The position numbers and the translations under genes are program-made. This document shows, in pieces, positions 1-46,548 of a stretch of DNA of 46,548 bases. Below the pieces are notes generated by a model. The model worked only from the letters and a program-made list of their open reading frames with translations, did not search any database and had not been told where the DNA came from. Source of the stretch: Bacteroidia bacterium. GTDB lineage: Bacteria > Bacteroidota > Bacteroidia > Bacteroidales > VadinHA17. Location of the stretch: positions 1 to 46,548 of the forward strand of contig JAPLED010000091.1 of NCBI GenBank assembly GCA_026391475.1, read 5' to 3'. Numbering within the stretch: the first letter of the stretch is position 1; the number at the start of each line of letters is the position of its first letter.

Positions 1-167
1 TCTTCCAATCCTAAAACGCTGAATCGTAACATTTCTCTCGGGAATGAATCTTCTTCTGTTGATAGGGAGCAGATGGCAGTACAATTACCGCAATTATAGC
101 ATGCGTTAAAATCGAATGCTCCATAATTTCTTAATTTCTTCCCGAATTCTGGATTAATCGCAGCCAT
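1..167 (-). CDS. HdrC-like 4Fe-4S protein, N-terminal part (cut by window edge)
   Basis: This is the first 55 codons of a leftward gene that runs off the window. The start codon overlaps the upstream stop by one base (TAATG), so it belongs to the same operon. The protein starts MAAINPEFGKKL and soon shows CYNCGNCTAIC (Cys-x2-Cys-x2-Cys-x3-Cys), followed by a Pro-Arg-Glu stretch. This is the usual beginning of HdrC, or of the HdrC half of QmoC, which carries two 4Fe-4S clusters and passes electrons between the HdrA flavoprotein and HdrB or a membrane cytochrome b. Which partner is present cannot be told, because the rest lies outside. The HdrC-type assignment is well supported; the choice between HdrC and QmoC is open. 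Confidence 0.75.
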   Translation of the reverse strand, partial: MAAINPEFGKKLRNYGAFDFNACYNCGNCTAICSLSTEEDSFPREMLRFSVLGLE

Positions 168-445
168 TATTTTTTAAGTTTGTAAGAAAAATATTCATCC
201 ATATCATCAACTGCATCCGTTTGCACAAAACCATATTTTACAAGTGACATCAGGTAGTAAACAACCTCATGTTTTGGCATATTGAGTTTTTGTGTTAATT
301 GTTCAATAGTCAAGTCGCTTTCCTGAAGAGCTTCCAGTATTGATTTTTTTATCTTGCTGAATTGTTTCTGGTTATCTTTTGCTGCCTGAGTAACTTCCCT
401 TTTCTCTCTCAGGTATTTATATGTTTTCCCTTTCTCAATATCCAT
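167..445 (-). CDS. Small winged-helix protein inside the Hdr operon
   Basis: A 92-residue basic protein with a predicted winged helix at about residues 30-80: a helix (SKIKKSILEALQES), then LTIEQLTQKLNMPKHEVVYYLMSL as helix-turn-helix, then a short wing. It has no cysteines or ligand domain. It lies between the full-length hdrA gene (41-bp gap) and the hdrC-like gene (1-bp overlap), so it is made with the complex. Small winged-helix proteins occur in some hdr/mvhD operons and may be regulators or structural subunits; the sequence does not decide. The charged N-terminus (about residues 4-30) is probably helical. The function is not known to me beyond the fold. Confidence 0.7.
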   Translation of the reverse strand: MDIEKGKTYKYLREKREVTQAAKDNQKQFSKIKKSILEALQESDLTIEQLTQKLNMPKHEVVYYLMSLVKYGFVQTDAVDDMDEYFSYKLKK

Positions 446-486
446 GGTACATTCTTTTAGATAAACACAACCGTGTATTAATAAAA

Positions 487-2415
487 CTAACCAGCCAGAG
501 CATCAATCATGCTTTCAATCTCACTGTTTGAATAAGCAATTAAATTTATAGCATCGGTGGGGCATACCGGTAAACACATACCACACCCTTTGCAAACGGA
601 GTTATTAATAACTGCAATATCTTTAGTATCTTGCTTCTCCATCTTAATTGCATCAAAAGGGCAGGCTTCAATGCAAGCGCCACACCATGTACAAAGGTCC
701 TTATCAATTTGTGCAATAATGGGTTCGAGTTCCAGTTCTCCTTTACTGACATAAGAGAAAGATTTAGCAGCAGCAGAAAGAGCTGAATTAACAGACTCCA
801 TTATATTTTTGGGACCCTGGCATGCTCCGCAAATGGTTATCCCGTCAATAACAGTCTCCACGGGACGTAATTTCATGTGGATCTCATTGAAAAACTTGTC
901 TCTGCCTTTAGGTATTTTAAAAAGTGATGCCACGGAATTATCCGCCCTCGGCACCATTCCGGTTACTAGTACAACCAGGTCTGCTTCGACTGACATTTCT
1001 CTTTTTGCTGTCAGGATATCATTGATCTTAACTATTGTTTTATCATGCTCCCTAAAAACAACAGGAGGATCATTTTCATACGATTGCAGGTAAATATCCC
1101 CATCTTTCAAAGATTCACCGTATAAAACCTCCTGCTTTCCGTAGGTTCTGATCCCCCGGGTAAAATGGTAATTATAAATGTTATCAAAAATTTTCTTTGT
1201 CTGGATTGCTGAATAAATAGCTGAAGTGCAGCAATAACGTGAACAATATTTATTTTCTCCCTCTATCTGGCGGCTTCCGACGCAGTAGATATAGGCGATA
1301 TTTTTAACTTCTTTCCCTTTGAATATTAATTTTTTATCGCTCAGTTCAATTATACGTTTGAATTGAGGAAGGGTTATAACATTATCAAACCGGTTATAAC
1401 CAAACTCACCGTCAGCAGGAGTATAGGAATCGAATCCGGTGGCCATAAGAACTGAGCCAACCTGTATCTCAATAATTTCTTCTTTCTGATTGAAGTCAAC
1501 GCTTTCACAGATCTTTTCGCATTCACCGCAACGGGTGCAGTGTTTTATATCAATTACAGGATATTGCGGATATTCACTGGGGAAATTATGGTAAATCGCT
1601 TTTCTGTTGGTAATGTTAAAATTGAATTCATCGGGCACATCCACAGGACAGGCATTAATAGCTTTTTGCAGATTTCCCTGATTACATTGTTCATTTATAT
1701 AACGTGGTGCTATTTTAATTTTCAATTTGAAGTCGCCGATACACCCCTTATTGGAAATTACTTCGGCTCCTGTAAATAATGTGATGTTATCTCGTTTTAC
1801 CAGGTCATTATACAACTTGGTTACCAGTTCTTTCCCTGTTTCGTTGGTAGTAAAGAGCACATCCCATTGAGCAACCCTGCCACCTATAAAATGTTCTCTT
1901 TCTATCAGTGTTACAGGACATCCCATGTTTGACAATTCGATAGCTGCTCTCATACCTGCAACACCGCCACCGATTATAGCAACGGCCTTTTTAGAAGGGA
2001 TTTTGAAAGGGTTAAGTGATTCGGCGAGACGTACTTTAGCAATTGCCGATTTTACTATATGTATGGCTTTTTCTGTAGCCCCTGCTTTATCATCAGAATG
2101 TGCCCATGAAGCCTGTTCCCTGATATTTGCATGGACATAGTGGTATTTATTTAAATCAGCTCTTTCCGTAACTGCCCTGAAGGTCATCAGGTGGAGTTTT
2201 GGAGAGCATGAAGCTACAACGACTCCGTCCAACTCATTTTTCTTTATATCATCAACCATCTCTTTCTGGTTGGCATCGCCACAGGCAAACATAGTAGTCT
2301 TTGCCAGGAAAACACCCTCCTCATTTTCAATTGACTTCCTGACCTTTTCAACGTCAACATAGTCGGAGATGTTTCCGCCACAGTGGCATAAATAAACGCC
2401 TATTTTTTTGTTCAT
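487..2415 (-). CDS. HdrA-like FAD/iron-sulfur protein, full length (HdrA/QmoB type)
   Basis: A 642-residue HdrA-family flavoprotein that would move electrons between FAD and several 4Fe-4S clusters in the cytoplasm. In order: an N-terminal HdrA domain (GVYLCHCGGNIS at 6-17, CSP motif at 70-72), an FAD Rossmann motif (IIGGGVAGMRAA at 147-158), an inserted ferredoxin region, the second FAD-binding part, and two C-terminal 4Fe-4S motifs (C575/578/581/585 and C608/611/614/618). In the inserted region the second cluster is intact (C293/296/299/303). The first is degenerate: where the sister subunit has CTGCQLCEQACP, this one has only the outer cysteines (CNQGNLQKAINACP). Start and upstream stop overlap by one base (TAATG), so it is translationally coupled to the QmoA-like gene. 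QmoB is an HdrA fused to MvhD; here the MvhD part is a separate gene. Confidence 0.88.
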   Translation of the reverse strand: MNKKIGVYLCHCGGNISDYVDVEKVRKSIENEEGVFLAKTTMFACGDANQKEMVDDIKKNELDGVVVASCSPKLHLMTFRAVTERADLNKYHYVHANIREQASWAHSDDKAGATEKAIHIVKSAIAKVRLAESLNPFKIPSKKAVAIIGGGVAGMRAAIELSNMGCPVTLIEREHFIGGRVAQWDVLFTTNETGKELVTKLYNDLVKRDNITLFTGAEVISNKGCIGDFKLKIKIAPRYINEQCNQGNLQKAINACPVDVPDEFNFNITNRKAIYHNFPSEYPQYPVIDIKHCTRCGECEKICESVDFNQKEEIIEIQVGSVLMATGFDSYTPADGEFGYNRFDNVITLPQFKRIIELSDKKLIFKGKEVKNIAYIYCVGSRQIEGENKYCSRYCCTSAIYSAIQTKKIFDNIYNYHFTRGIRTYGKQEVLYGESLKDGDIYLQSYENDPPVVFREHDKTIVKINDILTAKREMSVEADLVVLVTGMVPRADNSVASLFKIPKGRDKFFNEIHMKLRPVETVIDGITICGACQGPKNIMESVNSALSAAAKSFSYVSKGELELEPIIAQIDKDLCTWCGACIEACPFDAIKMEKQDTKDIAVINNSVCKGCGMCLPVCPTDAINLIAYSNSEIESMIDALAG

Positions 2416-3713
2416 TATTTCCGGATTAAGTAACTCATTGCTTCAGAGGATGCAGCACCTGCTGACAAGATAGAGTCAGGAATATCCATTGGTCCTGAAG
2501 CAGTACCTGCAACAAAAACTCCTTTAATACTTGTTTTTGCAGGGCTGGCAAGAGGATCGGTCTGGTAAACAAAATTGAATGGATCGAGTTTTAATTCTCC
2601 GTCAGGAAACAGAGCGGCACTGTCGGTGTTGGGAAGGACACCAACCGACAGTACTACTATGTCGTGTTCAGCCTCCTTTACGATATTTTCATTAATATCT
2701 TCGTAACGCATTATAAGGTTCCCATTCTCTTTTTCCGAAATACGTCCGATTTTACCTTTAATAAAGTTCACGCCCATTCCTTTTGCCTGGTCATAAAATT
2801 CTTCAAATCCTTTACCAAACGATCTGATGTTAATGTAATAAATAGTCACATCAGCCATAGGCAGTGCACCCATAAGTAATTGTGCCTGCTTAATTGAATA
2901 CATGCAACAGATCTGTGAGCAGATAGGATTACCTACTGTGACATCTCTTGATCCTGTACAAAGAACATAAGCAATTTTGTCGGGAACTTTTCCATCTCCC
3001 GGCCTCAGAATGGTATTAAATGGTCGGGTCGGGGCCAATTGCCTCTCCATCTGCATGGAAGTAATTATATTTTTATAGAGCCCATACCCATACCGCGGCA
3101 TCATAAGCGGGTCGAACAGGTTAAAGCCTGTGGCAATAACAACTGTTTTAGCCTTGATATGATATTCTTCGGTCTCCTGGGTAAAGTCAATGCATTTTGT
3201 CGGACAAACCTTTTCACAGGCGCCGCACAATGTGCAATTTTCAATATCTATGGCAGCTACCCTGGGGCTGGCAATGCTAAATGGGATATATGCTGCTTTA
3301 CGTCCGATAAGGTTATATTGGTACTGATCATGCACGTTCACCGGACATGCCTGTTCGCATAGCTGGCAGCCGGTACAATCTTCAGCAATAACATATCGTG
3401 GGGTTTTAATAACTTCGGCTTCGAAGCTGTTTTCAGCTTTTCTTATAATTTTTCTTACTTCGCTTCCTGTAAATATTGTAATTCCTGGATGCCTGGAAAT
3501 TTCTGATACTTTTGGTGTTGTAATACATGCTGAACAATCCAAAGTAGGAAAAACCTTGCTTAACAAAATCATTTTACCACCAATAGAAAGATCTTTTTCG
3601 ATTATTAATACCTTAAATCCATTATTGACTAAATTTAAAGCAGCTTCACCACCGGCAATTCCACCACCAATAACAAGTGCATCAAAAGAGGTATTTAATA
3701 TTTTCCCATGCAT
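2415..3713 (-). CDS. Short HdrA / QmoA-like flavin iron-sulfur protein
   Basis: A 432-residue flavoprotein of the HdrA family lacking the N-terminal HdrA domain and the C-terminal ferredoxin pair, as in QmoA. The FAD motif is at 15-25 (IGGGIAGGEAA). The HdrA signature around C60/C63 (LDCSACITTPK) follows, then two complete 4Fe-4S motifs: C113/116/119/123 and C160/163/166/170. The C-terminal FAD motif (KGVFVAGTASGPMDIPDSI) is present. In sulfate reducers QmoA pairs with QmoB and QmoC to link quinones and APS reductase; no aprAB or dsrAB is seen here, so a different partner is likely. The gene starts 2 bp after the MvhD-like stop and overlaps the next start, so it is an operon member. Confidence 0.87.
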   Translation of the reverse strand: MHGKILNTSFDALVIGGGIAGGEAALNLVNNGFKVLIIEKDLSIGGKMILLSKVFPTLDCSACITTPKVSEISRHPGITIFTGSEVRKIIRKAENSFEAEVIKTPRYVIAEDCTGCQLCEQACPVNVHDQYQYNLIGRKAAYIPFSIASPRVAAIDIENCTLCGACEKVCPTKCIDFTQETEEYHIKAKTVVIATGFNLFDPLMMPRYGYGLYKNIITSMQMERQLAPTRPFNTILRPGDGKVPDKIAYVLCTGSRDVTVGNPICSQICCMYSIKQAQLLMGALPMADVTIYYINIRSFGKGFEEFYDQAKGMGVNFIKGKIGRISEKENGNLIMRYEDINENIVKEAEHDIVVLSVGVLPNTDSAALFPDGELKLDPFNFVYQTDPLASPAKTSIKGVFVAGTASGPMDIPDSILSAGAASSEAMSYLIRK

Positions 3714-3715
3714 AA

Positions 3716-4123
3716 TTAAATGATTGAATTTTTGAGTAAATATTCATTTAAGCTTTTCATCTGTTTTACAAAAGATTCGCTGCAGACTGAACAAATGGCA
3801 GCCATCCGTAGACGTGCAGGTTCGATATTCTTTTGTTTCATCAATTCATGAGTACGACTAACTATCTTTCCGGTTTTTTCAGTGCATGATTCGCCATATG
3901 GGCAATCACTTCCATCAGCAGCAATAAAAACCCCATCAAATCCTTTTTCAAAAGCGTGTAATATCCATCTTGATTTTACTCCACTGGAACAAGGAATGGA
4001 AATTGTATAAACCGTAGGCGGGTAATACAATTTAAGTAATCCCGCCATGTCGATGGCGGGATCAGAAATCTTTTCAGTAGAGAATACCAGGATTTTGGCA
4101 CTTTTTATATTCATTCCTGCCAT
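3716..4123 (-). CDS. MvhD-like hydrogenase iron-sulfur subunit
   Basis: A 135-residue protein of the MvhD/FrhD family, the small 2Fe-2S subunit that passes electrons into HdrA. The recognisable core is PCSSGVKSRWILHAFEKGFDGVFIA followed by a glycine and cysteine-rich stretch with C74 and C80, and ARLRMAAICSVC. Cysteines are C45, C74, C80, C111 and C114. The N-terminal CxWC of classical MvhD is missing (FSTEKIS stands there), and the CSVC pair is extra, so cluster ligation may differ. The longest frame opens at a TTG (4129); I chose the ATG at 4123, with the ATG at 4114 an equally good alternative. It sits between tusA and the QmoA-like gene, as expected for a split QmoB. Confidence 0.75.
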   Translation of the reverse strand: MAGMNIKSAKILVFSTEKISDPAIDMAGLLKLYYPPTVYTISIPCSSGVKSRWILHAFEKGFDGVFIAADGSDCPYGESCTEKTGKIVSRTHELMKQKNIEPARLRMAAICSVCSESFVKQMKSLNEYLLKNSII

Positions 4124-4132
4124 TTTCAAAAT

Positions 4133-4384
4133 TTATTTTTTCTTCATGAAAATCCTGAAAAAACCACTTTCCTCAATTGTACCAAGATATTCATGTCCTT
4201 GCTTAGAACACCATTTTGGAAGATCTGATTTTGTACCCTCATCAGCTGACAATACTTCCATAATTTCTCCTGATTTAATTGTTCCAGCTGCTTTTTTTGC
4301 TTCTAATAGTGGCCCGGGGCAGGCAGTCCCGCGTGCATCGACTATTTTTGTTACCTGTAAGTTTTTTAATTCTTCCGGAGTCAT
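4133..4384 (-). CDS. tusA: TusA-family sulfur carrier protein
   Basis: An 83-residue TusA/SirA-type protein. The hallmark is DARGTACPGPLLEAKKA, with the persulfide-carrying C22 in the CPGP motif; the rest (SGEIMEVLSADEGTKSDLP) follows the two-layer alpha/beta fold. TusA proteins receive sulfane sulfur from desulfurases or rhodaneses and hand it to DsrE-type carriers or biosynthetic enzymes. A second cysteine (KWCSKQGHEYLG) is also common in the family. It is 66 bp after the dsrE-like gene and about 9 bp before the MvhD-like gene. That position, within an Hdr operon, points to dissimilatory sulfur transfer rather than tRNA thiolation. Function in this operon is inferred. Confidence 0.9.
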   Translation of the reverse strand: MTPEELKNLQVTKIVDARGTACPGPLLEAKKAAGTIKSGEIMEVLSADEGTKSDLPKWCSKQGHEYLGTIEESGFFRIFMKKK

Positions 4385-4450
4385 AATTTACAATTTATAA
4401 GGTTGATAATTATTGCAATGATCACATCAATAATTTGTTTTTGACAGATA

Positions 4451-4876
4451 TTAAATGAATAAATTCACATCAGCTTCCTGTGTCGCTGTAATATATGCTC
4501 CGATACCACATATGTCATCGGCAATGTCAATAAAGTCATCGAGTTTTTCGCCTCCCCATATCTTTCCGGCAAGGCCGCAAATATGAATTTTAACATCTGA
4601 AATTGTTTTGCATTCTCTGAAAAATTCTACCCATGTTTTTACTTTAAGGTTTTTTAATGATTGCAAAAACTCAGCTTTCATATTTGGGTTTTCAGCCATC
4701 TGGAGTTTGTCAGGATTGTCCCCGATATCTTTTCTGAATGCCCTGGCCCCCTGTAACAAGACATAGATATCAACTTTCATATCATCAGCTACTGCGCCGC
4801 TAAGAATAATCCCTGCAGCTGTCAGTTTATCAACGCTTCCTGAAAATAGACCCAAGCACATTTTTTTCTGTTCCAT
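4451..4876 (-). CDS. DsrE-family sulfur carrier (DsrE/DsrE2-like)
   Basis: A 141-residue protein of the DsrE/DsrF/DrsH-like fold: MCLGLFSGSVDKLTAAGIILSGAVA is the first beta-alpha unit, DVKIHICGLAGKIWG carries a cysteine (C100) at the place where DsrE proteins hold the sulfur-binding Cys, and DDICGIGAYI adds C123. C7 and C89 are further candidates. DsrE proteins accept and donate sulfane sulfur, often with TusA as partner. It is the first gene of the leftward hdr operon, 127 bp from the divergent Crp-type regulator, with a TGTGA-N6-TCACA site between them. The family assignment is fairly sure; whether it is DsrE, DsrE2 or DsrE3 cannot be settled by eye. Confidence 0.75.
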   Translation of the reverse strand: MEQKKMCLGLFSGSVDKLTAAGIILSGAVADDMKVDIYVLLQGARAFRKDIGDNPDKLQMAENPNMKAEFLQSLKNLKVKTWVEFFRECKTISDVKIHICGLAGKIWGGEKLDDFIDIADDICGIGAYITATQEADVNLFI

Positions 4877-4968
4877 AGCGATAGATTTTTATTGTTAATT
4901 AATTCACAAAGGAACCTAATACTTAAGCCGGATTAGTAATAATTGGTGTGAAGCTGCTTAAATTATTT

Positions 4969-4984
4969 TGTGATATAACTCACA
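4969..4984. promoter_or_regulatory. Palindromic Crp-type operator TGTGA-N6-TCACA
   Basis: TGTGATATAACTCACA is a perfect TGTGA/TCACA palindrome with a 6-bp spacer. It lies in the 127-bp region between the leftward dsrE-tusA-hdr operon and the rightward Crp-type regulator gene. It ends 7 bp before a TATCTTTA promoter-like element. An equivalent site precedes the second regulator. Both regulators have the CRP-type SRES-x-x-R recognition helix, which fits this half site. It may control both directions. Confidence 0.75.
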
Positions 4985-4991
4985 TTTTAAT

Positions 4992-4999
4992 TATCTTTA
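4992..4999 (+). promoter_or_regulatory. Probable -7 element of the first Crp-type regulator gene
   Basis: TATCTTTA differs from the Bacteroidota -7 consensus TAnnTTTG in the last base only. It ends 4 bp before the ATG at 5004, so the transcript would be nearly leaderless, unless translation starts elsewhere. The Crp-type palindrome is immediately upstream, where a bound protein would cover the -33 region. Confidence 0.45.
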
Positions 5000-5003
5000 C
5001 AGG

Positions 5004-5681
5004 ATGAAAAATGATTGTAAAATATGTGCAATTAAATCGAAAGCTGCATCAAAATTAAGCGCAGAAGAAATTGAAAAGCTTTCCTTTAGTTGTGCATTGG
5101 TAAAATTCCGTAAAGGGGACTCTCTAATCAGGCAAGGTACCTTTTCTACTAATGTTGCTTATTTGCGAAGCGGATTGGCTAAGGTTCATATTGCAGGACC
5201 CTATCATGAGCAGATTGTCCGTATTGTAAATGCTCCCAGCTATCTGGGATTGCCAACAACATTTGGCGATAAAATAAATCAATACTCCGTTACAGTTATT
5301 GAGGCTGCAGAAGTTTGTTTTATTGATATTAATGCATTTCGTTATTTGCTTAAAGCTAATCATGATTTCTCTTATGAAATTATGTTAGAATTATGCAGGA
5401 ATGAATTAGAAGTGTTTCACAGATGCGCAAACAGGACTCAAAAGCAAATGAGAGGTAAAATCGCAGATGTTTTAATAGAGTTATCTGAGCGTATTTATAA
5501 CTCCAATATCTTTTATATCCCTCTCACTCAGGAAGATTTAGGGAATCTCGTTGACTCAAGCCGGGAGAGTGTGAGTCGTGTATTAACTGAATTTGAAAAG
5601 GATGGTATAATAAGAATTTCAGGGAAAAAGATTGAAATTCTAAATAAAAAATCTTTATTGATGATTAGCGCAAAGGGATGA
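5004..5681 (+). CDS. Crp/Fnr-family regulator, first copy
   Basis: A 225-residue Crp/Fnr regulator: N-terminal CKIC (C5, C8), cyclic-nucleotide-binding-type beta-roll (residues 30-115), dimer helix, and a C-terminal winged helix with TQEDLGNLVDSSRESVSRVLTEFEKDG. The recognition helix carries Arg-Glu-x-x-x-Arg (SRESVSR), as in E. coli CRP (SRETVGR), which reads TGTGA. Other cysteines are C30 and C105; C105 stands where FNR has its internal cluster cysteine, but the N-terminal spacing differs from FNR, so an iron-sulfur cluster is only possible. It is divergent from the DsrE/TusA/Hdr operon and is the obvious candidate for its control and for autoregulation. Confidence 0.88.
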   Translation: MKNDCKICAIKSKAASKLSAEEIEKLSFSCALVKFRKGDSLIRQGTFSTNVAYLRSGLAKVHIAGPYHEQIVRIVNAPSYLGLPTTFGDKINQYSVTVIEAAEVCFIDINAFRYLLKANHDFSYEIMLELCRNELEVFHRCANRTQKQMRGKIADVLIELSERIYNSNIFYIPLTQEDLGNLVDSSRESVSRVLTEFEKDGIIRISGKKIEILNKKSLLMISAKG

Positions 5682-5740
5682 TTTTCTTTCATTAAGAAAT
5701 CAATATTTCCTTTTTCTGGCATAAACAATAGAAATGGCTT

Positions 5741-5807
5741 ATTAACCTGATTATTATAATAAAATGTGTTTAGTCAGTTAATATGAGAAGTAAAAGATCA
5801 GGTTAAT
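5741..5807. repeat. 11-bp perfect inverted repeat between convergent genes
   Basis: ATTAACCTGAT (5741-5751) and ATCAGGTTAAT (5797-5807) are exact reverse complements separated by 45 bp. The right arm includes the stop codon of the leftward aminotransferase gene; the left arm lies 60 bp beyond the rightward regulator gene. Neither side has a T-run, so it is not a standard intrinsic terminator. It could form a long cruciform or mRNA 3' hairpin on both transcripts. Confidence 0.5.
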
Positions 5808-7303
5808 ATAAACCATCTGGAAAAATCGGCACTATTTTTTTCAGGGAATTTATGATGATAGAATTCATTTGTATGGTTGTCATATCGATAATCCTTCGCC
5901 CATTCTTGTGCCATTTCGGTAGTCTGCCTGATTGCATCGAGAATAAAAAGTAATTCATTATTAGTCATCGTAGGATGAAGTGATAATCTTATCCAGCCGG
6001 GTTTCATCGAAAGGTCACCTGCATCAATTTTATCGGTGATCTCTTTTGAGAGTTTATAATCTACATCTAAAAGAAAGTGACCATAGGTTCCGGCACAGGA
6101 ACAACCCCCTCTTACCTGTATCCCGAACCTGTCATTAAGCAGTCTGGTTATAAGGTTGTGATGTATCTTATCAATATAAAAGGAGAAAACACCCAACCTC
6201 TCCTTAATATTTTCTGCAAGAATATGCAGGTTTTTTATTTTCGACAACTCCCTGAAGGTTAGTTCTATAAGCTCACTTTCTCTTAGATGGATCATTTTTG
6301 TACCCATATTTTCTTTTAAAACTACAGCCAGTGCAGTTTTTATTCCCTGCAGGAATCCCGGAGTCCCTCCATCTTCTTTGGCTTCAATATCAGTTATATA
6401 ACTATATCCACCCCATCGGTTTGTCCATTTTACGGTACCACCTCCAGGACTATCCGGAATATCGTTTTTGTATAGCTTCTTATTGAATATCAGAACTCCT
6501 GCACTGCCTGGTCCGCCAAGAAACTTATGAGGGGAGAAAAAGATGGCATCAAGTTGCTGCATTTTATCAGCAGGATGCATATTTATATCGACATAAGGAG
6601 CAGATGCTGCAAAATCTACAAAACAGTATCCGTTATGCTCGTGCATTATATGCGCCAGTTCATGATAAGGAGGAAAATAACCTGTTACATTTGAACATGC
6701 TGAAAAAGAACCGATGAGTAATGGGCGATCTTTATATTTTACTATCTCTTTACGCAGAGTGTCAGGGTCAACTGTAAGGTCAGAAGAAGGCTCTAAAACA
6801 ACAACATCAGCAAGGGTTTCAAACCACGAAGTATGGTTGGAGTGGTGCTCAGTGTGCGTTAAAAAAACAACCGGACGCTTGTCATTTGGGATGTCCTTGC
6901 ATTTTTCATAATCACCATGTTTAAATACACAGAAGTTTATTGCCTGTTCCGGAACCTTTAAACCAAGAATTCTTTGGAGCTTTGCAATCGCCGATGTCAT
7001 ACCTGTCCCGGTAAAAATCAGAACATCATTATCATCCGCATTTACATGATGCTTGACTATCTTCTGAGCTAGATGATATGCTTTTGTCATTGCATATCCC
7101 GTAGCCGACGATTCAGAATGAGTATTGCCCACAAACGGCCCGATGTCCTCTGAAATTCTATCTTCTATGGGTTTATATAGTCTTCCGCTTGCTATCCAGT
7201 CGGCATATATCAGTTTCTTAGATCCGTAAGGGGTCTCTATTTCTGCCTCAATACCCACAATATTCCTGCGGTAGGGGTCAAAATATTTTTCAAGATCAGA
7301 CAT
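5798..7303 (-). CDS. Class V aminotransferase, cysteine desulfurase-like
   Basis: A 501-residue fold-type I PLP enzyme of the class V (NifS/SufS/Csd) group. The PLP lysine is K260 in FFSPHKFLGGPGSAG; the PLP-stacking His is in TEHHSN (153-154); the aspartate that binds the pyridine nitrogen is in FVDFAASAP. Where SufS enzymes carry the persulfide cysteine, this protein has VRGGCSCAGTYGH with two cysteines, C401 and C403. At 501 residues it is about 95 longer than SufS, mostly at the C-terminus. By family it would remove sulfur, or another beta substituent, from a cysteine-like amino acid. It follows the NifX-like gene by 36 bp on the same strand, and I infer that it feeds sulfur to the nearby TusA/DsrE. 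Actual substrate is unknown. Confidence 0.82.
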   Translation of the reverse strand: MSDLEKYFDPYRRNIVGIEAEIETPYGSKKLIYADWIASGRLYKPIEDRISEDIGPFVGNTHSESSATGYAMTKAYHLAQKIVKHHVNADDNDVLIFTGTGMTSAIAKLQRILGLKVPEQAINFCVFKHGDYEKCKDIPNDKRPVVFLTHTEHHSNHTSWFETLADVVVLEPSSDLTVDPDTLRKEIVKYKDRPLLIGSFSACSNVTGYFPPYHELAHIMHEHNGYCFVDFAASAPYVDINMHPADKMQQLDAIFFSPHKFLGGPGSAGVLIFNKKLYKNDIPDSPGGGTVKWTNRWGGYSYITDIEAKEDGGTPGFLQGIKTALAVVLKENMGTKMIHLRESELIELTFRELSKIKNLHILAENIKERLGVFSFYIDKIHHNLITRLLNDRFGIQVRGGCSCAGTYGHFLLDVDYKLSKEITDKIDAGDLSMKPGWIRLSLHPTMTNNELLFILDAIRQTTEMAQEWAKDYRYDNHTNEFYHHKFPEKNSADFSRWFILT

Positions 7304-7339
7304 ATATGCTTGGAGATTAAACCGGAGAAAAACTTAAAA

Positions 7340-7750
7340 CTATGGGCAACAACAGTAATCACTTTCCATTGTTGCATGGTTCTTCACATAAGAAGTTAAG
7401 GCATTGATGATATTTGTCTCTTCAGTATGAAACACCTCATAATTTATCTTCTGAAGATTCTTTTCAGATTCGCTTGAAATGCCTGAGACAATAGCAATTT
7501 GCCGGTTTAATTTGTTCTTGTTTTTCAGATTAACAGTATTTAGAATATTCTCTTCTGGCAGGGCATTATCTCTGAGTTCTTTTAAACCGAAAGGGTATTT
7601 ATCTCTCAGTTCATTTGCAACAGTAATGAAAGAATCTTCCTTTATTGACCCATTAATAATTGTCAACAACCTGAATGCTATCGCATTTTCAAAATCGGGA
7701 GCTACTGTTAAGCAATCATTTGTAGGTATCAGCATTTCCATTTTATCCAT
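7340..7750 (-). CDS. NifX/NifB-type (dinitrogenase FeMo-cofactor-like) domain protein with CCCP tail
   Basis: A 136-residue protein resembling the NifX/NafY-type domain: N-terminal LIPTNDCLTVAPDFENAIAF (family members read IPTDDG..vs.HFGrA), then RQIAIVSGISSESEKNLQKINYEVFHTE and a final helix ALTSYVKN. Such domains bind iron-sulfur or FeMo-type cluster precursors. The protein ends in Tyr-Cys-Cys-Cys-Pro (C133-135), a possible metal or sulfur site. It is the first gene of a leftward pair with the desulfurase-like gene and is divergent from the second Crp-type regulator. It may be a cluster carrier or sulfur acceptor. The domain call is moderate; the first Met is chosen, although M4 or M6 are possible. 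Confidence 0.6.
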   Translation of the reverse strand: MDKMEMLIPTNDCLTVAPDFENAIAFRLLTIINGSIKEDSFITVANELRDKYPFGLKELRDNALPEENILNTVNLKNKNKLNRQIAIVSGISSESEKNLQKINYEVFHTEETNIINALTSYVKNHATMESDYCCCP

Positions 7751-7808
7751 TTTATTATTTGAATATCAGACATTTATATGCCAGACAATCATACAGATTA
7801 CTTTTATC

Positions 7809-7816
7809 CAAAGGTA
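7809..7816 (-). promoter_or_regulatory. Probable -7 element for the NifX-like/desulfurase-like operon
   Basis: On the minus strand the sequence reads TACCTTTG, matching TAnnTTTG. It would start transcription near 7804 and give a leader of about 54 nt. The TGTGA-N6-TCACA site at 7871-7886 would then be centred roughly 74 bp upstream, a position that fits activation by a Crp-type protein. No clear -33 element is seen. Confidence 0.45.
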
Positions 7817-7870
7817 AGTTTGATAACCCATTATGTTCCATTATGCGGTGTGATTGTAAACAATGAAAAA

Positions 7871-7886
7871 TGTGATAATTGTCACA
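7871..7886. promoter_or_regulatory. Palindromic Crp-type operator TGTGA-N6-TCACA (second site)
   Basis: TGTGATAATTGTCACA is a perfect palindrome of the same form as the site at 4969-4984. It ends 10 bp before the TATCTTTG promoter element of the rightward regulator gene, so bound protein would overlap that promoter's -33 region (autorepression is likely). It also lies about 120 bp upstream of the leftward NifX-like gene. Confidence 0.78.
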
Positions 7887-7896
7887 AAAAAGTATA

Positions 7897-7904
7897 TATC
7901 TTTG
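7897..7904 (+). promoter_or_regulatory. -7 promoter element of the second Crp-type regulator gene
   Basis: TATCTTTG matches TAnnTTTG exactly. Transcription would begin near 7910 and leave a leader of about 14 nt before the ATG at 7924. This decides the start: the in-frame TTG at 7879 lies upstream of the promoter and inside the operator, so it cannot be the start of this transcript. Confidence 0.6.
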
Positions 7905-7923
7905 CAGATCAGATCAATGTAAA

Positions 7924-8625
7924 ATGATACCAGACGAAGATATTATTAATATCAGATGTAGAGATTGTCTCGACAAATCTTGTGCTACTGCTGTACTTGA
8001 TATCAGGGAAATGGACTCAATATTCAGGAACCGATATTTAAACGAGGTTAAAAAAGGAACTAATATTTTAAATGAAGGATCACCAACCTCACATATAATA
8101 TATTTACGTTCCGGGTTGGTTAAAGAGTTTATTAACAGACCGGATAATCAGGAGCAGATACTTCAGATAATTCTTCCTCATTCATATCTTGGATTGACAT
8201 CCATATTTGGCGACAAGGTTAACCATTATTCTTATACTGCACTGACAGATCTCAGGTTATGCTATATTGATATTGATGTCTTCACTACCCTTGTTAAAGA
8301 CAATGGAAATTTTGCATATGAGATACTGACTTCAGTAGGCAGGGAAAGCCTTAATAGCTTTCACAGGTTTATTGACCAGAATCACAAGAAGATATATGGA
8401 CGAATTGCCGATATTCTTATTTATTTCTCAAAAATTATTTTTTTAGATAATAAATTTCAAATACCATTAACGAGGCAGGAAATAGCTGATATGGTAGGCA
8501 CTTCAAGAGAGAGTACCGGAAGAGTCCTTGCTAAATTCCAGGGTGAAGGAATAATAGATACCCATGGAAGAAATATAATTATTAATGATATAGTTAAACT
8601 GGAAAAGATCAGCAGATATGGTTGA
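7924..8625 (+). CDS. Crp/Fnr-family regulator with FNR-like cysteine set, second copy
   Basis: A 233-residue Crp/Fnr regulator. Cysteines C12, C15 and C20 (CRDCLDKSC) precede the beta-roll and C113 lies in LRLCYIDIDVF, which aligns with the FNR segment containing C122. The C20-C113 distance is 93, the same as FNR C29-C122, so a 4Fe-4S sensor of oxygen or NO is plausible. The DNA-binding helix TRQEIADMVGTSRESTGRVLAKFQ has the CRP-type Arg-Glu-x-x-x-Arg, suiting the TGTGA half sites next to it, not the TTGAT of FNR. It shares layout and sequence with the first regulator, so the two are paralogues. The start was placed at ATG 7924, because an upstream TTG falls in the operator. Confidence 0.87.
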   Translation: MIPDEDIINIRCRDCLDKSCATAVLDIREMDSIFRNRYLNEVKKGTNILNEGSPTSHIIYLRSGLVKEFINRPDNQEQILQIILPHSYLGLTSIFGDKVNHYSYTALTDLRLCYIDIDVFTTLVKDNGNFAYEILTSVGRESLNSFHRFIDQNHKKIYGRIADILIYFSKIIFLDNKFQIPLTRQEIADMVGTSRESTGRVLAKFQGEGIIDTHGRNIIINDIVKLEKISRYG

Positions 8626-8687
8626 TCCTGATTTAATTAATAATAGATTCAAATCATCTTTTATATTTTAAAGCATATTGAATAATT

Positions 8688-8846
8688 TATGCACTTAACT
8701 GCATATTCCGGCGATATTGAGCACCCCCTTCGGGTTTAATGTGAGCTAATTAATAGTGAGGGTTGCGATTTGTGTTGTATACTTTAGGCCTATTTATTAT
8801 GCAATGCAACATAAAGAGAGCAACCAGAACGCCTATTACCTGGTTG
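8688..8846. other. Gene-free stretch 8626-8866 with small inverted repeats
   Basis: This 241-bp region between the regulator and the FISUMP lipoprotein has no credible gene. It holds TATGCA/TGCATA (8688-8705) and a 7-bp stem CAACCAG/CTGGTTG (8821-8827 and 8840-8846) that could end the leftward FISUMP transcript, though no clear U-run follows it. A GC-rich stretch near 8710-8735 (GCGATATTGAGCACCCCC) is unlike its AT-rich surroundings and might be a remnant of mobile DNA; I cannot prove that. Confidence 0.3.
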
Positions 8847-8866
8847 TATTAAATAGTCAAAGCCTA

Positions 8867-11032
8867 TCAATCCCGCAAACAACGAACAGAAAACCCACTT
8901 CGCTTACTGAAGTTGGGGCTGTACACATTACTGAAATTGCAGCTCATGCCCCGAGGCCAGGCAATTGTAGTAGAGGTCGATGTAGAAGACCACCAGTTAC
9001 CGTTGTACCCAACAGAGCTGAACTCCCCACTGTAATTACGGAAGCCACCCGGAAGGGCTGTAAAGCCCGTTTCGTTGGTGGCACCGGTGTTGGGGCTTAT
9101 CCAATGGGCTGTGCCGGATTCTTTTAGTTTACCACCGGCAACACTTTCACCGCCCAAATATGTTGTAAGGGTAGTCCATTCGTCATCGCTTGGTACATGC
9201 CAACCTATTGGGCAAAGTTTCCCGGTGTTGACTGTGTACCAATTGTACAGAGCTCCATAGGTTACCACACTGTTATCGTACCAACAATATCCCTGAGATG
9301 AAAGATTGCTCCAAGCGTAATTGTCTGTCACCAATAGGATGGCTGTATTATCATTGTATTTGGTTGTTTTCAGGTTCTTTGTCATCCATTCCTGATTTCC
9401 AATAGTTACGGTTGAATAAGTATTGCCATCCACATCGGAAACTGTGCCTTGGGAAATTAGTTGTGTTATAAATGAGATCTGACTTCCATAAGCTGTGCCT
9501 GCACTATTAGTTGCATAAGCCCTAACATAATATAAACGACCTGATGTTAATCCTGTTATTGAACTTGTAAAGCTGCCGGTGCCAGTTCCATTTGCAGTCT
9601 TACTGTCGGATGTGGTTGGAGAAGCAGTTGTACTCCAACAAACGCCTCGAATTGTTACTGTTGCTCCACCATCTGAAGAAACAGTACCTCCACTTATAGC
9701 CGAAGTGGCTGTAATAGATGAAGCATTAGTGGTTGTGATTGTCGGAAGTTGGATTTGAGTTGATGACGTTATAAAAGAAGCATTGTTACCATACGCAGTC
9801 CCTGCACTGTTGGTTGCATAAGCCCTTACATAATAGGTTGTACCTAAAGTTAATCCAGCTATTGAACTTGTGAAAACGCCTGTTCCTGTGCCGTCTATTG
9901 ATTTGCTATCAGCAAGTGTCGGGTTTTGACTTGTGCTCCAACAAACTCCACGAGCAGTAATAGTTGCTCCACCATCAGAGGTTATATTGCCACCACTTAT
10001 GGCAGTTGTAGGTGTAATCCCGGTTATTGTAGATGTTGTAATTGTGGAAAGTTCTGCCAATGTTGTAAAACTTACCTCATTTCCATAAGAAGTTCCTACG
10101 CTGTTGGTAGCATAAGCTCTTACATAATATATAGTCCCGGGCTGTAGACTTGTTAGATTACTAACGAAACTTCCAATTCCTGTTCCATCAGTGGTTTTAC
10201 TATTAGCAGTTGTCGGGTTTGTTATTGTGCCCCAACAAACACCTCTTGCGGTCACAGATTCTCCATTATCAGCTGTTATATTTCCTCCTGAGATTGCTGT
10301 TGTTTGGGTAATTGAAGTAATTGCTGTCGTTATCAAAACAGGAACTGCAACCTGGTTGGTAATAAATGATACCTGATTGCCATAACCGGTACCCGCACTA
10401 TTGGTGGCATATGCTTTTACATAATATTTAGTATTTGTTGTAAGCTGGTTAAGATTGCTTGTAAAAACTCCTAATCCACCAGTTTCAGTTGTCTTACTAT
10501 TTGTAATATTTGGATTAACAGATTTATTCCAACAGACTCCTCTTGCGATCACAGATCCTCCGTTATCTGCTGTAATATTTCCTCCTGAGACTGCAGTCGT
10601 TTGAGTAATTGAAGTTATTTCTATTGTTGTCAGAACAGGAACTGCAATCTGGACGGTTGTAAAAGATACCTCATTGCCATAACCTGTACCAGCACTATTT
10701 GTTGCATAGGCTCGAACATAATAAATTGTGCCAGTTGTTAGTCCAGTTAATGCGCTTACAAAACTACCAGTGCCAGCACTATCAAGAGTTTTATTGTCGG
10801 ATATTGTCGGCGTATTGAATGTGCTCCAACATACTCCTCTTGATAATACAGTTTCTCCTCCATCGCTTGTTACATTTCCGCCACTTGATGCAGTGGTTTG
10901 TGTTATTAAGGATGCTGCTGTAGTGGTAAGGAGTGGTTCTTTATTTTTTTTGCACCCTGTTAAACTGGCAACAACTATAAGTAACAACAACGCATTTAGA
11001 GTTTTCAAAAATTTGAGATTTATTTTCTGCAT
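8867..11032 (-). CDS. Lipoprotein with five fibronectin-like repeats and C-terminal FISUMP domain
   Basis: A 721-residue exported lipoprotein. Signal peptide 1-26 ends in a lipobox (SLTGC, lipidated C27). Five repeats of about 94 residues follow (34-126, 131-224, 230-324, 328-422, 429-523), each with SGG(N/T), RGVCW, YYV(R/K)AYATNS and YGN/YGS, typical of surface beta-sandwich repeats. Residues 530-720 form a Fibrobacter succinogenes major paralogous domain (FISUMP): VTIGNQEWMTKNLK, GALYNWYTV, CPIGWHVPSDDEWTTL, ALPGGFRNYSG, WWSSTST, GFSVRCLRD. The conserved Cys in each RGVCW repeat is notable. These proteins are surface exposed, perhaps in adhesion or gliding-type secretion; the exact role is unknown. 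No neighbour is clearly linked to it. Confidence 0.85.
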   Translation of the reverse strand: MQKINLKFLKTLNALLLLIVVASLTGCKKNKEPLLTTTAASLITQTTASSGGNVTSDGGETVLSRGVCWSTFNTPTISDNKTLDSAGTGSFVSALTGLTTGTIYYVRAYATNSAGTGYGNEVSFTTVQIAVPVLTTIEITSITQTTAVSGGNITADNGGSVIARGVCWNKSVNPNITNSKTTETGGLGVFTSNLNQLTTNTKYYVKAYATNSAGTGYGNQVSFITNQVAVPVLITTAITSITQTTAISGGNITADNGESVTARGVCWGTITNPTTANSKTTDGTGIGSFVSNLTSLQPGTIYYVRAYATNSVGTSYGNEVSFTTLAELSTITTSTITGITPTTAISGGNITSDGGATITARGVCWSTSQNPTLADSKSIDGTGTGVFTSSIAGLTLGTTYYVRAYATNSAGTAYGNNASFITSSTQIQLPTITTTNASSITATSAISGGTVSSDGGATVTIRGVCWSTTASPTTSDSKTANGTGTGSFTSSITGLTSGRLYYVRAYATNSAGTAYGSQISFITQLISQGTVSDVDGNTYSTVTIGNQEWMTKNLKTTKYNDNTAILLVTDNYAWSNLSSQGYCWYDNSVVTYGALYNWYTVNTGKLCPIGWHVPSDDEWTTLTTYLGGESVAGGKLKESGTAHWISPNTGATNETGFTALPGGFRNYSGEFSSVGYNGNWWSSTSTSTTIAWPRGMSCNFSNVYSPNFSKRSGFSVRCLRD
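9464..10933 (-). repeat. Five tandem ~290-bp repeats within the FISUMP lipoprotein gene
   Basis: These are DNA copies of the five protein repeats, with a period of about 98 codons. Repeats 2 and 3 share long identical protein stretches (SITQTTA.SGGNITADNG), so one likely arose from the other recently. Such arrays can gain or lose units by recombination, and they are also places where short-read assemblies collapse. Confidence 0.8.
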
Positions 11033-11060
11033 CTAATTTACTTAATTTTTTAAACATCAA

Positions 11061-11101
11061 ATTTGTAAATATTGAATACGTATTTACTTAATTTTACAAA
11101 T
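11061..11101. repeat. 9-bp inverted repeat upstream of the FISUMP lipoprotein gene
   Basis: ATTTGTAAA (11061-11069) and TTTACAAAT (11093-11101) are exact reverse complements 23 bp apart, with the palindrome AATACGTATT (11075-11084) between them. This lies 30-70 bp before the lipoprotein start, where an operator would sit. No clear TAnnTTTG promoter was found. Confidence 0.35.
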
Positions 11102-11148
11102 ACTTTCATATTAAATGAATGTTTATGAGGAGAAAGTGCTTTGCGCTG

Positions 11149-11264
11149 TCAGTTCGAATTAATCACAATACTGGCCGGTCTTAAATCACCCGATGAAGCC
11201 TTTACAACTATTTTTCCATTGCTTTGTTCTGATTTTATGACCAAAAGGCATCGACCCTGCCAGA
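11149..11264 (-). pseudogene. 3' remnant of a glycoside hydrolase family 2 gene
   Basis: Read leftward from about 11264, one frame gives WQGRCLLVIKSEQSNGKIVVKAS followed by SGDLRPASIVINSN and a TGA stop at 11149-11151. This is what the last strand pair of GH2 beta-galactosidase-like enzymes looks like (a Gly-Arg-Cys-Leu strand, then GK-I-V-KA-S-G-L--A-I-I). Nothing else of the enzyme is present. The fragment is out of frame with, and overlaps the end of, the truncated beta-helix gene, so the two were joined by a deletion or rearrangement near 11255-11270. Confidence 0.55.
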
Positions 11265-11669
11265 TCCTTTTACTATCAGATCCCTGATGATAAAGTGACT
11301 GCAATTCTTTACAATAATTCCTTCGGAATTGGCGCCATCAATAATGGCTCTTCCATTGCCATAGGAACCAATTACTACTTTTTTACTTTCCTCCCCTGAA
11401 TCGAGTGAGTCAAGAAAAATCGTTCCAGTAAAGAGAGCTCCTCCTTCAAGTAAAATGGTGTCTCCCGGATTCAAATCAGTAGTATTAATTTTCCCCAGGG
11501 TCTTCCATGGTTTTGTTATCGATCCAATGTTTTGATCATTACCTGAGAGACTTACGTAATAGCATTTACCTATTGCATTTTTATCTGTTTTAACTCCGGT
11601 ATTATCACGGCAACCGGTTAATAATAATATAATAATAAGACATTGTAACATGATAAATTTATGTTTCAT
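11235..11669 (-). pseudogene. Truncated right-handed beta-helix lipoprotein (5' part only)
   Basis: 144 residues with a lipoprotein signal (LLLTGC, lipidated Cys at 20) followed by YYVSLSGNDQNIGSITKPWKTLGKIN and PGDTILLEGG, the standard start of secreted parallel beta-helix proteins (polysaccharide lyase or pectate-lyase-like), then IIDGANSEGIIVKNCSHFIIRDLIVKGSG, the first helix turns. Full members have several hundred residues; here the frame stops eight residues after VKGSG, just where a GH2 C-terminal frame begins. So only the beginning survives. The original role was probably binding or cleaving polysaccharide at the cell surface. A short lipoprotein may still be made, but it would lack most of the fold. 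Confidence 0.6.
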
Positions 11670-11693
11670 TTTTTTATGATTTAAGAGTTAGAA

Positions 11694-11795
11694 CTAAGTT
11701 GATCGGATGTAATGAGACGTTTTCTGCGGAATACTTTCAATACAATTATCCCATTGTTCCCTGTCTATCTTATTGTTCTTATGATAAACTATTAT
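11694..11795 (-). pseudogene. 5' remnant of an acyltransferase-like gene (FemAB/GNAT type, tentative)
   Basis: Beginning right at the stop of the deacetylase gene, one leftward frame reads IIVYHKNNKIDREQWDNCIES and then loses resemblance before a TAG at 11694-11696. In Bacteroidota, hypothetical FemAB/GNAT-type proteins begin in this way (I-D-xx-WD-x-CI). There is no ATG in frame and only about 33 codons, so this is a relic. Family assignment from memory of a short motif; low certainty. Confidence 0.3.
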
Positions 11796-13099
11796 GGTGT
11801 CTGGTTTTTGAGCATAAATTCAAAAACTTCTCTCCAACCCTGCCATTCCGGATTATCAAGCAAAGATGTATTATGCCAGATACTTACGAAAAGGCCTCCG
11901 ACTTTTCTGGTTTCATTCATCATTACTAAAATGATCTCTTTCGAAGCGACCGGATCAAGGTTTTTATAATTGCAGAACGTTACATCCATTACCTGAAAAG
12001 GAATGATTTTCAGGCTGGTCTGCTGGTCTTCAGAGACATCATAGAAATAATATGGCCGGGCTATCCCTGCCCTGAAACCCGGTTCATCAGGATACCCCAT
12101 CGAATAGTCCTCCGATATTCCTGCATTATGAATATCGCGGTAAGATTGAGGCATAAATAATCTGATATAATGGAAACGGCTTAAAATGATCTCTTTTCCA
12201 AGGATGGCCTTCAGACGCAACGCCTCAGCTTTAACCAGTGCAGAGTTTCCGGCTGTATAAAAAGAGGGATGCAGACCGGTTTTATATTTATCAGCTATAC
12301 GATGAATCAGTTTTCTGTATTCATCATTTTTCCATGATGGATTTTTATCATATTTTGAGTGGTCGCCAACAGGAAAGAAGAACCTGGCATCAGCATTACT
12401 CTTTTCTATATTACCTATTATATAATCAAAGACATCATAAGGATCTTTTTCTCCTTTAGCTAAAGTCCTGTGTCTGCTGCCTGAATTTCCTGAATTTCCT
12501 TTTAGATTACGGAATAATTCTCCGATAGACATGAACAGACTTTTACCAGGAAATGCAAAAGGCTCGTCTGAATCAATTGTTAAAAGAGCCTTATACTCAT
12601 TACGTTTAAAAGCAAGAGTCTGGAACCTCTTCAGGAAAGCTTTAACCAATTCTTTTGCCCACAGATCTACAATGGGAATTCCAAGAAATCCATTTTTAAA
12701 TGCAAGGGATGAAGAGGCATTGAACCTCCCATATTCATCAGGTTGAAATTCAAGATATTCTTCATACCGGCTCACAAGAAAAAATGATGCAGCAAAAATA
12801 TCGAAAGGAAGATCAGAATCTGATGAGGTCGGAAAAAATACCGGTAGCCCTTTCCATTCGCTGACAATTATCTCCCTCGCGGAAATTCCTGTTTCAAATA
12901 AAAGAGAATCCGGACTGATTTTAAAAGAACCGGTTATATTTTCAGAGGAATAGTTAATAACATGATGCTTACCGAGCTTACGTTTGTCAGTAATGACTTC
13001 CCACGATAATCCAAGGATATCTCCCAGGATTATACCTGCTATATACCTCAGACGCGGTACATTTTCTGTTGAGTATATTTTTACCGGACGTGAATCCAT
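11792..13099 (-). CDS. Polysaccharide deacetylase family protein with DUF7033-type N-terminus
   Basis: A 435-residue protein. Residues 1-150 resemble the DUF7033 domain common in Bacteroidota (RLRYIAGIILGDILG, then DIFAASFFLVSRYEEY). From about 165 the NodB-like deacetylase fold begins: ALLTIDSDEPFAFP carries the metal and catalytic aspartates, and GLHPSFYTAG is the His motif region; WHNTSLLDNPEWQGW at the end is the last catalytic-site strand with His. It probably acts on a cell-surface or lipid-linked glycan. No signal peptide is seen, so a cytoplasmic site is likely. It is followed by the decayed gene fragments at 11.1-11.8 kb. The promoter on the far side is not obvious. Confidence 0.78.
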   Translation of the reverse strand: MDSRPVKIYSTENVPRLRYIAGIILGDILGLSWEVITDKRKLGKHHVINYSSENITGSFKISPDSLLFETGISAREIIVSEWKGLPVFFPTSSDSDLPFDIFAASFFLVSRYEEYLEFQPDEYGRFNASSSLAFKNGFLGIPIVDLWAKELVKAFLKRFQTLAFKRNEYKALLTIDSDEPFAFPGKSLFMSIGELFRNLKGNSGNSGSRHRTLAKGEKDPYDVFDYIIGNIEKSNADARFFFPVGDHSKYDKNPSWKNDEYRKLIHRIADKYKTGLHPSFYTAGNSALVKAEALRLKAILGKEIILSRFHYIRLFMPQSYRDIHNAGISEDYSMGYPDEPGFRAGIARPYYFYDVSEDQQTSLKIIPFQVMDVTFCNYKNLDPVASKEIILVMMNETRKVGGLFVSIWHNTSLLDNPEWQGWREVFEFMLKNQTP

Positions 13100-13125
13100 A
13101 ATTACAAAAGTATGAATAATTTGAT

Positions 13126-13133
13126 TATCTTTG
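13126..13133 (+). promoter_or_regulatory. -7 promoter element of the DEAD-box helicase gene
   Basis: TATCTTTG matches TAnnTTTG. It predicts a start near 13139 and a 5' leader of about 118 nt. It lies 27 bp beyond the divergent deacetylase start. No good -33 TTTG is present at the usual distance. Confidence 0.5.
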
Positions 13134-13139
13134 CGCCCT

Positions 13140-13257
13140 AATTAACAAAGTGATTTCCACGAAGCGTTGTTAGGCATTTTGCCCAGTCTGCATTTGAGTT
13201 CATATCGGCCGGGATAACAAATCCGTCGCTCCCGGAACCACATCATAAAACATAATA
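13140..13257 (+). promoter_or_regulatory. Long structured 5' leader of the DEAD-box helicase mRNA
   Basis: The leader is unusually long for this genome and GC-richer than most intergenic DNA here. It contains a 6-bp stem CCGGGA/TCCCGG (13209-13214 and 13230-13235) with a 15-nt loop, ending 22 nt before the ATG. Cold-shock and helicase genes often have such leaders for temperature control or autoregulation. That role is inferred. Confidence 0.35.
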
Positions 13258-15045
13258 ATGATAAATTTTGAAGAGATGGGATTCACTCCCGGTATTCTGA
13301 AGGCTATTCAGGAACTTGGATTTGATCAACCCATGCCAGTACAGGAAAAAGTAATTCCACTTATGCTCGGAGATGCAGGTGATATTATCGCCCTGGCCCA
13401 GACCGGAACCGGTAAAACAGCAGCCTTTGGCCTGCCTCTGGTTCAGGCAACAGATACAGAATTAAATAACACTCAAGCACTTATTCTTTGTCCTACCCGC
13501 GAACTATGCATGCAGATCACCAGTGACCTGACTGATTATGCCAAATTTACCGGTAAGTTGAAAATACTTGCAGTTTATGGGGGTGCAAGCATAGATAACC
13601 AGATAAGAAGCTTGAAAAAAGGTGTTCATATTATCGTTGCAACACCCGGCAGACTTATTGACCTTATCGGCAGGGGGGCAGCAAGGCTATCCTCTGTAAC
13701 TACTGTGATCCTCGATGAAGCTGATGAGATGCTCAACATGGGTTTCCTTGACAGTATTAATGAAATTCTTGAAGAGGTTCCTGAAGGAAGAAGAACACTC
13801 TTGTTTTCAGCAACTATGTCATCTGAAATTGCATCAATTGCCAGGAAATACATGTTCAATCCGGTTGAAATAACGATCGGAACAAAAAACTCATCAGCAG
13901 AAAATGTAAGTCATGCTTATTATCTTGTTCATGCAAAAGATAAATATAAGGTTCTTAAACGTATAGCTGATTTTGAACCGGATATTTACGGAATTGTATT
14001 TTGTCGTACCCGCAAGGAAACACAGGAGGTGGCATCAAAACTGATAAACGATGGCTATAATGCTGATGCTCTTCATGGTGATCTGTCGCAACCCCAGCGC
14101 GATGCCGTTATGCAGAAATTCAGGCTAAGAAACCTCCAGTTACTGGTAGCAACTGATGTTGCCGCACGGGGATTGGATGTAGACGACCTGACCCATATTA
14201 TTAATTTCAGTCTGCCTGATGATATCGAGGTATATACTCATAGAAGTGGTCGTACAGGAAGAGCCGGAAAAACAGGAATCTCAATATCTCTTGTTCACCT
14301 GAGGGAGAGGCATATTCTTCAACAGATCGAAAGAATGGTTAAGAAACCTTTTAAAGCTATACCAATACCAACCGGAAGTGAGATCTGTGGAAAACAGCTG
14401 TTCCACTGGCTTAAAAAGCTGGATACTGTTGTCACTGAACACCAAGAGATTGAAAAATTTTTACCTGAGATAAAGGAGAAACTTGCAGGACTTGACAGGG
14501 AGGAACTTCTTAAAAGAGTTGTTTCACTCCAATTTGACCGGTTCCTCGATGATTACCGCAACGGTGAAGATATTATCGCTCCTGTTTCTGAAAAAGAAAA
14601 CAGCTTCGGACGATCAGGCAGAAGAGATTCCCGCGAACAATACACCGGTAATTATACCAGACTGTTTATAAATCTTGGAAAAACTGACGGTTTTTATCCT
14701 GAACAACTTATTGAACTTGTGAACACCAACACAAAGGGGAGAAAAGTACCGATCGGTAAGATCGATCTGTTAAAGACCTTCTCCTTTTTTGAAGTTGAAG
14801 CCGGTTACGCTGATGATCTCATCGGAGCTTTGAATAATGCAACGTTCATGGACAGAAGAGTAGCCGTGGAGATTGCCCAGGAAAAAACTGATAAGCCGAA
14901 AGGCGAATATGCAGGAAAAAGACCGGCCAAATGGGCCGACAGAAGGCCGGAGAAGAGAAGAGGCGACAGACCCGAAAGCTCTCACAGAGATTTCAAAAGA
15001 AATAATAAATTCGGTAAAAAGGATAAGAAAAAATACAGCAGATAG
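13258..15045 (+). CDS. DEAD-box ATP-dependent RNA helicase, DeaD/CsdA type
   Basis: A 595-residue RNA helicase that unwinds short RNA duplexes using ATP, likely in ribosome assembly and cold adaptation. Motifs in order: Q motif (F9 and Q29 region), AQTGTGKT (47-54), PTREL (79-83), GG and TPGR (129-132), DEAD (153-156), SAT (about 188), then domain 2 with ARGLDVDDL and HRSGRTGRAG. Residues about 465-540 (TRLFINLGKTDGFYPEQLIELVN to FMDRRVAVEIAQE) form a DbpA-type RNA-binding domain, followed by a basic tail of about 50 residues rich in Lys and Arg. The length matches the DeaD group. It stands alone, with its own promoter and a long leader. Confidence 0.93.
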   Translation: MINFEEMGFTPGILKAIQELGFDQPMPVQEKVIPLMLGDAGDIIALAQTGTGKTAAFGLPLVQATDTELNNTQALILCPTRELCMQITSDLTDYAKFTGKLKILAVYGGASIDNQIRSLKKGVHIIVATPGRLIDLIGRGAARLSSVTTVILDEADEMLNMGFLDSINEILEEVPEGRRTLLFSATMSSEIASIARKYMFNPVEITIGTKNSSAENVSHAYYLVHAKDKYKVLKRIADFEPDIYGIVFCRTRKETQEVASKLINDGYNADALHGDLSQPQRDAVMQKFRLRNLQLLVATDVAARGLDVDDLTHIINFSLPDDIEVYTHRSGRTGRAGKTGISISLVHLRERHILQQIERMVKKPFKAIPIPTGSEICGKQLFHWLKKLDTVVTEHQEIEKFLPEIKEKLAGLDREELLKRVVSLQFDRFLDDYRNGEDIIAPVSEKENSFGRSGRRDSREQYTGNYTRLFINLGKTDGFYPEQLIELVNTNTKGRKVPIGKIDLLKTFSFFEVEAGYADDLIGALNNATFMDRRVAVEIAQEKTDKPKGEYAGKRPAKWADRRPEKRRGDRPESSHRDFKRNNKFGKKDKKKYSR

Positions 15046-15118
15046 TCCTTCTTTATCTATATCTCTCTGTGGAACACTGTGTAATAAAAAAGAACTTACA
15101 CAAATAAATCCTTAAAGA

Positions 15119-16474
15119 TTAATAAGAGCCTCTTGAAGGTTCTTTTACTTTTATGGCAAGAAGTATCATAGAAATAATTGCAATGGTACCACCAAAACCA
15201 AAGGCGACTGTTCCTCCGAATCCCGGAAAACGCATATCAAAAAAGCTGTAAAGAAATCCGAAAATAATACTTGCCGGCAGTGCCCCAAGACCAATTGAAA
15301 AATTGAACAGGCCAAATGCAGTTCCCCTCTTCTCATCATTTACAAGGTCGGTTACAAAAGCTTTTTCAGCACCCTCGGTAAAAGCATAGAACAAAGCATA
15401 TATTGCAAAGAGAATGAATGTAGCAACAATCTGAAGATCAGGCGAGAAAAATATCAGAAGAGCAAAAGAGATGTAAACAAAAGCATAGATTCCCCACCCG
15501 ATATTAATTACTATTTTCCGTCCTATCTTATCCGACAGAGCCCCTAAAGGAGTTGAGAAGATAACCTTAATTATATGAAAGAAAGCCCACACAAGTGGTA
15601 AAAACAGGATATTGATCATCTTCGATTGAGCAGCTACATCTCCAAAATTTGTGACCATGTTATGAAGAGGAGCTATACTGTTGACGAGGTTTACTACCGC
15701 ACCGCTTTTATGTATAGCCTCCTGAACTCTGAATAAAAGAAAAGCATCCGACGAATTTCCAAGAGTGAACAGTATCATTATCAAAAGATAATTCCTGAAG
15801 TTTTTATCAAAACTTTTTAAAGAGAAGGTAAAACGTTTTCCAATCCGATTATCAGGTGCAGATTCTTTTACAAAAAAGATGATCGTCAATACAGCTAAAA
15901 TCCCTGGTATTATTGCAAGGATGAATGTCCATCTTAAAGCTAAAAGAGAATCTTTCATCCCGAAGCCTATAAACAGAATGAGAAGAGTTATTATTGCCAG
16001 TACCGGGCCGATTACTGCACCGGTATTATCCATTGCACGATGAAATCCGTAAGATTTACCTCTGATACTTTTATCAACAGAAGAGGCAATTAAGGCATCC
16101 CTGGGAGCTGTTCGTATCCCTTTTCCTACACGGTCAAACATTCTGATTATTATGATCTCCCAGGCAGAGGTAACTATCCCTGTCAGTGGGCGTATCAAAG
16201 ATGAAATTGAATACCCTATCAGCACCAGAAGTTTTCTCTTTCCAATCTTATCGGATATAATCCCACTGATCAGTTTCAGCATTGAAGCGGTGGTCTCAGC
16301 AACTCCTTCAATTATTCCCAGCAAAATTGCACCGGAGCCCAGGGCAGCAACATATACCGGGATGAGGGGATATATCATCTCCGAAGCAGCATCTGTGAAG
16401 AGACTGACAATACCAAGCATTATCACTGCCTGCGGAATCCGTTTTATGGTTTTATCTATTACTTTTGCTTTCAA
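15119..16474 (-). CDS. MFS transporter
   Basis: A 451-residue major facilitator with about 12 hydrophobic segments. The first contains LGIVSLFTDAASEMIYPLIPVY, a signature of one MFS group, and the conserved loop is SDKIGKRKLLVLIG after TM2; GALSDKIGRKIVI is the repeat copy after TM8. There is a long central loop near residues 205-220. The substrate cannot be told; related proteins are annotated as drug or sugar efflux carriers. The frame opens at TTG (16474) directly after an in-frame stop; the next ATG (codon 19) would cut into the first membrane segment, so the TTG start is preferred. It ends a leftward run of four genes. Confidence 0.85.
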   Translation of the reverse strand: MKAKVIDKTIKRIPQAVIMLGIVSLFTDAASEMIYPLIPVYVAALGSGAILLGIIEGVAETTASMLKLISGIISDKIGKRKLLVLIGYSISSLIRPLTGIVTSAWEIIIIRMFDRVGKGIRTAPRDALIASSVDKSIRGKSYGFHRAMDNTGAVIGPVLAIITLLILFIGFGMKDSLLALRWTFILAIIPGILAVLTIIFFVKESAPDNRIGKRFTFSLKSFDKNFRNYLLIMILFTLGNSSDAFLLFRVQEAIHKSGAVVNLVNSIAPLHNMVTNFGDVAAQSKMINILFLPLVWAFFHIIKVIFSTPLGALSDKIGRKIVINIGWGIYAFVYISFALLIFFSPDLQIVATFILFAIYALFYAFTEGAEKAFVTDLVNDEKRGTAFGLFNFSIGLGALPASIIFGFLYSFFDMRFPGFGGTVAFGFGGTIAIISMILLAIKVKEPSRGSY

Positions 16475-16508
16475 TTATGACGGAATTAATAGTCAGAAAC
16501 AGGAATAA

Positions 16509-18344
16509 TTACCTTTTTAAATAATCGTTAAATAAAACCTGAAGATAGGCTTTCCCGCTTTTCTCAGCAGAGTCAGAGTCTTTACCCTCTTTAAGAACCG
16601 GTTTCTTAAGCTTATGATCATAGACTACAACAGCACTGTCGGTAATAAATCCGAAGCCTTCATTATAGGTATAAAATGCAAATGAATTAGATTCACCTGA
16701 CAACAGATCTTTTCCAAAAGGAAAACTACCGCTTAGGCCGAGTTGATTTAATAATGTAATCGGAATATCGACCTGGCTACCCAGTTTCTCAATCCTGATG
16801 CCTTTTTTTGACAATGCTCCGCCAACCCAAAGCATTGGTATTTTGAATACCTCTTGTGAATAAATAAGCATATCGCTAGAAACCCTGCAACAATGGTCAG
16901 CTACCATAATGACAAGTGTATTTTTCCACCAATCTGTCTCTTTTGCCCAATCAAGGAAAGTTCCAAGTGATTTATCAGCATAATAAACAGAGTTTTTGTA
17001 TTTTGTCATGTTATCTTCTCCTGCGAAAACCGGTTCCATTGGAACATCAAATGGTTCATGGCTCGACAATGTAAGTACAACTTTAAGAAAGGGTTCTTTA
17101 ATTGCCTTCATCGAATCTTCAAGAGCATTGAAGAGAACATGATCGTGAACACCCCATTTAGAGTTATAATTTACGGGGTCAAAATTATTTTTAGTAATTA
17201 TATCACGAAAACCTGAGCCAATCACAAAAGAATTAAAATTGGCAAAATTAATCTCTCCTCCATACCAAAAGGAGCTATGGTATCCCTGTTCATTTAATAT
17301 TTTTATCAGACTTGGCAGTGACTGGCTTTTCTTTGGTTCTTTAATAATTGATTGTGCAGGTTGAGCCGGATAACCATTCAGAATTGCAGGCATTGCTTTG
17401 TCAGTCCTGGTACCCGAGGCATAAAAGTCCGAAAAGAGAATCCCCTCCTTAATATATCTGTTAAAATTGGGTGTGACCAATGAGTCTCCTCCCAGTGGTC
17501 CGATCAGATAACTACTGAAACTTTCAAGCACAATAATGAGAATGTTAGGCTGGGTGGAGTTTAGTACTTTTTCAGGAATCCCTTTTTTAAGGGTCAGACT
17601 ATCAACTAAGGCAGTAGCGGATGAGAGATCTCCGAATTCATATGGATTCTTTACAGGTTTTTGAGTGAAAGCCGATGTACCGACATTCCAGATTGCATTT
17701 ATCGCAGTATGGTTAAGAAACATTTTATTACTGAAATAGACCGTACCTGCGTTTATTGGAGCAACTCCGAACCCGCCTCTTATTGGTATTATAAGTGCTG
17801 CCCAGAGAATCATGAAAAACAGAACTCCTGCAAGCCAGAAACGGATCCTCTCAAAACCGCTGAATAATCTGTCAATAAGTTTATTATAAATGAATATAAA
17901 GAAAGAAGATATAAAGGTTATGGTAACAAAAAACAGAATAATCTTCATTGTACTGACTGAGGCCATTGCCTCTCCCGGTGTTTTCAGATATAACATCGGT
18001 GTGTAATCCATCCGAAATCCCCAGTAAGAATAGAGATTAGCGTCAGATACTATAATTATTGATGATAAAACAATAAGAAAATATGAATACCATCTGATGA
18101 AAAACTTATACCAATTGCCATTAAACCAGGTTCCGGGAATGGCAACCAAAACCGGGACAAGCAAATAATATCCTATTGTTGAAATATCCAATGCAGCACC
18201 ATGACGGAATGTGGCAAGAAGTTCGCCCAAACTGTTTTGGAAAGAATCATGGTATTGTACTATAATGAAAAACAGTCTGGCAATGAAGAAAAAAACCAGC
18301 CAGAATATTGCGTAATAACATAAAGCAATGAGTCTTTGTTTCAT
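16509..18344 (-). CDS. LTA synthase-family sulfatase (membrane phosphoglycerol/phosphoethanolamine transferase-like)
   Basis: A 611-residue membrane protein: five hydrophobic segments in residues 1-190, then an extracytoplasmic alkaline-phosphatase-fold domain. Metal and catalytic residues can be seen: Glu in ILIIVLESFSS, the nucleophile Thr in ASGTRTDKAMPAIL, Asp-His in IMVADHC, and His in LSSHEPFDV. Family members transfer phosphoglycerol or phosphoethanolamine from lipids to cell-envelope glycans. In Gram-negative bacteria without lipoteichoic acid the acceptor would be LPS or periplasmic glucan. It sits 34 bp upstream of the MFS gene and 17 bp after the EamA gene, same strand. The substrate is unknown. 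Confidence 0.86.
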   Translation of the reverse strand: MKQRLIALCYYAIFWLVFFFIARLFFIIVQYHDSFQNSLGELLATFRHGAALDISTIGYYLLVPVLVAIPGTWFNGNWYKFFIRWYSYFLIVLSSIIIVSDANLYSYWGFRMDYTPMLYLKTPGEAMASVSTMKIILFFVTITFISSFFIFIYNKLIDRLFSGFERIRFWLAGVLFFMILWAALIIPIRGGFGVAPINAGTVYFSNKMFLNHTAINAIWNVGTSAFTQKPVKNPYEFGDLSSATALVDSLTLKKGIPEKVLNSTQPNILIIVLESFSSYLIGPLGGDSLVTPNFNRYIKEGILFSDFYASGTRTDKAMPAILNGYPAQPAQSIIKEPKKSQSLPSLIKILNEQGYHSSFWYGGEINFANFNSFVIGSGFRDIITKNNFDPVNYNSKWGVHDHVLFNALEDSMKAIKEPFLKVVLTLSSHEPFDVPMEPVFAGEDNMTKYKNSVYYADKSLGTFLDWAKETDWWKNTLVIMVADHCCRVSSDMLIYSQEVFKIPMLWVGGALSKKGIRIEKLGSQVDIPITLLNQLGLSGSFPFGKDLLSGESNSFAFYTYNEGFGFITDSAVVVYDHKLKKPVLKEGKDSDSAEKSGKAYLQVLFNDYLKR

Positions 18345-18361
18345 ATCTGAAAACTAATTTT

Positions 18362-19288
18362 CTACTCTGAATGAGTCTCTCTTGTGTTTCTGTAAAACAT
18401 TATCAATGACGCCGTTATAATAACCATACCGGATACTGTAAGCCATTCCGGATTTTCATTGGGTACAAGTAGCCAGCTTAAAATGGCACCTACGACAGGA
18501 ATTATAAATTTCCACAGATTAAGTTCAGAGACTTTAACCCCCGGACGTTGTAGCAGTTTAAACCACAATGAAAAAGCAAATGCTGCCATAAAACTTAACC
18601 ACAATAAGATCAGCCAGTATTCCAGAGGCAATGACCCTTGTGGCCTCCCCTCAATGGGAATTGATACCAGGTAGAGTATTACCCCTCCGATAAAAAGCGA
18701 AGATGAACTGAGAACAAACGGGTTAATACCCTTACTCCTGAGCGATACAACTACATTACTTGTAGCTGTGGCAATATTGGCAACAAGTATCATCAGTACT
18801 CCTAAAAGTTCGATTGCTGTTCCGAATTTGAAAGCTTGTCTTCCGGCACTGATAAGTATTACACCTGAGATGCCAAATATTATCGTGACAATTTTTTTCC
18901 TCGTCAGCTTATCACCTTTTTGCATCATTGAAGCGATCACAGCAGTAACAAGAGGTTGTGAGCCAACTATCACTGCGCCCAGTGCCCCCGGGACCAGGTT
19001 AAGGCCATGATAGAACAATGAATAATTAATAAGAGTCTGAAGGAGAGTAACCCATGCAACTACCTTCCAGTGTTCCCTGATCATTCTTATATAAACCGCC
19101 GGTTTCACAGTGAAGGGCAGGATCATCAGACCTGAAATGATAAACCGCACTCCTGCAAAATGGAACGGCGTGTCATATTGCAATCCAAGCTTGATGCCTG
19201 CATAAGCGGTTGACCATAGCAGACAGGCAATAATTGCCCAGAAAATAGTGTTTCCCTTACTGTTCAATGAAAAATTGTTTGGCGGCAA
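18362..19288 (-). CDS. EamA/DMT-family transporter
   Basis: A 308-residue drug/metabolite transporter with ten hydrophobic segments in two EamA repeats: the first repeat is about 12-140 (IFWAIIACLLWSTAYAGIKLG; PGALGAVIVGSQPLVTAVIA), the second about 155-300 (GVLMILVANIATATSNVVVS; ELNLWKFIIPVVGAILSWLL). Members export amino acids, sugars or other metabolites; the substrate cannot be predicted. The frame opens at TTG (19288) and no ATG exists before the first membrane helix, so a TTG start is used. It follows the DPP-IV-like gene by 15 bp. Confidence 0.85.
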   Translation of the reverse strand: MPPNNFSLNSKGNTIFWAIIACLLWSTAYAGIKLGLQYDTPFHFAGVRFIISGLMILPFTVKPAVYIRMIREHWKVVAWVTLLQTLINYSLFYHGLNLVPGALGAVIVGSQPLVTAVIASMMQKGDKLTRKKIVTIIFGISGVILISAGRQAFKFGTAIELLGVLMILVANIATATSNVVVSLRSKGINPFVLSSSSLFIGGVILYLVSIPIEGRPQGSLPLEYWLILLWLSFMAAFAFSLWFKLLQRPGVKVSELNLWKFIIPVVGAILSWLLVPNENPEWLTVSGMVIITASLIMFYRNTRETHSE

Positions 19289-19303
19289 ATATCCGAAAAA
19301 AAA

Positions 19304-21559
19304 TCATTTTTCTATCATATTCCAGTCAGGCGGATCAAATCCCAGCAAATGTTTAACGAAAAAATCACGTCGTTTTCTTCCGCCAAATGTACCGCCATTG
19401 CTGATATGTCTTGCACCTGGTACAAATACATATTCAAATTCCTTATTTGCCTTAATTAATGCATTGACCATCTGCTCGGTAGAGGCCGGATCAACATTAT
19501 TATCCATCTCCCCGTTAATCAGGAGCAGCCTGCCTTTCAGCCTCCATGCGTTTTCGACATTCGACGACTGTGCATACTCCTCCCCGACAGGCCATCCCAT
19601 CCACTGCTCGTTCCACCACATTTTATCCATACGGTTATCATGACATCCACATGCGGCAACAGCGACCTTATAGAATTCGGGGTGGAATAATACCGCACCT
19701 GCTGCATTTTGTCCGCCTGCTGATCCGCCATAAATTCCAACCCTTTCAATATCCATATAAGTATATTTTTTAGCAGCAGCCTGCATCCAGAGTATCCTAT
19801 CGGGAAAGCCTGCATCTTTAAGATTTTTCCAACAAACATCGTGAAAAGCTTTCGAACGGTTGGAAGTGCCCATTCCATCAATCTGAACAATAATAAATCC
19901 AAGTTCGGCAAGTTGATGCATCTCGCCAAAAAGTGCCCTGAAGCTTTTTGGCACAAAACTACTGTGAGGTCCGGCATAAATGTTTTCTATTACAGGATAT
20001 TTTTTTGAAGGGTCAAAATTGACCGGTTTAATAATTATACCCCAGATATCAGTTACTCCATCTCTTCCTTTAGCAACAAATACCTCAGGTAGTCTGATAC
20101 CTGTTTCAAGGAGTTTAGTAATATCTGCCTTCTCAATTTCCATAACCTTACTACCGTCTTCGGACTTTCTCAGTACTGAAACAGGTGGTGCATCAACCCT
20201 TGACCATGTATCTACAAATAATTTTTTATCAGGAGAGAAACTGGCTTCATGTGTTCCATCCCCTTCAGTGAGTCTGATAAGTCCTGTCCCGTCAAAGTTA
20301 ATCCGGTAATAATGAATAAAATATGGATCACCCGGCTCCTTTCCGCTGGCCTGAAAAACAATCTGCCGTTTCTTGTCATCAACAAAGGATACATCTCTTA
20401 TAACCCATTCTCCTTTAGTGATCTGATTCTTAACAGCGCCAGTACCGGAATCATACAGATAAAGATGGTTCCATCCGTCTCTCTCTGATGCCCATATTAT
20501 CTCATTGGTTTCATCAAGATTGTATCGGTAATTTTTTCCACTGTAATCGATGAAGGTTGGGGAGGTTTCGTTAATAATGACTTTATAATCGCCGGTTTTT
20601 GCATCAACTTTAATAACCTGATAAACCTGGTGACCTCTTTTGTTGTATTCAAAAGTGAAATAACTATTATCCTTGCTCCAGAGGATATTATTAATTGAAT
20701 ACTGATTGGGAATCATGGAGTCATCTATTATGATTTGCATCTTAGACTCAATATCAAATAATTGCGGGTACTTCTGAGGTATAGCATCTCCCGGTTTCTG
20801 GTATTCATAGGAATAATGCTTTGGTTGCAACTGGTCCTCTGGTGAAGATTCAATATAATATATCATGTGTTTTTCAGCTGGTTTTACCCGGCAGGAGGCT
20901 AGTTTTTTCGAATCCTCCGACCATTTGAAATAGGATGAATAATATTCACCAAGTCCTCCATCATAGCTGAGCTGATACTCTTTTTTATCATCATTAGATC
21001 TGACGTAAACATTGAAGTTTTTTACAAAAGCCGTCCATTTTTTGTCAGGAGAATCTACCGGTTCGTTTCCGAGTTCATCCCTGAATCCCCAGTCCCAGCC
21101 TCCCTGTCTTCCCCTCTCGGTAACCCGGTCTCTTTTAACTATTTTATAATCTTTAAGGTTGCAGATCCAGTTATAATTATCATAAACAAATGCAAAGCTT
21201 CCGAGTTTCTCCGAAAAAAGAATATTCCTGATTGGCAATTTCCCCGGTTCCGCTTTCTTTCCGGTAGCAGATTCAAAAGTCTGAGCAAATTTCTTCTGAT
21301 CAAAAGCCTTTTTTTTTGTAAGATTATTTGTATTCATTATCAAATACTCGACACCATTTGGGGTGTTATTTTCATAGAGAAAACAACCGGTCGAACCTAT
21401 CCATGAAGGTCTGACGTTCCCGTAATAGACTTTATCAGATGTAACTTTGCTCAAATCATCCGCTCTCTTATAGTCGTCGGCCGTTACTTGAGACCAGGAT
21501 ACAGATGGGGAAATGAAGGTGGCAAGAATGAAATTCAGAATCATTATTTTCTTTTTCAT
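19304..21559 (-). CDS. S9 family dipeptidyl peptidase IV-like serine peptidase
   Basis: A 751-residue secreted peptidase. Signal peptide about 1-24 (MKKKIMILNFILATFISPSV, cleaved near WSQ). An N-terminal DPP-IV beta-propeller follows (to about 480), then an alpha/beta hydrolase domain. The catalytic triad is visible, counted from two codons upstream of the chosen start: Ser615 in GGSAGG, Asp688 in GEMDNNV, His720 in GARHIS. The usual GWSYGG of DPP-IV is GGSAGG here, as in other S9 subgroups, so specificity for X-Pro dipeptides is not certain. The frame opens at a TTG two codons before the ATG; I chose the ATG at 21559. It likely degrades peptides in the periplasm for nutrition. Confidence 0.88.
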   Translation of the reverse strand: MKKKIMILNFILATFISPSVSWSQVTADDYKRADDLSKVTSDKVYYGNVRPSWIGSTGCFLYENNTPNGVEYLIMNTNNLTKKKAFDQKKFAQTFESATGKKAEPGKLPIRNILFSEKLGSFAFVYDNYNWICNLKDYKIVKRDRVTERGRQGGWDWGFRDELGNEPVDSPDKKWTAFVKNFNVYVRSNDDKKEYQLSYDGGLGEYYSSYFKWSEDSKKLASCRVKPAEKHMIYYIESSPEDQLQPKHYSYEYQKPGDAIPQKYPQLFDIESKMQIIIDDSMIPNQYSINNILWSKDNSYFTFEYNKRGHQVYQVIKVDAKTGDYKVIINETSPTFIDYSGKNYRYNLDETNEIIWASERDGWNHLYLYDSGTGAVKNQITKGEWVIRDVSFVDDKKRQIVFQASGKEPGDPYFIHYYRINFDGTGLIRLTEGDGTHEASFSPDKKLFVDTWSRVDAPPVSVLRKSEDGSKVMEIEKADITKLLETGIRLPEVFVAKGRDGVTDIWGIIIKPVNFDPSKKYPVIENIYAGPHSSFVPKSFRALFGEMHQLAELGFIIVQIDGMGTSNRSKAFHDVCWKNLKDAGFPDRILWMQAAAKKYTYMDIERVGIYGGSAGGQNAAGAVLFHPEFYKVAVAACGCHDNRMDKMWWNEQWMGWPVGEEYAQSSNVENAWRLKGRLLLINGEMDNNVDPASTEQMVNALIKANKEFEYVFVPGARHISNGGTFGGRKRRDFFVKHLLGFDPPDWNMIEK

Positions 21560-21681
21560 TATCAATACTTTTAATGGGAAATATCTGGTGATTAATTGTT
21601 AAATTATGTTTTTTAAATACATTCGGATAAATGTAACAGAATTTGAATTCAATTTTAATATGAAGACTTCATAATATTTAA

Positions 21682-21689
21682 TAGTTTTG
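21682..21689 (+). promoter_or_regulatory. -7 promoter element of the ThDP enzyme gene
   Basis: TAGTTTTG matches TAnnTTTG, 13 bp before the ATG at 21703. The leader would be very short. No -33 TTTG is seen at the proper distance. Confidence 0.45.
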
Positions 21690-21702
21690 TCTGTTATCCA
21701 AC

Positions 21703-23304
21703 ATGTTATTCATGACTATTGCGGAATATATTGCGAATCAATTATTTAATCACGGAGTCAGATATGTATTCGGCATCCCGGGCGGACCATCCATCCCATA
21801 TCTTGAAGCATTCAGATCCGCAGGTATAAAGTTCATCCTTACATCAAATGAAGCCTCAGCGGGGATCATGGCAGATGTAACAGCCAGGCTGACGGGGATT
21901 CCGGGTGTTTGTCATGCTACCTTCGGACCAGGTGCCACGAACATTGCAACAGGTGTCGGAGGAGCATTACTTGACAGATCTCCTGTTATTGTTTTCACAA
22001 GTGAAATGGATGATATCATGGTTAACCGTACCACCCAGATGAATATCAACCACCAGAAGCTTTTTGAACCTTTAACAAAAGCAACATTCAGGTTGAGTGC
22101 GGATAACGTGGCTGAAGTTATGGAATCGGCAATCAGACTATGCCAGGACTCCTACCCCGGACCAATCCATATAGGACTTCCTTCAGATATATCAGGAATT
22201 GAAATTGATGCAATATCTGCACCAGGGTTGGTTCTTGAGAACAGATATTACCGGAATGACATTCAGAAGGTAATTTCTCTTCTTGAGAAATCACACCGGC
22301 CGCTTATGGCTGTTGGGCTTACAGCAGCACGACTTGATATACAGACTGAATTGCTGGCGTTTCTCGATTCTTGCAGAATGCCGGTAGTGATAACACCCAT
22401 GGCAAAAGGATTGATACCTGAAGACCATCCATGCTATGCCGGAGTGTTATTCCATTCATTAAGCGACTATCTTGAAGATATATACGAAAAGACCGATCTG
22501 GTGATAGGTATTGGTTACGATCCGGTTGAGTACAATTACGAATCGTGGATACCCAACGTACCTCTTGTTCATTTTGACATTATGGAAACCGACATGCCTT
22601 CCACTGGCACTATTGCTCAGTATTCAGGTCCGGTAGATGAATGGTTCAGTATCCTTAAAAATCTGAATACAGGCTCATTGATTTTCGAACAAGCTGTCAT
22701 AAAAGGAATCCGTGATGAAATGAATTCGGTTTTTAATGGCTTTACAAACCATTTCGGACCTGCTGCTGCACTTAAGGTCCTGCAGGATGAATTACCGGAA
22801 GATGTTATACTTACAGCAGATGTCGGTTCTCATCTTCATCTTATCGGACAATTCTGGCAGACCCATGGTAAAGGAAAAATAATAATGACAAACGGATGGT
22901 CGGGAATGGGGTTCGGAATCCCTGCTGCCCTTGCAGCCCAGATGAATAATCCTGAAGCAACAGTCGTTTGTATTACAGGCGATGGTGGCTTCCTCATGAT
23001 GGCCGGAGAGATGATAACTTCAAAAAGATACAATCTACCTGTGATTGTTGTAGTTTTTTCAGACGGCGAGCTTAACCTTATAAAAGTAAAACAGTCGTGG
23101 AAGAACCTCCCACCCTATGGAACCATGCTTTACCATGATGATCTTTTCGGTGCGGATATATTCCTGGGTATTAAAGTATTAAGGGCTGATTCAAATGAAA
23201 ATATGAGAAAAGCAATTATTGAGGCACTTTCTGTAAACGAGCCGGTGATTATAAATGCTGTAATTGACCCTGAGGATTATAAGTGGCTGATTGTAAGGCG
23301 ATAG
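21703..23304 (+). CDS. Thiamine-diphosphate enzyme, acetolactate synthase/decarboxylase-like
   Basis: A 533-residue three-domain ThDP enzyme. Residues 1-170 are the pyrimidine-binding domain, with catalytic Glu50 (TSNEASAG) and FGPGATNIATG. The middle domain is about 185-330. The PP-binding domain carries GDGGFLMMAGEM and, about 27 residues later, VVFSDGELNLIKVKQ. The second ThDP/Mg ligand, normally Asn, is shifted (SDGELN). Motifs resemble acetolactate synthase and benzoylformate or sulfoacetaldehyde-type enzymes, but no ilvN or other partner is adjacent, so branched-chain synthesis is unlikely. The reaction, probably decarboxylation or carboligation of a 2-oxoacid, is unassigned. ATG 21712 is an alternative start. 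Confidence 0.82.
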   Translation: MLFMTIAEYIANQLFNHGVRYVFGIPGGPSIPYLEAFRSAGIKFILTSNEASAGIMADVTARLTGIPGVCHATFGPGATNIATGVGGALLDRSPVIVFTSEMDDIMVNRTTQMNINHQKLFEPLTKATFRLSADNVAEVMESAIRLCQDSYPGPIHIGLPSDISGIEIDAISAPGLVLENRYYRNDIQKVISLLEKSHRPLMAVGLTAARLDIQTELLAFLDSCRMPVVITPMAKGLIPEDHPCYAGVLFHSLSDYLEDIYEKTDLVIGIGYDPVEYNYESWIPNVPLVHFDIMETDMPSTGTIAQYSGPVDEWFSILKNLNTGSLIFEQAVIKGIRDEMNSVFNGFTNHFGPAAALKVLQDELPEDVILTADVGSHLHLIGQFWQTHGKGKIIMTNGWSGMGFGIPAALAAQMNNPEATVVCITGDGGFLMMAGEMITSKRYNLPVIVVVFSDGELNLIKVKQSWKNLPPYGTMLYHDDLFGADIFLGIKVLRADSNENMRKAIIEALSVNEPVIINAVIDPEDYKWLIVRR

Positions 23305-23319
23305 GCGATGTATTTTTTA

Positions 23320-23440
23320 CTACAGGTGACGGGCGTCAGGCAACAGGCTACAGGCTACAGGTAAGAATAGTGCAATTTGTAAATAAACAAACCGTCCAAG
23401 TGAATTAACCATTAGCTACGAGCTATGAGCTATGAGCACC
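23320..23440. repeat. Short intergenic direct repeats (GGCTACA and AGCTATG types)
   Basis: Two clusters of imperfect short direct repeats lie after the ThDP gene: CAGGCAACAGGCTACAGGCT followed by ACAGG, near 23337-23362, and AGCTACGAGCTATGAGCTAT followed by GAGC, near 23414-23438. Unit length is 8-10 bp. They look like non-coding microrepeats, probably slippage products, close to a gene remnant. The rest of 23305-23440 is empty. Confidence 0.6.
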
Positions 23441-23598
23441 TATGAAGAAATGTAGTATTTAAAGTCTTCTTTCAGTATAGAATAGATACAACTATCTTTG
23501 ATTATTCCGTTCTTGATGACATTTCTTTTAAGAGTGGCTTCGAGAGTAAACCCGGCTTTTTCAAGAGCTCTTCGAGAACCAGTATTAAAAATTTCCAT
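23440..23598 (-). pseudogene. 3' remnant of a GNAT acetyltransferase gene
   Basis: A leftward 52-codon fragment: MEIFNTGSRRALEKAGFTLE, then ATLKRNVIKNGIIKDSCIYS and ILKEDF, ending with a TAG at 23440. NTGSRRALEKAGF followed by a G-x-x-x-D-x-x-x-Y pattern is the C-terminal part of RimJ/RimL-type N-acetyltransferases (loop N-x-x-S-x-R-x-LEK-GF, which binds acetyl-CoA). The first 100 or so residues are missing: upstream, the frame runs into the end of the lysine-rich bTHX gene. So only the end of an acetyltransferase is left. Confidence 0.65.
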
Positions 23599-23606
23599 TA
23601 TTTGTT

Positions 23607-24095
23607 TTAGCTCTTCTTCTCCTTTTTAGGTTTAGCTTCCTTAGCTGTTTTCTCCTCTTTTACTTCCTTTTTCTCTTTCGCAGCTTTCGGTGCTTTTGCC
23701 GCAGTTTTTTCTTTGGCAATTTTTATTTCCTTGACCTCTTTTATTTCCTTAATTTCTTTGACTTCTTTAACAGGTTTCACCTCTTTGACAGGTTTCACCT
23801 CTTTAACAGGTTTCACCTCTTTAACAGGTTTCACTTCTTTAACAGGTTTCACCTCTTTAACAGGTTTCACTTCTTTAACAGGTTTCACTTCTTTAACAGG
23901 TTTCACCTCTTTAACAGGTTTCACTTCTTTAACCTCTTTTTTCTCTTTGACTGGCTTCTTATCTTTCGGTTCTTTCTCCTTGATCGCTTTTACAGGTTTA
24001 ATTTCTGGTTTATCAGTTTTTTTCCGTGGACGTCTTACTCCATAAGAGCCAAGAATTATTTTTCCTCTTCTTGATTTTTTATCACCTTTTCCCAT
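23607..24095 (-). CDS. bTHX ribosomal protein with long lysine-rich repeat tail
   Basis: 162 residues. The first 25 (MGKGDKKSRRGKIILGSYGV and RRPRK) match small-subunit protein bTHX of Bacteroidota (usually MGKGDKKTRRGK...GSYGKxRPRK), which is normally only about 25-70 residues. Here it continues with a histone H1-like tail of lysine, glutamate, valine, alanine and proline. Residues about 55-110 contain nine copies of the hexapeptide KEVKPV or close variants, encoded by an 18-bp tandem array. The tail has high charge and probably no fixed structure. The tail may bind RNA or DNA. It could also be a genomic slippage expansion. The bTHX call rests on motif recall; the fusion is visible. Confidence 0.72.
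   Translation of the reverse strand: MGKGDKKSRRGKIILGSYGVRRPRKKTDKPEIKPVKAIKEKEPKDKKPVKEKKEVKEVKPVKEVKPVKEVKPVKEVKPVKEVKPVKEVKPVKEVKPVKEVKPVKEVKPVKEVKEIKEIKEVKEIKIAKEKTAAKAPKAAKEKKEVKEEKTAKEAKPKKEKKS
23771..23932 (-). repeat. 18-bp tandem repeat, nine units, inside the bTHX-like gene
   Basis: On the plus strand CAGGTTTCAC recurs exactly every 18 bp at 23771, 23789, 23807, 23825, 23843, 23861, 23879, 23897 and 23915, each followed by (C/T)TCTTTAA or TCTTTGA. Each unit encodes one KEVKPV. Units differ mainly at synonymous C/T positions. This is a coding array; there are no unique spacers, so it is not CRISPR. Confidence 0.9.
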
Positions 24096-24198
24096 ATCAA
24101 TTGGTTTTGATTAGTTTTATAAACCCTTTTTCAGGGTGGAAGCAAAGTTAATAAAATTCTTTATTTTTATTGAAAAATATTTCCCTAACAATGTAACA

Positions 24199-24404
24199 TT
24201 TATGACATACTGCGAATACCTTAATACGATCACCGGCGATACCCTTTCTCTTCACAAGGAATACCATGATAATCATTATGAGTTCCCGATTGAAAATGAT
24301 GATGAACTATTCGAGAGATTAATGTTTGAAATAAACCATCTGGCGTTCATAGTCATGAATGTCCTGTATATGAGCGCATTAAACAAATAAAGCAAGGTAA
24401 ATGA
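24199..24404 (+). pseudogene. tag: DNA-3-methyladenine glycosylase I, broken by internal deletion
   Basis: From the ATG at 24199 the frame reads MTYCEYLNTITGDTL, then YHDNHYEFPIENDDELFERL and FEIN, the start of Tag glycosylases (YHD-x-x-Y-x-FP-DD-ELF-RL-EIN). After EIN the frame goes wrong (HLAFIVMNV) and ends at 24390. In the next frame the DNA reads SGVHSHECPVYERIKQIKQGK, which resembles Tag C-termini (zinc-ligand His and Cys region). Its TGA (24402-24404) overlaps the ATG of the following gene as ATGA. So about 120 central codons, including the catalytic part, were lost near 24333-24342 and the reading frame shifted. The gene cannot be active. Confidence 0.7.
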
Positions 24405-24889
24405 GACGAAATGAAAGGGGAACATCAGATATTCTGGTAATTGAAGAAATAATCCGGAAAGCTGATGTATGCAGAATTGCAATTGCAAGTGGCAACATCC
24501 CATACATTGTTGCAATGAATTTCGGTTATAAGGGCATCCCTGAGCAAAGGTTATATTTTCATTGTGCAAACGAAGGAAGAAAACTCGAGATGATAAGACA
24601 GAATAACTATGTATGTTTTGAGATGGATACTGACCATCAGATATATAGTGGTATAAAGGGATGTGACTGGGGAATGAAATACAGCAGTGTAGTTGGTTAT
24701 GGCAATATCTCAATTGTAACAGAAAATGAGGCTAAGAAAACAGGGTTAAATTGTATCATGACTCATTATGGAGGTGAGGGGGAATATTTTTACGATGAGA
24801 AGGTGCTTGAGAGAACAACCATTCTCCGGCTCGATATTAAAGAAATGACGGGAAAAAGTGTTAACTTGCAATCAGTTAAAAAAGACTGA
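24401..24889 (+). CDS. Pyridoxamine 5'-phosphate oxidase-like flavoprotein (NimA family)
   Basis: A 162-residue split-barrel FMN-binding protein of the NimA/FMN-oxidase group: RKADVCRIAIASGNIPYIVAMNFGY, LYFHCANEGRKLEMIRQNN and VCFEMDTDHQI are the family strands, where the His and Lys near ANEGRK bind FMN. Nim proteins reduce 5-nitroimidazoles, but most members are simply unassigned flavoproteins, and resistance cannot be inferred. It begins inside the stop of the broken tag gene (ATGA overlap), so it was once translationally coupled to tag. The next gene starts 3 bp after its stop. Confidence 0.82.
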   Translation: MRRNERGTSDILVIEEIIRKADVCRIAIASGNIPYIVAMNFGYKGIPEQRLYFHCANEGRKLEMIRQNNYVCFEMDTDHQIYSGIKGCDWGMKYSSVVGYGNISIVTENEAKKTGLNCIMTHYGGEGEYFYDEKVLERTTILRLDIKEMTGKSVNLQSVKKD

Positions 24890-24892
24890 TTT

Positions 24893-25666
24893 ATGCAAAC
24901 ATTAAACGATTTACGGCTGGCTGTTCTGATTGATGCCGACAATATACCCTATAGCAATGTTAAGGGGATGCTGGAAGAGATAGCAAAGTACGGAACCCCC
25001 ACTTTTAAAAGGATTTACGGAGACTGGACTAAACCTACAATTTCGGGATGGAAATCAGTTCTGCTTGAGAATGCAATAACCCCTATTCAGCAATACAGTT
25101 ATACCAAGGGAAAAAATTCCACTGACTCGGCATTGATCATTGATGGAATGGATATACTCTATTCAGGAAAGGTCGATGGTTTTTGCATTGTTTCAAGCGA
25201 CAGCGATTTCACAAGGCTGGCAACAAGATTAAGGGAAGCGGGTATGAAAGTGATCGGGATTGGTGAAAGAAAAACACCTCATCCTTTTATCGTGGCCTGC
25301 GATAAATTCATCTATCTCGAAATAATCACATCATCAATAGTTACATTGGAACCTCCTCCTGAGATCAGAAAAAAGGGAAAACCTGTTGTAAAAAAGAAAA
25401 AAATCGAAGATGCAGATCCTCAAGCTCCTACACGTATTGTAAAGCGACTGATTGCCTCGTCTATTACGGATCTTGCTGATGATAACGGATGGGCATATCT
25501 TGGTGATGTCGGAAACCTGATCTTAAAGAAACAACCCGATTTTGATCCAAGGAATTTCGGATTCCCGAAACTGACTCCTCTTATCAGGTCGCTTGATTTT
25601 GAAATTGATGAAAGAGAATCAGGGCAAAATCATATAAAGCATATTTATATCAGGAATAGGAAGTAG
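24893..25666 (+). CDS. NYN-domain protein with C-terminal OST-HTH/LOTUS domain
   Basis: A 257-residue protein. Residues 8-145 form a NYN (PIN-like) domain: VLIDADNIPYSN with Asp, KNSTDSALIIDGMDIL, and VSSDSDFTRLATRLREAGMKVIGIG, giving the acidic cluster needed for metal-dependent RNA cleavage. A lysine-rich linker follows (about 165-180), and residues 180-255 (LIASSITDLADDNGWAYLGD, then ILKKQPDFDPRNFGFPKLTP) form an OST-HTH/LOTUS domain, which binds RNA. The DUF88/LabA-type arrangement suggests an RNA nuclease or RNA-binding protein of unknown target. It forms an operon with the NimA-like gene (3 bp). Confidence 0.87.
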   Translation: MQTLNDLRLAVLIDADNIPYSNVKGMLEEIAKYGTPTFKRIYGDWTKPTISGWKSVLLENAITPIQQYSYTKGKNSTDSALIIDGMDILYSGKVDGFCIVSSDSDFTRLATRLREAGMKVIGIGERKTPHPFIVACDKFIYLEIITSSIVTLEPPPEIRKKGKPVVKKKKIEDADPQAPTRIVKRLIASSITDLADDNGWAYLGDVGNLILKKQPDFDPRNFGFPKLTPLIRSLDFEIDERESGQNHIKHIYIRNRK

Positions 25667-25822
25667 AGAAGAAAAAAACAAATTCAAACGAACAAAATAA
25701 TATAACCATTGGTTTCTTCAAAATACAAATAATATCTGACAAATAAGATACTTTTTTACGGCCAGAAAAAGATCATAATGCTAAAAAGCTATTTAAATAC
25801 AATATATTATGACTATTTATTT

Positions 25823-25851
25823 TTTGTTTCCAAAAATAAATATGACCTTTG
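25823..25851 (+). promoter_or_regulatory. Probable promoter of the RRM/cold-shock gene pair
   Basis: TTTG at 25823-25826, then a 17-bp spacer, then GACCTTTG at 25844-25851, which misses the TAnnTTTG consensus by one base. It predicts a leader of about 27 nt before the ATG at 25885. The rest of the 218-bp gap (25667-25884) is AT-rich and otherwise empty. Confidence 0.4.
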
Positions 25852-25884
25852 TCCCTGTTTTATAAATACTTTAATAATTGAATT

Positions 25885-26211
25885 ATGAACATTTACGTAG
25901 GAAGTCTTCATTTTAAAATGAGTGAAGCAGAATTAAAAGAAATCTTTGAAGAGTATGGCGAAGTAACATCCGCAAAAATCATTATTGACAAATACTCTGG
26001 GAAAAGTAAAGGATTTGGTTTCGTTGAGATGCCGAATGACGCAGAAGCGAAAAAAGCTATCGAGGAATTAAATGGAGCTGAAGTTAGCGGTAGGAACATT
26101 ATCGTTAATGAATCAATCGAAAGAACCGACAGAAAAAGTAATTTCAGAGGTGGTGATGGCGACCGCAGAGGTGGTGGCGGTGGTGGAAACAGAAGAGATA
26201 ACTACAGGTAG
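25885..26211 (+). CDS. RRM-type RNA-binding protein with glycine-rich tail
   Basis: A 108-residue protein: one RRM (residues 1-78) with RNP2 IYVGSL at 3-8 and RNP1 KGFGFVEM at 41-48, then a Gly/Arg-rich tail (GGDGDRRGGGGGGNRRDNYR). This is a typical bacterial RRM/Rbp protein, abundant in Bacteroidota, that binds mRNA, often at single-stranded G- or U-rich sites. It is followed by a cold-shock protein gene 20 bp further on, and the two end at one strong terminator, so they are likely to be co-transcribed in response to temperature or growth state. Confidence 0.93.
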   Translation: MNIYVGSLHFKMSEAELKEIFEEYGEVTSAKIIIDKYSGKSKGFGFVEMPNDAEAKKAIEELNGAEVSGRNIIVNESIERTDRKSNFRGGDGDRRGGGGGGNRRDNYR

Positions 26212-26231
26212 GTAACAATAAATCTAAAACT

Positions 26232-26429
26232 ATGAAAGGTACTGTTAAATGGTATGACAGAGTAAAAGGTTATGGATTCCTTCAGACAGAAGATGACAAG
26301 GATATCTTTATCCACCGTTCAGGTTTAGAGGTTTCCCATACCGAACTTGAGGCAGGTCAGGCAGTAGAATTTGAAGTTGAGCAGAGAGAAAAGGGACCGG
26401 TTGCCATCAAAGTTAAAAAAGTAGATTAA
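26232..26429 (+). CDS. Cold-shock domain protein (CspA family)
   Basis: A 65-residue single OB-fold protein with both RNA-binding motifs: KGYGFL (RNP1, residues 12-17) and DIFIHRS (RNP2, 24-30). Length and sequence are normal for CspA-type RNA chaperones, which keep mRNA unstructured in the cold. Cotranscription with the RRM gene is likely (20-bp gap), and the transcript ends at the terminator 22 bp downstream. Confidence 0.95.
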   Translation: MKGTVKWYDRVKGYGFLQTEDDKDIFIHRSGLEVSHTELEAGQAVEFEVEQREKGPVAIKVKKVD

Positions 26430-26449
26430 TCTTACTCCAACTAATACCA

Positions 26450-26486
26450 AAGAGGCTGTAACAGGAATGTACAGCCTCTTTTTTTA
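26450..26486 (+). terminator. Intrinsic terminator after the cold-shock gene
   Basis: AGAGGCTGTA (26451-26460) pairs perfectly with TACAGCCTCT (26470-26479), with a 9-nt loop, followed by a run of six T. This is the strongest rho-independent terminator in the window. The A-rich bases before the left arm would let it work in reverse too, but the leftward gene there begins its own end 58 bp away. Confidence 0.9.
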
Positions 26487-26543
26487 TTACTTAATTGGCG
26501 TAGTTTGCTTTTAAGGTTGATATTTATCGGTTTCCGCTATGGA

Positions 26544-27863
26544 TTATACCAATTTCCAGCCTGTCCGGTAATTGTAATGCATCAGTTTTGTTGCAGCTCC
26601 GTCTGTGTCATCCACAAAAGTTTCAGTTTCGGGATTCCATTTGATAGTCCGTTTCAATTCGCAGGCAATATTTCCAAGGGTACAAACTGTACAACTGCTA
26701 TGTCCGATCTCAACCGGTACAACAGGATCTTTCCTGGAACGGACAGATTCAATAAAATTAACCTGATGAGGAATTTTTGTTTCATAAGGTCCCTCTGATT
26801 TTTCAGTTACCGGATGATTAAACTTCGGATCAGATGCGTTGAAAAATCCACGGGCTACTTCAATCCACCCATTCTCGCCCCAGAATTTAACTCCTTTTGT
26901 CTTCTTTTCGTCAAATGGTTCCGAGGTCATAATAACACCGTTTGCATATTTAAACGTCATAAATTCAGTTCCGTCGCCGATTGGTGATGCCTCAACTGGT
27001 CCGTTACGATCCATTCCAAGTCCCCACTGTGCAATATCAAACATATGAGCCCCCCAGTCGGTGGTGAAACCGCCACCCATGCCTTTGTACCACCTCCAGG
27101 CACCCCATAATTTTTCATTCTCCTCAGGATCAAGTGATATCGGAGGATCCAACTGATTATTAAAATGAATTGTCTCCGGTAGCGGACCAAGCCACAAATC
27201 CCAGTTCAGATCAACCGGCAGTGGTTCTACCGGAAGGTCATAAGGTTTAGGAGGAGCTCCCACATAAGCGTTTACAAGGCTTATTTTTCCAAGTGCACCG
27301 GTCTGTACCAGTTTGACAGCGTGCTGAAAATCAGGATCTGAACGCTGCTGGCTTCCGATAGCCAGGATGCTGCCCGTCTCCCTGACAATCTTCCTTAATT
27401 CCTGTCCCTCCTTAATAGTTAAAGTCATAGGTTTTTCAAGATAGATATCCTTGCCGGCTTTACAGGCAGCAATTGCTATCATTGCATGAGAATGATCAGG
27501 AACAGCAATAACGACTGCATCAATATCTTTCCTTTTCAGAAGGTCCCCATACTTCTCGTAAGTTTCAACTTTTACCTCTTTACCTGCTTTTTGATAAAAG
27601 GCTGTGACACGTTTTTCAAAGCGCTTACGTTTGATGCCATAAACATCGCATCCAGCAACAACCTGCACCCCGGGAATCTGAAGGAATCCGTTCAGTAAAA
27701 ACATTGATTGCCGTCCCATTCCGATAAATCCAAGTCTGATGTCGACATTGCCTTGTTTTGGCTGGCAACCGGTGATAGCGGGAATAACTATAATACCAGC
27801 CATTCCGGCAACTGTGGAGCCAATGAACCGACGCCTTGACCATTTTGCTTGTTGATCTTTCAT
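26544..27863 (-). CDS. Tat-exported Gfo/Idh/MocA-family oxidoreductase
   Basis: A 439-residue NAD(P)-dependent dehydrogenase-like protein. The N-terminus has a twin-arginine motif (SRRRFIG, 9-15), a hydrophobic stretch, and a Cys at TGCQP, so it is a Tat substrate and perhaps a lipoprotein. The Rossmann fold starts with IRLGFIGMGRQS; the catalytic EKP motif is in YLEKPMTLT; DWGAHMFDIAQWG holds the conserved His and Asp. Such exported members act on sugars or glycosides, probably in the periplasm with a pre-bound cofactor. The upstream gap contains a half-conserved copy of the GntR palindrome, suggesting control by the neighbouring regulator. The substrate is unknown. Confidence 0.88.
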   Translation of the reverse strand: MKDQQAKWSRRRFIGSTVAGMAGIIVIPAITGCQPKQGNVDIRLGFIGMGRQSMFLLNGFLQIPGVQVVAGCDVYGIKRKRFEKRVTAFYQKAGKEVKVETYEKYGDLLKRKDIDAVVIAVPDHSHAMIAIAACKAGKDIYLEKPMTLTIKEGQELRKIVRETGSILAIGSQQRSDPDFQHAVKLVQTGALGKISLVNAYVGAPPKPYDLPVEPLPVDLNWDLWLGPLPETIHFNNQLDPPISLDPEENEKLWGAWRWYKGMGGGFTTDWGAHMFDIAQWGLGMDRNGPVEASPIGDGTEFMTFKYANGVIMTSEPFDEKKTKGVKFWGENGWIEVARGFFNASDPKFNHPVTEKSEGPYETKIPHQVNFIESVRSRKDPVVPVEIGHSSCTVCTLGNIACELKRTIKWNPETETFVDDTDGAATKLMHYNYRTGWKLV

Positions 27864-27942
27864 GATGTTAGTTTTTATTAAAGGTTAAACTGAGTTTCAG
27901 GTTAGGGATTTCTTGAAGCATAAAAGTAAGATTTTTTCTTCT

Positions 27943-27958
27943 CACGTTAAATACAAGT
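27943..27958. promoter_or_regulatory. Possible half-conserved GntR operator before the oxidoreductase gene
   Basis: CACGTTAAATACAAGT shares its right ten bases (AAATACAAGT) with the perfect palindrome at 28820-28835; the left arm is degenerate. It lies 80-95 bp upstream of the Gfo/Idh/MocA start, between that gene and the GntR gene. The rest of this 157-bp gap holds nothing obvious. Confidence 0.35.
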
Positions 27959-28020
27959 TTCACAAAAATTCAATTTAGTTGTGTCAAAGAGAAGTAGTTC
28001 CGATATCTTGTTAATGGTTA

Positions 28021-28737
28021 TTAAAACCTACCGAAAATAGAATATTTTTCTGTATTACAGAAAATAGATGAATAGAGAAACAGTCCTGGATTATTGGTCT
28101 CCAATTTTCTTTCAAGGTGAAGTACCGGCTGATCTTTTTTCAGATGCAGGAACCGGCTTATCTTTTGTGAAGCAGGAATAGCTTTAATCCTTTGATCTCC
28201 TCCTTTAATCTCGATACGATAATGATCTCTCAATATCTGGAATAGTGACCGGTTTTCAAACTGCCTTGCTGTGATACGGGGAAGGTTTATATTAGCTATA
28301 TAACTGATATCGTAGAAGATTGGGTCATCATCAAGTAGCCGTACTCTTTCCATATAAATACAACCCGATTCCTTTTCCAACTCCGATAGCGGAAACATAA
28401 AATCATTTGGCCAGGGCTTCAGTACAGGTTTCACGATTATCTTTGTTTTCAGGTTGCGGTCACCAACCGCGGATGTTGTTCCTGAAACCGAGAGAATACC
28501 AATATCCTGTGGAAGGTGATGTACAATACTGCCTTTACCCTGGTGCTTCCTGATATATCCGCCATTAGCCAGGCTGCTGAGCGATTGCCGCACAGTCGGA
28601 CGCGTCATGCCATATAACTGGCACAGCTCATTTTCAGATGGTAACAGATCACCCTCCTTATAAACACCATCCATAATGTGTTTTCTAAGAACCTCATAGA
28701 GCCTCCTGTACTGAGGAATGGTTTTAGGACTGACCAT
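28021..28737 (-). CDS. GntR-family transcriptional regulator with UTRA domain
   Basis: A 238-residue GntR/HutC-type regulator. Residues 8-75 form the winged helix (YEVLRKHIMDGVYKEGDLLP, SENELCQLYGMTRPTVRQSL, then the wing NGGYIRKHQGKGS). Residues about 95-235 form the UTRA ligand domain (YMERVRLLDDDPIFYDISYI; the C-terminal LERKLE and SSIFCNTEKYSI strands), which binds small sugars or acids. It is transcribed away from the E2/E1 dehydrogenase operon, with two kinds of repeats in the shared 209-bp gap, so it probably controls that operon and itself. The effector is unknown. Confidence 0.9.
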   Translation of the reverse strand: MVSPKTIPQYRRLYEVLRKHIMDGVYKEGDLLPSENELCQLYGMTRPTVRQSLSSLANGGYIRKHQGKGSIVHHLPQDIGILSVSGTTSAVGDRNLKTKIIVKPVLKPWPNDFMFPLSELEKESGCIYMERVRLLDDDPIFYDISYIANINLPRITARQFENRSLFQILRDHYRIEIKGGDQRIKAIPASQKISRFLHLKKDQPVLHLERKLETNNPGLFLYSSIFCNTEKYSIFGRF

Positions 28738-28750
28738 GATAGGTATACAA

Positions 28751-28791
28751 TTGAAATAGATTTGAAATAAAGTTGAAATATAATTGAAATA
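28751..28791. repeat. Four TTGAAAT direct repeats at exactly 11-bp spacing
   Basis: TTGAAAT occurs at 28751, 28762, 28773 and 28784, with exactly 11 bp from start to start, so all copies face about the same side of the helix. They lie just upstream of the GntR gene start and 160 bp from the E2 gene. Such phased direct repeats usually bind a regulator cooperatively. The GntR protein is a dimer that prefers palindromes, so another protein may bind here. Confidence 0.65.
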
Positions 28792-28819
28792 CTAATTAGA
28801 CGTAAATATATTATTTTTT

Positions 28820-28835
28820 ACTTGTAAATACAAGT
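28820..28835. promoter_or_regulatory. Perfect palindrome ACTTGTA-AA-TACAAGT, likely GntR operator
   Basis: A 16-bp perfect palindrome with 7-bp arms in the gap between the divergent GntR regulator and the E2 gene. Size and symmetry fit a GntR/UTRA operator. The right arm recurs upstream of the Gfo/Idh/MocA gene. Confidence 0.65.
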
Positions 28836-28946
28836 TAAATAAATTATTTTTGTAACTATCGTATTTTCGGATTATTAATTAATTCGAAAATCGATTTTAT
28901 AATACTTATTGTAACAAGTTGAAACAGTCTTAATAAAAATAAAATT

Positions 28947-30197
28947 ATGGCAACAGCGGTAATAATGCCAAAGCAGGGGCAGTCGGTTGAGACCTGTATC
29001 GTAACCAAATGGTTTAAGAAAAAAGGAGAAAGTGTTTCTGTTGGGGATATCCTTTTCTCGTACGAAACCGACAAAGCTGCTTTCGATCTGGAATCACCTG
29101 CCGATGGGATACTGCTCGATGTTTTTTTTGGTGATGGTGCCGAAGTTCCGGTTCTGGTAAATGTTGCAGTAATTGGTAAAAGCGGGGAAGCAACCGAAGT
29201 TTTTAATCCGGATCAGTCAACTCACTCTCCTGATACAGCATCTAAAGCATCTACAGCTTTGGAAGCCATAGAGGCTATAAAGGCTGTAAAGGCTATAGAG
29301 GCTAAGGGTTTAAACAAAGTGTTGTCTACCCCCGATGGTAAATTAAGGATTTCGCCCAGGGCAAGACGTCTGGCGGGAGATAAAGGACTTAATTACAATA
29401 ATCTGCAAGGATCAGGACCCAACGGAAGGATTATCACAAGCGATATTGAAAAAATTTTGTCCGGAGCTGCAATCATCACAAAATCGGTTCATACAACAGG
29501 TGTTGAGTACACTGAACAACCGCTTAGTAATGTCCGGAAACTTATTGCAAAGGCGATGCATGCCTCATTACAAAACTCAGCGCAAATAACCCATCATATG
29601 AGTGCTGATGCCCGTCACCTTCTTGAAGCACGACAAAAGATTAAAAGTGAACTTTCCTCAGGTGCAACTAAACAGGATATCACTCTGAACGACATGGTAT
29701 GCTGGTGTGTGATAAGGGCACTGGAGAAATTTCCGGAGGCTAACAGTCATTTTCTTGATGACCGTATCAAAATTTTCCATAAGGTACACCTCGGCATTGC
29801 AGTTGATACACCGCGCGGACTGATGGTTCCATCCATAAAAAATGCCAGTGATATGGATCTGGTGAAATTATCAAAGGAGCTGAAATCGGTCGCAGAGGCC
29901 TGCAGAAAAGGAAGTATCAGTCCCGAGCTGATTCAAAGTACTGCAGCCACTTTCACTGTCTCAAATTTAGGAAGCTATGGGGTTGAGATGTTCACACCGG
30001 TTATCAATCTTCCACAGGCAGGGATCCTTGGTGTCTGCACAATTATAAACCGCCCTGCCAATATGGGTAATAACATATTTGGTTTCGTCCCGTATATCGG
30101 ATTATCGCTTACATACGATCACAGGGCAATTGATGGTGGTCCGGCTACGATGTTTCTGAAGGAGATTAAGGAACAAATCGAGAATTTTAAATACTAA
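28947..30197 (+). CDS. Dihydrolipoamide acyltransferase (E2) of a 2-oxoacid dehydrogenase complex
   Basis: 416 residues. Residues 1-80 form a lipoyl domain, with lipoylated Lys43 in YETDKAAFDLES. An alanine/lysine/glutamate linker with 9-bp coding repeats (105-120) follows, then the E1/E3-binding domain (132-171, RISPRARRLAGDKGLN...GSGPNGRI), and the catalytic CAT domain to the end, with His392 and Asp396 in YDHRAIDGG. It transfers the acyl group from E1 to CoA. It could be pyruvate-, acetoin- or branched-chain-specific; the fused E1 downstream (21 bp) does not settle it. No E3 (lipoamide dehydrogenase) gene is near, so E3 must come from elsewhere. Confidence 0.92.
   Translation: MATAVIMPKQGQSVETCIVTKWFKKKGESVSVGDILFSYETDKAAFDLESPADGILLDVFFGDGAEVPVLVNVAVIGKSGEATEVFNPDQSTHSPDTASKASTALEAIEAIKAVKAIEAKGLNKVLSTPDGKLRISPRARRLAGDKGLNYNNLQGSGPNGRIITSDIEKILSGAAIITKSVHTTGVEYTEQPLSNVRKLIAKAMHASLQNSAQITHHMSADARHLLEARQKIKSELSSGATKQDITLNDMVCWCVIRALEKFPEANSHFLDDRIKIFHKVHLGIAVDTPRGLMVPSIKNASDMDLVKLSKELKSVAEACRKGSISPELIQSTAATFTVSNLGSYGVEMFTPVINLPQAGILGVCTIINRPANMGNNIFGFVPYIGLSLTYDHRAIDGGPATMFLKEIKEQIENFKY
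29262..29306 (+). repeat. 9-bp tandem repeat in the E2 linker (five units)
   Basis: GAAGCCATA, GAGGCTATA, AAGGCTGTA, AAGGCTATA and GAGGCTAAG follow each other, encoding EAI-EAI-KAV-KAI-EAK. E2 linkers are flexible and vary in length, so slippage here would be tolerated. Confidence 0.8.
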
Positions 30198-30218
30198 GAA
30201 AAAGATAAAATATATCAT

Positions 30219-32687
30219 ATGCCTAAGAGTCAGAACATTAATCCGAAAGTTGTCAGAAAACCGAAGTTTATTGAGTTCGGGAGGATTCCTGTAAACCAGT
30301 ACAACAAAACTATTGAAGAGGAAAAGAAAATATTCAGCAGCGAAGATTTCTTACGGATATATCACGATATGGTTGTTATCAGGGAATTTGAGACCATGCT
30401 CAACCTGATCAAGACGACCAATGAATATAATGGTATCTCCTATAACCATCCCGGACCGGCTCACCTGTCAATCGGACAGGAAGCTGCAGCTGTAGGAATG
30501 GCATATACCCTCGAAGTTGATGACTATATCTTCGGTTCACACCGCAGCCATGGTGAGATCCTTGCCAAGGGATTGTCGGCTATTCACCGTTTTGATGAAG
30601 ACACCCTCTATGCAGTAATGAAAAACTACTTTGAGGGCGCTGCATTGAAAGTTGTTGAAAAAGGGTTTCAGGGTAATATAAAAGATCTGGCTGTCAATTT
30701 TTTACTTTATGGAGCATTAGCCGAAATATTTGCACGTGAAAACGGTTTCAACAAAGGTCTGGGGGGATCGATGCATGCATTTTTCACACCTTTCGGCATC
30801 TATCCTAATAATGCAATCGTAGGAGGTTCGGGTGACATATCTGTAGGAGCAGCGCTTTACAAAAAGATCAACCGTAAACCAGGTATCGTGGTTTGCAATA
30901 TCGGTGATGCTTCAATGGGTTGCGGACCCGTGTGGGAAGGAATCTGCTTTGCCACTATGGATCAGTATAAGACACTCTGGGATGGAGATTACAAGGGTGG
31001 ATTGCCTTTAATATTCAACTTTATGAACAACTTATACGGGATGGGCGGCCAGACAATGGGTGAGACCATGGGGTATAACATCCTTGCACGCATCGGCGCC
31101 GGGGTTAATCCCGAAATGATGCACGCCGAGCGCGTTGACGGATACAATCCACTTGCTGTTATCGATGCTTTCAGTCGTAAAAAACAGATATTAAAAGAAA
31201 AAAAGGGACCGGTTTTACTGGATACCCTCACATACAGGATAAGCGGACACTCTCCATCTGATGCTTCTTCCTACAGATCAAAAGAGGAGATAGAAGCATG
31301 GCAGCAGGAAGATTCAATATTATCATATGGAAAATCGCTGGTTCTTGCAGGTATTGCAAAACAGGACCAACTTGATGATATGGGAAAAGATACGAAAGAA
31401 TTATTGACTCAAATACTGAAACTAAGTATTGATGATGAGATATCACCAAGGATCAATATGCAAAAAGATCCTGACTGCATTGGCAGGATGATGTTTTCAA
31501 ACGGTTCTACCGACCGGATGGAAGAGGGTATTCCTGAGGTACTTCTTCCTCTTGAAGAAAACCCACGGGTTAAATCACTCAAAAATAAAGAGAGATTTTA
31601 CAAAGACAAGGAAGGAAAACCTGTCTCCAAAGCTAAACTTTATCAGTTCCGCGATGGAATTTTTGAGGCTGTTATCGACCGTTTTTACAAAGATCCTACT
31701 TTTGCTGCATGGGGTGAAGAAAACCGCGACTGGGGTGGTGCATTCGCAGTATACCGCGGATTAACGGAGGCTCTCCCCTATCACCGGCTTTTTAACTCCC
31801 CGATTTCTGAGGGCGCCATCGTTGGAACAGCCATTGGTTATGGTATGTGTGGAGGAAGGGTTATTGCAGAGATCATGTATTGCGATTTTCTCGGCCGTTC
31901 AGGTGACGAAGTATTCAACCAGTTGCCTAAATGGCAGGCTATGAGTGGCAATATCATCAAGATGCCGGTAGTAATCAGGGTTTCAGTCGGCTCAAAATAC
32001 GGAGCGCAGCATTCGCAGGACTGGTCATCTCTTACAGCACATATTCCTGGATTAAAGGTTGTATTTCCTGCCACACCTTACGATGCCAAAGGATTGATGA
32101 ACACAGCATTACAGGGCACAGATCCTGTGATATTCTTCGAAAGCCAGAGAATATATGATATCGGGGAGATGTTTCATACCGGTGGAGTTCCCAAAGGATA
32201 TTATGAGATACCTTTTGGTGAACCCGATATTAAGAGAACAGGAGATGACATAACCATTCTTTCAATTGGAGCAACATTATATCCCGTAATAAAAGCTGCA
32301 GACATGCTTCAGGAGAAATATGGACTTAATGCAGAGGTAATTGATGCCCGGTCACTGGTTCCATTCAATTATGAACCTGTTATTCAATCGGTTAAAAAAA
32401 CAGGAAGGATAGTTCTGACTAGTGATGCTTCTTCACGTGGTTCATTCCTAAAGGAGATGGCTCAAACAATTACAGAACTGGCATTTGATTATCTCGATGC
32501 ACCCCCGGTTGTTGTTGGCTCGCGAAACTGGATAATCCCGGCATATGAAATGGAGGAATATTTCTTCCCGCAACCGGATTGGATACTCGATGCAATTCAC
32601 GAACGTATACTCCCTCTGAAAGGCCATCAAAATAAAAATGATTTTTCAACAGATAAGTCAATTAGCCTGAATAAAGAAGGAGTTTAA
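30219..32687 (+). CDS. 2-oxoacid dehydrogenase E1, fused alpha and beta subunits
   Basis: 822 residues. The N-terminal half (about 45-440) is E1 alpha: HPGPAHLSIGQEAAAVGMAY, FGSHRSHGEILAKG, GGSMHAFF, and the ThDP/Mg motif GDASMGCGPVWEGI...NFMNNLYGMGGQ. The C-terminal half (about 475-800) is E1 beta: YRGLTEALPYHRLFNSPISE, EIMYCDFLGRSGDEVFNQL, RVSVGSKYGAQHSQDWSS, and the transketolase C-terminal domain with VIDARSLVPFNYEPV. It decarboxylates a 2-oxoacid and acylates the lipoyl group of the adjacent E2. Fused E1 proteins of about 800 residues occur in Bacteroidota. An extra 60-residue insertion lies between the SHGE motif and GGSMH. Substrate remains open. Confidence 0.9.
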   Translation: MPKSQNINPKVVRKPKFIEFGRIPVNQYNKTIEEEKKIFSSEDFLRIYHDMVVIREFETMLNLIKTTNEYNGISYNHPGPAHLSIGQEAAAVGMAYTLEVDDYIFGSHRSHGEILAKGLSAIHRFDEDTLYAVMKNYFEGAALKVVEKGFQGNIKDLAVNFLLYGALAEIFARENGFNKGLGGSMHAFFTPFGIYPNNAIVGGSGDISVGAALYKKINRKPGIVVCNIGDASMGCGPVWEGICFATMDQYKTLWDGDYKGGLPLIFNFMNNLYGMGGQTMGETMGYNILARIGAGVNPEMMHAERVDGYNPLAVIDAFSRKKQILKEKKGPVLLDTLTYRISGHSPSDASSYRSKEEIEAWQQEDSILSYGKSLVLAGIAKQDQLDDMGKDTKELLTQILKLSIDDEISPRINMQKDPDCIGRMMFSNGSTDRMEEGIPEVLLPLEENPRVKSLKNKERFYKDKEGKPVSKAKLYQFRDGIFEAVIDRFYKDPTFAAWGEENRDWGGAFAVYRGLTEALPYHRLFNSPISEGAIVGTAIGYGMCGGRVIAEIMYCDFLGRSGDEVFNQLPKWQAMSGNIIKMPVVIRVSVGSKYGAQHSQDWSSLTAHIPGLKVVFPATPYDAKGLMNTALQGTDPVIFFESQRIYDIGEMFHTGGVPKGYYEIPFGEPDIKRTGDDITILSIGATLYPVIKAADMLQEKYGLNAEVIDARSLVPFNYEPVIQSVKKTGRIVLTSDASSRGSFLKEMAQTITELAFDYLDAPPVVVGSRNWIIPAYEMEEYFFPQPDWILDAIHERILPLKGHQNKNDFSTDKSISLNKEGV

Positions 32688-32749
32688 ATTGTCTGAGAAG
32701 AAAAGTTTTGTCGTACAGATTTACTTCAGAATTATTTTTCAATTTTGAT

Positions 32750-32779
32750 TTTGACTAAATTGCATTGTACATAACTTTG
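32750..32779 (+). promoter_or_regulatory. Consensus Bacteroidota promoter of the efflux operon
   Basis: TTTG (32750-32753), an 18-bp spacer, then TAACTTTG (32772-32779), which fits TTTG-N17/23-TAnnTTTG perfectly. The predicted start lies near 32785 and the leader would be about 8 nt before the ATG at 32793. This is the best promoter match in the window. Confidence 0.75.
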
Positions 32780-32792
32780 AAAGTTGACCATT

Positions 32793-34034
32793 ATGAATAG
32801 AAGACTTTTTCTGATTCTTATTCTTTCCGGCTTAACCCTTATTGCTCATAACCAGACACGTAGTCTGGACTTCTACTTAAAAGAAGGTCTTCAGAACAGT
32901 CCGTTACTGAATGATTACAGGAATCAGATCAATTCGGCTATTGCTGACAGTCTTCTAATCAAGGCAGCAAAAAAGCCTCTAGTTGAAGCAAAATCGCAAC
33001 TTCTATATTCGCCTTTTTATCGTAACTTCGGATACGATGAAGTTATAACAGATGGCGGTAACTATTCTGCAGTTATGGGAGTTACCCAGAATATTTTTAA
33101 CAAAAAAGAACTTAACAATAAATATAAGGCCGTCGATCTGCAAAAGCAACTGATAAATTATTCATCAAGGATTTCAGTCACCGAACTGAATAAGATCATT
33201 ACAGATCAGTATCTGACAGCATTTTCCGGCTACAGTGACCTTTTATTCAATAAGACATTTCTTGAATTATTCGAAAAAGAAAATGAAATCGTAAAACAAT
33301 TTGTAAAAAACGGAGTTGGCAAACAGACCGATTATCTGTCGTTAATGGTAGAGACCCAGTCTCAGGAAATACTTGTTAACCAACTTAAAAGTCAGTACAG
33401 GAAAGATCTGATGCTACTCAATCAATTGTGTGGATTAAATGATTCTGTCTGGTACGAACTGGTAGAGCCGCATGTCGAAATAAAAGGCACTCCTGATATT
33501 GCAAAGTCACCTTCCTATATTCAATATAAAATTGACAGTGTAAGGATAGAAAACGAAAAGATGGCGATTGATATAAGATATAAGCCAAAAGTCAATTGGT
33601 TTGCTGATGCCGGTATTCTGACAAGCAATCCCTGGAATTTTTATAAGCATTTCGGTTACAGTGCAGGTATAAGCCTTAATATTCCAGTTTATGACGGAAA
33701 GCAAAGGTACATCGAAAAACAAAAGCTTGAATTTGGTGAAAACAGCAGGAAGACCTACGAAAACAATTACCGAAACCAGTATTTTCAACATATTCAACAA
33801 CTTAGCGGCGAACTTAAATCACTGATAGAGGTGTCTTTTCAGATGGAAAAGCAACTTAAAACCTCTGATCAGCTTGTGAAAGCACTTAAAGAGCAACTTG
33901 AATCAGGAAATATCCAGATGACTGAATATATTAATGCTATTAAAAATTTCAAAACTATGAGCAGAAACCTGAACCTTGTAAATATCCGGAAGCTTCAGGT
34001 TATTAATGAAATGAATTTCCTTCTGACTCAATAA
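32793..34034 (+). CDS. TolC-family outer-membrane efflux protein
   Basis: 413 residues. A signal peptide (MNRRLFLILILSGLTLIAHN) precedes two long helical OEP repeats (about 90-200 and 290-400, for example FLELFEKENEIVKQFVKNG and MEKQLKTSDQLVKALKEQLE), with FFY/NPWNFYKHFGYSAGISLN as a beta-barrel strand. It forms the outer-membrane channel of a tripartite efflux pump. The longest frame opens at a TTG three codons earlier; the ATG at 32793 is preferred because the promoter would leave only about 0 nt before that TTG. It is the first gene of the TolC-MFP-RND operon. Confidence 0.87.
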   Translation: MNRRLFLILILSGLTLIAHNQTRSLDFYLKEGLQNSPLLNDYRNQINSAIADSLLIKAAKKPLVEAKSQLLYSPFYRNFGYDEVITDGGNYSAVMGVTQNIFNKKELNNKYKAVDLQKQLINYSSRISVTELNKIITDQYLTAFSGYSDLLFNKTFLELFEKENEIVKQFVKNGVGKQTDYLSLMVETQSQEILVNQLKSQYRKDLMLLNQLCGLNDSVWYELVEPHVEIKGTPDIAKSPSYIQYKIDSVRIENEKMAIDIRYKPKVNWFADAGILTSNPWNFYKHFGYSAGISLNIPVYDGKQRYIEKQKLEFGENSRKTYENNYRNQYFQHIQQLSGELKSLIEVSFQMEKQLKTSDQLVKALKEQLESGNIQMTEYINAIKNFKTMSRNLNLVNIRKLQVINEMNFLLTQ

Positions 34035-34046
34035 AAAAATACACAG

Positions 34047-34979
34047 ATGTTAATACGAATTAAAACATGCTTTTCTTTCTTTCTGTTTTCAGGAATAATT
34101 GCACTTTCATTATCCTGTCATCACGTCACAGTGATTTCTGAAGAAGTTATGGAGGTCAAAACACCGGTTACAATAGTTCCGGTCACATTCAAATCAGTCA
34201 CTTCAACAGTCGATTTACCTGCTGTTACAACGTTCATGAACAGGAGCATTATCAGGGCAGCAACGACAGGAACAATCGAGAAGATATCAATTAATCCGGG
34301 TGATTTTATTGCCGCTGACCAACTGCTTTTCACGATCAGGACACGTGAAGCAATGGCACTTAAAAACACAGTTGGTGGAGACACCAGTTTATCTTTTAAA
34401 GGACTTATAAACATAACTTCACATAAAGAAGGAGTAATAAATTCTATCTCATATCAAAAGGGTGACTTTGTTCAGGAGGGTGATGAGCTGGCAGTTGTTT
34501 CTGAACAGAACAGCCTGGTTTTTATCCTTGAGGTTCCTTTTGAACTTAACAGTTATATTGAAAAAAACAGGAGATGCATTATCGTACTTCCTGATAACAG
34601 GCAGATTAACGGCACAATAACAGGCAAACTTTCTGAAATGGATATGCAATCACAAACTGTCAGATATGTTGTTAAACCATTTGCAGCAGGCCGTCTTCCG
34701 GGTAACCTCATTGCCAGTATAAGTCTGGTCAAATCTGCTAATGACAAAGCTCTGGTTTTGCCAAAACAAGCAGTATTAGGCGATGAGACTCAGACTGAAT
34801 TCTGGGTAATGAAACTGATAAATGATAGCACAGCAATAAAGGTTATTGTCAGAAAAGGTTTTGAAAATAATGATGAAGTAGAAATAACCCAACCGGAATT
34901 TCTTGCTTCTGACCGGATAGTTCTAACGGGTAATTATGGATTGCCCGATACTGCCAGAATATCTTTAATAAAGGAATGA
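34047..34979 (+). CDS. Efflux RND periplasmic adaptor (membrane fusion protein), lipoprotein
   Basis: 310 residues. Signal sequence with lipobox ALSLSC (Cys24 lipidated), then a biotinyl-lipoyl-like half (AATTGTIEKISINPGDFIAADQLL), a short insertion in place of the usual alpha-hairpin, the second lipoyl half (HKEGVINSISYQKGDFVQEGDELAVVS), then beta-barrel and membrane-proximal domains (VLPKQAVLGDETQTEFWVMK). The alpha-helical hairpin that docks to TolC is missing or very short, so it belongs to the short MFP subgroup. It begins 12 bp after tolC and the RND gene starts 4 bp later. Confidence 0.87.
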   Translation: MLIRIKTCFSFFLFSGIIALSLSCHHVTVISEEVMEVKTPVTIVPVTFKSVTSTVDLPAVTTFMNRSIIRAATTGTIEKISINPGDFIAADQLLFTIRTREAMALKNTVGGDTSLSFKGLINITSHKEGVINSISYQKGDFVQEGDELAVVSEQNSLVFILEVPFELNSYIEKNRRCIIVLPDNRQINGTITGKLSEMDMQSQTVRYVVKPFAAGRLPGNLIASISLVKSANDKALVLPKQAVLGDETQTEFWVMKLINDSTAIKVIVRKGFENNDEVEITQPEFLASDRIVLTGNYGLPDTARISLIKE

Positions 34980-34983
34980 CAAT

Positions 34984-37900
34984 ATGAAGAATTTCTTCCT
35001 TTCATATAAAAATCCTATATCTGTTATTCTCGCAGTAATTATTATCGGGGGGATATTTCTTTACGGACAGATTCAGGTTTCGCTATTCCCGGAGATTACT
35101 TTCCCTAAGATAAAAGTCATCGCGGATAATGGGGAACAACCGGTCGATAAAATGATGGTGACGGTCACCAGACCTCTTGAAGATGCTATTAAACAGGTCC
35201 CGGATCTGAATATGTTAAGGAGTACAACCAGCCGGGGAACATGTGAAATATCTGCCTTTTTGAACTGGGATGCAGATATAAACGTCAATCAGCAAATGCT
35301 CGAATCGCGTATTTCACAGATCAAAAATGACCTTCCGGCAGATGTCCGGATACAGATTGAGAAGATGAATCCATCTATCCTGCCGGTGATAGGGTTTACT
35401 GTTGAAAGTGATAAAAAAACACCTATTGAACTTAACCTTATTGCAACCTATATAATCAAACCTTTTTTATCTCAGATTAATGGTGTTTCATCGGTTGGTG
35501 TAATAGGAGGAAAGACTAAAGAGTACTGGATTGAGCTTAATCAGCTTAAAATGAGCACCTTTTCGATAACACCTGAAATTATAAGGGATATGCTCAACCA
35601 GAATCACTTTATAACTTCAAATGGCTTTCTTTCCGATTACCGGCGTTTATACCTTAACATCACTGATGCCGGGCTATATAACTTAAATGATGTTGAAAAT
35701 GTCGTTCTGCGTAATGATGGAAAAAGAATAATAAAACTCAAAGACGTTGCTGACATCAACGTCAGAGAAAAAACTGAATATACAAGGATCAATGCTAATG
35801 GCCGTCAGGGCCTGCTGGTTGCAATACTTAAACAGCCTAATGCGAACCTGATCAATCTTTCGAAGAATGTGGTATCGAAGAAGAAAGAGCTTGAAAAAAT
35901 ACTTCCGGCAGATGTTCATATCACTTTATATTATAATCAGGCCGATTTTGTACAGGGAGCAATTAAAAGTGTCAATGACAGCCTCTGGTTAGGACTTTTA
36001 CTTGCTATACTGGTTGCAATTATGTTTCTCAGGTCCTTCAGGGTAAGCGCAACAATTCTTGTCACGATCCCAGTCACGCTATTTCTTACAATAATTGTAC
36101 TCTATTGCATCGGGTATACCCTCAATATTATGACTTTCGGAGCTATTGCAGCTGCGATAGGGTTAATAATTGATGATGCTATTGTTGTCGTCGAACAGAT
36201 ACACAGGACATACGAGGAGTTTCCTGACAGGCCTTCAAACCAGCTTGTTCATCAGGCAGTAAAATACCTGATGCCATCTATGGTGGGATCTTCAATTAGC
36301 ACAATAGTGATTTTTGTTCCTTTTATGTTGCTGGGAGGTGTGGCAGGAGCTTATTTCAATGTACTTACCAATACTATGATAATAACCCTGGTTTGTTCCT
36401 TTTTTGTAACGTGGATCGGACTGCCGGTTATTTATCTGTGGTTTTCTAATATCAGATCTCTCTTCCCTGAAAAGAAGAAGACAGATATCAGAATTACCAA
36501 AACAAGAAACTGGGTAAGCTTTTTTATTCGCCTGCCTGCGTTAAGTATTCTTTTCATTCTATGCTTACTCGTATCAATAATTTATATTCTTCCCAGGCTT
36601 GAAACAGGTTTTCTTCCTGAAATGGATGAAGGGTCAATAGTTCTTGATTATAAGTCACTTCCCGGCACTTCACTGGAAGAGACTGACAGGATACTGACTG
36701 AAGTTGAAAAAATTATTGTAACGATTCCGGAAGTTCAGACATATTCCCGGAGAACCGGCGCTCAGATGGGATTTTTTATTACTGAACCTAACAATGGAGA
36801 TTTCCTCATCCAACTGAAAGATGACAGGAAAAGGAGTACTGTGGAGGTGATTGATGATATAAGAAAGAGAATTGAAGCGACCCAGCCTGCACTGGAGATT
36901 GATTTCGGGCAGGTCATTGGCGATATGCTTGGCGACCTGATGGCATCAGTTCAACCTATTGAAATTAAGATATTTGGCAGTGACCATAAAACCTTAAATG
37001 AATTGGCAAAACAGGTTGCTGGTGAGGTGGAAACGATTGAAGGAATTGAGGATGTATTTGATGGAATTATTATAGCAGGCCCTTCGATTGAGATAGTCCC
37101 CGATCAGCAAAAACTTGCACAGTTCAAAATCTCTCCTTCCTCATTCCAGTTCCAACTTCAAACTATGGTTGAGGGTAATATAATAGGTAATATTCTTGAG
37201 AAGGAGCAAATGACCGATATAAGAATGATTTACCCGAAGAGCACTCAAAACAGCCTTGAAAATATTAAAAACCAGTTTGTTTTCCTTCCCGAAGGTAAAC
37301 TTAAGCCATTAGCCACTCTTTCTACAATCAGGTTAAAAGAGGGAATTGCGGAAATTAACAGGGATAATCTTAAATTGGTTTCAATAGTTACTGCCAGGCT
37401 TAATAACAAGGATCTTGGAAGTGCGATGAAAGAGATTCAGAAAATTATTAATTCTAAAATATTCCTGCCTCAGGGATATCATATTGAATATGGAGGCGAA
37501 TACGCTGACCAGCAGAAATCGTTCAATGAGCTCCTGCTTATCCTGATACTATCGAGCCTGCTGGTATTTGCCCTTATGTTGTTCCTCTTTAAAGATTTCA
37601 GAGCTGCCTGCTCAATTCTCTTCATTGCAGTTCTCGGATTATCGGGCAGTCTTATTGCTCTGTTCATCACTAATACCCCTTTAAATGTGGGAAGCTATAC
37701 CGGGTTGATAATGATAGTTGGTATTATAGGTGAAAATGCAATATTTACGTTTCAACAGTTCACAACGAACCGCGAAAAAGGATTGGGAGACGAATCACTG
37801 GTTTTTGCAATCTCCAGGCGGTTAAGGCCAAATCTTATGACAGCACTGGGAGCTATCATAGCATTGATGCCTCTGGCTGTTGGCGTTGGTACCGGTGCAC

Positions 37901-38034
37901 AAATGCATCAGCCGCTCGCAATTGCTGTTATTGGTGGTTTTGTGATTGCACTTCCACTTCTTCTGATCATCCTCCCGACATTATTGCATCTTTTGTACAG
38001 GAGGGAAGATAAGAAGCTATCATTAAAGAATTAA
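34984..38034 (+). CDS. RND efflux permease (AcrB/CusA-type)
   Basis: A 1016-residue inner-membrane proton-driven pump with 12 TM segments. The proton-relay motif is visible in TM4, around residue 400 (GLIIDDAIVVVEQIHRTYEE, two Asp), and the TM regions VAIMFLRSFRVSATILVTIP and LLVFALMLFLFKDFRAACSI flank the periplasmic domains. The length is normal. Substrate class (drug versus heavy metal) cannot be decided: no Met-rich CusA-type metal sites are obvious, so drug, bile or lipid-like export is more probable. It follows the adaptor by 4 bp. Confidence 0.92.
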   Translation: MKNFFLSYKNPISVILAVIIIGGIFLYGQIQVSLFPEITFPKIKVIADNGEQPVDKMMVTVTRPLEDAIKQVPDLNMLRSTTSRGTCEISAFLNWDADINVNQQMLESRISQIKNDLPADVRIQIEKMNPSILPVIGFTVESDKKTPIELNLIATYIIKPFLSQINGVSSVGVIGGKTKEYWIELNQLKMSTFSITPEIIRDMLNQNHFITSNGFLSDYRRLYLNITDAGLYNLNDVENVVLRNDGKRIIKLKDVADINVREKTEYTRINANGRQGLLVAILKQPNANLINLSKNVVSKKKELEKILPADVHITLYYNQADFVQGAIKSVNDSLWLGLLLAILVAIMFLRSFRVSATILVTIPVTLFLTIIVLYCIGYTLNIMTFGAIAAAIGLIIDDAIVVVEQIHRTYEEFPDRPSNQLVHQAVKYLMPSMVGSSISTIVIFVPFMLLGGVAGAYFNVLTNTMIITLVCSFFVTWIGLPVIYLWFSNIRSLFPEKKKTDIRITKTRNWVSFFIRLPALSILFILCLLVSIIYILPRLETGFLPEMDEGSIVLDYKSLPGTSLEETDRILTEVEKIIVTIPEVQTYSRRTGAQMGFFITEPNNGDFLIQLKDDRKRSTVEVIDDIRKRIEATQPALEIDFGQVIGDMLGDLMASVQPIEIKIFGSDHKTLNELAKQVAGEVETIEGIEDVFDGIIIAGPSIEIVPDQQKLAQFKISPSSFQFQLQTMVEGNIIGNILEKEQMTDIRMIYPKSTQNSLENIKNQFVFLPEGKLKPLATLSTIRLKEGIAEINRDNLKLVSIVTARLNNKDLGSAMKEIQKIINSKIFLPQGYHIEYGGEYADQQKSFNELLLILILSSLLVFALMLFLFKDFRAACSILFIAVLGLSGSLIALFITNTPLNVGSYTGLIMIVGIIGENAIFTFQQFTTNREKGLGDESLVFAISRRLRPNLMTALGAIIALMPLAVGVGTGAQMHQPLAIAVIGGFVIALPLLLIILPTLLHLLYRREDKKLSLKN

Positions 38035-38059
38035 AAAATAAAAGAAATCAAAGGTATCT

Positions 38060-38067
38060 TATCTTTG
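38060..38067 (+). promoter_or_regulatory. -7 promoter element of the NagD-like gene
   Basis: TATCTTTG matches TAnnTTTG, 18 bp before the ATG at 38086. The region before it holds no TTTG at -33 and no terminator for the RND operon. Confidence 0.45.
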
Positions 38068-38085
38068 CCTTGAAATAATCAGAAT

Positions 38086-38871
38086 ATGGAAAACGTATTA
38101 GAAAACATTAAGGAGAAGTCGGGGTTTATTATCGATATGGATGGAGTAATTTACCATGGTAATAAACTACTTCCGGGTGTTACTGATTTTTTGGTCTGGC
38201 TTGAAGAATCCGGTAAAAAATACCTCTTCCTCACCAATTCGAGCGAAAGAACTCCAAAAGAGCTGCAGGAAAAATTAAAAAGACTTGGCATAATCGTTGG
38301 TGAAGATCATTTTTACACAAGTGCCCTTGCCACTGCCAGTTTTCTTTCTAATCAGAAACCAAACGGAAGTGCCTATATTATAGGTGATGCAGGACTCATA
38401 CATGCGTTATATAGTGTTGGTTACACTGTTAATAATGTCAATCCTGACTATGTTGTTGTTGGTGACACACACAGTTATAATTTTGAAAAGATTGAACTGG
38501 CTGTTAACCTTGTTATCAGAGGAGCAAAGCTTATTGGAACTAATCCCGACATCAGCGGGCCTATTGAAGTTGGTATTACTCCCTCGACAAAGGCTCTTAT
38601 CGCACCCATAGAAATTGCAACAGGGAAAAAAGCTTATTATGTAGGTAAACCCAACCCTCTTATGATGCGTAGCGCTCTTAAAAGGCTTGGAGTCAGAAGA
38701 GAGGATGCGATAGTAATCGGCGACCGGATGGATACCGATATCAGGTGCGGACTGGAATCAGAAATTGATACTCTGCTCGTTTTAAGTGGTATTACCGATC
38801 GTAAAGGAATTGACCAATTTCCATACAGTCCTCACTATATTCTTAATGGTATAATTGACCTTGTCAGTTAG
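38086..38871 (+). CDS. HAD-IIA phosphatase, NagD-like
   Basis: A 261-residue HAD hydrolase: motif I IIDMDGVIYHG (Asp nucleophile and general acid), motif II LTNSS, cap of type C2, then GKPNPLMMRSAL with the motif III Lys and motif IV VIGDRMDTDIRCG. Such enzymes dephosphorylate sugar or nucleoside monophosphates; the family length is about 250-270. It is followed after 86 bp by the sugar genes, but has its own promoter, so any link to them is only positional. Confidence 0.9.
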   Translation: MENVLENIKEKSGFIIDMDGVIYHGNKLLPGVTDFLVWLEESGKKYLFLTNSSERTPKELQEKLKRLGIIVGEDHFYTSALATASFLSNQKPNGSAYIIGDAGLIHALYSVGYTVNNVNPDYVVVGDTHSYNFEKIELAVNLVIRGAKLIGTNPDISGPIEVGITPSTKALIAPIEIATGKKAYYVGKPNPLMMRSALKRLGVRREDAIVIGDRMDTDIRCGLESEIDTLLVLSGITDRKGIDQFPYSPHYILNGIIDLVS

Positions 38872-38957
38872 TCTGTTTCATGACAAAGAAGAAAAGCTCA
38901 CACAGTAAACCCAGAATCCTCATGATAGAAAAATTTTTCCGATGATAATCTAGTAAT

Positions 38958-39956
38958 ATGGAATACAGGACACTTGGACAATCGGACATTAAAGTTTCTG
39001 AATTAGCTTTTGGTGCATGGGCTATCGGAGGATGGCTCTGGGGTGGCGCCGATTCAAAAGATGCAATAAAAGCCATTGAAACTGCAATAGATCATGGTAT
39101 GACAACAATCGACACAGCAGCAGTTTATGGATTCGGTTTGAGTGAGGAACTGGTTGGTAAGGCGATTAAAGGGAAAAGAGCCCGGGTGCAGATACTTACC
39201 AAGTTCGGATTGACCTGGAATGAAAAGAAAGGAGAGTTCTTCTTCGCATCACAGGATAATGCCGGAAAAGATGTCAATATTTATCGCTACTCTTCAAAAG
39301 AAAAAGTGATAAGTGACTGTGACCAGAGTCTGAAACGACTTGGCACAGATCATATCGACCTGTACCAGATACATTGGGCCGATCCCACAACACCAGTATC
39401 AGAAACAATGGAAGCTCTTGGGATTCTTATAAAAAAGGGGAAAATAAGAGCAGGCGCTGTATGTAATTATTCCCTTGAATTGATGACAGAAGCTGAAAAA
39501 ATCTTCGCTATTACTTCTAACCAGATGCCATATAGTATGGTAAACAGAGGGATCGGGAAAAATATTGTTCCTCATTGCGTCGAAAAAAATATTGGTATCC
39601 TGGCATACAGTCCGCTTCAGAGAGGTCTGTTAACAGGTAAAATCAAGCAAGGACACAAATTTAATGATGGAGATACCAGACCCACTACGATCTATTACAA
39701 AGAGCCGAACCTTTCAAGAATTTTGCAGCTTACCGATAATCTTAAGGAGATTGCAGATGAACTTAAAGTCACTCTTTCTCAACTGGTACTTAACTGGACC
39801 ATCCAACAGCCAGGGATCACTTGTACATTAGCGGGGGCAAGAAATGCAGCCCAGGTTCTGGACAATGTTAAAGCCGCCGATTTCCGATTAACAGCTGAGG
39901 AGATCAGCAGGATAAATGAGCTTCTTTCAAATCTTAAATTAGAAACAAAGATATAA
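38958..39956 (+). CDS. Aldo/keto reductase
   Basis: A 332-residue (alpha/beta)8 NADPH-dependent reductase. The catalytic tetrad is visible: Asp and Tyr in TIDTAAVYGFG, Lys in ILTKFGLTW, His in YQIHWADP. NADPH contacts occur in AGARNAAQVLDN, near the end. It resembles the YajO/YghZ-like group acting on sugars or sugar aldehydes. It is the first gene of a probable operon: the PHP-like gene starts 8 bp after its stop. Its substrate is likely an intermediate of the sugar pathway, by position only. Confidence 0.9.
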   Translation: MEYRTLGQSDIKVSELAFGAWAIGGWLWGGADSKDAIKAIETAIDHGMTTIDTAAVYGFGLSEELVGKAIKGKRARVQILTKFGLTWNEKKGEFFFASQDNAGKDVNIYRYSSKEKVISDCDQSLKRLGTDHIDLYQIHWADPTTPVSETMEALGILIKKGKIRAGAVCNYSLELMTEAEKIFAITSNQMPYSMVNRGIGKNIVPHCVEKNIGILAYSPLQRGLLTGKIKQGHKFNDGDTRPTTIYYKEPNLSRILQLTDNLKEIADELKVTLSQLVLNWTIQQPGITCTLAGARNAAQVLDNVKAADFRLTAEEISRINELLSNLKLETKI

Positions 39957-39964
39957 AATTAGTA

Positions 39965-41200
39965 ATGAAGAATTTTCTTTCCGGGTTTCCCTCCTATGAT
40001 AAACTGTTTAAAGAGATGCAGGGACTCTCTTATCCCGATTATCGCGAAGCAAACGGCCATATTCATACACCATATTCTTTCAGCGCTTTCTCAGATATGG
40101 ATACAATTTTTACAATGGCGGGAAACGAAAAAATTGCCCTTCTGGGCATTAACGATTTTTATGTAACTGATGGTTATGATGCTTTTCACAAAGGATGTCT
40201 CGAAAATAAAATCTTTCCTCTGTTTAATATCGAGTTTATAGGACTGTTGAAAGAGGAACAACAGAAAGGGATAAGAATAAATGATCCTAATAATCCGGGC
40301 AGGATCTATTTCAGCGGCAAAGGTCTTGATTATCCGTTTCATACCGGATTTATGCTAAGGAAGCAACTAAAAAGTGTTATTAAGGAAAGCCAGCTTCAGA
40401 TAAAAGCAATGATCTCCAAACTTAACCAATTAATTGAACCGGAAAATCCTTCACTTTCACTCTCTTACGAAACTATTAAAAAGAAATATGCTCATAATCT
40501 GGTCCGGGAGCGTCATATAGCGAAAGCATTAAGAATCCTTGCCTTTGAGAGTTTTCCAACACCTGAAGACCAGCTCCATTTTCTTGCGACACTTTACGGT
40601 GGCAGGAAATCGAAAACCGGATTGGCAGTTACATCCTCACTTGAGAACGAGATACGGTCTAACCTTCTGAAGAGCGGCGGAGCCGCTTTTGTGGAAGAGG
40701 ATGAAAACTCTTTCCTCGAACTTAAAAAAATCATCAGAATCATTATTAAGGCCGGTGGAATACCTTGTTATCCCGTACTACTCGATGATCTTTCAGGTAA
40801 ATGCACCGAATTCGAAACAGACCCTGAAAAACTCCATGCTTCACTTATGCAACTGGGTATAGAATGTATCGAACTGATCCCCGGAAGAAACGATTTTACT
40901 ATTCTGAAAGATTTTGTTGAGTTTTTTCATAATAAAGGATTCATAATAACCTTTGGTACTGAGCATAACACACCGGAGATGATACCTCTGACGGTAACAA
41001 CCAGAGGCTCTAAACCCCTTGACGAATCGTTAAAAAAGATTGCCTGGGAAGGAGCCTGTGTTATAGCCGCACATCAGTATCTGAGAGCCGATAGCAGACA
41101 AGGGTATGTTTTACCTGATGGAACCCATAGTGCAAAACAAATGCGAGAATTGATAAATCTTGGACAATTAGTTATTGAATACTTCTTAAACAAACGTTGA
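39965..41200 (+). CDS. PHP-domain-like metallohydrolase
   Basis: 411 residues. The start of the fold is ANGHIHTPYSFSAFSDMDTI, with His-x-His as in PHP phosphoesterases, then LLGINDFYVTDGYDAF and FPLFNIEFIG; the C-terminus has FGTEHNTPEMIP and IAAHQYL, further metal-binding His. The middle (about 140-270) is helical and has no obvious relative. PHP enzymes cleave phosphoesters using two or three metals. The position, 1 bp before the aldolase-SDR gene, suggests action on a phosphorylated sugar or a regulatory nucleotide made in this pathway. The family call is fairly sure; the reaction is unknown to me. Confidence 0.7.
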   Translation: MKNFLSGFPSYDKLFKEMQGLSYPDYREANGHIHTPYSFSAFSDMDTIFTMAGNEKIALLGINDFYVTDGYDAFHKGCLENKIFPLFNIEFIGLLKEEQQKGIRINDPNNPGRIYFSGKGLDYPFHTGFMLRKQLKSVIKESQLQIKAMISKLNQLIEPENPSLSLSYETIKKKYAHNLVRERHIAKALRILAFESFPTPEDQLHFLATLYGGRKSKTGLAVTSSLENEIRSNLLKSGGAAFVEEDENSFLELKKIIRIIIKAGGIPCYPVLLDDLSGKCTEFETDPEKLHASLMQLGIECIELIPGRNDFTILKDFVEFFHNKGFIITFGTEHNTPEMIPLTVTTRGSKPLDESLKKIAWEGACVIAAHQYLRADSRQGYVLPDGTHSAKQMRELINLGQLVIEYFLNKR

Positions 41201-41201
41201 C

Positions 41202-43175
41202 ATGAAGCCGGAAATTAATGAACTGATTGCGATATCGAAATATTACGGAAACAATAAGGAATATGTGATTGCCGGAGGCGGAAACACATCATTCAAGGAT
41301 AAAGAAACTATCTGGATCAAAGCAAGCGGACAATCGCTTGCAGAACTGACCGAAGAAGGACTTGTTGCCTTAAGCAGGGAAAAACTTCATGTAATATCAT
41401 CGAATACTTATTCTGATGATCCTGCTGCCAGGGAGGAACAGGTCAAAGCAGACATGTTCCGGAGTATTCCCGATCTGGGGAAAAATAAGCGTCCGTCGGT
41501 CGAGACATCCCTGCACGAGATCATTCAATATAAATTTATCGTACACCTCCACCCCACCCTGATCAATGGATTGCTCTGTAGCAGGAATGCAAAGAGTTTA
41601 ACTCATAAACTCTTTGGAGTGAGTGTTCTTTTTGTACCCTATACCGATCCCGGATATACACTTTTTAAGAAGCTTGAATCAGATATAATCTTGTACCGTG
41701 AGAAGTTCTCGCACGATCCTCAGATAATATTTCTTGAAAATCACGGATCATTTGTTGGCGCCGACACAACAGAAGAGATAAGAAAGATATATAGCGACAT
41801 TATTACAAAAATTGAAGAGCAGATACCTCCAATATCAGAAATTACACCACTACCATATAATCCGTTGCTACACAAAGTCCTGCCCGGTTTGCGGATTCTT
41901 CTCTCAGGTGAACAACCAGGGATAATAAGATTCCGTAATAACTCTCTTATTGCCAAATTCTATCAGAATCAACAGGAGTTTCACAAAATATCATTACCAC
42001 TTACTCCAGATATTATTGTTTACTGCAAGACAAGGTACTTATATATTGAACAATCATCGACTGTTGAAAAGATCCTCGACTCTTTCCGGTATCAGTTGCC
42101 TCATTTTATAAGCGAATATGGTTATTCACCCAAGGTCATTATAATTAAGGATATGGGAGTTTTTGCCATTGCTGAAAGTTACGCATCTGCCGAAGCCTGC
42201 CTCGATGTATATGAAGACCTCATAAAGATCAGTTACTATGCCTCTTTCTGTGGAGGTATTAAATTTCTTACCCCTGAACAGGTTTCATTTATTGATCAGT
42301 GGGAGGTCGAAAACTACAGGAGAAAAGTCTCACAGTCAGCCGGTTCAGTAAACAAGTTAAATAATAAAATTGCAATCGTAACCGGTGGTGCCCAGGGATT
42401 CGGCGCAGGGATTGCAGAGGCGCTTTTTTCGTTAAACCTTAATGTTGTGATCGCTGATCTTAACGAGGAAACAGGCAATTTTTTCGCTTCCCGGCTAACA
42501 TCAAAAAAAACACCCAATAAGGCAATCTTTGTCAAAACTGATGTTTCAGATCCTGTCTCAGTAAAAGAACTCATCATTGCAACAGTAAGAGAGTTTGGCG
42601 GACTTGATCTAATGGTAAGTAATGCAGGTGTTTTAAAAGCCGGTGGACTTGATGAAATGGACCCTGAAACATTCTCAAAAACAACAGATGTAAACTACAA
42701 TGGATATTTCCATTGTGCCAAATATGCTTCAGAAGTTATGAAACTTCAGAACCAGGAGAATCCTGATTATTTTTCTGATATAATCCAGATCAATTCAAAA
42801 TCGGGTCTCAGGGGAAGCAACCGCAATTTTGCCTATTCCGGCGCTAAATTCGGAGGAATAGGGCTCACTCAATCATTTGCCATGGAACTGGCTCCCTTCA
42901 GAATTAAAGTGAACTCAATCTGTCCGGGTAATTTTTATGAAGGACCGCTATGGTCCGATCCGCATAATGGGTTATTTGTCCAGTATCTTAAAACAGGAAA
43001 GGTTCCCGGGGCAAAAAATATTGAGGAGATAAGAAAATTTTATGAGTACCAGGTACCTATGAAAAGGGGTTGTAAGCTGGAAGATGTGATGAAGGCACTT
43101 TTATATATTGTTGATCAGGAATATGAAACGGGACAGGCTGTTCCTGTTACAGGTGGGCAGGTAATGTTGGGCTAA
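41202..43175 (+). CDS. Bifunctional class II aldolase / short-chain dehydrogenase fusion
   Basis: 657 residues. Residues 1-380 form a class II aldolase/adducin-type domain: GGGNTSFKD, ETSLHE, zinc-binding HLHPTL, and ENHGSFVGADT. Residues about 390-657 form an SDR: IVTGGAQGFGAGIAE for NAD, SNAGVL, catalytic YSGAK, and VNSICPGNF. This layout is the RhaE/W-type rhamnulose-1-phosphate aldolase/lactaldehyde dehydrogenase family and its relatives. Here it might split a ketose 1-phosphate to DHAP and an aldehyde which the SDR then oxidises or reduces. Next to a SorE-like and a PfkB gene, the substrate may be another ketose phosphate. The 1-bp gap to the PHP gene shows one transcript. Confidence 0.88.
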   Translation: MKPEINELIAISKYYGNNKEYVIAGGGNTSFKDKETIWIKASGQSLAELTEEGLVALSREKLHVISSNTYSDDPAAREEQVKADMFRSIPDLGKNKRPSVETSLHEIIQYKFIVHLHPTLINGLLCSRNAKSLTHKLFGVSVLFVPYTDPGYTLFKKLESDIILYREKFSHDPQIIFLENHGSFVGADTTEEIRKIYSDIITKIEEQIPPISEITPLPYNPLLHKVLPGLRILLSGEQPGIIRFRNNSLIAKFYQNQQEFHKISLPLTPDIIVYCKTRYLYIEQSSTVEKILDSFRYQLPHFISEYGYSPKVIIIKDMGVFAIAESYASAEACLDVYEDLIKISYYASFCGGIKFLTPEQVSFIDQWEVENYRRKVSQSAGSVNKLNNKIAIVTGGAQGFGAGIAEALFSLNLNVVIADLNEETGNFFASRLTSKKTPNKAIFVKTDVSDPVSVKELIIATVREFGGLDLMVSNAGVLKAGGLDEMDPETFSKTTDVNYNGYFHCAKYASEVMKLQNQENPDYFSDIIQINSKSGLRGSNRNFAYSGAKFGGIGLTQSFAMELAPFRIKVNSICPGNFYEGPLWSDPHNGLFVQYLKTGKVPGAKNIEEIRKFYEYQVPMKRGCKLEDVMKALLYIVDQEYETGQAVPVTGGQVMLG

Positions 43176-43216
43176 ATGAACAAACGAATGAAGAGCAAAC
43201 GAAGTAAGAATTAAGA

Positions 43217-44479
43217 ATGAAAACAAAAGCAGTACGAATATACGGGAAGAAGGATCTGCGACTGGAAGAATTTGATCTGCCGGAACTAAAGGATGACGAG
43301 ATCCTCGCACATGTAATTTCTGACAGCATCTGCATGTCGTCGCATAAAGCTGCATTACAGGGTGCTGATCATAAGCGTGTTCCAAACGATATTCTTATAA
43401 ACCCCACTATAATCGGACACGAATTTGCAGGTGTTATACTGGAGGTAGGGAAGAGATGGCAACATAAATTCAAAGCCGGTCAAAAGTTCTCGATTCAGCC
43501 TGCCATGAACCAGATGGGAACTCTTGATGCTCCTGGTTACTCCTATCGCTTCATCGGTGGTGATGCAACATATGTTATTATCCCTTCAATTGTGATGGAA
43601 GCCGATTGCCTTTTGCCATATGATGGGGAGGCCTTTTTTCCTGCATCTCTTTCAGAACCGATGTCGTGTATTGTTGGCGCATTTCATGCAAGTTATCATA
43701 TTCCCCCGGGAACATATTTACATGATATGGGTATTCGAAAGGGAGGAAAGATGGCAATCCTTGCAGGTGTTGGCCCGATGGGACTGGGAGCAATCGACTA
43801 TGCATTACATCAGGAACGGAAACCAGGGCTACTGGTCGTTACAGATATTGATGATACCCGTCTCTCCAGAGCTGCCTGCCTTTTCACATCTGAACATGCT
43901 GAAAAAGAGGGTATAAAGCTGATCTATGTCAATACCGGCAAGATGAACGATCCGGTTAAGTATATGCGCGATCTGACCGGAGGAACAGGTTTTGATGATG
44001 TTTTTGTATTTGCCCCGGTCAGACCTGTGATTGAGCAGGGCGATGCAATCCTCGGCTTCGATGGCTGCCTGAATTTCTTTGCAGGTCCCACAAATCCGGA
44101 ATTTAAAGCCGAATTCAATTTTTATAATGTCCATTATGCTTTCACGCATATAGTTGGCACATCAGGTGGTAATACAGATGACATGAGGGAATCGTTAAGA
44201 CTTATGGGAAAAGGAAAGATCAATCCTGCTATTATGATCACCCATGTCGGAGGACTCGATGCCGTGATTGATACTACATTGAACCTTCCCCTGATTCCGG
44301 GAGGTAAAAAACTCATTTACACTAATATATCTATGCCACTTGTCTCGCTTTACAAGCTGGAGGAGTTAGGTAAAAAAGATTCCTTCTATAAAGGGCTGTA
44401 CGAAATTGTAGCAAAAAACGATTATATCTGGTCTCTTGAAGCGGAGAAATACCTGCTTGCCAATGCTAAACCAATCTGA
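43217..44479 (+). CDS. Zinc-binding dehydrogenase, L-sorbose-1-phosphate reductase (SorE)-like
   Basis: 420 residues of the MDR alcohol dehydrogenase superfamily: catalytic domain with ISDSICMSSHKAALQG (zinc-ligand Cys) and IGHEFAGVILEVG (His-Glu), nucleotide domain with AILAGVGPMGLGAIDYAL. The length and the inserted segments (HDMGIRKGGK, PVKYMRDLTGGTGFDDVF) resemble SorE-type enzymes, which reduce ketose 1-phosphates to hexitol 6-phosphates. It lies 41 bp after the aldolase-SDR gene and so completes a plausible ketose or hexitol phosphate pathway. It converges with and overlaps the PfkB gene by 14 bp. Substrate inferred only. Confidence 0.82.
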   Translation: MKTKAVRIYGKKDLRLEEFDLPELKDDEILAHVISDSICMSSHKAALQGADHKRVPNDILINPTIIGHEFAGVILEVGKRWQHKFKAGQKFSIQPAMNQMGTLDAPGYSYRFIGGDATYVIIPSIVMEADCLLPYDGEAFFPASLSEPMSCIVGAFHASYHIPPGTYLHDMGIRKGGKMAILAGVGPMGLGAIDYALHQERKPGLLVVTDIDDTRLSRAACLFTSEHAEKEGIKLIYVNTGKMNDPVKYMRDLTGGTGFDDVFVFAPVRPVIEQGDAILGFDGCLNFFAGPTNPEFKAEFNFYNVHYAFTHIVGTSGGNTDDMRESLRLMGKGKINPAIMITHVGGLDAVIDTTLNLPLIPGGKKLIYTNISMPLVSLYKLEELGKKDSFYKGLYEIVAKNDYIWSLEAEKYLLANAKPI

Positions 44480-45395
44480 TTTTCAATTTTTTAGCAAATT
44501 CCGGAGAGATATAGTTTTCGTAACTTAAGCAGACATGAGTTGCGAAAGCAACAGCTGTTGTAATCACTTTTGACCATTCTTTTTCAGTCAGCTTTTCCAA
44601 TTGCTCCATGTTAATGCCATTACGATATATTGAGGTTATCATCCCCGCATTGAAATTATCACCGGCGCCTATTGTACTTACAGGTGTGATTTTTTGTACC
44701 GGAAATTTCCCTGAAAAAGAGGTAGTCCTTACATAAACACCTTCTACATTTGCAGTGTAAACCAGACACTTACAGTAGTTTCTCACCACTTCCCATGCCT
44801 CATCAGCATTGTTTACACCAAAAATATTTTTAAAATCTGCATCCGAACCCCTGAGAAGGCTGGTCATCTGCATATTTTCAATGATCAATGGCTTCAGAAT
44901 ATCTAATTCAGACAGATGAGTCTGTCGGAAATTAGGATCATAGAGTATTAGTGCGCCTTCCTCTTTTGCACCATGGATGAATTTTTTAAACTTGTCCCTT
45001 ATCTCCGGCCAGATTGCATAAAATGAACCACATTGAATTATGTCGTCCTTTTCAATAACAGGAAAATCTATATCCAGGCGTTTACCGGGAAAGTCCTTAT
45101 AGAAAGAGTAATGGGCATCGTTTTTCTCATTAAGGAATGCCAGTGCGAGTGCGGTGCTTCCATCATGAAAGCGATGTACAAACGATGAATTAACTCCGTT
45201 GGTTTTCAGAAAATCATCGATCAGATTACCAACGTCATCCAAGCCATATTCGCTTATAAAAAAAACTGGTAATTCCATGCGACCCATCGATACAACACTG
45301 TTCAGGACTGATCCGCCAGCTTTTGCAGCCCGGGGCTGACCATCTTTAAAGATAATGTCCAGTACTGTTTCACCTATACCGTAAATTTTTCTCAT
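44466..45395 (-). CDS. PfkB-family sugar kinase
   Basis: 309 residues of the ribokinase/PfkB fold. N-terminal GIGETVLDIIFKDG with KAGGSVLNSVVSMGRM; LILYDPNFRQTHLS; and the C-terminal signature STIGAGDNFNAGMI with the catalytic Asp in GAGDNF. Fructokinase or tagatose-/ketose-kinase activity is typical. Its strand is opposite to the rest of the locus and it overlaps the SorE-like gene tail to tail by 14 bp; its start is 173 bp from the divergent polyol dehydrogenase gene. It would supply the ketose phosphate for the aldolase. Substrate not determined. Confidence 0.9.
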   Translation of the reverse strand: MRKIYGIGETVLDIIFKDGQPRAAKAGGSVLNSVVSMGRMELPVFFISEYGLDDVGNLIDDFLKTNGVNSSFVHRFHDGSTALALAFLNEKNDAHYSFYKDFPGKRLDIDFPVIEKDDIIQCGSFYAIWPEIRDKFKKFIHGAKEEGALILYDPNFRQTHLSELDILKPLIIENMQMTSLLRGSDADFKNIFGVNNADEAWEVVRNYCKCLVYTANVEGVYVRTTSFSGKFPVQKITPVSTIGAGDNFNAGMITSIYRNGINMEQLEKLTEKEWSKVITTAVAFATHVCLSYENYISPEFAKKLKIRLV

Positions 45396-45487
45396 CTGAA
45401 ATTATTATAGAAAAAGAGTTATGGGGGTGAATTTACTAATTTTAACTTTATCAACTATCGGAAGATCATTTCTGCCGGCATCCTTTT

Positions 45488-45515
45488 TTGCCACAAAGGA
45501 TCGAAGGCACGAAGA
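45488..45515. repeat. GCCACAAAG..CGAAGGCACGAAG-type intergenic element
   Basis: TTGCCACAAAGGATCGAAGG followed by CACGAAGAATGCACC is a degenerate run of (A/G)AAGGCAC-like units in the gap between the PfkB and polyol dehydrogenase genes. Such GGCACGAAG strings look non-coding and repetitive. The origin is unknown; the remainder of 45396-45550 holds only the promoter. Confidence 0.35.
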
Positions 45516-45532
45516 ATGCACCAAGTTATTTT

Positions 45533-45540
45533 TATATTTG
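45533..45540 (+). promoter_or_regulatory. -7 promoter element of the polyol dehydrogenase gene
   Basis: TATATTTG matches TAnnTTTG. It predicts a start near 45546, so the ATG at 45569 would have a leader of about 23 nt and the ATG at 45551 about 5 nt. This favours the ATG at 45569. Confidence 0.5.
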
Positions 45541-45568
45541 CTTTATATTAATGAAATTGTCAGCACAC

Positions 45569-46548
45569 ATGAAAGCAATGATGCTCACCGGGATCCGACA
45601 AATGGAGTTGAAAAATATTCCTGAACCTGTTTTGGTTAAACAAAATGATGTTAAAATAAGAATGTCTGTTCTTGGGATATGTGGATCGGATATACATTAC
45701 TATACCCAGGGTCAGATTGGTTCCCAGAAAGTTAAATATCCTTTCACGATTGGACACGAAGGAGCCGGAGTTGTTGTTGAAGTAGGACAATCGGTCAAAA
45801 GGGTTAAACCAGGTGATGCCATTGCAATTGATCCCGCTATGCCTTGCCGGGAATGTGATCAATGTCTGGCCGGAAGGCATCATACCTGCCGCAAACTCAG
45901 GTTTCTGGGTTGCCCTGGTCAGGCTGAAGGATGCCTTATGGAATATATTGTTATGCCTGAGGAAAACTGTTTCCCTTTAACCGGGAAGCTGACTCCTGAT
46001 CATGGTTCAATTTCTGAACCCCTTGCTATCGGGGTCTATGCTGTGAAAAAATCAGGTGGCGTCAAAGGTCTGAAAATTGGTATATTAGGATACGGACCAA
46101 TCGGTATGAGCGTGATGCTCGCCGCTAAAGCAGAGGGTGCTGATTCTTTTTATATAACAGATAAAATTGATCCGCGACTTTCAATTGCAGTAAAGGAAGG
46201 CGCAACCTTTACCAGCAATCCGTTAAAAGAAGATGTAGTTGAAAAGATCCTGCAAAAAGCTAAACTGGGACTGGATGTTGTTTTTGAATGTTGCGGCCGG
46301 CAGGAAGCATTGGATCAGGCTATTGAGGTTCTTAAACCTGGTGGAAGACTTATTGTTATTGGAATTCCGGAATTCGACCGATGGTCGATGAGTGTTGAAA
46401 AGACACGACGAAGAGAAATTTCACTTCAGTTCATCCGCCGCCAGGTAGATTGTGTGGAGCTTGCTCTTGAAATGATGAAAAAAGGAAAAATCAATGTCGG
46501 GAATATGGTTACACACCGGTTTCCGTTCGATAAAACGAAAGAAGCTTT
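45569..46548 (+). CDS. Zinc-dependent polyol (sorbitol/xylitol-type) dehydrogenase, cut by window edge
   Basis: 326 codons of an MDR dehydrogenase; the last residues are outside. Catalytic zinc ligands: Cys in GICGSDIHYY, His-Glu in IGHEGAG; structural zinc: CRECDQCLAGRHHTC, four cysteines. The NAD fold starts with IGILGYGPIGMSVMLAA. Sequence and zinc pattern fit sorbitol, xylitol or threonine-type dehydrogenases, so a polyol is the likely substrate, oxidised to a ketose. The start MKAMMLTGIRQMEL at 45569 fits the family better than the in-frame ATG at 45551. It is divergent from the PfkB kinase, its probable pathway partner. Confidence 0.87.
   Translation, partial: MKAMMLTGIRQMELKNIPEPVLVKQNDVKIRMSVLGICGSDIHYYTQGQIGSQKVKYPFTIGHEGAGVVVEVGQSVKRVKPGDAIAIDPAMPCRECDQCLAGRHHTCRKLRFLGCPGQAEGCLMEYIVMPEENCFPLTGKLTPDHGSISEPLAIGVYAVKKSGGVKGLKIGILGYGPIGMSVMLAAKAEGADSFYITDKIDPRLSIAVKEGATFTSNPLKEDVVEKILQKAKLGLDVVFECCGRQEALDQAIEVLKPGGRLIVIGIPEFDRWSMSVEKTRRREISLQFIRRQVDCVELALEMMKKGKINVGNMVTHRFPFDKTKEA

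Follow-up and report, generated by a model that had tools for sequence, protein, structure and literature searches.

The window, that is, the whole stretch of DNA analysed here (46,548 nucleotides), is an entire contig (C106) of genome G000, and its left edge is the contig end. Within positions 1-8625 we confirmed ten complete open reading frames, nine of which match named families in profile searches against Pfam and NCBIfam. An operon on the reverse strand, running from 4876 to 1, encodes in order DsrE, TusA, an MvhD/FlpD-like protein, a QmoA-like protein, HdrA, a winged-helix protein and a QmoC-like protein. A preliminary description had read this locus as a sulfur-relay/Hdr-Qmo module in a Bacteroidota-like genome. 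The genome indeed belongs to the same genus as Bacteroidales bacterium UBA1797, and identical DNA is found in another genome of that genus (G005). The core of the reading, DsrE and TusA carriers beside Hdr/Qmo-like proteins, is confirmed as a real observation; its assignments of an HdrC-like protein, a winged-helix protein, a NifX-like protein and a desulfurase partner had to be revised or withdrawn.

Sulfur carriers and electron-transfer proteins

The first gene of the operon (4451..4876, reverse strand) encodes a DsrE-family sulfurtransferase (DrsE_2, PF13686, 1.4e-8), whose Cys100 is invariant (50/50 alignment rows, 48 distinct). Its AlphaFold2 model matches 2qs7, Sulfolobus SSO1126, best (TM 0.89). 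It is followed by TusA (4133..4384, reverse strand; PF01206, 1.1e-21), with Cys22, in a CPGP motif, likewise invariant (64/64 rows, 62 distinct). Thus the carrier cysteines, on which the preliminary description had made its relay depend, are conserved in relatives, as are those of related carriers in public loci (C153 of DsrE2-like proteins, 32/32; C86 of DsrE122, 8/8). Two genomes are duplicated in the cysteine and operator counts (L037 = L059 and L044 = L086), and numbers of distinct rows are therefore given separately.

The MvhD/FlpD protein (3716..4129, reverse strand; PF02662, 1.5e-27) is a variant with five invariant cysteines (47, 76, 82, 113 and 116; 79/79 rows, 77 distinct). It lacks the N-terminal CNWC of MvhD, as seen from the alignment with 5odc_D and from the invariant columns; the N-terminal CxxC of MvhD has a role in [2Fe-2S] binding. 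The same genome also encodes a canonical FlpD that keeps CNWC. The AlphaFold2 model of the variant has the MvhD fold (TM 0.78-0.79 to 5odh_D and 5odc_D), with weaker confidence near parts of the cysteine region (pLDDT 62-65 at residues 21-30 and 71-80).

Two flavoproteins follow on the same strand: a QmoA-like truncated HdrA of 432 aa (2415..3713), covering positions 139-560 of the 777 in the HdrA2 profile and assigned also by alignment, and a full-length HdrA-like protein of 642 aa in the QmoB position (487..2415; HdrA2 profile, 6.9e-170, and alignment). In the phylogenetic tree both fall on the HdrA side, each in a separate clade with 100/100 support, and are split with 97/97 support from Apr-linked type I QmoAB, for which the references come from two genomes (L057 and L058). 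On sequence grounds, the QmoA-like and QmoB-like proteins are not orthologues of Apr-linked QmoAB. The QmoA of one public locus (L047) contains an inserted module similar to NfnA (5e-114) and NfnI (1e-83); the QmoA of L048 has the same Pfam domains as this insertion, and that of L049 has an insertion aligned with it.

The 92-aa winged-helix protein (167..445, reverse strand) matches HTH_5 (6.5e-5) and z-alpha profiles weakly, just above the cut-off. It also matches an extension that the HdrA-like protein carries at its C-terminus in L047, L048 and L049 (E values of 4e-12, 4e-12 and 2e-10). Because of this fusion in relatives the protein probably belongs to the complex as a subunit, and a role as a transcription factor is less likely.

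The reading frame at the contig end (1..166, reverse strand), previously taken for an HdrC-like gene, turned out to be the first 55 codons of a gene for a QmoC-like, predicted membrane protein; these encode the HdrC-type ferredoxin domain, and the contig ends before the membrane part. Complete forms are found in relatives and on contig C2 of the same genome, where a protein of 347 aa joins the HdrC domain to a membrane anchor with six predicted helices (six hydrophobic stretches in a simple hydropathy scan). The NCBIfam qmoC profile (NF038018) spans the full length of the C2 copy, at 152 bits against a cut-off of 300. Among QmoC-like proteins eight cysteines, His213 and His332 are each conserved in 83/83 alignment rows, His313 in 77/83 and His193 in 70/83. 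The window and contig C2 overlap by 866 bases that are only 81.5% identical; we therefore did not join them, and they represent either two copies or a strain mixture.

Conservation, regulators and neighbours of the operon

The operon keeps almost the same gene order throughout the 80 closest public loci, which are labelled mostly Bacteroidota, but also Aminicenantes and Krumholzibacteriia. These loci are the best 80 of at least 583, picked by two peptide patterns, a choice biased toward close relatives. Where enough upstream sequence was available, TusA was found in 55/56 loci, a DsrE-family gene in 55/56, and FlpD and QmoA in 56/56 each; where enough downstream sequence was available, the winged helix, free or fused, was found in 60/61 and the QmoC-like gene in 61/61. 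Since its members recur in nearly all of these loci, the gene set is not a chance assembly. One DsrE-family gene is present in 44 of the 80 loci, two in 13 and three in L078 alone, with none recognised in 22, many of which are incomplete. A profile of the FlpD variant, with scoring limited to the top 10 or 14 candidates of each genome, detected it in 52/295 genomes and 43/183 genera of the order, about one in six genomes sampled. Literature searches, with subscription papers mostly outside their scope, listed no paper whose entry described the gene set.

Upstream of the operon lies a divergent CRP/FNR-type regulator, Crp1 (5004..5681, forward strand; PF00027 and PF13545), with conserved Cys5, Cys8 and Cys105 (53, 52 and 52 of 53 rows). 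Profile matches support both Crp-type regulators noted earlier, the second being Crp2 (7879..8625, forward strand). A CRP-type operator, TGTGA-N6-TCACA, is found between DsrE and Crp1 (4969..4984) and again between the gene for a 136-aa protein and Crp2 (7871..7886), where it extends over the earliest candidate start codon of Crp2; the true start of this gene is probably downstream of the operator. These two sites compare with 0.01 expected in the window, and the second occupies the equivalent place in G011. The operator is present in 33/53 Crp1-operon intergenic regions (31/51 distinct), a count for which the shuffles preserved base composition only. In G011 Crp2 heads a PsrABC-YeeE gene set, and the same operator stands before Crp2-PsrABC in G006, G011 and G032. 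The genome of the window contains nine operator sites, five of them inside predicted ORFs, against none in a backwards control. In 23 other genomes, with or without the operon, we counted 1-10 sites each against 0-4 in controls (4 vs 4 in G042, 1 vs 2 in G059). The hydrogenase/Rex promoter bears paired sites, and these are likewise present in G025, a genome without the operon. We thus rejected an operon-specific regulon: the motif is a CRP-type site of general occurrence, and we do not claim a functional link to hydrogenase.

Between the regulators are two reverse-strand genes that had been counted with the module: a SufS-like class V aminotransferase (5798..7303; PF00266, 4.8e-38) and the 136-aa protein (7340..7750). 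One lysine and one cysteine of the former align with the catalytic lysine and cysteine of a cysteine desulfurase of known structure. The latter matches no Pfam or NCBIfam family, leaving its earlier NifX-like label unsupported; a homologue 77% identical to it adjoins the SufS-like gene in G011 (L197). Both genes are linked to the operon by position in the same-genus genomes G003, G005 and G011, and also by the matching operator. They are associated genes outside the operon conserved in the 80 public loci, in whose available flanks a single weak SufS-like match was found (26% identity, L138).

We also searched for partners of the operon in 60 related genomes, of which 14 carry it, as assigned by reading their loci, and 46 do not. 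The absence of dsrAB and aprAB, first noted for the sequence in view, extends to the whole genome of the window, which has no sulfite reductase domain in a profile search and no AprA match. An NIR_SIR gene pair, as expected of DsrAB, was absent from the genomes searched, which included those of 50 of the 80 loci, selected mainly for longer contigs. The three NIR_SIR matches, in G037, G740 and G747, are all single genes, in open reading frames of 576, 613 and 586 aa. The genomes used as controls match other sulfite or nitrite reductases, none having been selected for DsrAB. DsrAB was therefore rejected as a partner, and DsrAB chemistry is unlikely in the genomes searched. AprA exceeded the cut-off in 2/60 genomes, only one of them operon-bearing (1/14, G042), and AprAB was rejected as a partner for this set.

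Nor is PsrABC an obligate partner: PsrA, at 1e-60, is found in 6/14 operon genomes and 25/46 others, and not in the genome of the window. The YedE family is likewise not enriched (8/14 vs 28/46); the window's genome has PF04143 matches on contig C33, and none on the window's own contig. Six operon genomes (G004, G014, G037, G047, G058 and G059) have neither PsrA nor the YedE family. Hence, of the described pathways checked through AprA, YedE, PsrA and NIR_SIR, none always accompanies the operon. Some genomes carry TusA-YedE-rhodanese genes directly upstream of it on the same strand; PsrABC neighbours it in L048 (whose PsrA is closest to 2vpw) and L085, and PsrA with PsrC in L078 and L083. An island in G005 contains two genes weakly similar to type III SQR (34 and 91 bits, against a cut-off of 525). 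The conserved core contains no HdrB, the subunit known to cleave disulfides; HdrB adjoins the operon in 5/80 loci and in some same-genus genomes. An HdrC-HdrB pair lies downstream in some copies, its HdrB having one complete CCG motif. Genes without a profile search (thioredoxin reductase, porin, Rex, YeeE halves, and rhodaneses outside L111) were named by eye or by similarity.

Proposed electron exchange with sulfane sulfur

The composition and order of the operon, its conserved Cys and His residues, the fusions and the matching operators are all present in the sequences themselves. From here we infer persulfide transfer, complex formation, a quinone link, direction, product and substrate. 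In our favoured reading, to which we assign a probability of roughly 0.55, the Hdr/Qmo-like complex would exchange electrons with carrier-bound sulfane sulfur. The QmoA-like protein, full-length HdrA, the variant FlpD and the winged-helix subunit would form a membrane complex with the QmoC-like anchor, the latter with two [4Fe-4S] clusters and a six-helix domain predicted to bind two b haems. Polysulfide or thiosulfate would supply the sulfane sulfur, which would pass as a persulfide from DsrE to TusA and on to the complex, where the S-S bond would be reduced and sulfide released. Menaquinol and a cytoplasmic donor of low potential might supply the electrons, meeting at the HdrA flavins; in some relatives NAD(P)H might feed them in directly by way of the NfnA-type module inserted in QmoA. 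The disulfide chemistry could be performed by the rewired cysteines of FlpD or by the accessory HdrC-HdrB pair.

The near-invariant operon, the invariant carrier cysteines and the conserved Cys and His residues of the QmoC-like protein argue for this mechanism, as do the NfnA-like insertion, the winged-helix fusion, the Crp2-PsrABC sets under the same operator and the YedE-rhodanese, Psr and SQR-like neighbours in some genomes. The lack of PsrA or YedE enrichment, the six genomes with neither, the core without HdrB and the lower confidence of the FlpD model around parts of its cysteine region argue against it. We only tentatively, at somewhat less than even odds, take reduction as the main direction, and sulfide oxidation with menaquinone, which would be energetically easier than reduction by menaquinol alone, counts against the reductive reading.

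The complex might instead work as in sHdr, oxidising TusA-bound sulfane sulfur to sulfite and delivering electrons to menaquinone. This is unlikely, although dsrE3A-tusA-hdr clusters provide a precedent as sulfur oxidation genes in Sulfolobales (accessible part of PMC8551704). The match of the DsrE model to a Sulfolobus protein, the HdrC-HdrB pair downstream of some copies and the weakly SQR-like genes nearby in G005 would fit such oxidation. The core without HdrB, the scarcity of AprA and the absence of a DsrAB pair from the genomes searched do not, and no lipoate-binding protein gene was recognised by reading (no profile) in the loci examined.

Less probable still is that the carriers feed biosynthesis or repair (Fe-S assembly, thiolation or Moco), that the complex has another acceptor and that the genes are transcribed together simply because they share regulation. 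In other bacteria TusA does serve biosynthesis, and the window has a SufS-like gene with a matching operator. However, the gene order, kept almost perfectly across loci whose labels span several phyla, a spread through the order that is patchy, unlike that of housekeeping genes, and the YedE-rhodanese and Psr neighbours in some loci all speak against this.

Finally, a part in sulfur disproportionation (of a YTD or DsrEFH type II-like kind) is very improbable: TusA, the DsrE family and YedE do occur together in some loci, Qmo has been proposed as an S0 oxidiser in disproportionators (accessible part of PMC4911364), and DsrEFH type II, reported from 20 phyla (accessible part of PMC13293266), could have Bacteroidota members, but YTD DsrE and CHP1-3 have been reported only from Desulfobacterota, Nitrospirota and Acidobacteriota (accessible part of PMC12998232), no DsrAB pair was found in the genomes searched, and the YedE family, absent beside the window's operon, is no more frequent in operon genomes than in others.

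Returning to carrier-linked electron exchange, the conserved Bacteroidales gene set probably allows electrons to be loaded onto sulfur or withdrawn from it without a classical dissimilatory sulfite reductase. If so, about one in six sampled genomes of the order carry a sulfur-linked complex that would be missed by the standard dsrAB, aprAB and sHdr-HdrB markers. A more speculative and rather doubtful extension is that the operon encodes Hdr machinery of a third kind, next to methanogenic HdrABC and sHdr. This would be a membrane-bound, flavin-based confurcating persulfide reductase, with TusA docking on the Cys-rich FlpD variant and electrons drawn from menaquinol and a low-potential donor or NAD(P)H, serving Dsr-free cytoplasmic sulfur respiration in many Bacteroidales.

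Comparison with known systems

Like the Apr-linked type I QmoABC found in sulfate reducers and in green sulfur bacteria, the operon encodes a pair of HdrA-type flavoproteins and an MvhD-like domain, together with a predicted membrane subunit resembling QmoC. It differs in that its proteins fall into different clades (97/97), AprAB is absent from 13/14 operon genomes, FlpD is a separate protein, the HdrA N-terminus is complete and TusA and DsrE are present. Type II QmoAB(C), according to the accessible part of PMC10504309, is nearer to HdrA than it is to type I QmoAB and is reported also from organisms without Dsr and Apr. In our tree QmoA and QmoB of the operon likewise group nearer HdrA than type I, which would fit the published description of type II, represented by Ammonifex and Vulcanisaeta. 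The same part of that source makes no mention of a TusA/DsrE operon, an FlpD variant or an NfnA-like insertion. It leaves open the function of type II Qmo without Dsr and Apr, which, if our reading is right, would become testable.

With sHdr (hdrC1B1A-hyp-C2B2, lbpA, dsrE3A-tusA) the operon has in common the HdrA family and DsrE and TusA adjoining hdr genes; unlike sHdr, which has two HdrB, its core has none, and it has a predicted membrane QmoC-like subunit, two HdrA-type proteins and FlpD. The YTD cluster and DsrEFH type II also combine TusA with DsrE-family genes, sometimes with YedE. In contrast to YTD, however, an electron-transfer complex is the core of the operon, YedE is optional (beside the operon in some relatives, not in the window) and no DsrAB pair was found in the genomes searched; in contrast to DsrEFH type II, the window has one DsrE-family gene and no syntenic dsrEFH triplet. 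Finally, the operon shares the HdrA and MvhD families and the MvhD fold with HdrABC-MvhAGD, but its core has neither hydrogenase nor HdrB, the MvhD CNWC has been lost and the complex would be membrane anchored.

The operon and its relatives

On the minus strand, from position 4876 to 1, the operon encodes DsrE, TusA, FlpD, a QmoA-like HdrA, a full-length HdrA and a winged-helix protein, followed by 55 codons of the next gene. The window is the entire 46,548-base contig C106 of a 2.8-Mb draft genome (G000, 97.9% complete) of a Bacteroidales relative, and its HdrA-like protein shares 84% identity with that of DCFT01000087.1 from Bacteroidales bacterium UBA1797 (G005), of the same genus. A CRP/FNR-type regulator gene, crp1 (5004..5681, plus strand), diverges from the operon; past it lie a SufS-like gene (5798..7303, minus), a gene for a 136-aa protein (7340..7750, minus) and a second regulator gene, crp2 (7879..8625, plus). 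The sulfur-carrier and Hdr/Qmo genes of the preliminary description are present; its NifX-like label is unsupported, as the 136-aa protein has no family match.

A second contig of G000, C2 (28519-30395; L002, L036), terminates in another copy of the operon, with the order HdrA C-terminus, winged helix, 347-aa QmoC-like protein, HdrC (228 aa) and HdrB-like protein (355 aa). This copy carries QmoC-like and HdrB-like genes of the kind sought left of position 1, and indicates that the supposed HdrC-like gene, truncated in the window to the 55 codons, has a complete homologue that is QmoC-like, with an eight-cysteine N-terminal domain. Each contig breaks within the operon, and over their 866-base overlap the copies are 81.5% identical; they therefore represent either a pair of paralogous operons or mixed strains, and were kept as separate sequences. 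G006 likewise has the operon in two versions, one on contig C66 and one on C184.

When GTDB genome contigs were scanned, at least 583 relatives emerged, of which the best 80, mainly drafts labelled Bacteroidota, were analysed (labels outside the main Bacteroidota set: three Aminicenantes, one Krumholzibacteriia, one Chlorobiota). Where these 80 had sufficient upstream sequence (56 loci), FlpD and QmoA were always present, TusA was absent once (L124), and the DsrE-family gene was out of place once (L116, downstream on the opposite strand). Where downstream sequence sufficed (61 of the 80), all had the QmoC-like gene and 60 a free or fused winged helix (exception L138). The proposed sulfur relay had been staked on carrier cysteines surviving in relatives, and they do: TusA C22 in 64/64, DsrE C100 in 50/50, DsrE2-like C153 in 32/32 and DsrE122 C86 in 8/8. 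Within the order, a profile of the FlpD variant (1e-30) picked out 52 of 295 genomes, the window's own included, spread over 43 of 183 genera; in a 395-genome sample of the phylum it found the window's own genome alone. The operon marker is thus patchy within one order and unseen elsewhere in this phylum sample.

Distinctive subunits

A simple hydropathy scan shows six hydrophobic stretches in the QmoC-like protein. Across 83 aligned rows (81 distinct), its eight cysteines, His213 and His332 are invariant, with His313 in 77 and His193 in 70, a pattern that would fit a di-haem b anchor. The C2 protein matches NCBIfam qmoC over its full length at 152 bits, below the cut-off of 300. In the C2 HdrB one CCG motif is complete, and the HdrC-HdrB pair is accessory, standing beside the operon only in some genomes. 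An HdrC-HdrB-HdrA cluster also occurs elsewhere in G000 (L050, contig C44), its 344-aa HdrA matching the 349-aa chain 6tjr_A (6e-60), which we take to be sHdrA; a similar cluster lies downstream of the operon at L047:12934-17961.

FlpD of the operon shares Cys 47, 76, 82, 113 and 116 in all 79 rows and keeps the MvhD fold (TM 0.78-0.79), but is without the CNWC motif of MvhD, which a canonical FlpD elsewhere in G000 retains, suggesting that its cluster or catalytic site has probably been rewired. The winged-helix protein matches a stretch that extends the C-terminus of the HdrA-like proteins of L047 (E 4e-12), L048 (4e-12) and L049 (2e-10), and on this similarity is probably a subunit. QmoA carries an inserted domain at the same three loci; among the 80, eight (L127, L129, L132, L134-L138) have it as well. 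The L047 insertion matches NfnA (5e-114), NfnI (1e-83) and, best, a like module in a chain named molybdopterin oxidoreductase (1e-117); that of L048 has the same Pfam domains, and those of L049 and the eight loci were assigned by alignment or similarity.

Putative operators and neighbouring sulfur genes

The window has exactly two copies of the palindrome TGTGA-N6-TCACA (4969-4984 and 7871-7886; 0.01 expected), which is also present in 33 of the 53 intergenic regions that separate Crp1 from the operon (31 of the 51 distinct ones); in 200 composition-preserving shuffles, any single palindrome reached at most 5. It is present in operon-less genomes too. In G011 the second of these putative operators lies between the SufS-like/136-aa pair and Crp2-PsrABC-YeeE, and in G006 and G032 the site also lies upstream of Crp2-PsrABC. 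The window retains Crp2 and the pair, with other genes replacing PsrABC; adjoining Crp2 on the right is a 721-aa lipoprotein-like ORF (8867-11032, minus) with repeats of about 90 residues. One lysine and one cysteine of the SufS-like protein align with their counterparts in a cysteine desulfurase of known structure. Given the operator sites and the G011 layout, the pair is best seen as probably a co-regulated associate of the operon, through the matching putative operator, rather than part of one module as first proposed.

Two such sites, 185 bases apart, also lie where a NADHdh-containing hydrogenase operon, probably group 4 [NiFe], diverges from Rex and hyp genes (L169, G000:C41:14000-24001); a similar pair accompanies hydrogenase/Rex in G003, G005, G011 and G025, the last without the sulfur operon.

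TusA-YedE-rhodanese genes stand immediately upstream of the operon in L111 (by profile) and in L071, L110, L120 and L127 (by similarity). In L110, L111, L071 and L120 they form same-strand sulfur-import sets that combine a YedE-type transporter with two to four rhodanese-like proteins, plus a porin-like gene, by eye, in L111 and L071. PsrABC lies near the operon in L048 and L085, PsrA with PsrC in L078 and L083, and a PsrA-like end in L074; in G005 the neighbours are PsrABC, a YedE gene and two genes with weak similarity to type III SQR.

Among 60 relatives (14 with the operon), one genome had sulfite reductase domains, G000 being counted and negative, as did 2 of 50 further operon-bearing genomes; all three matches are single genes (frames of 576-613 aa), and none forms a DsrAB pair. 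AprA exceeded the cut-off in 2 of the 60, one of which (G042) has the operon. PsrA was found in 6/14 operon genomes versus 25/46 others, and the YedE family in 8/14 versus 28/46. From these counts, no constant partner emerges among the sulfur markers tested: NIR_SIR, AprA, PsrA and the YedE family. Canonical AprAB-QmoABC operons occur in two Bacteroidales-order genomes (L057, G042:C54; L058, G049:C35), where a search for the sulfite reductase domain found none.

Proposed function and known systems

Beyond the composition, gene order, invariant residues, fusions and operator sites, which are seen directly, we infer that the operon proteins would assemble into a complex. Persulfide would pass from DsrE to TusA, TusA would dock on FlpD or HdrA, flavins would mediate the joining of electrons, and the haem anchor would link the complex to menaquinone. 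The main rival is sHdr-like oxidation of sulfur to sulfite; the conserved operon core is without HdrB. We favour reduction as the main direction, because in some genomes the neighbours include genes for polysulfide reductase that follow the same operator, because the two sulfite-handling markers tested, NIR_SIR and AprA, are absent or rare, and because some members carry a fused NAD(P)H module.

In the portions of the literature searched we found no description of this gene set, and this particular operon appears undescribed there, whereas the DsrE-TusA-Hdr association is known: PMC8551704 and PMC6067878 describe such clusters in sulfur oxidisers, with carriers beside Hdr proteins as in the window. 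A survey places type II DsrEFH in 20 phyla and links the dsrEFH genes of bacteria with tusA and yedE, those of archaea with qmoAB or dsrMK (PMC13293266). In a tree of 30 proteins, with Apr-linked QmoAB from two genomes of the same order, the operon's QmoA-like and QmoB-like proteins form two clades (100/100 each) on the HdrA side, split from Apr-linked QmoAB at 97/97.
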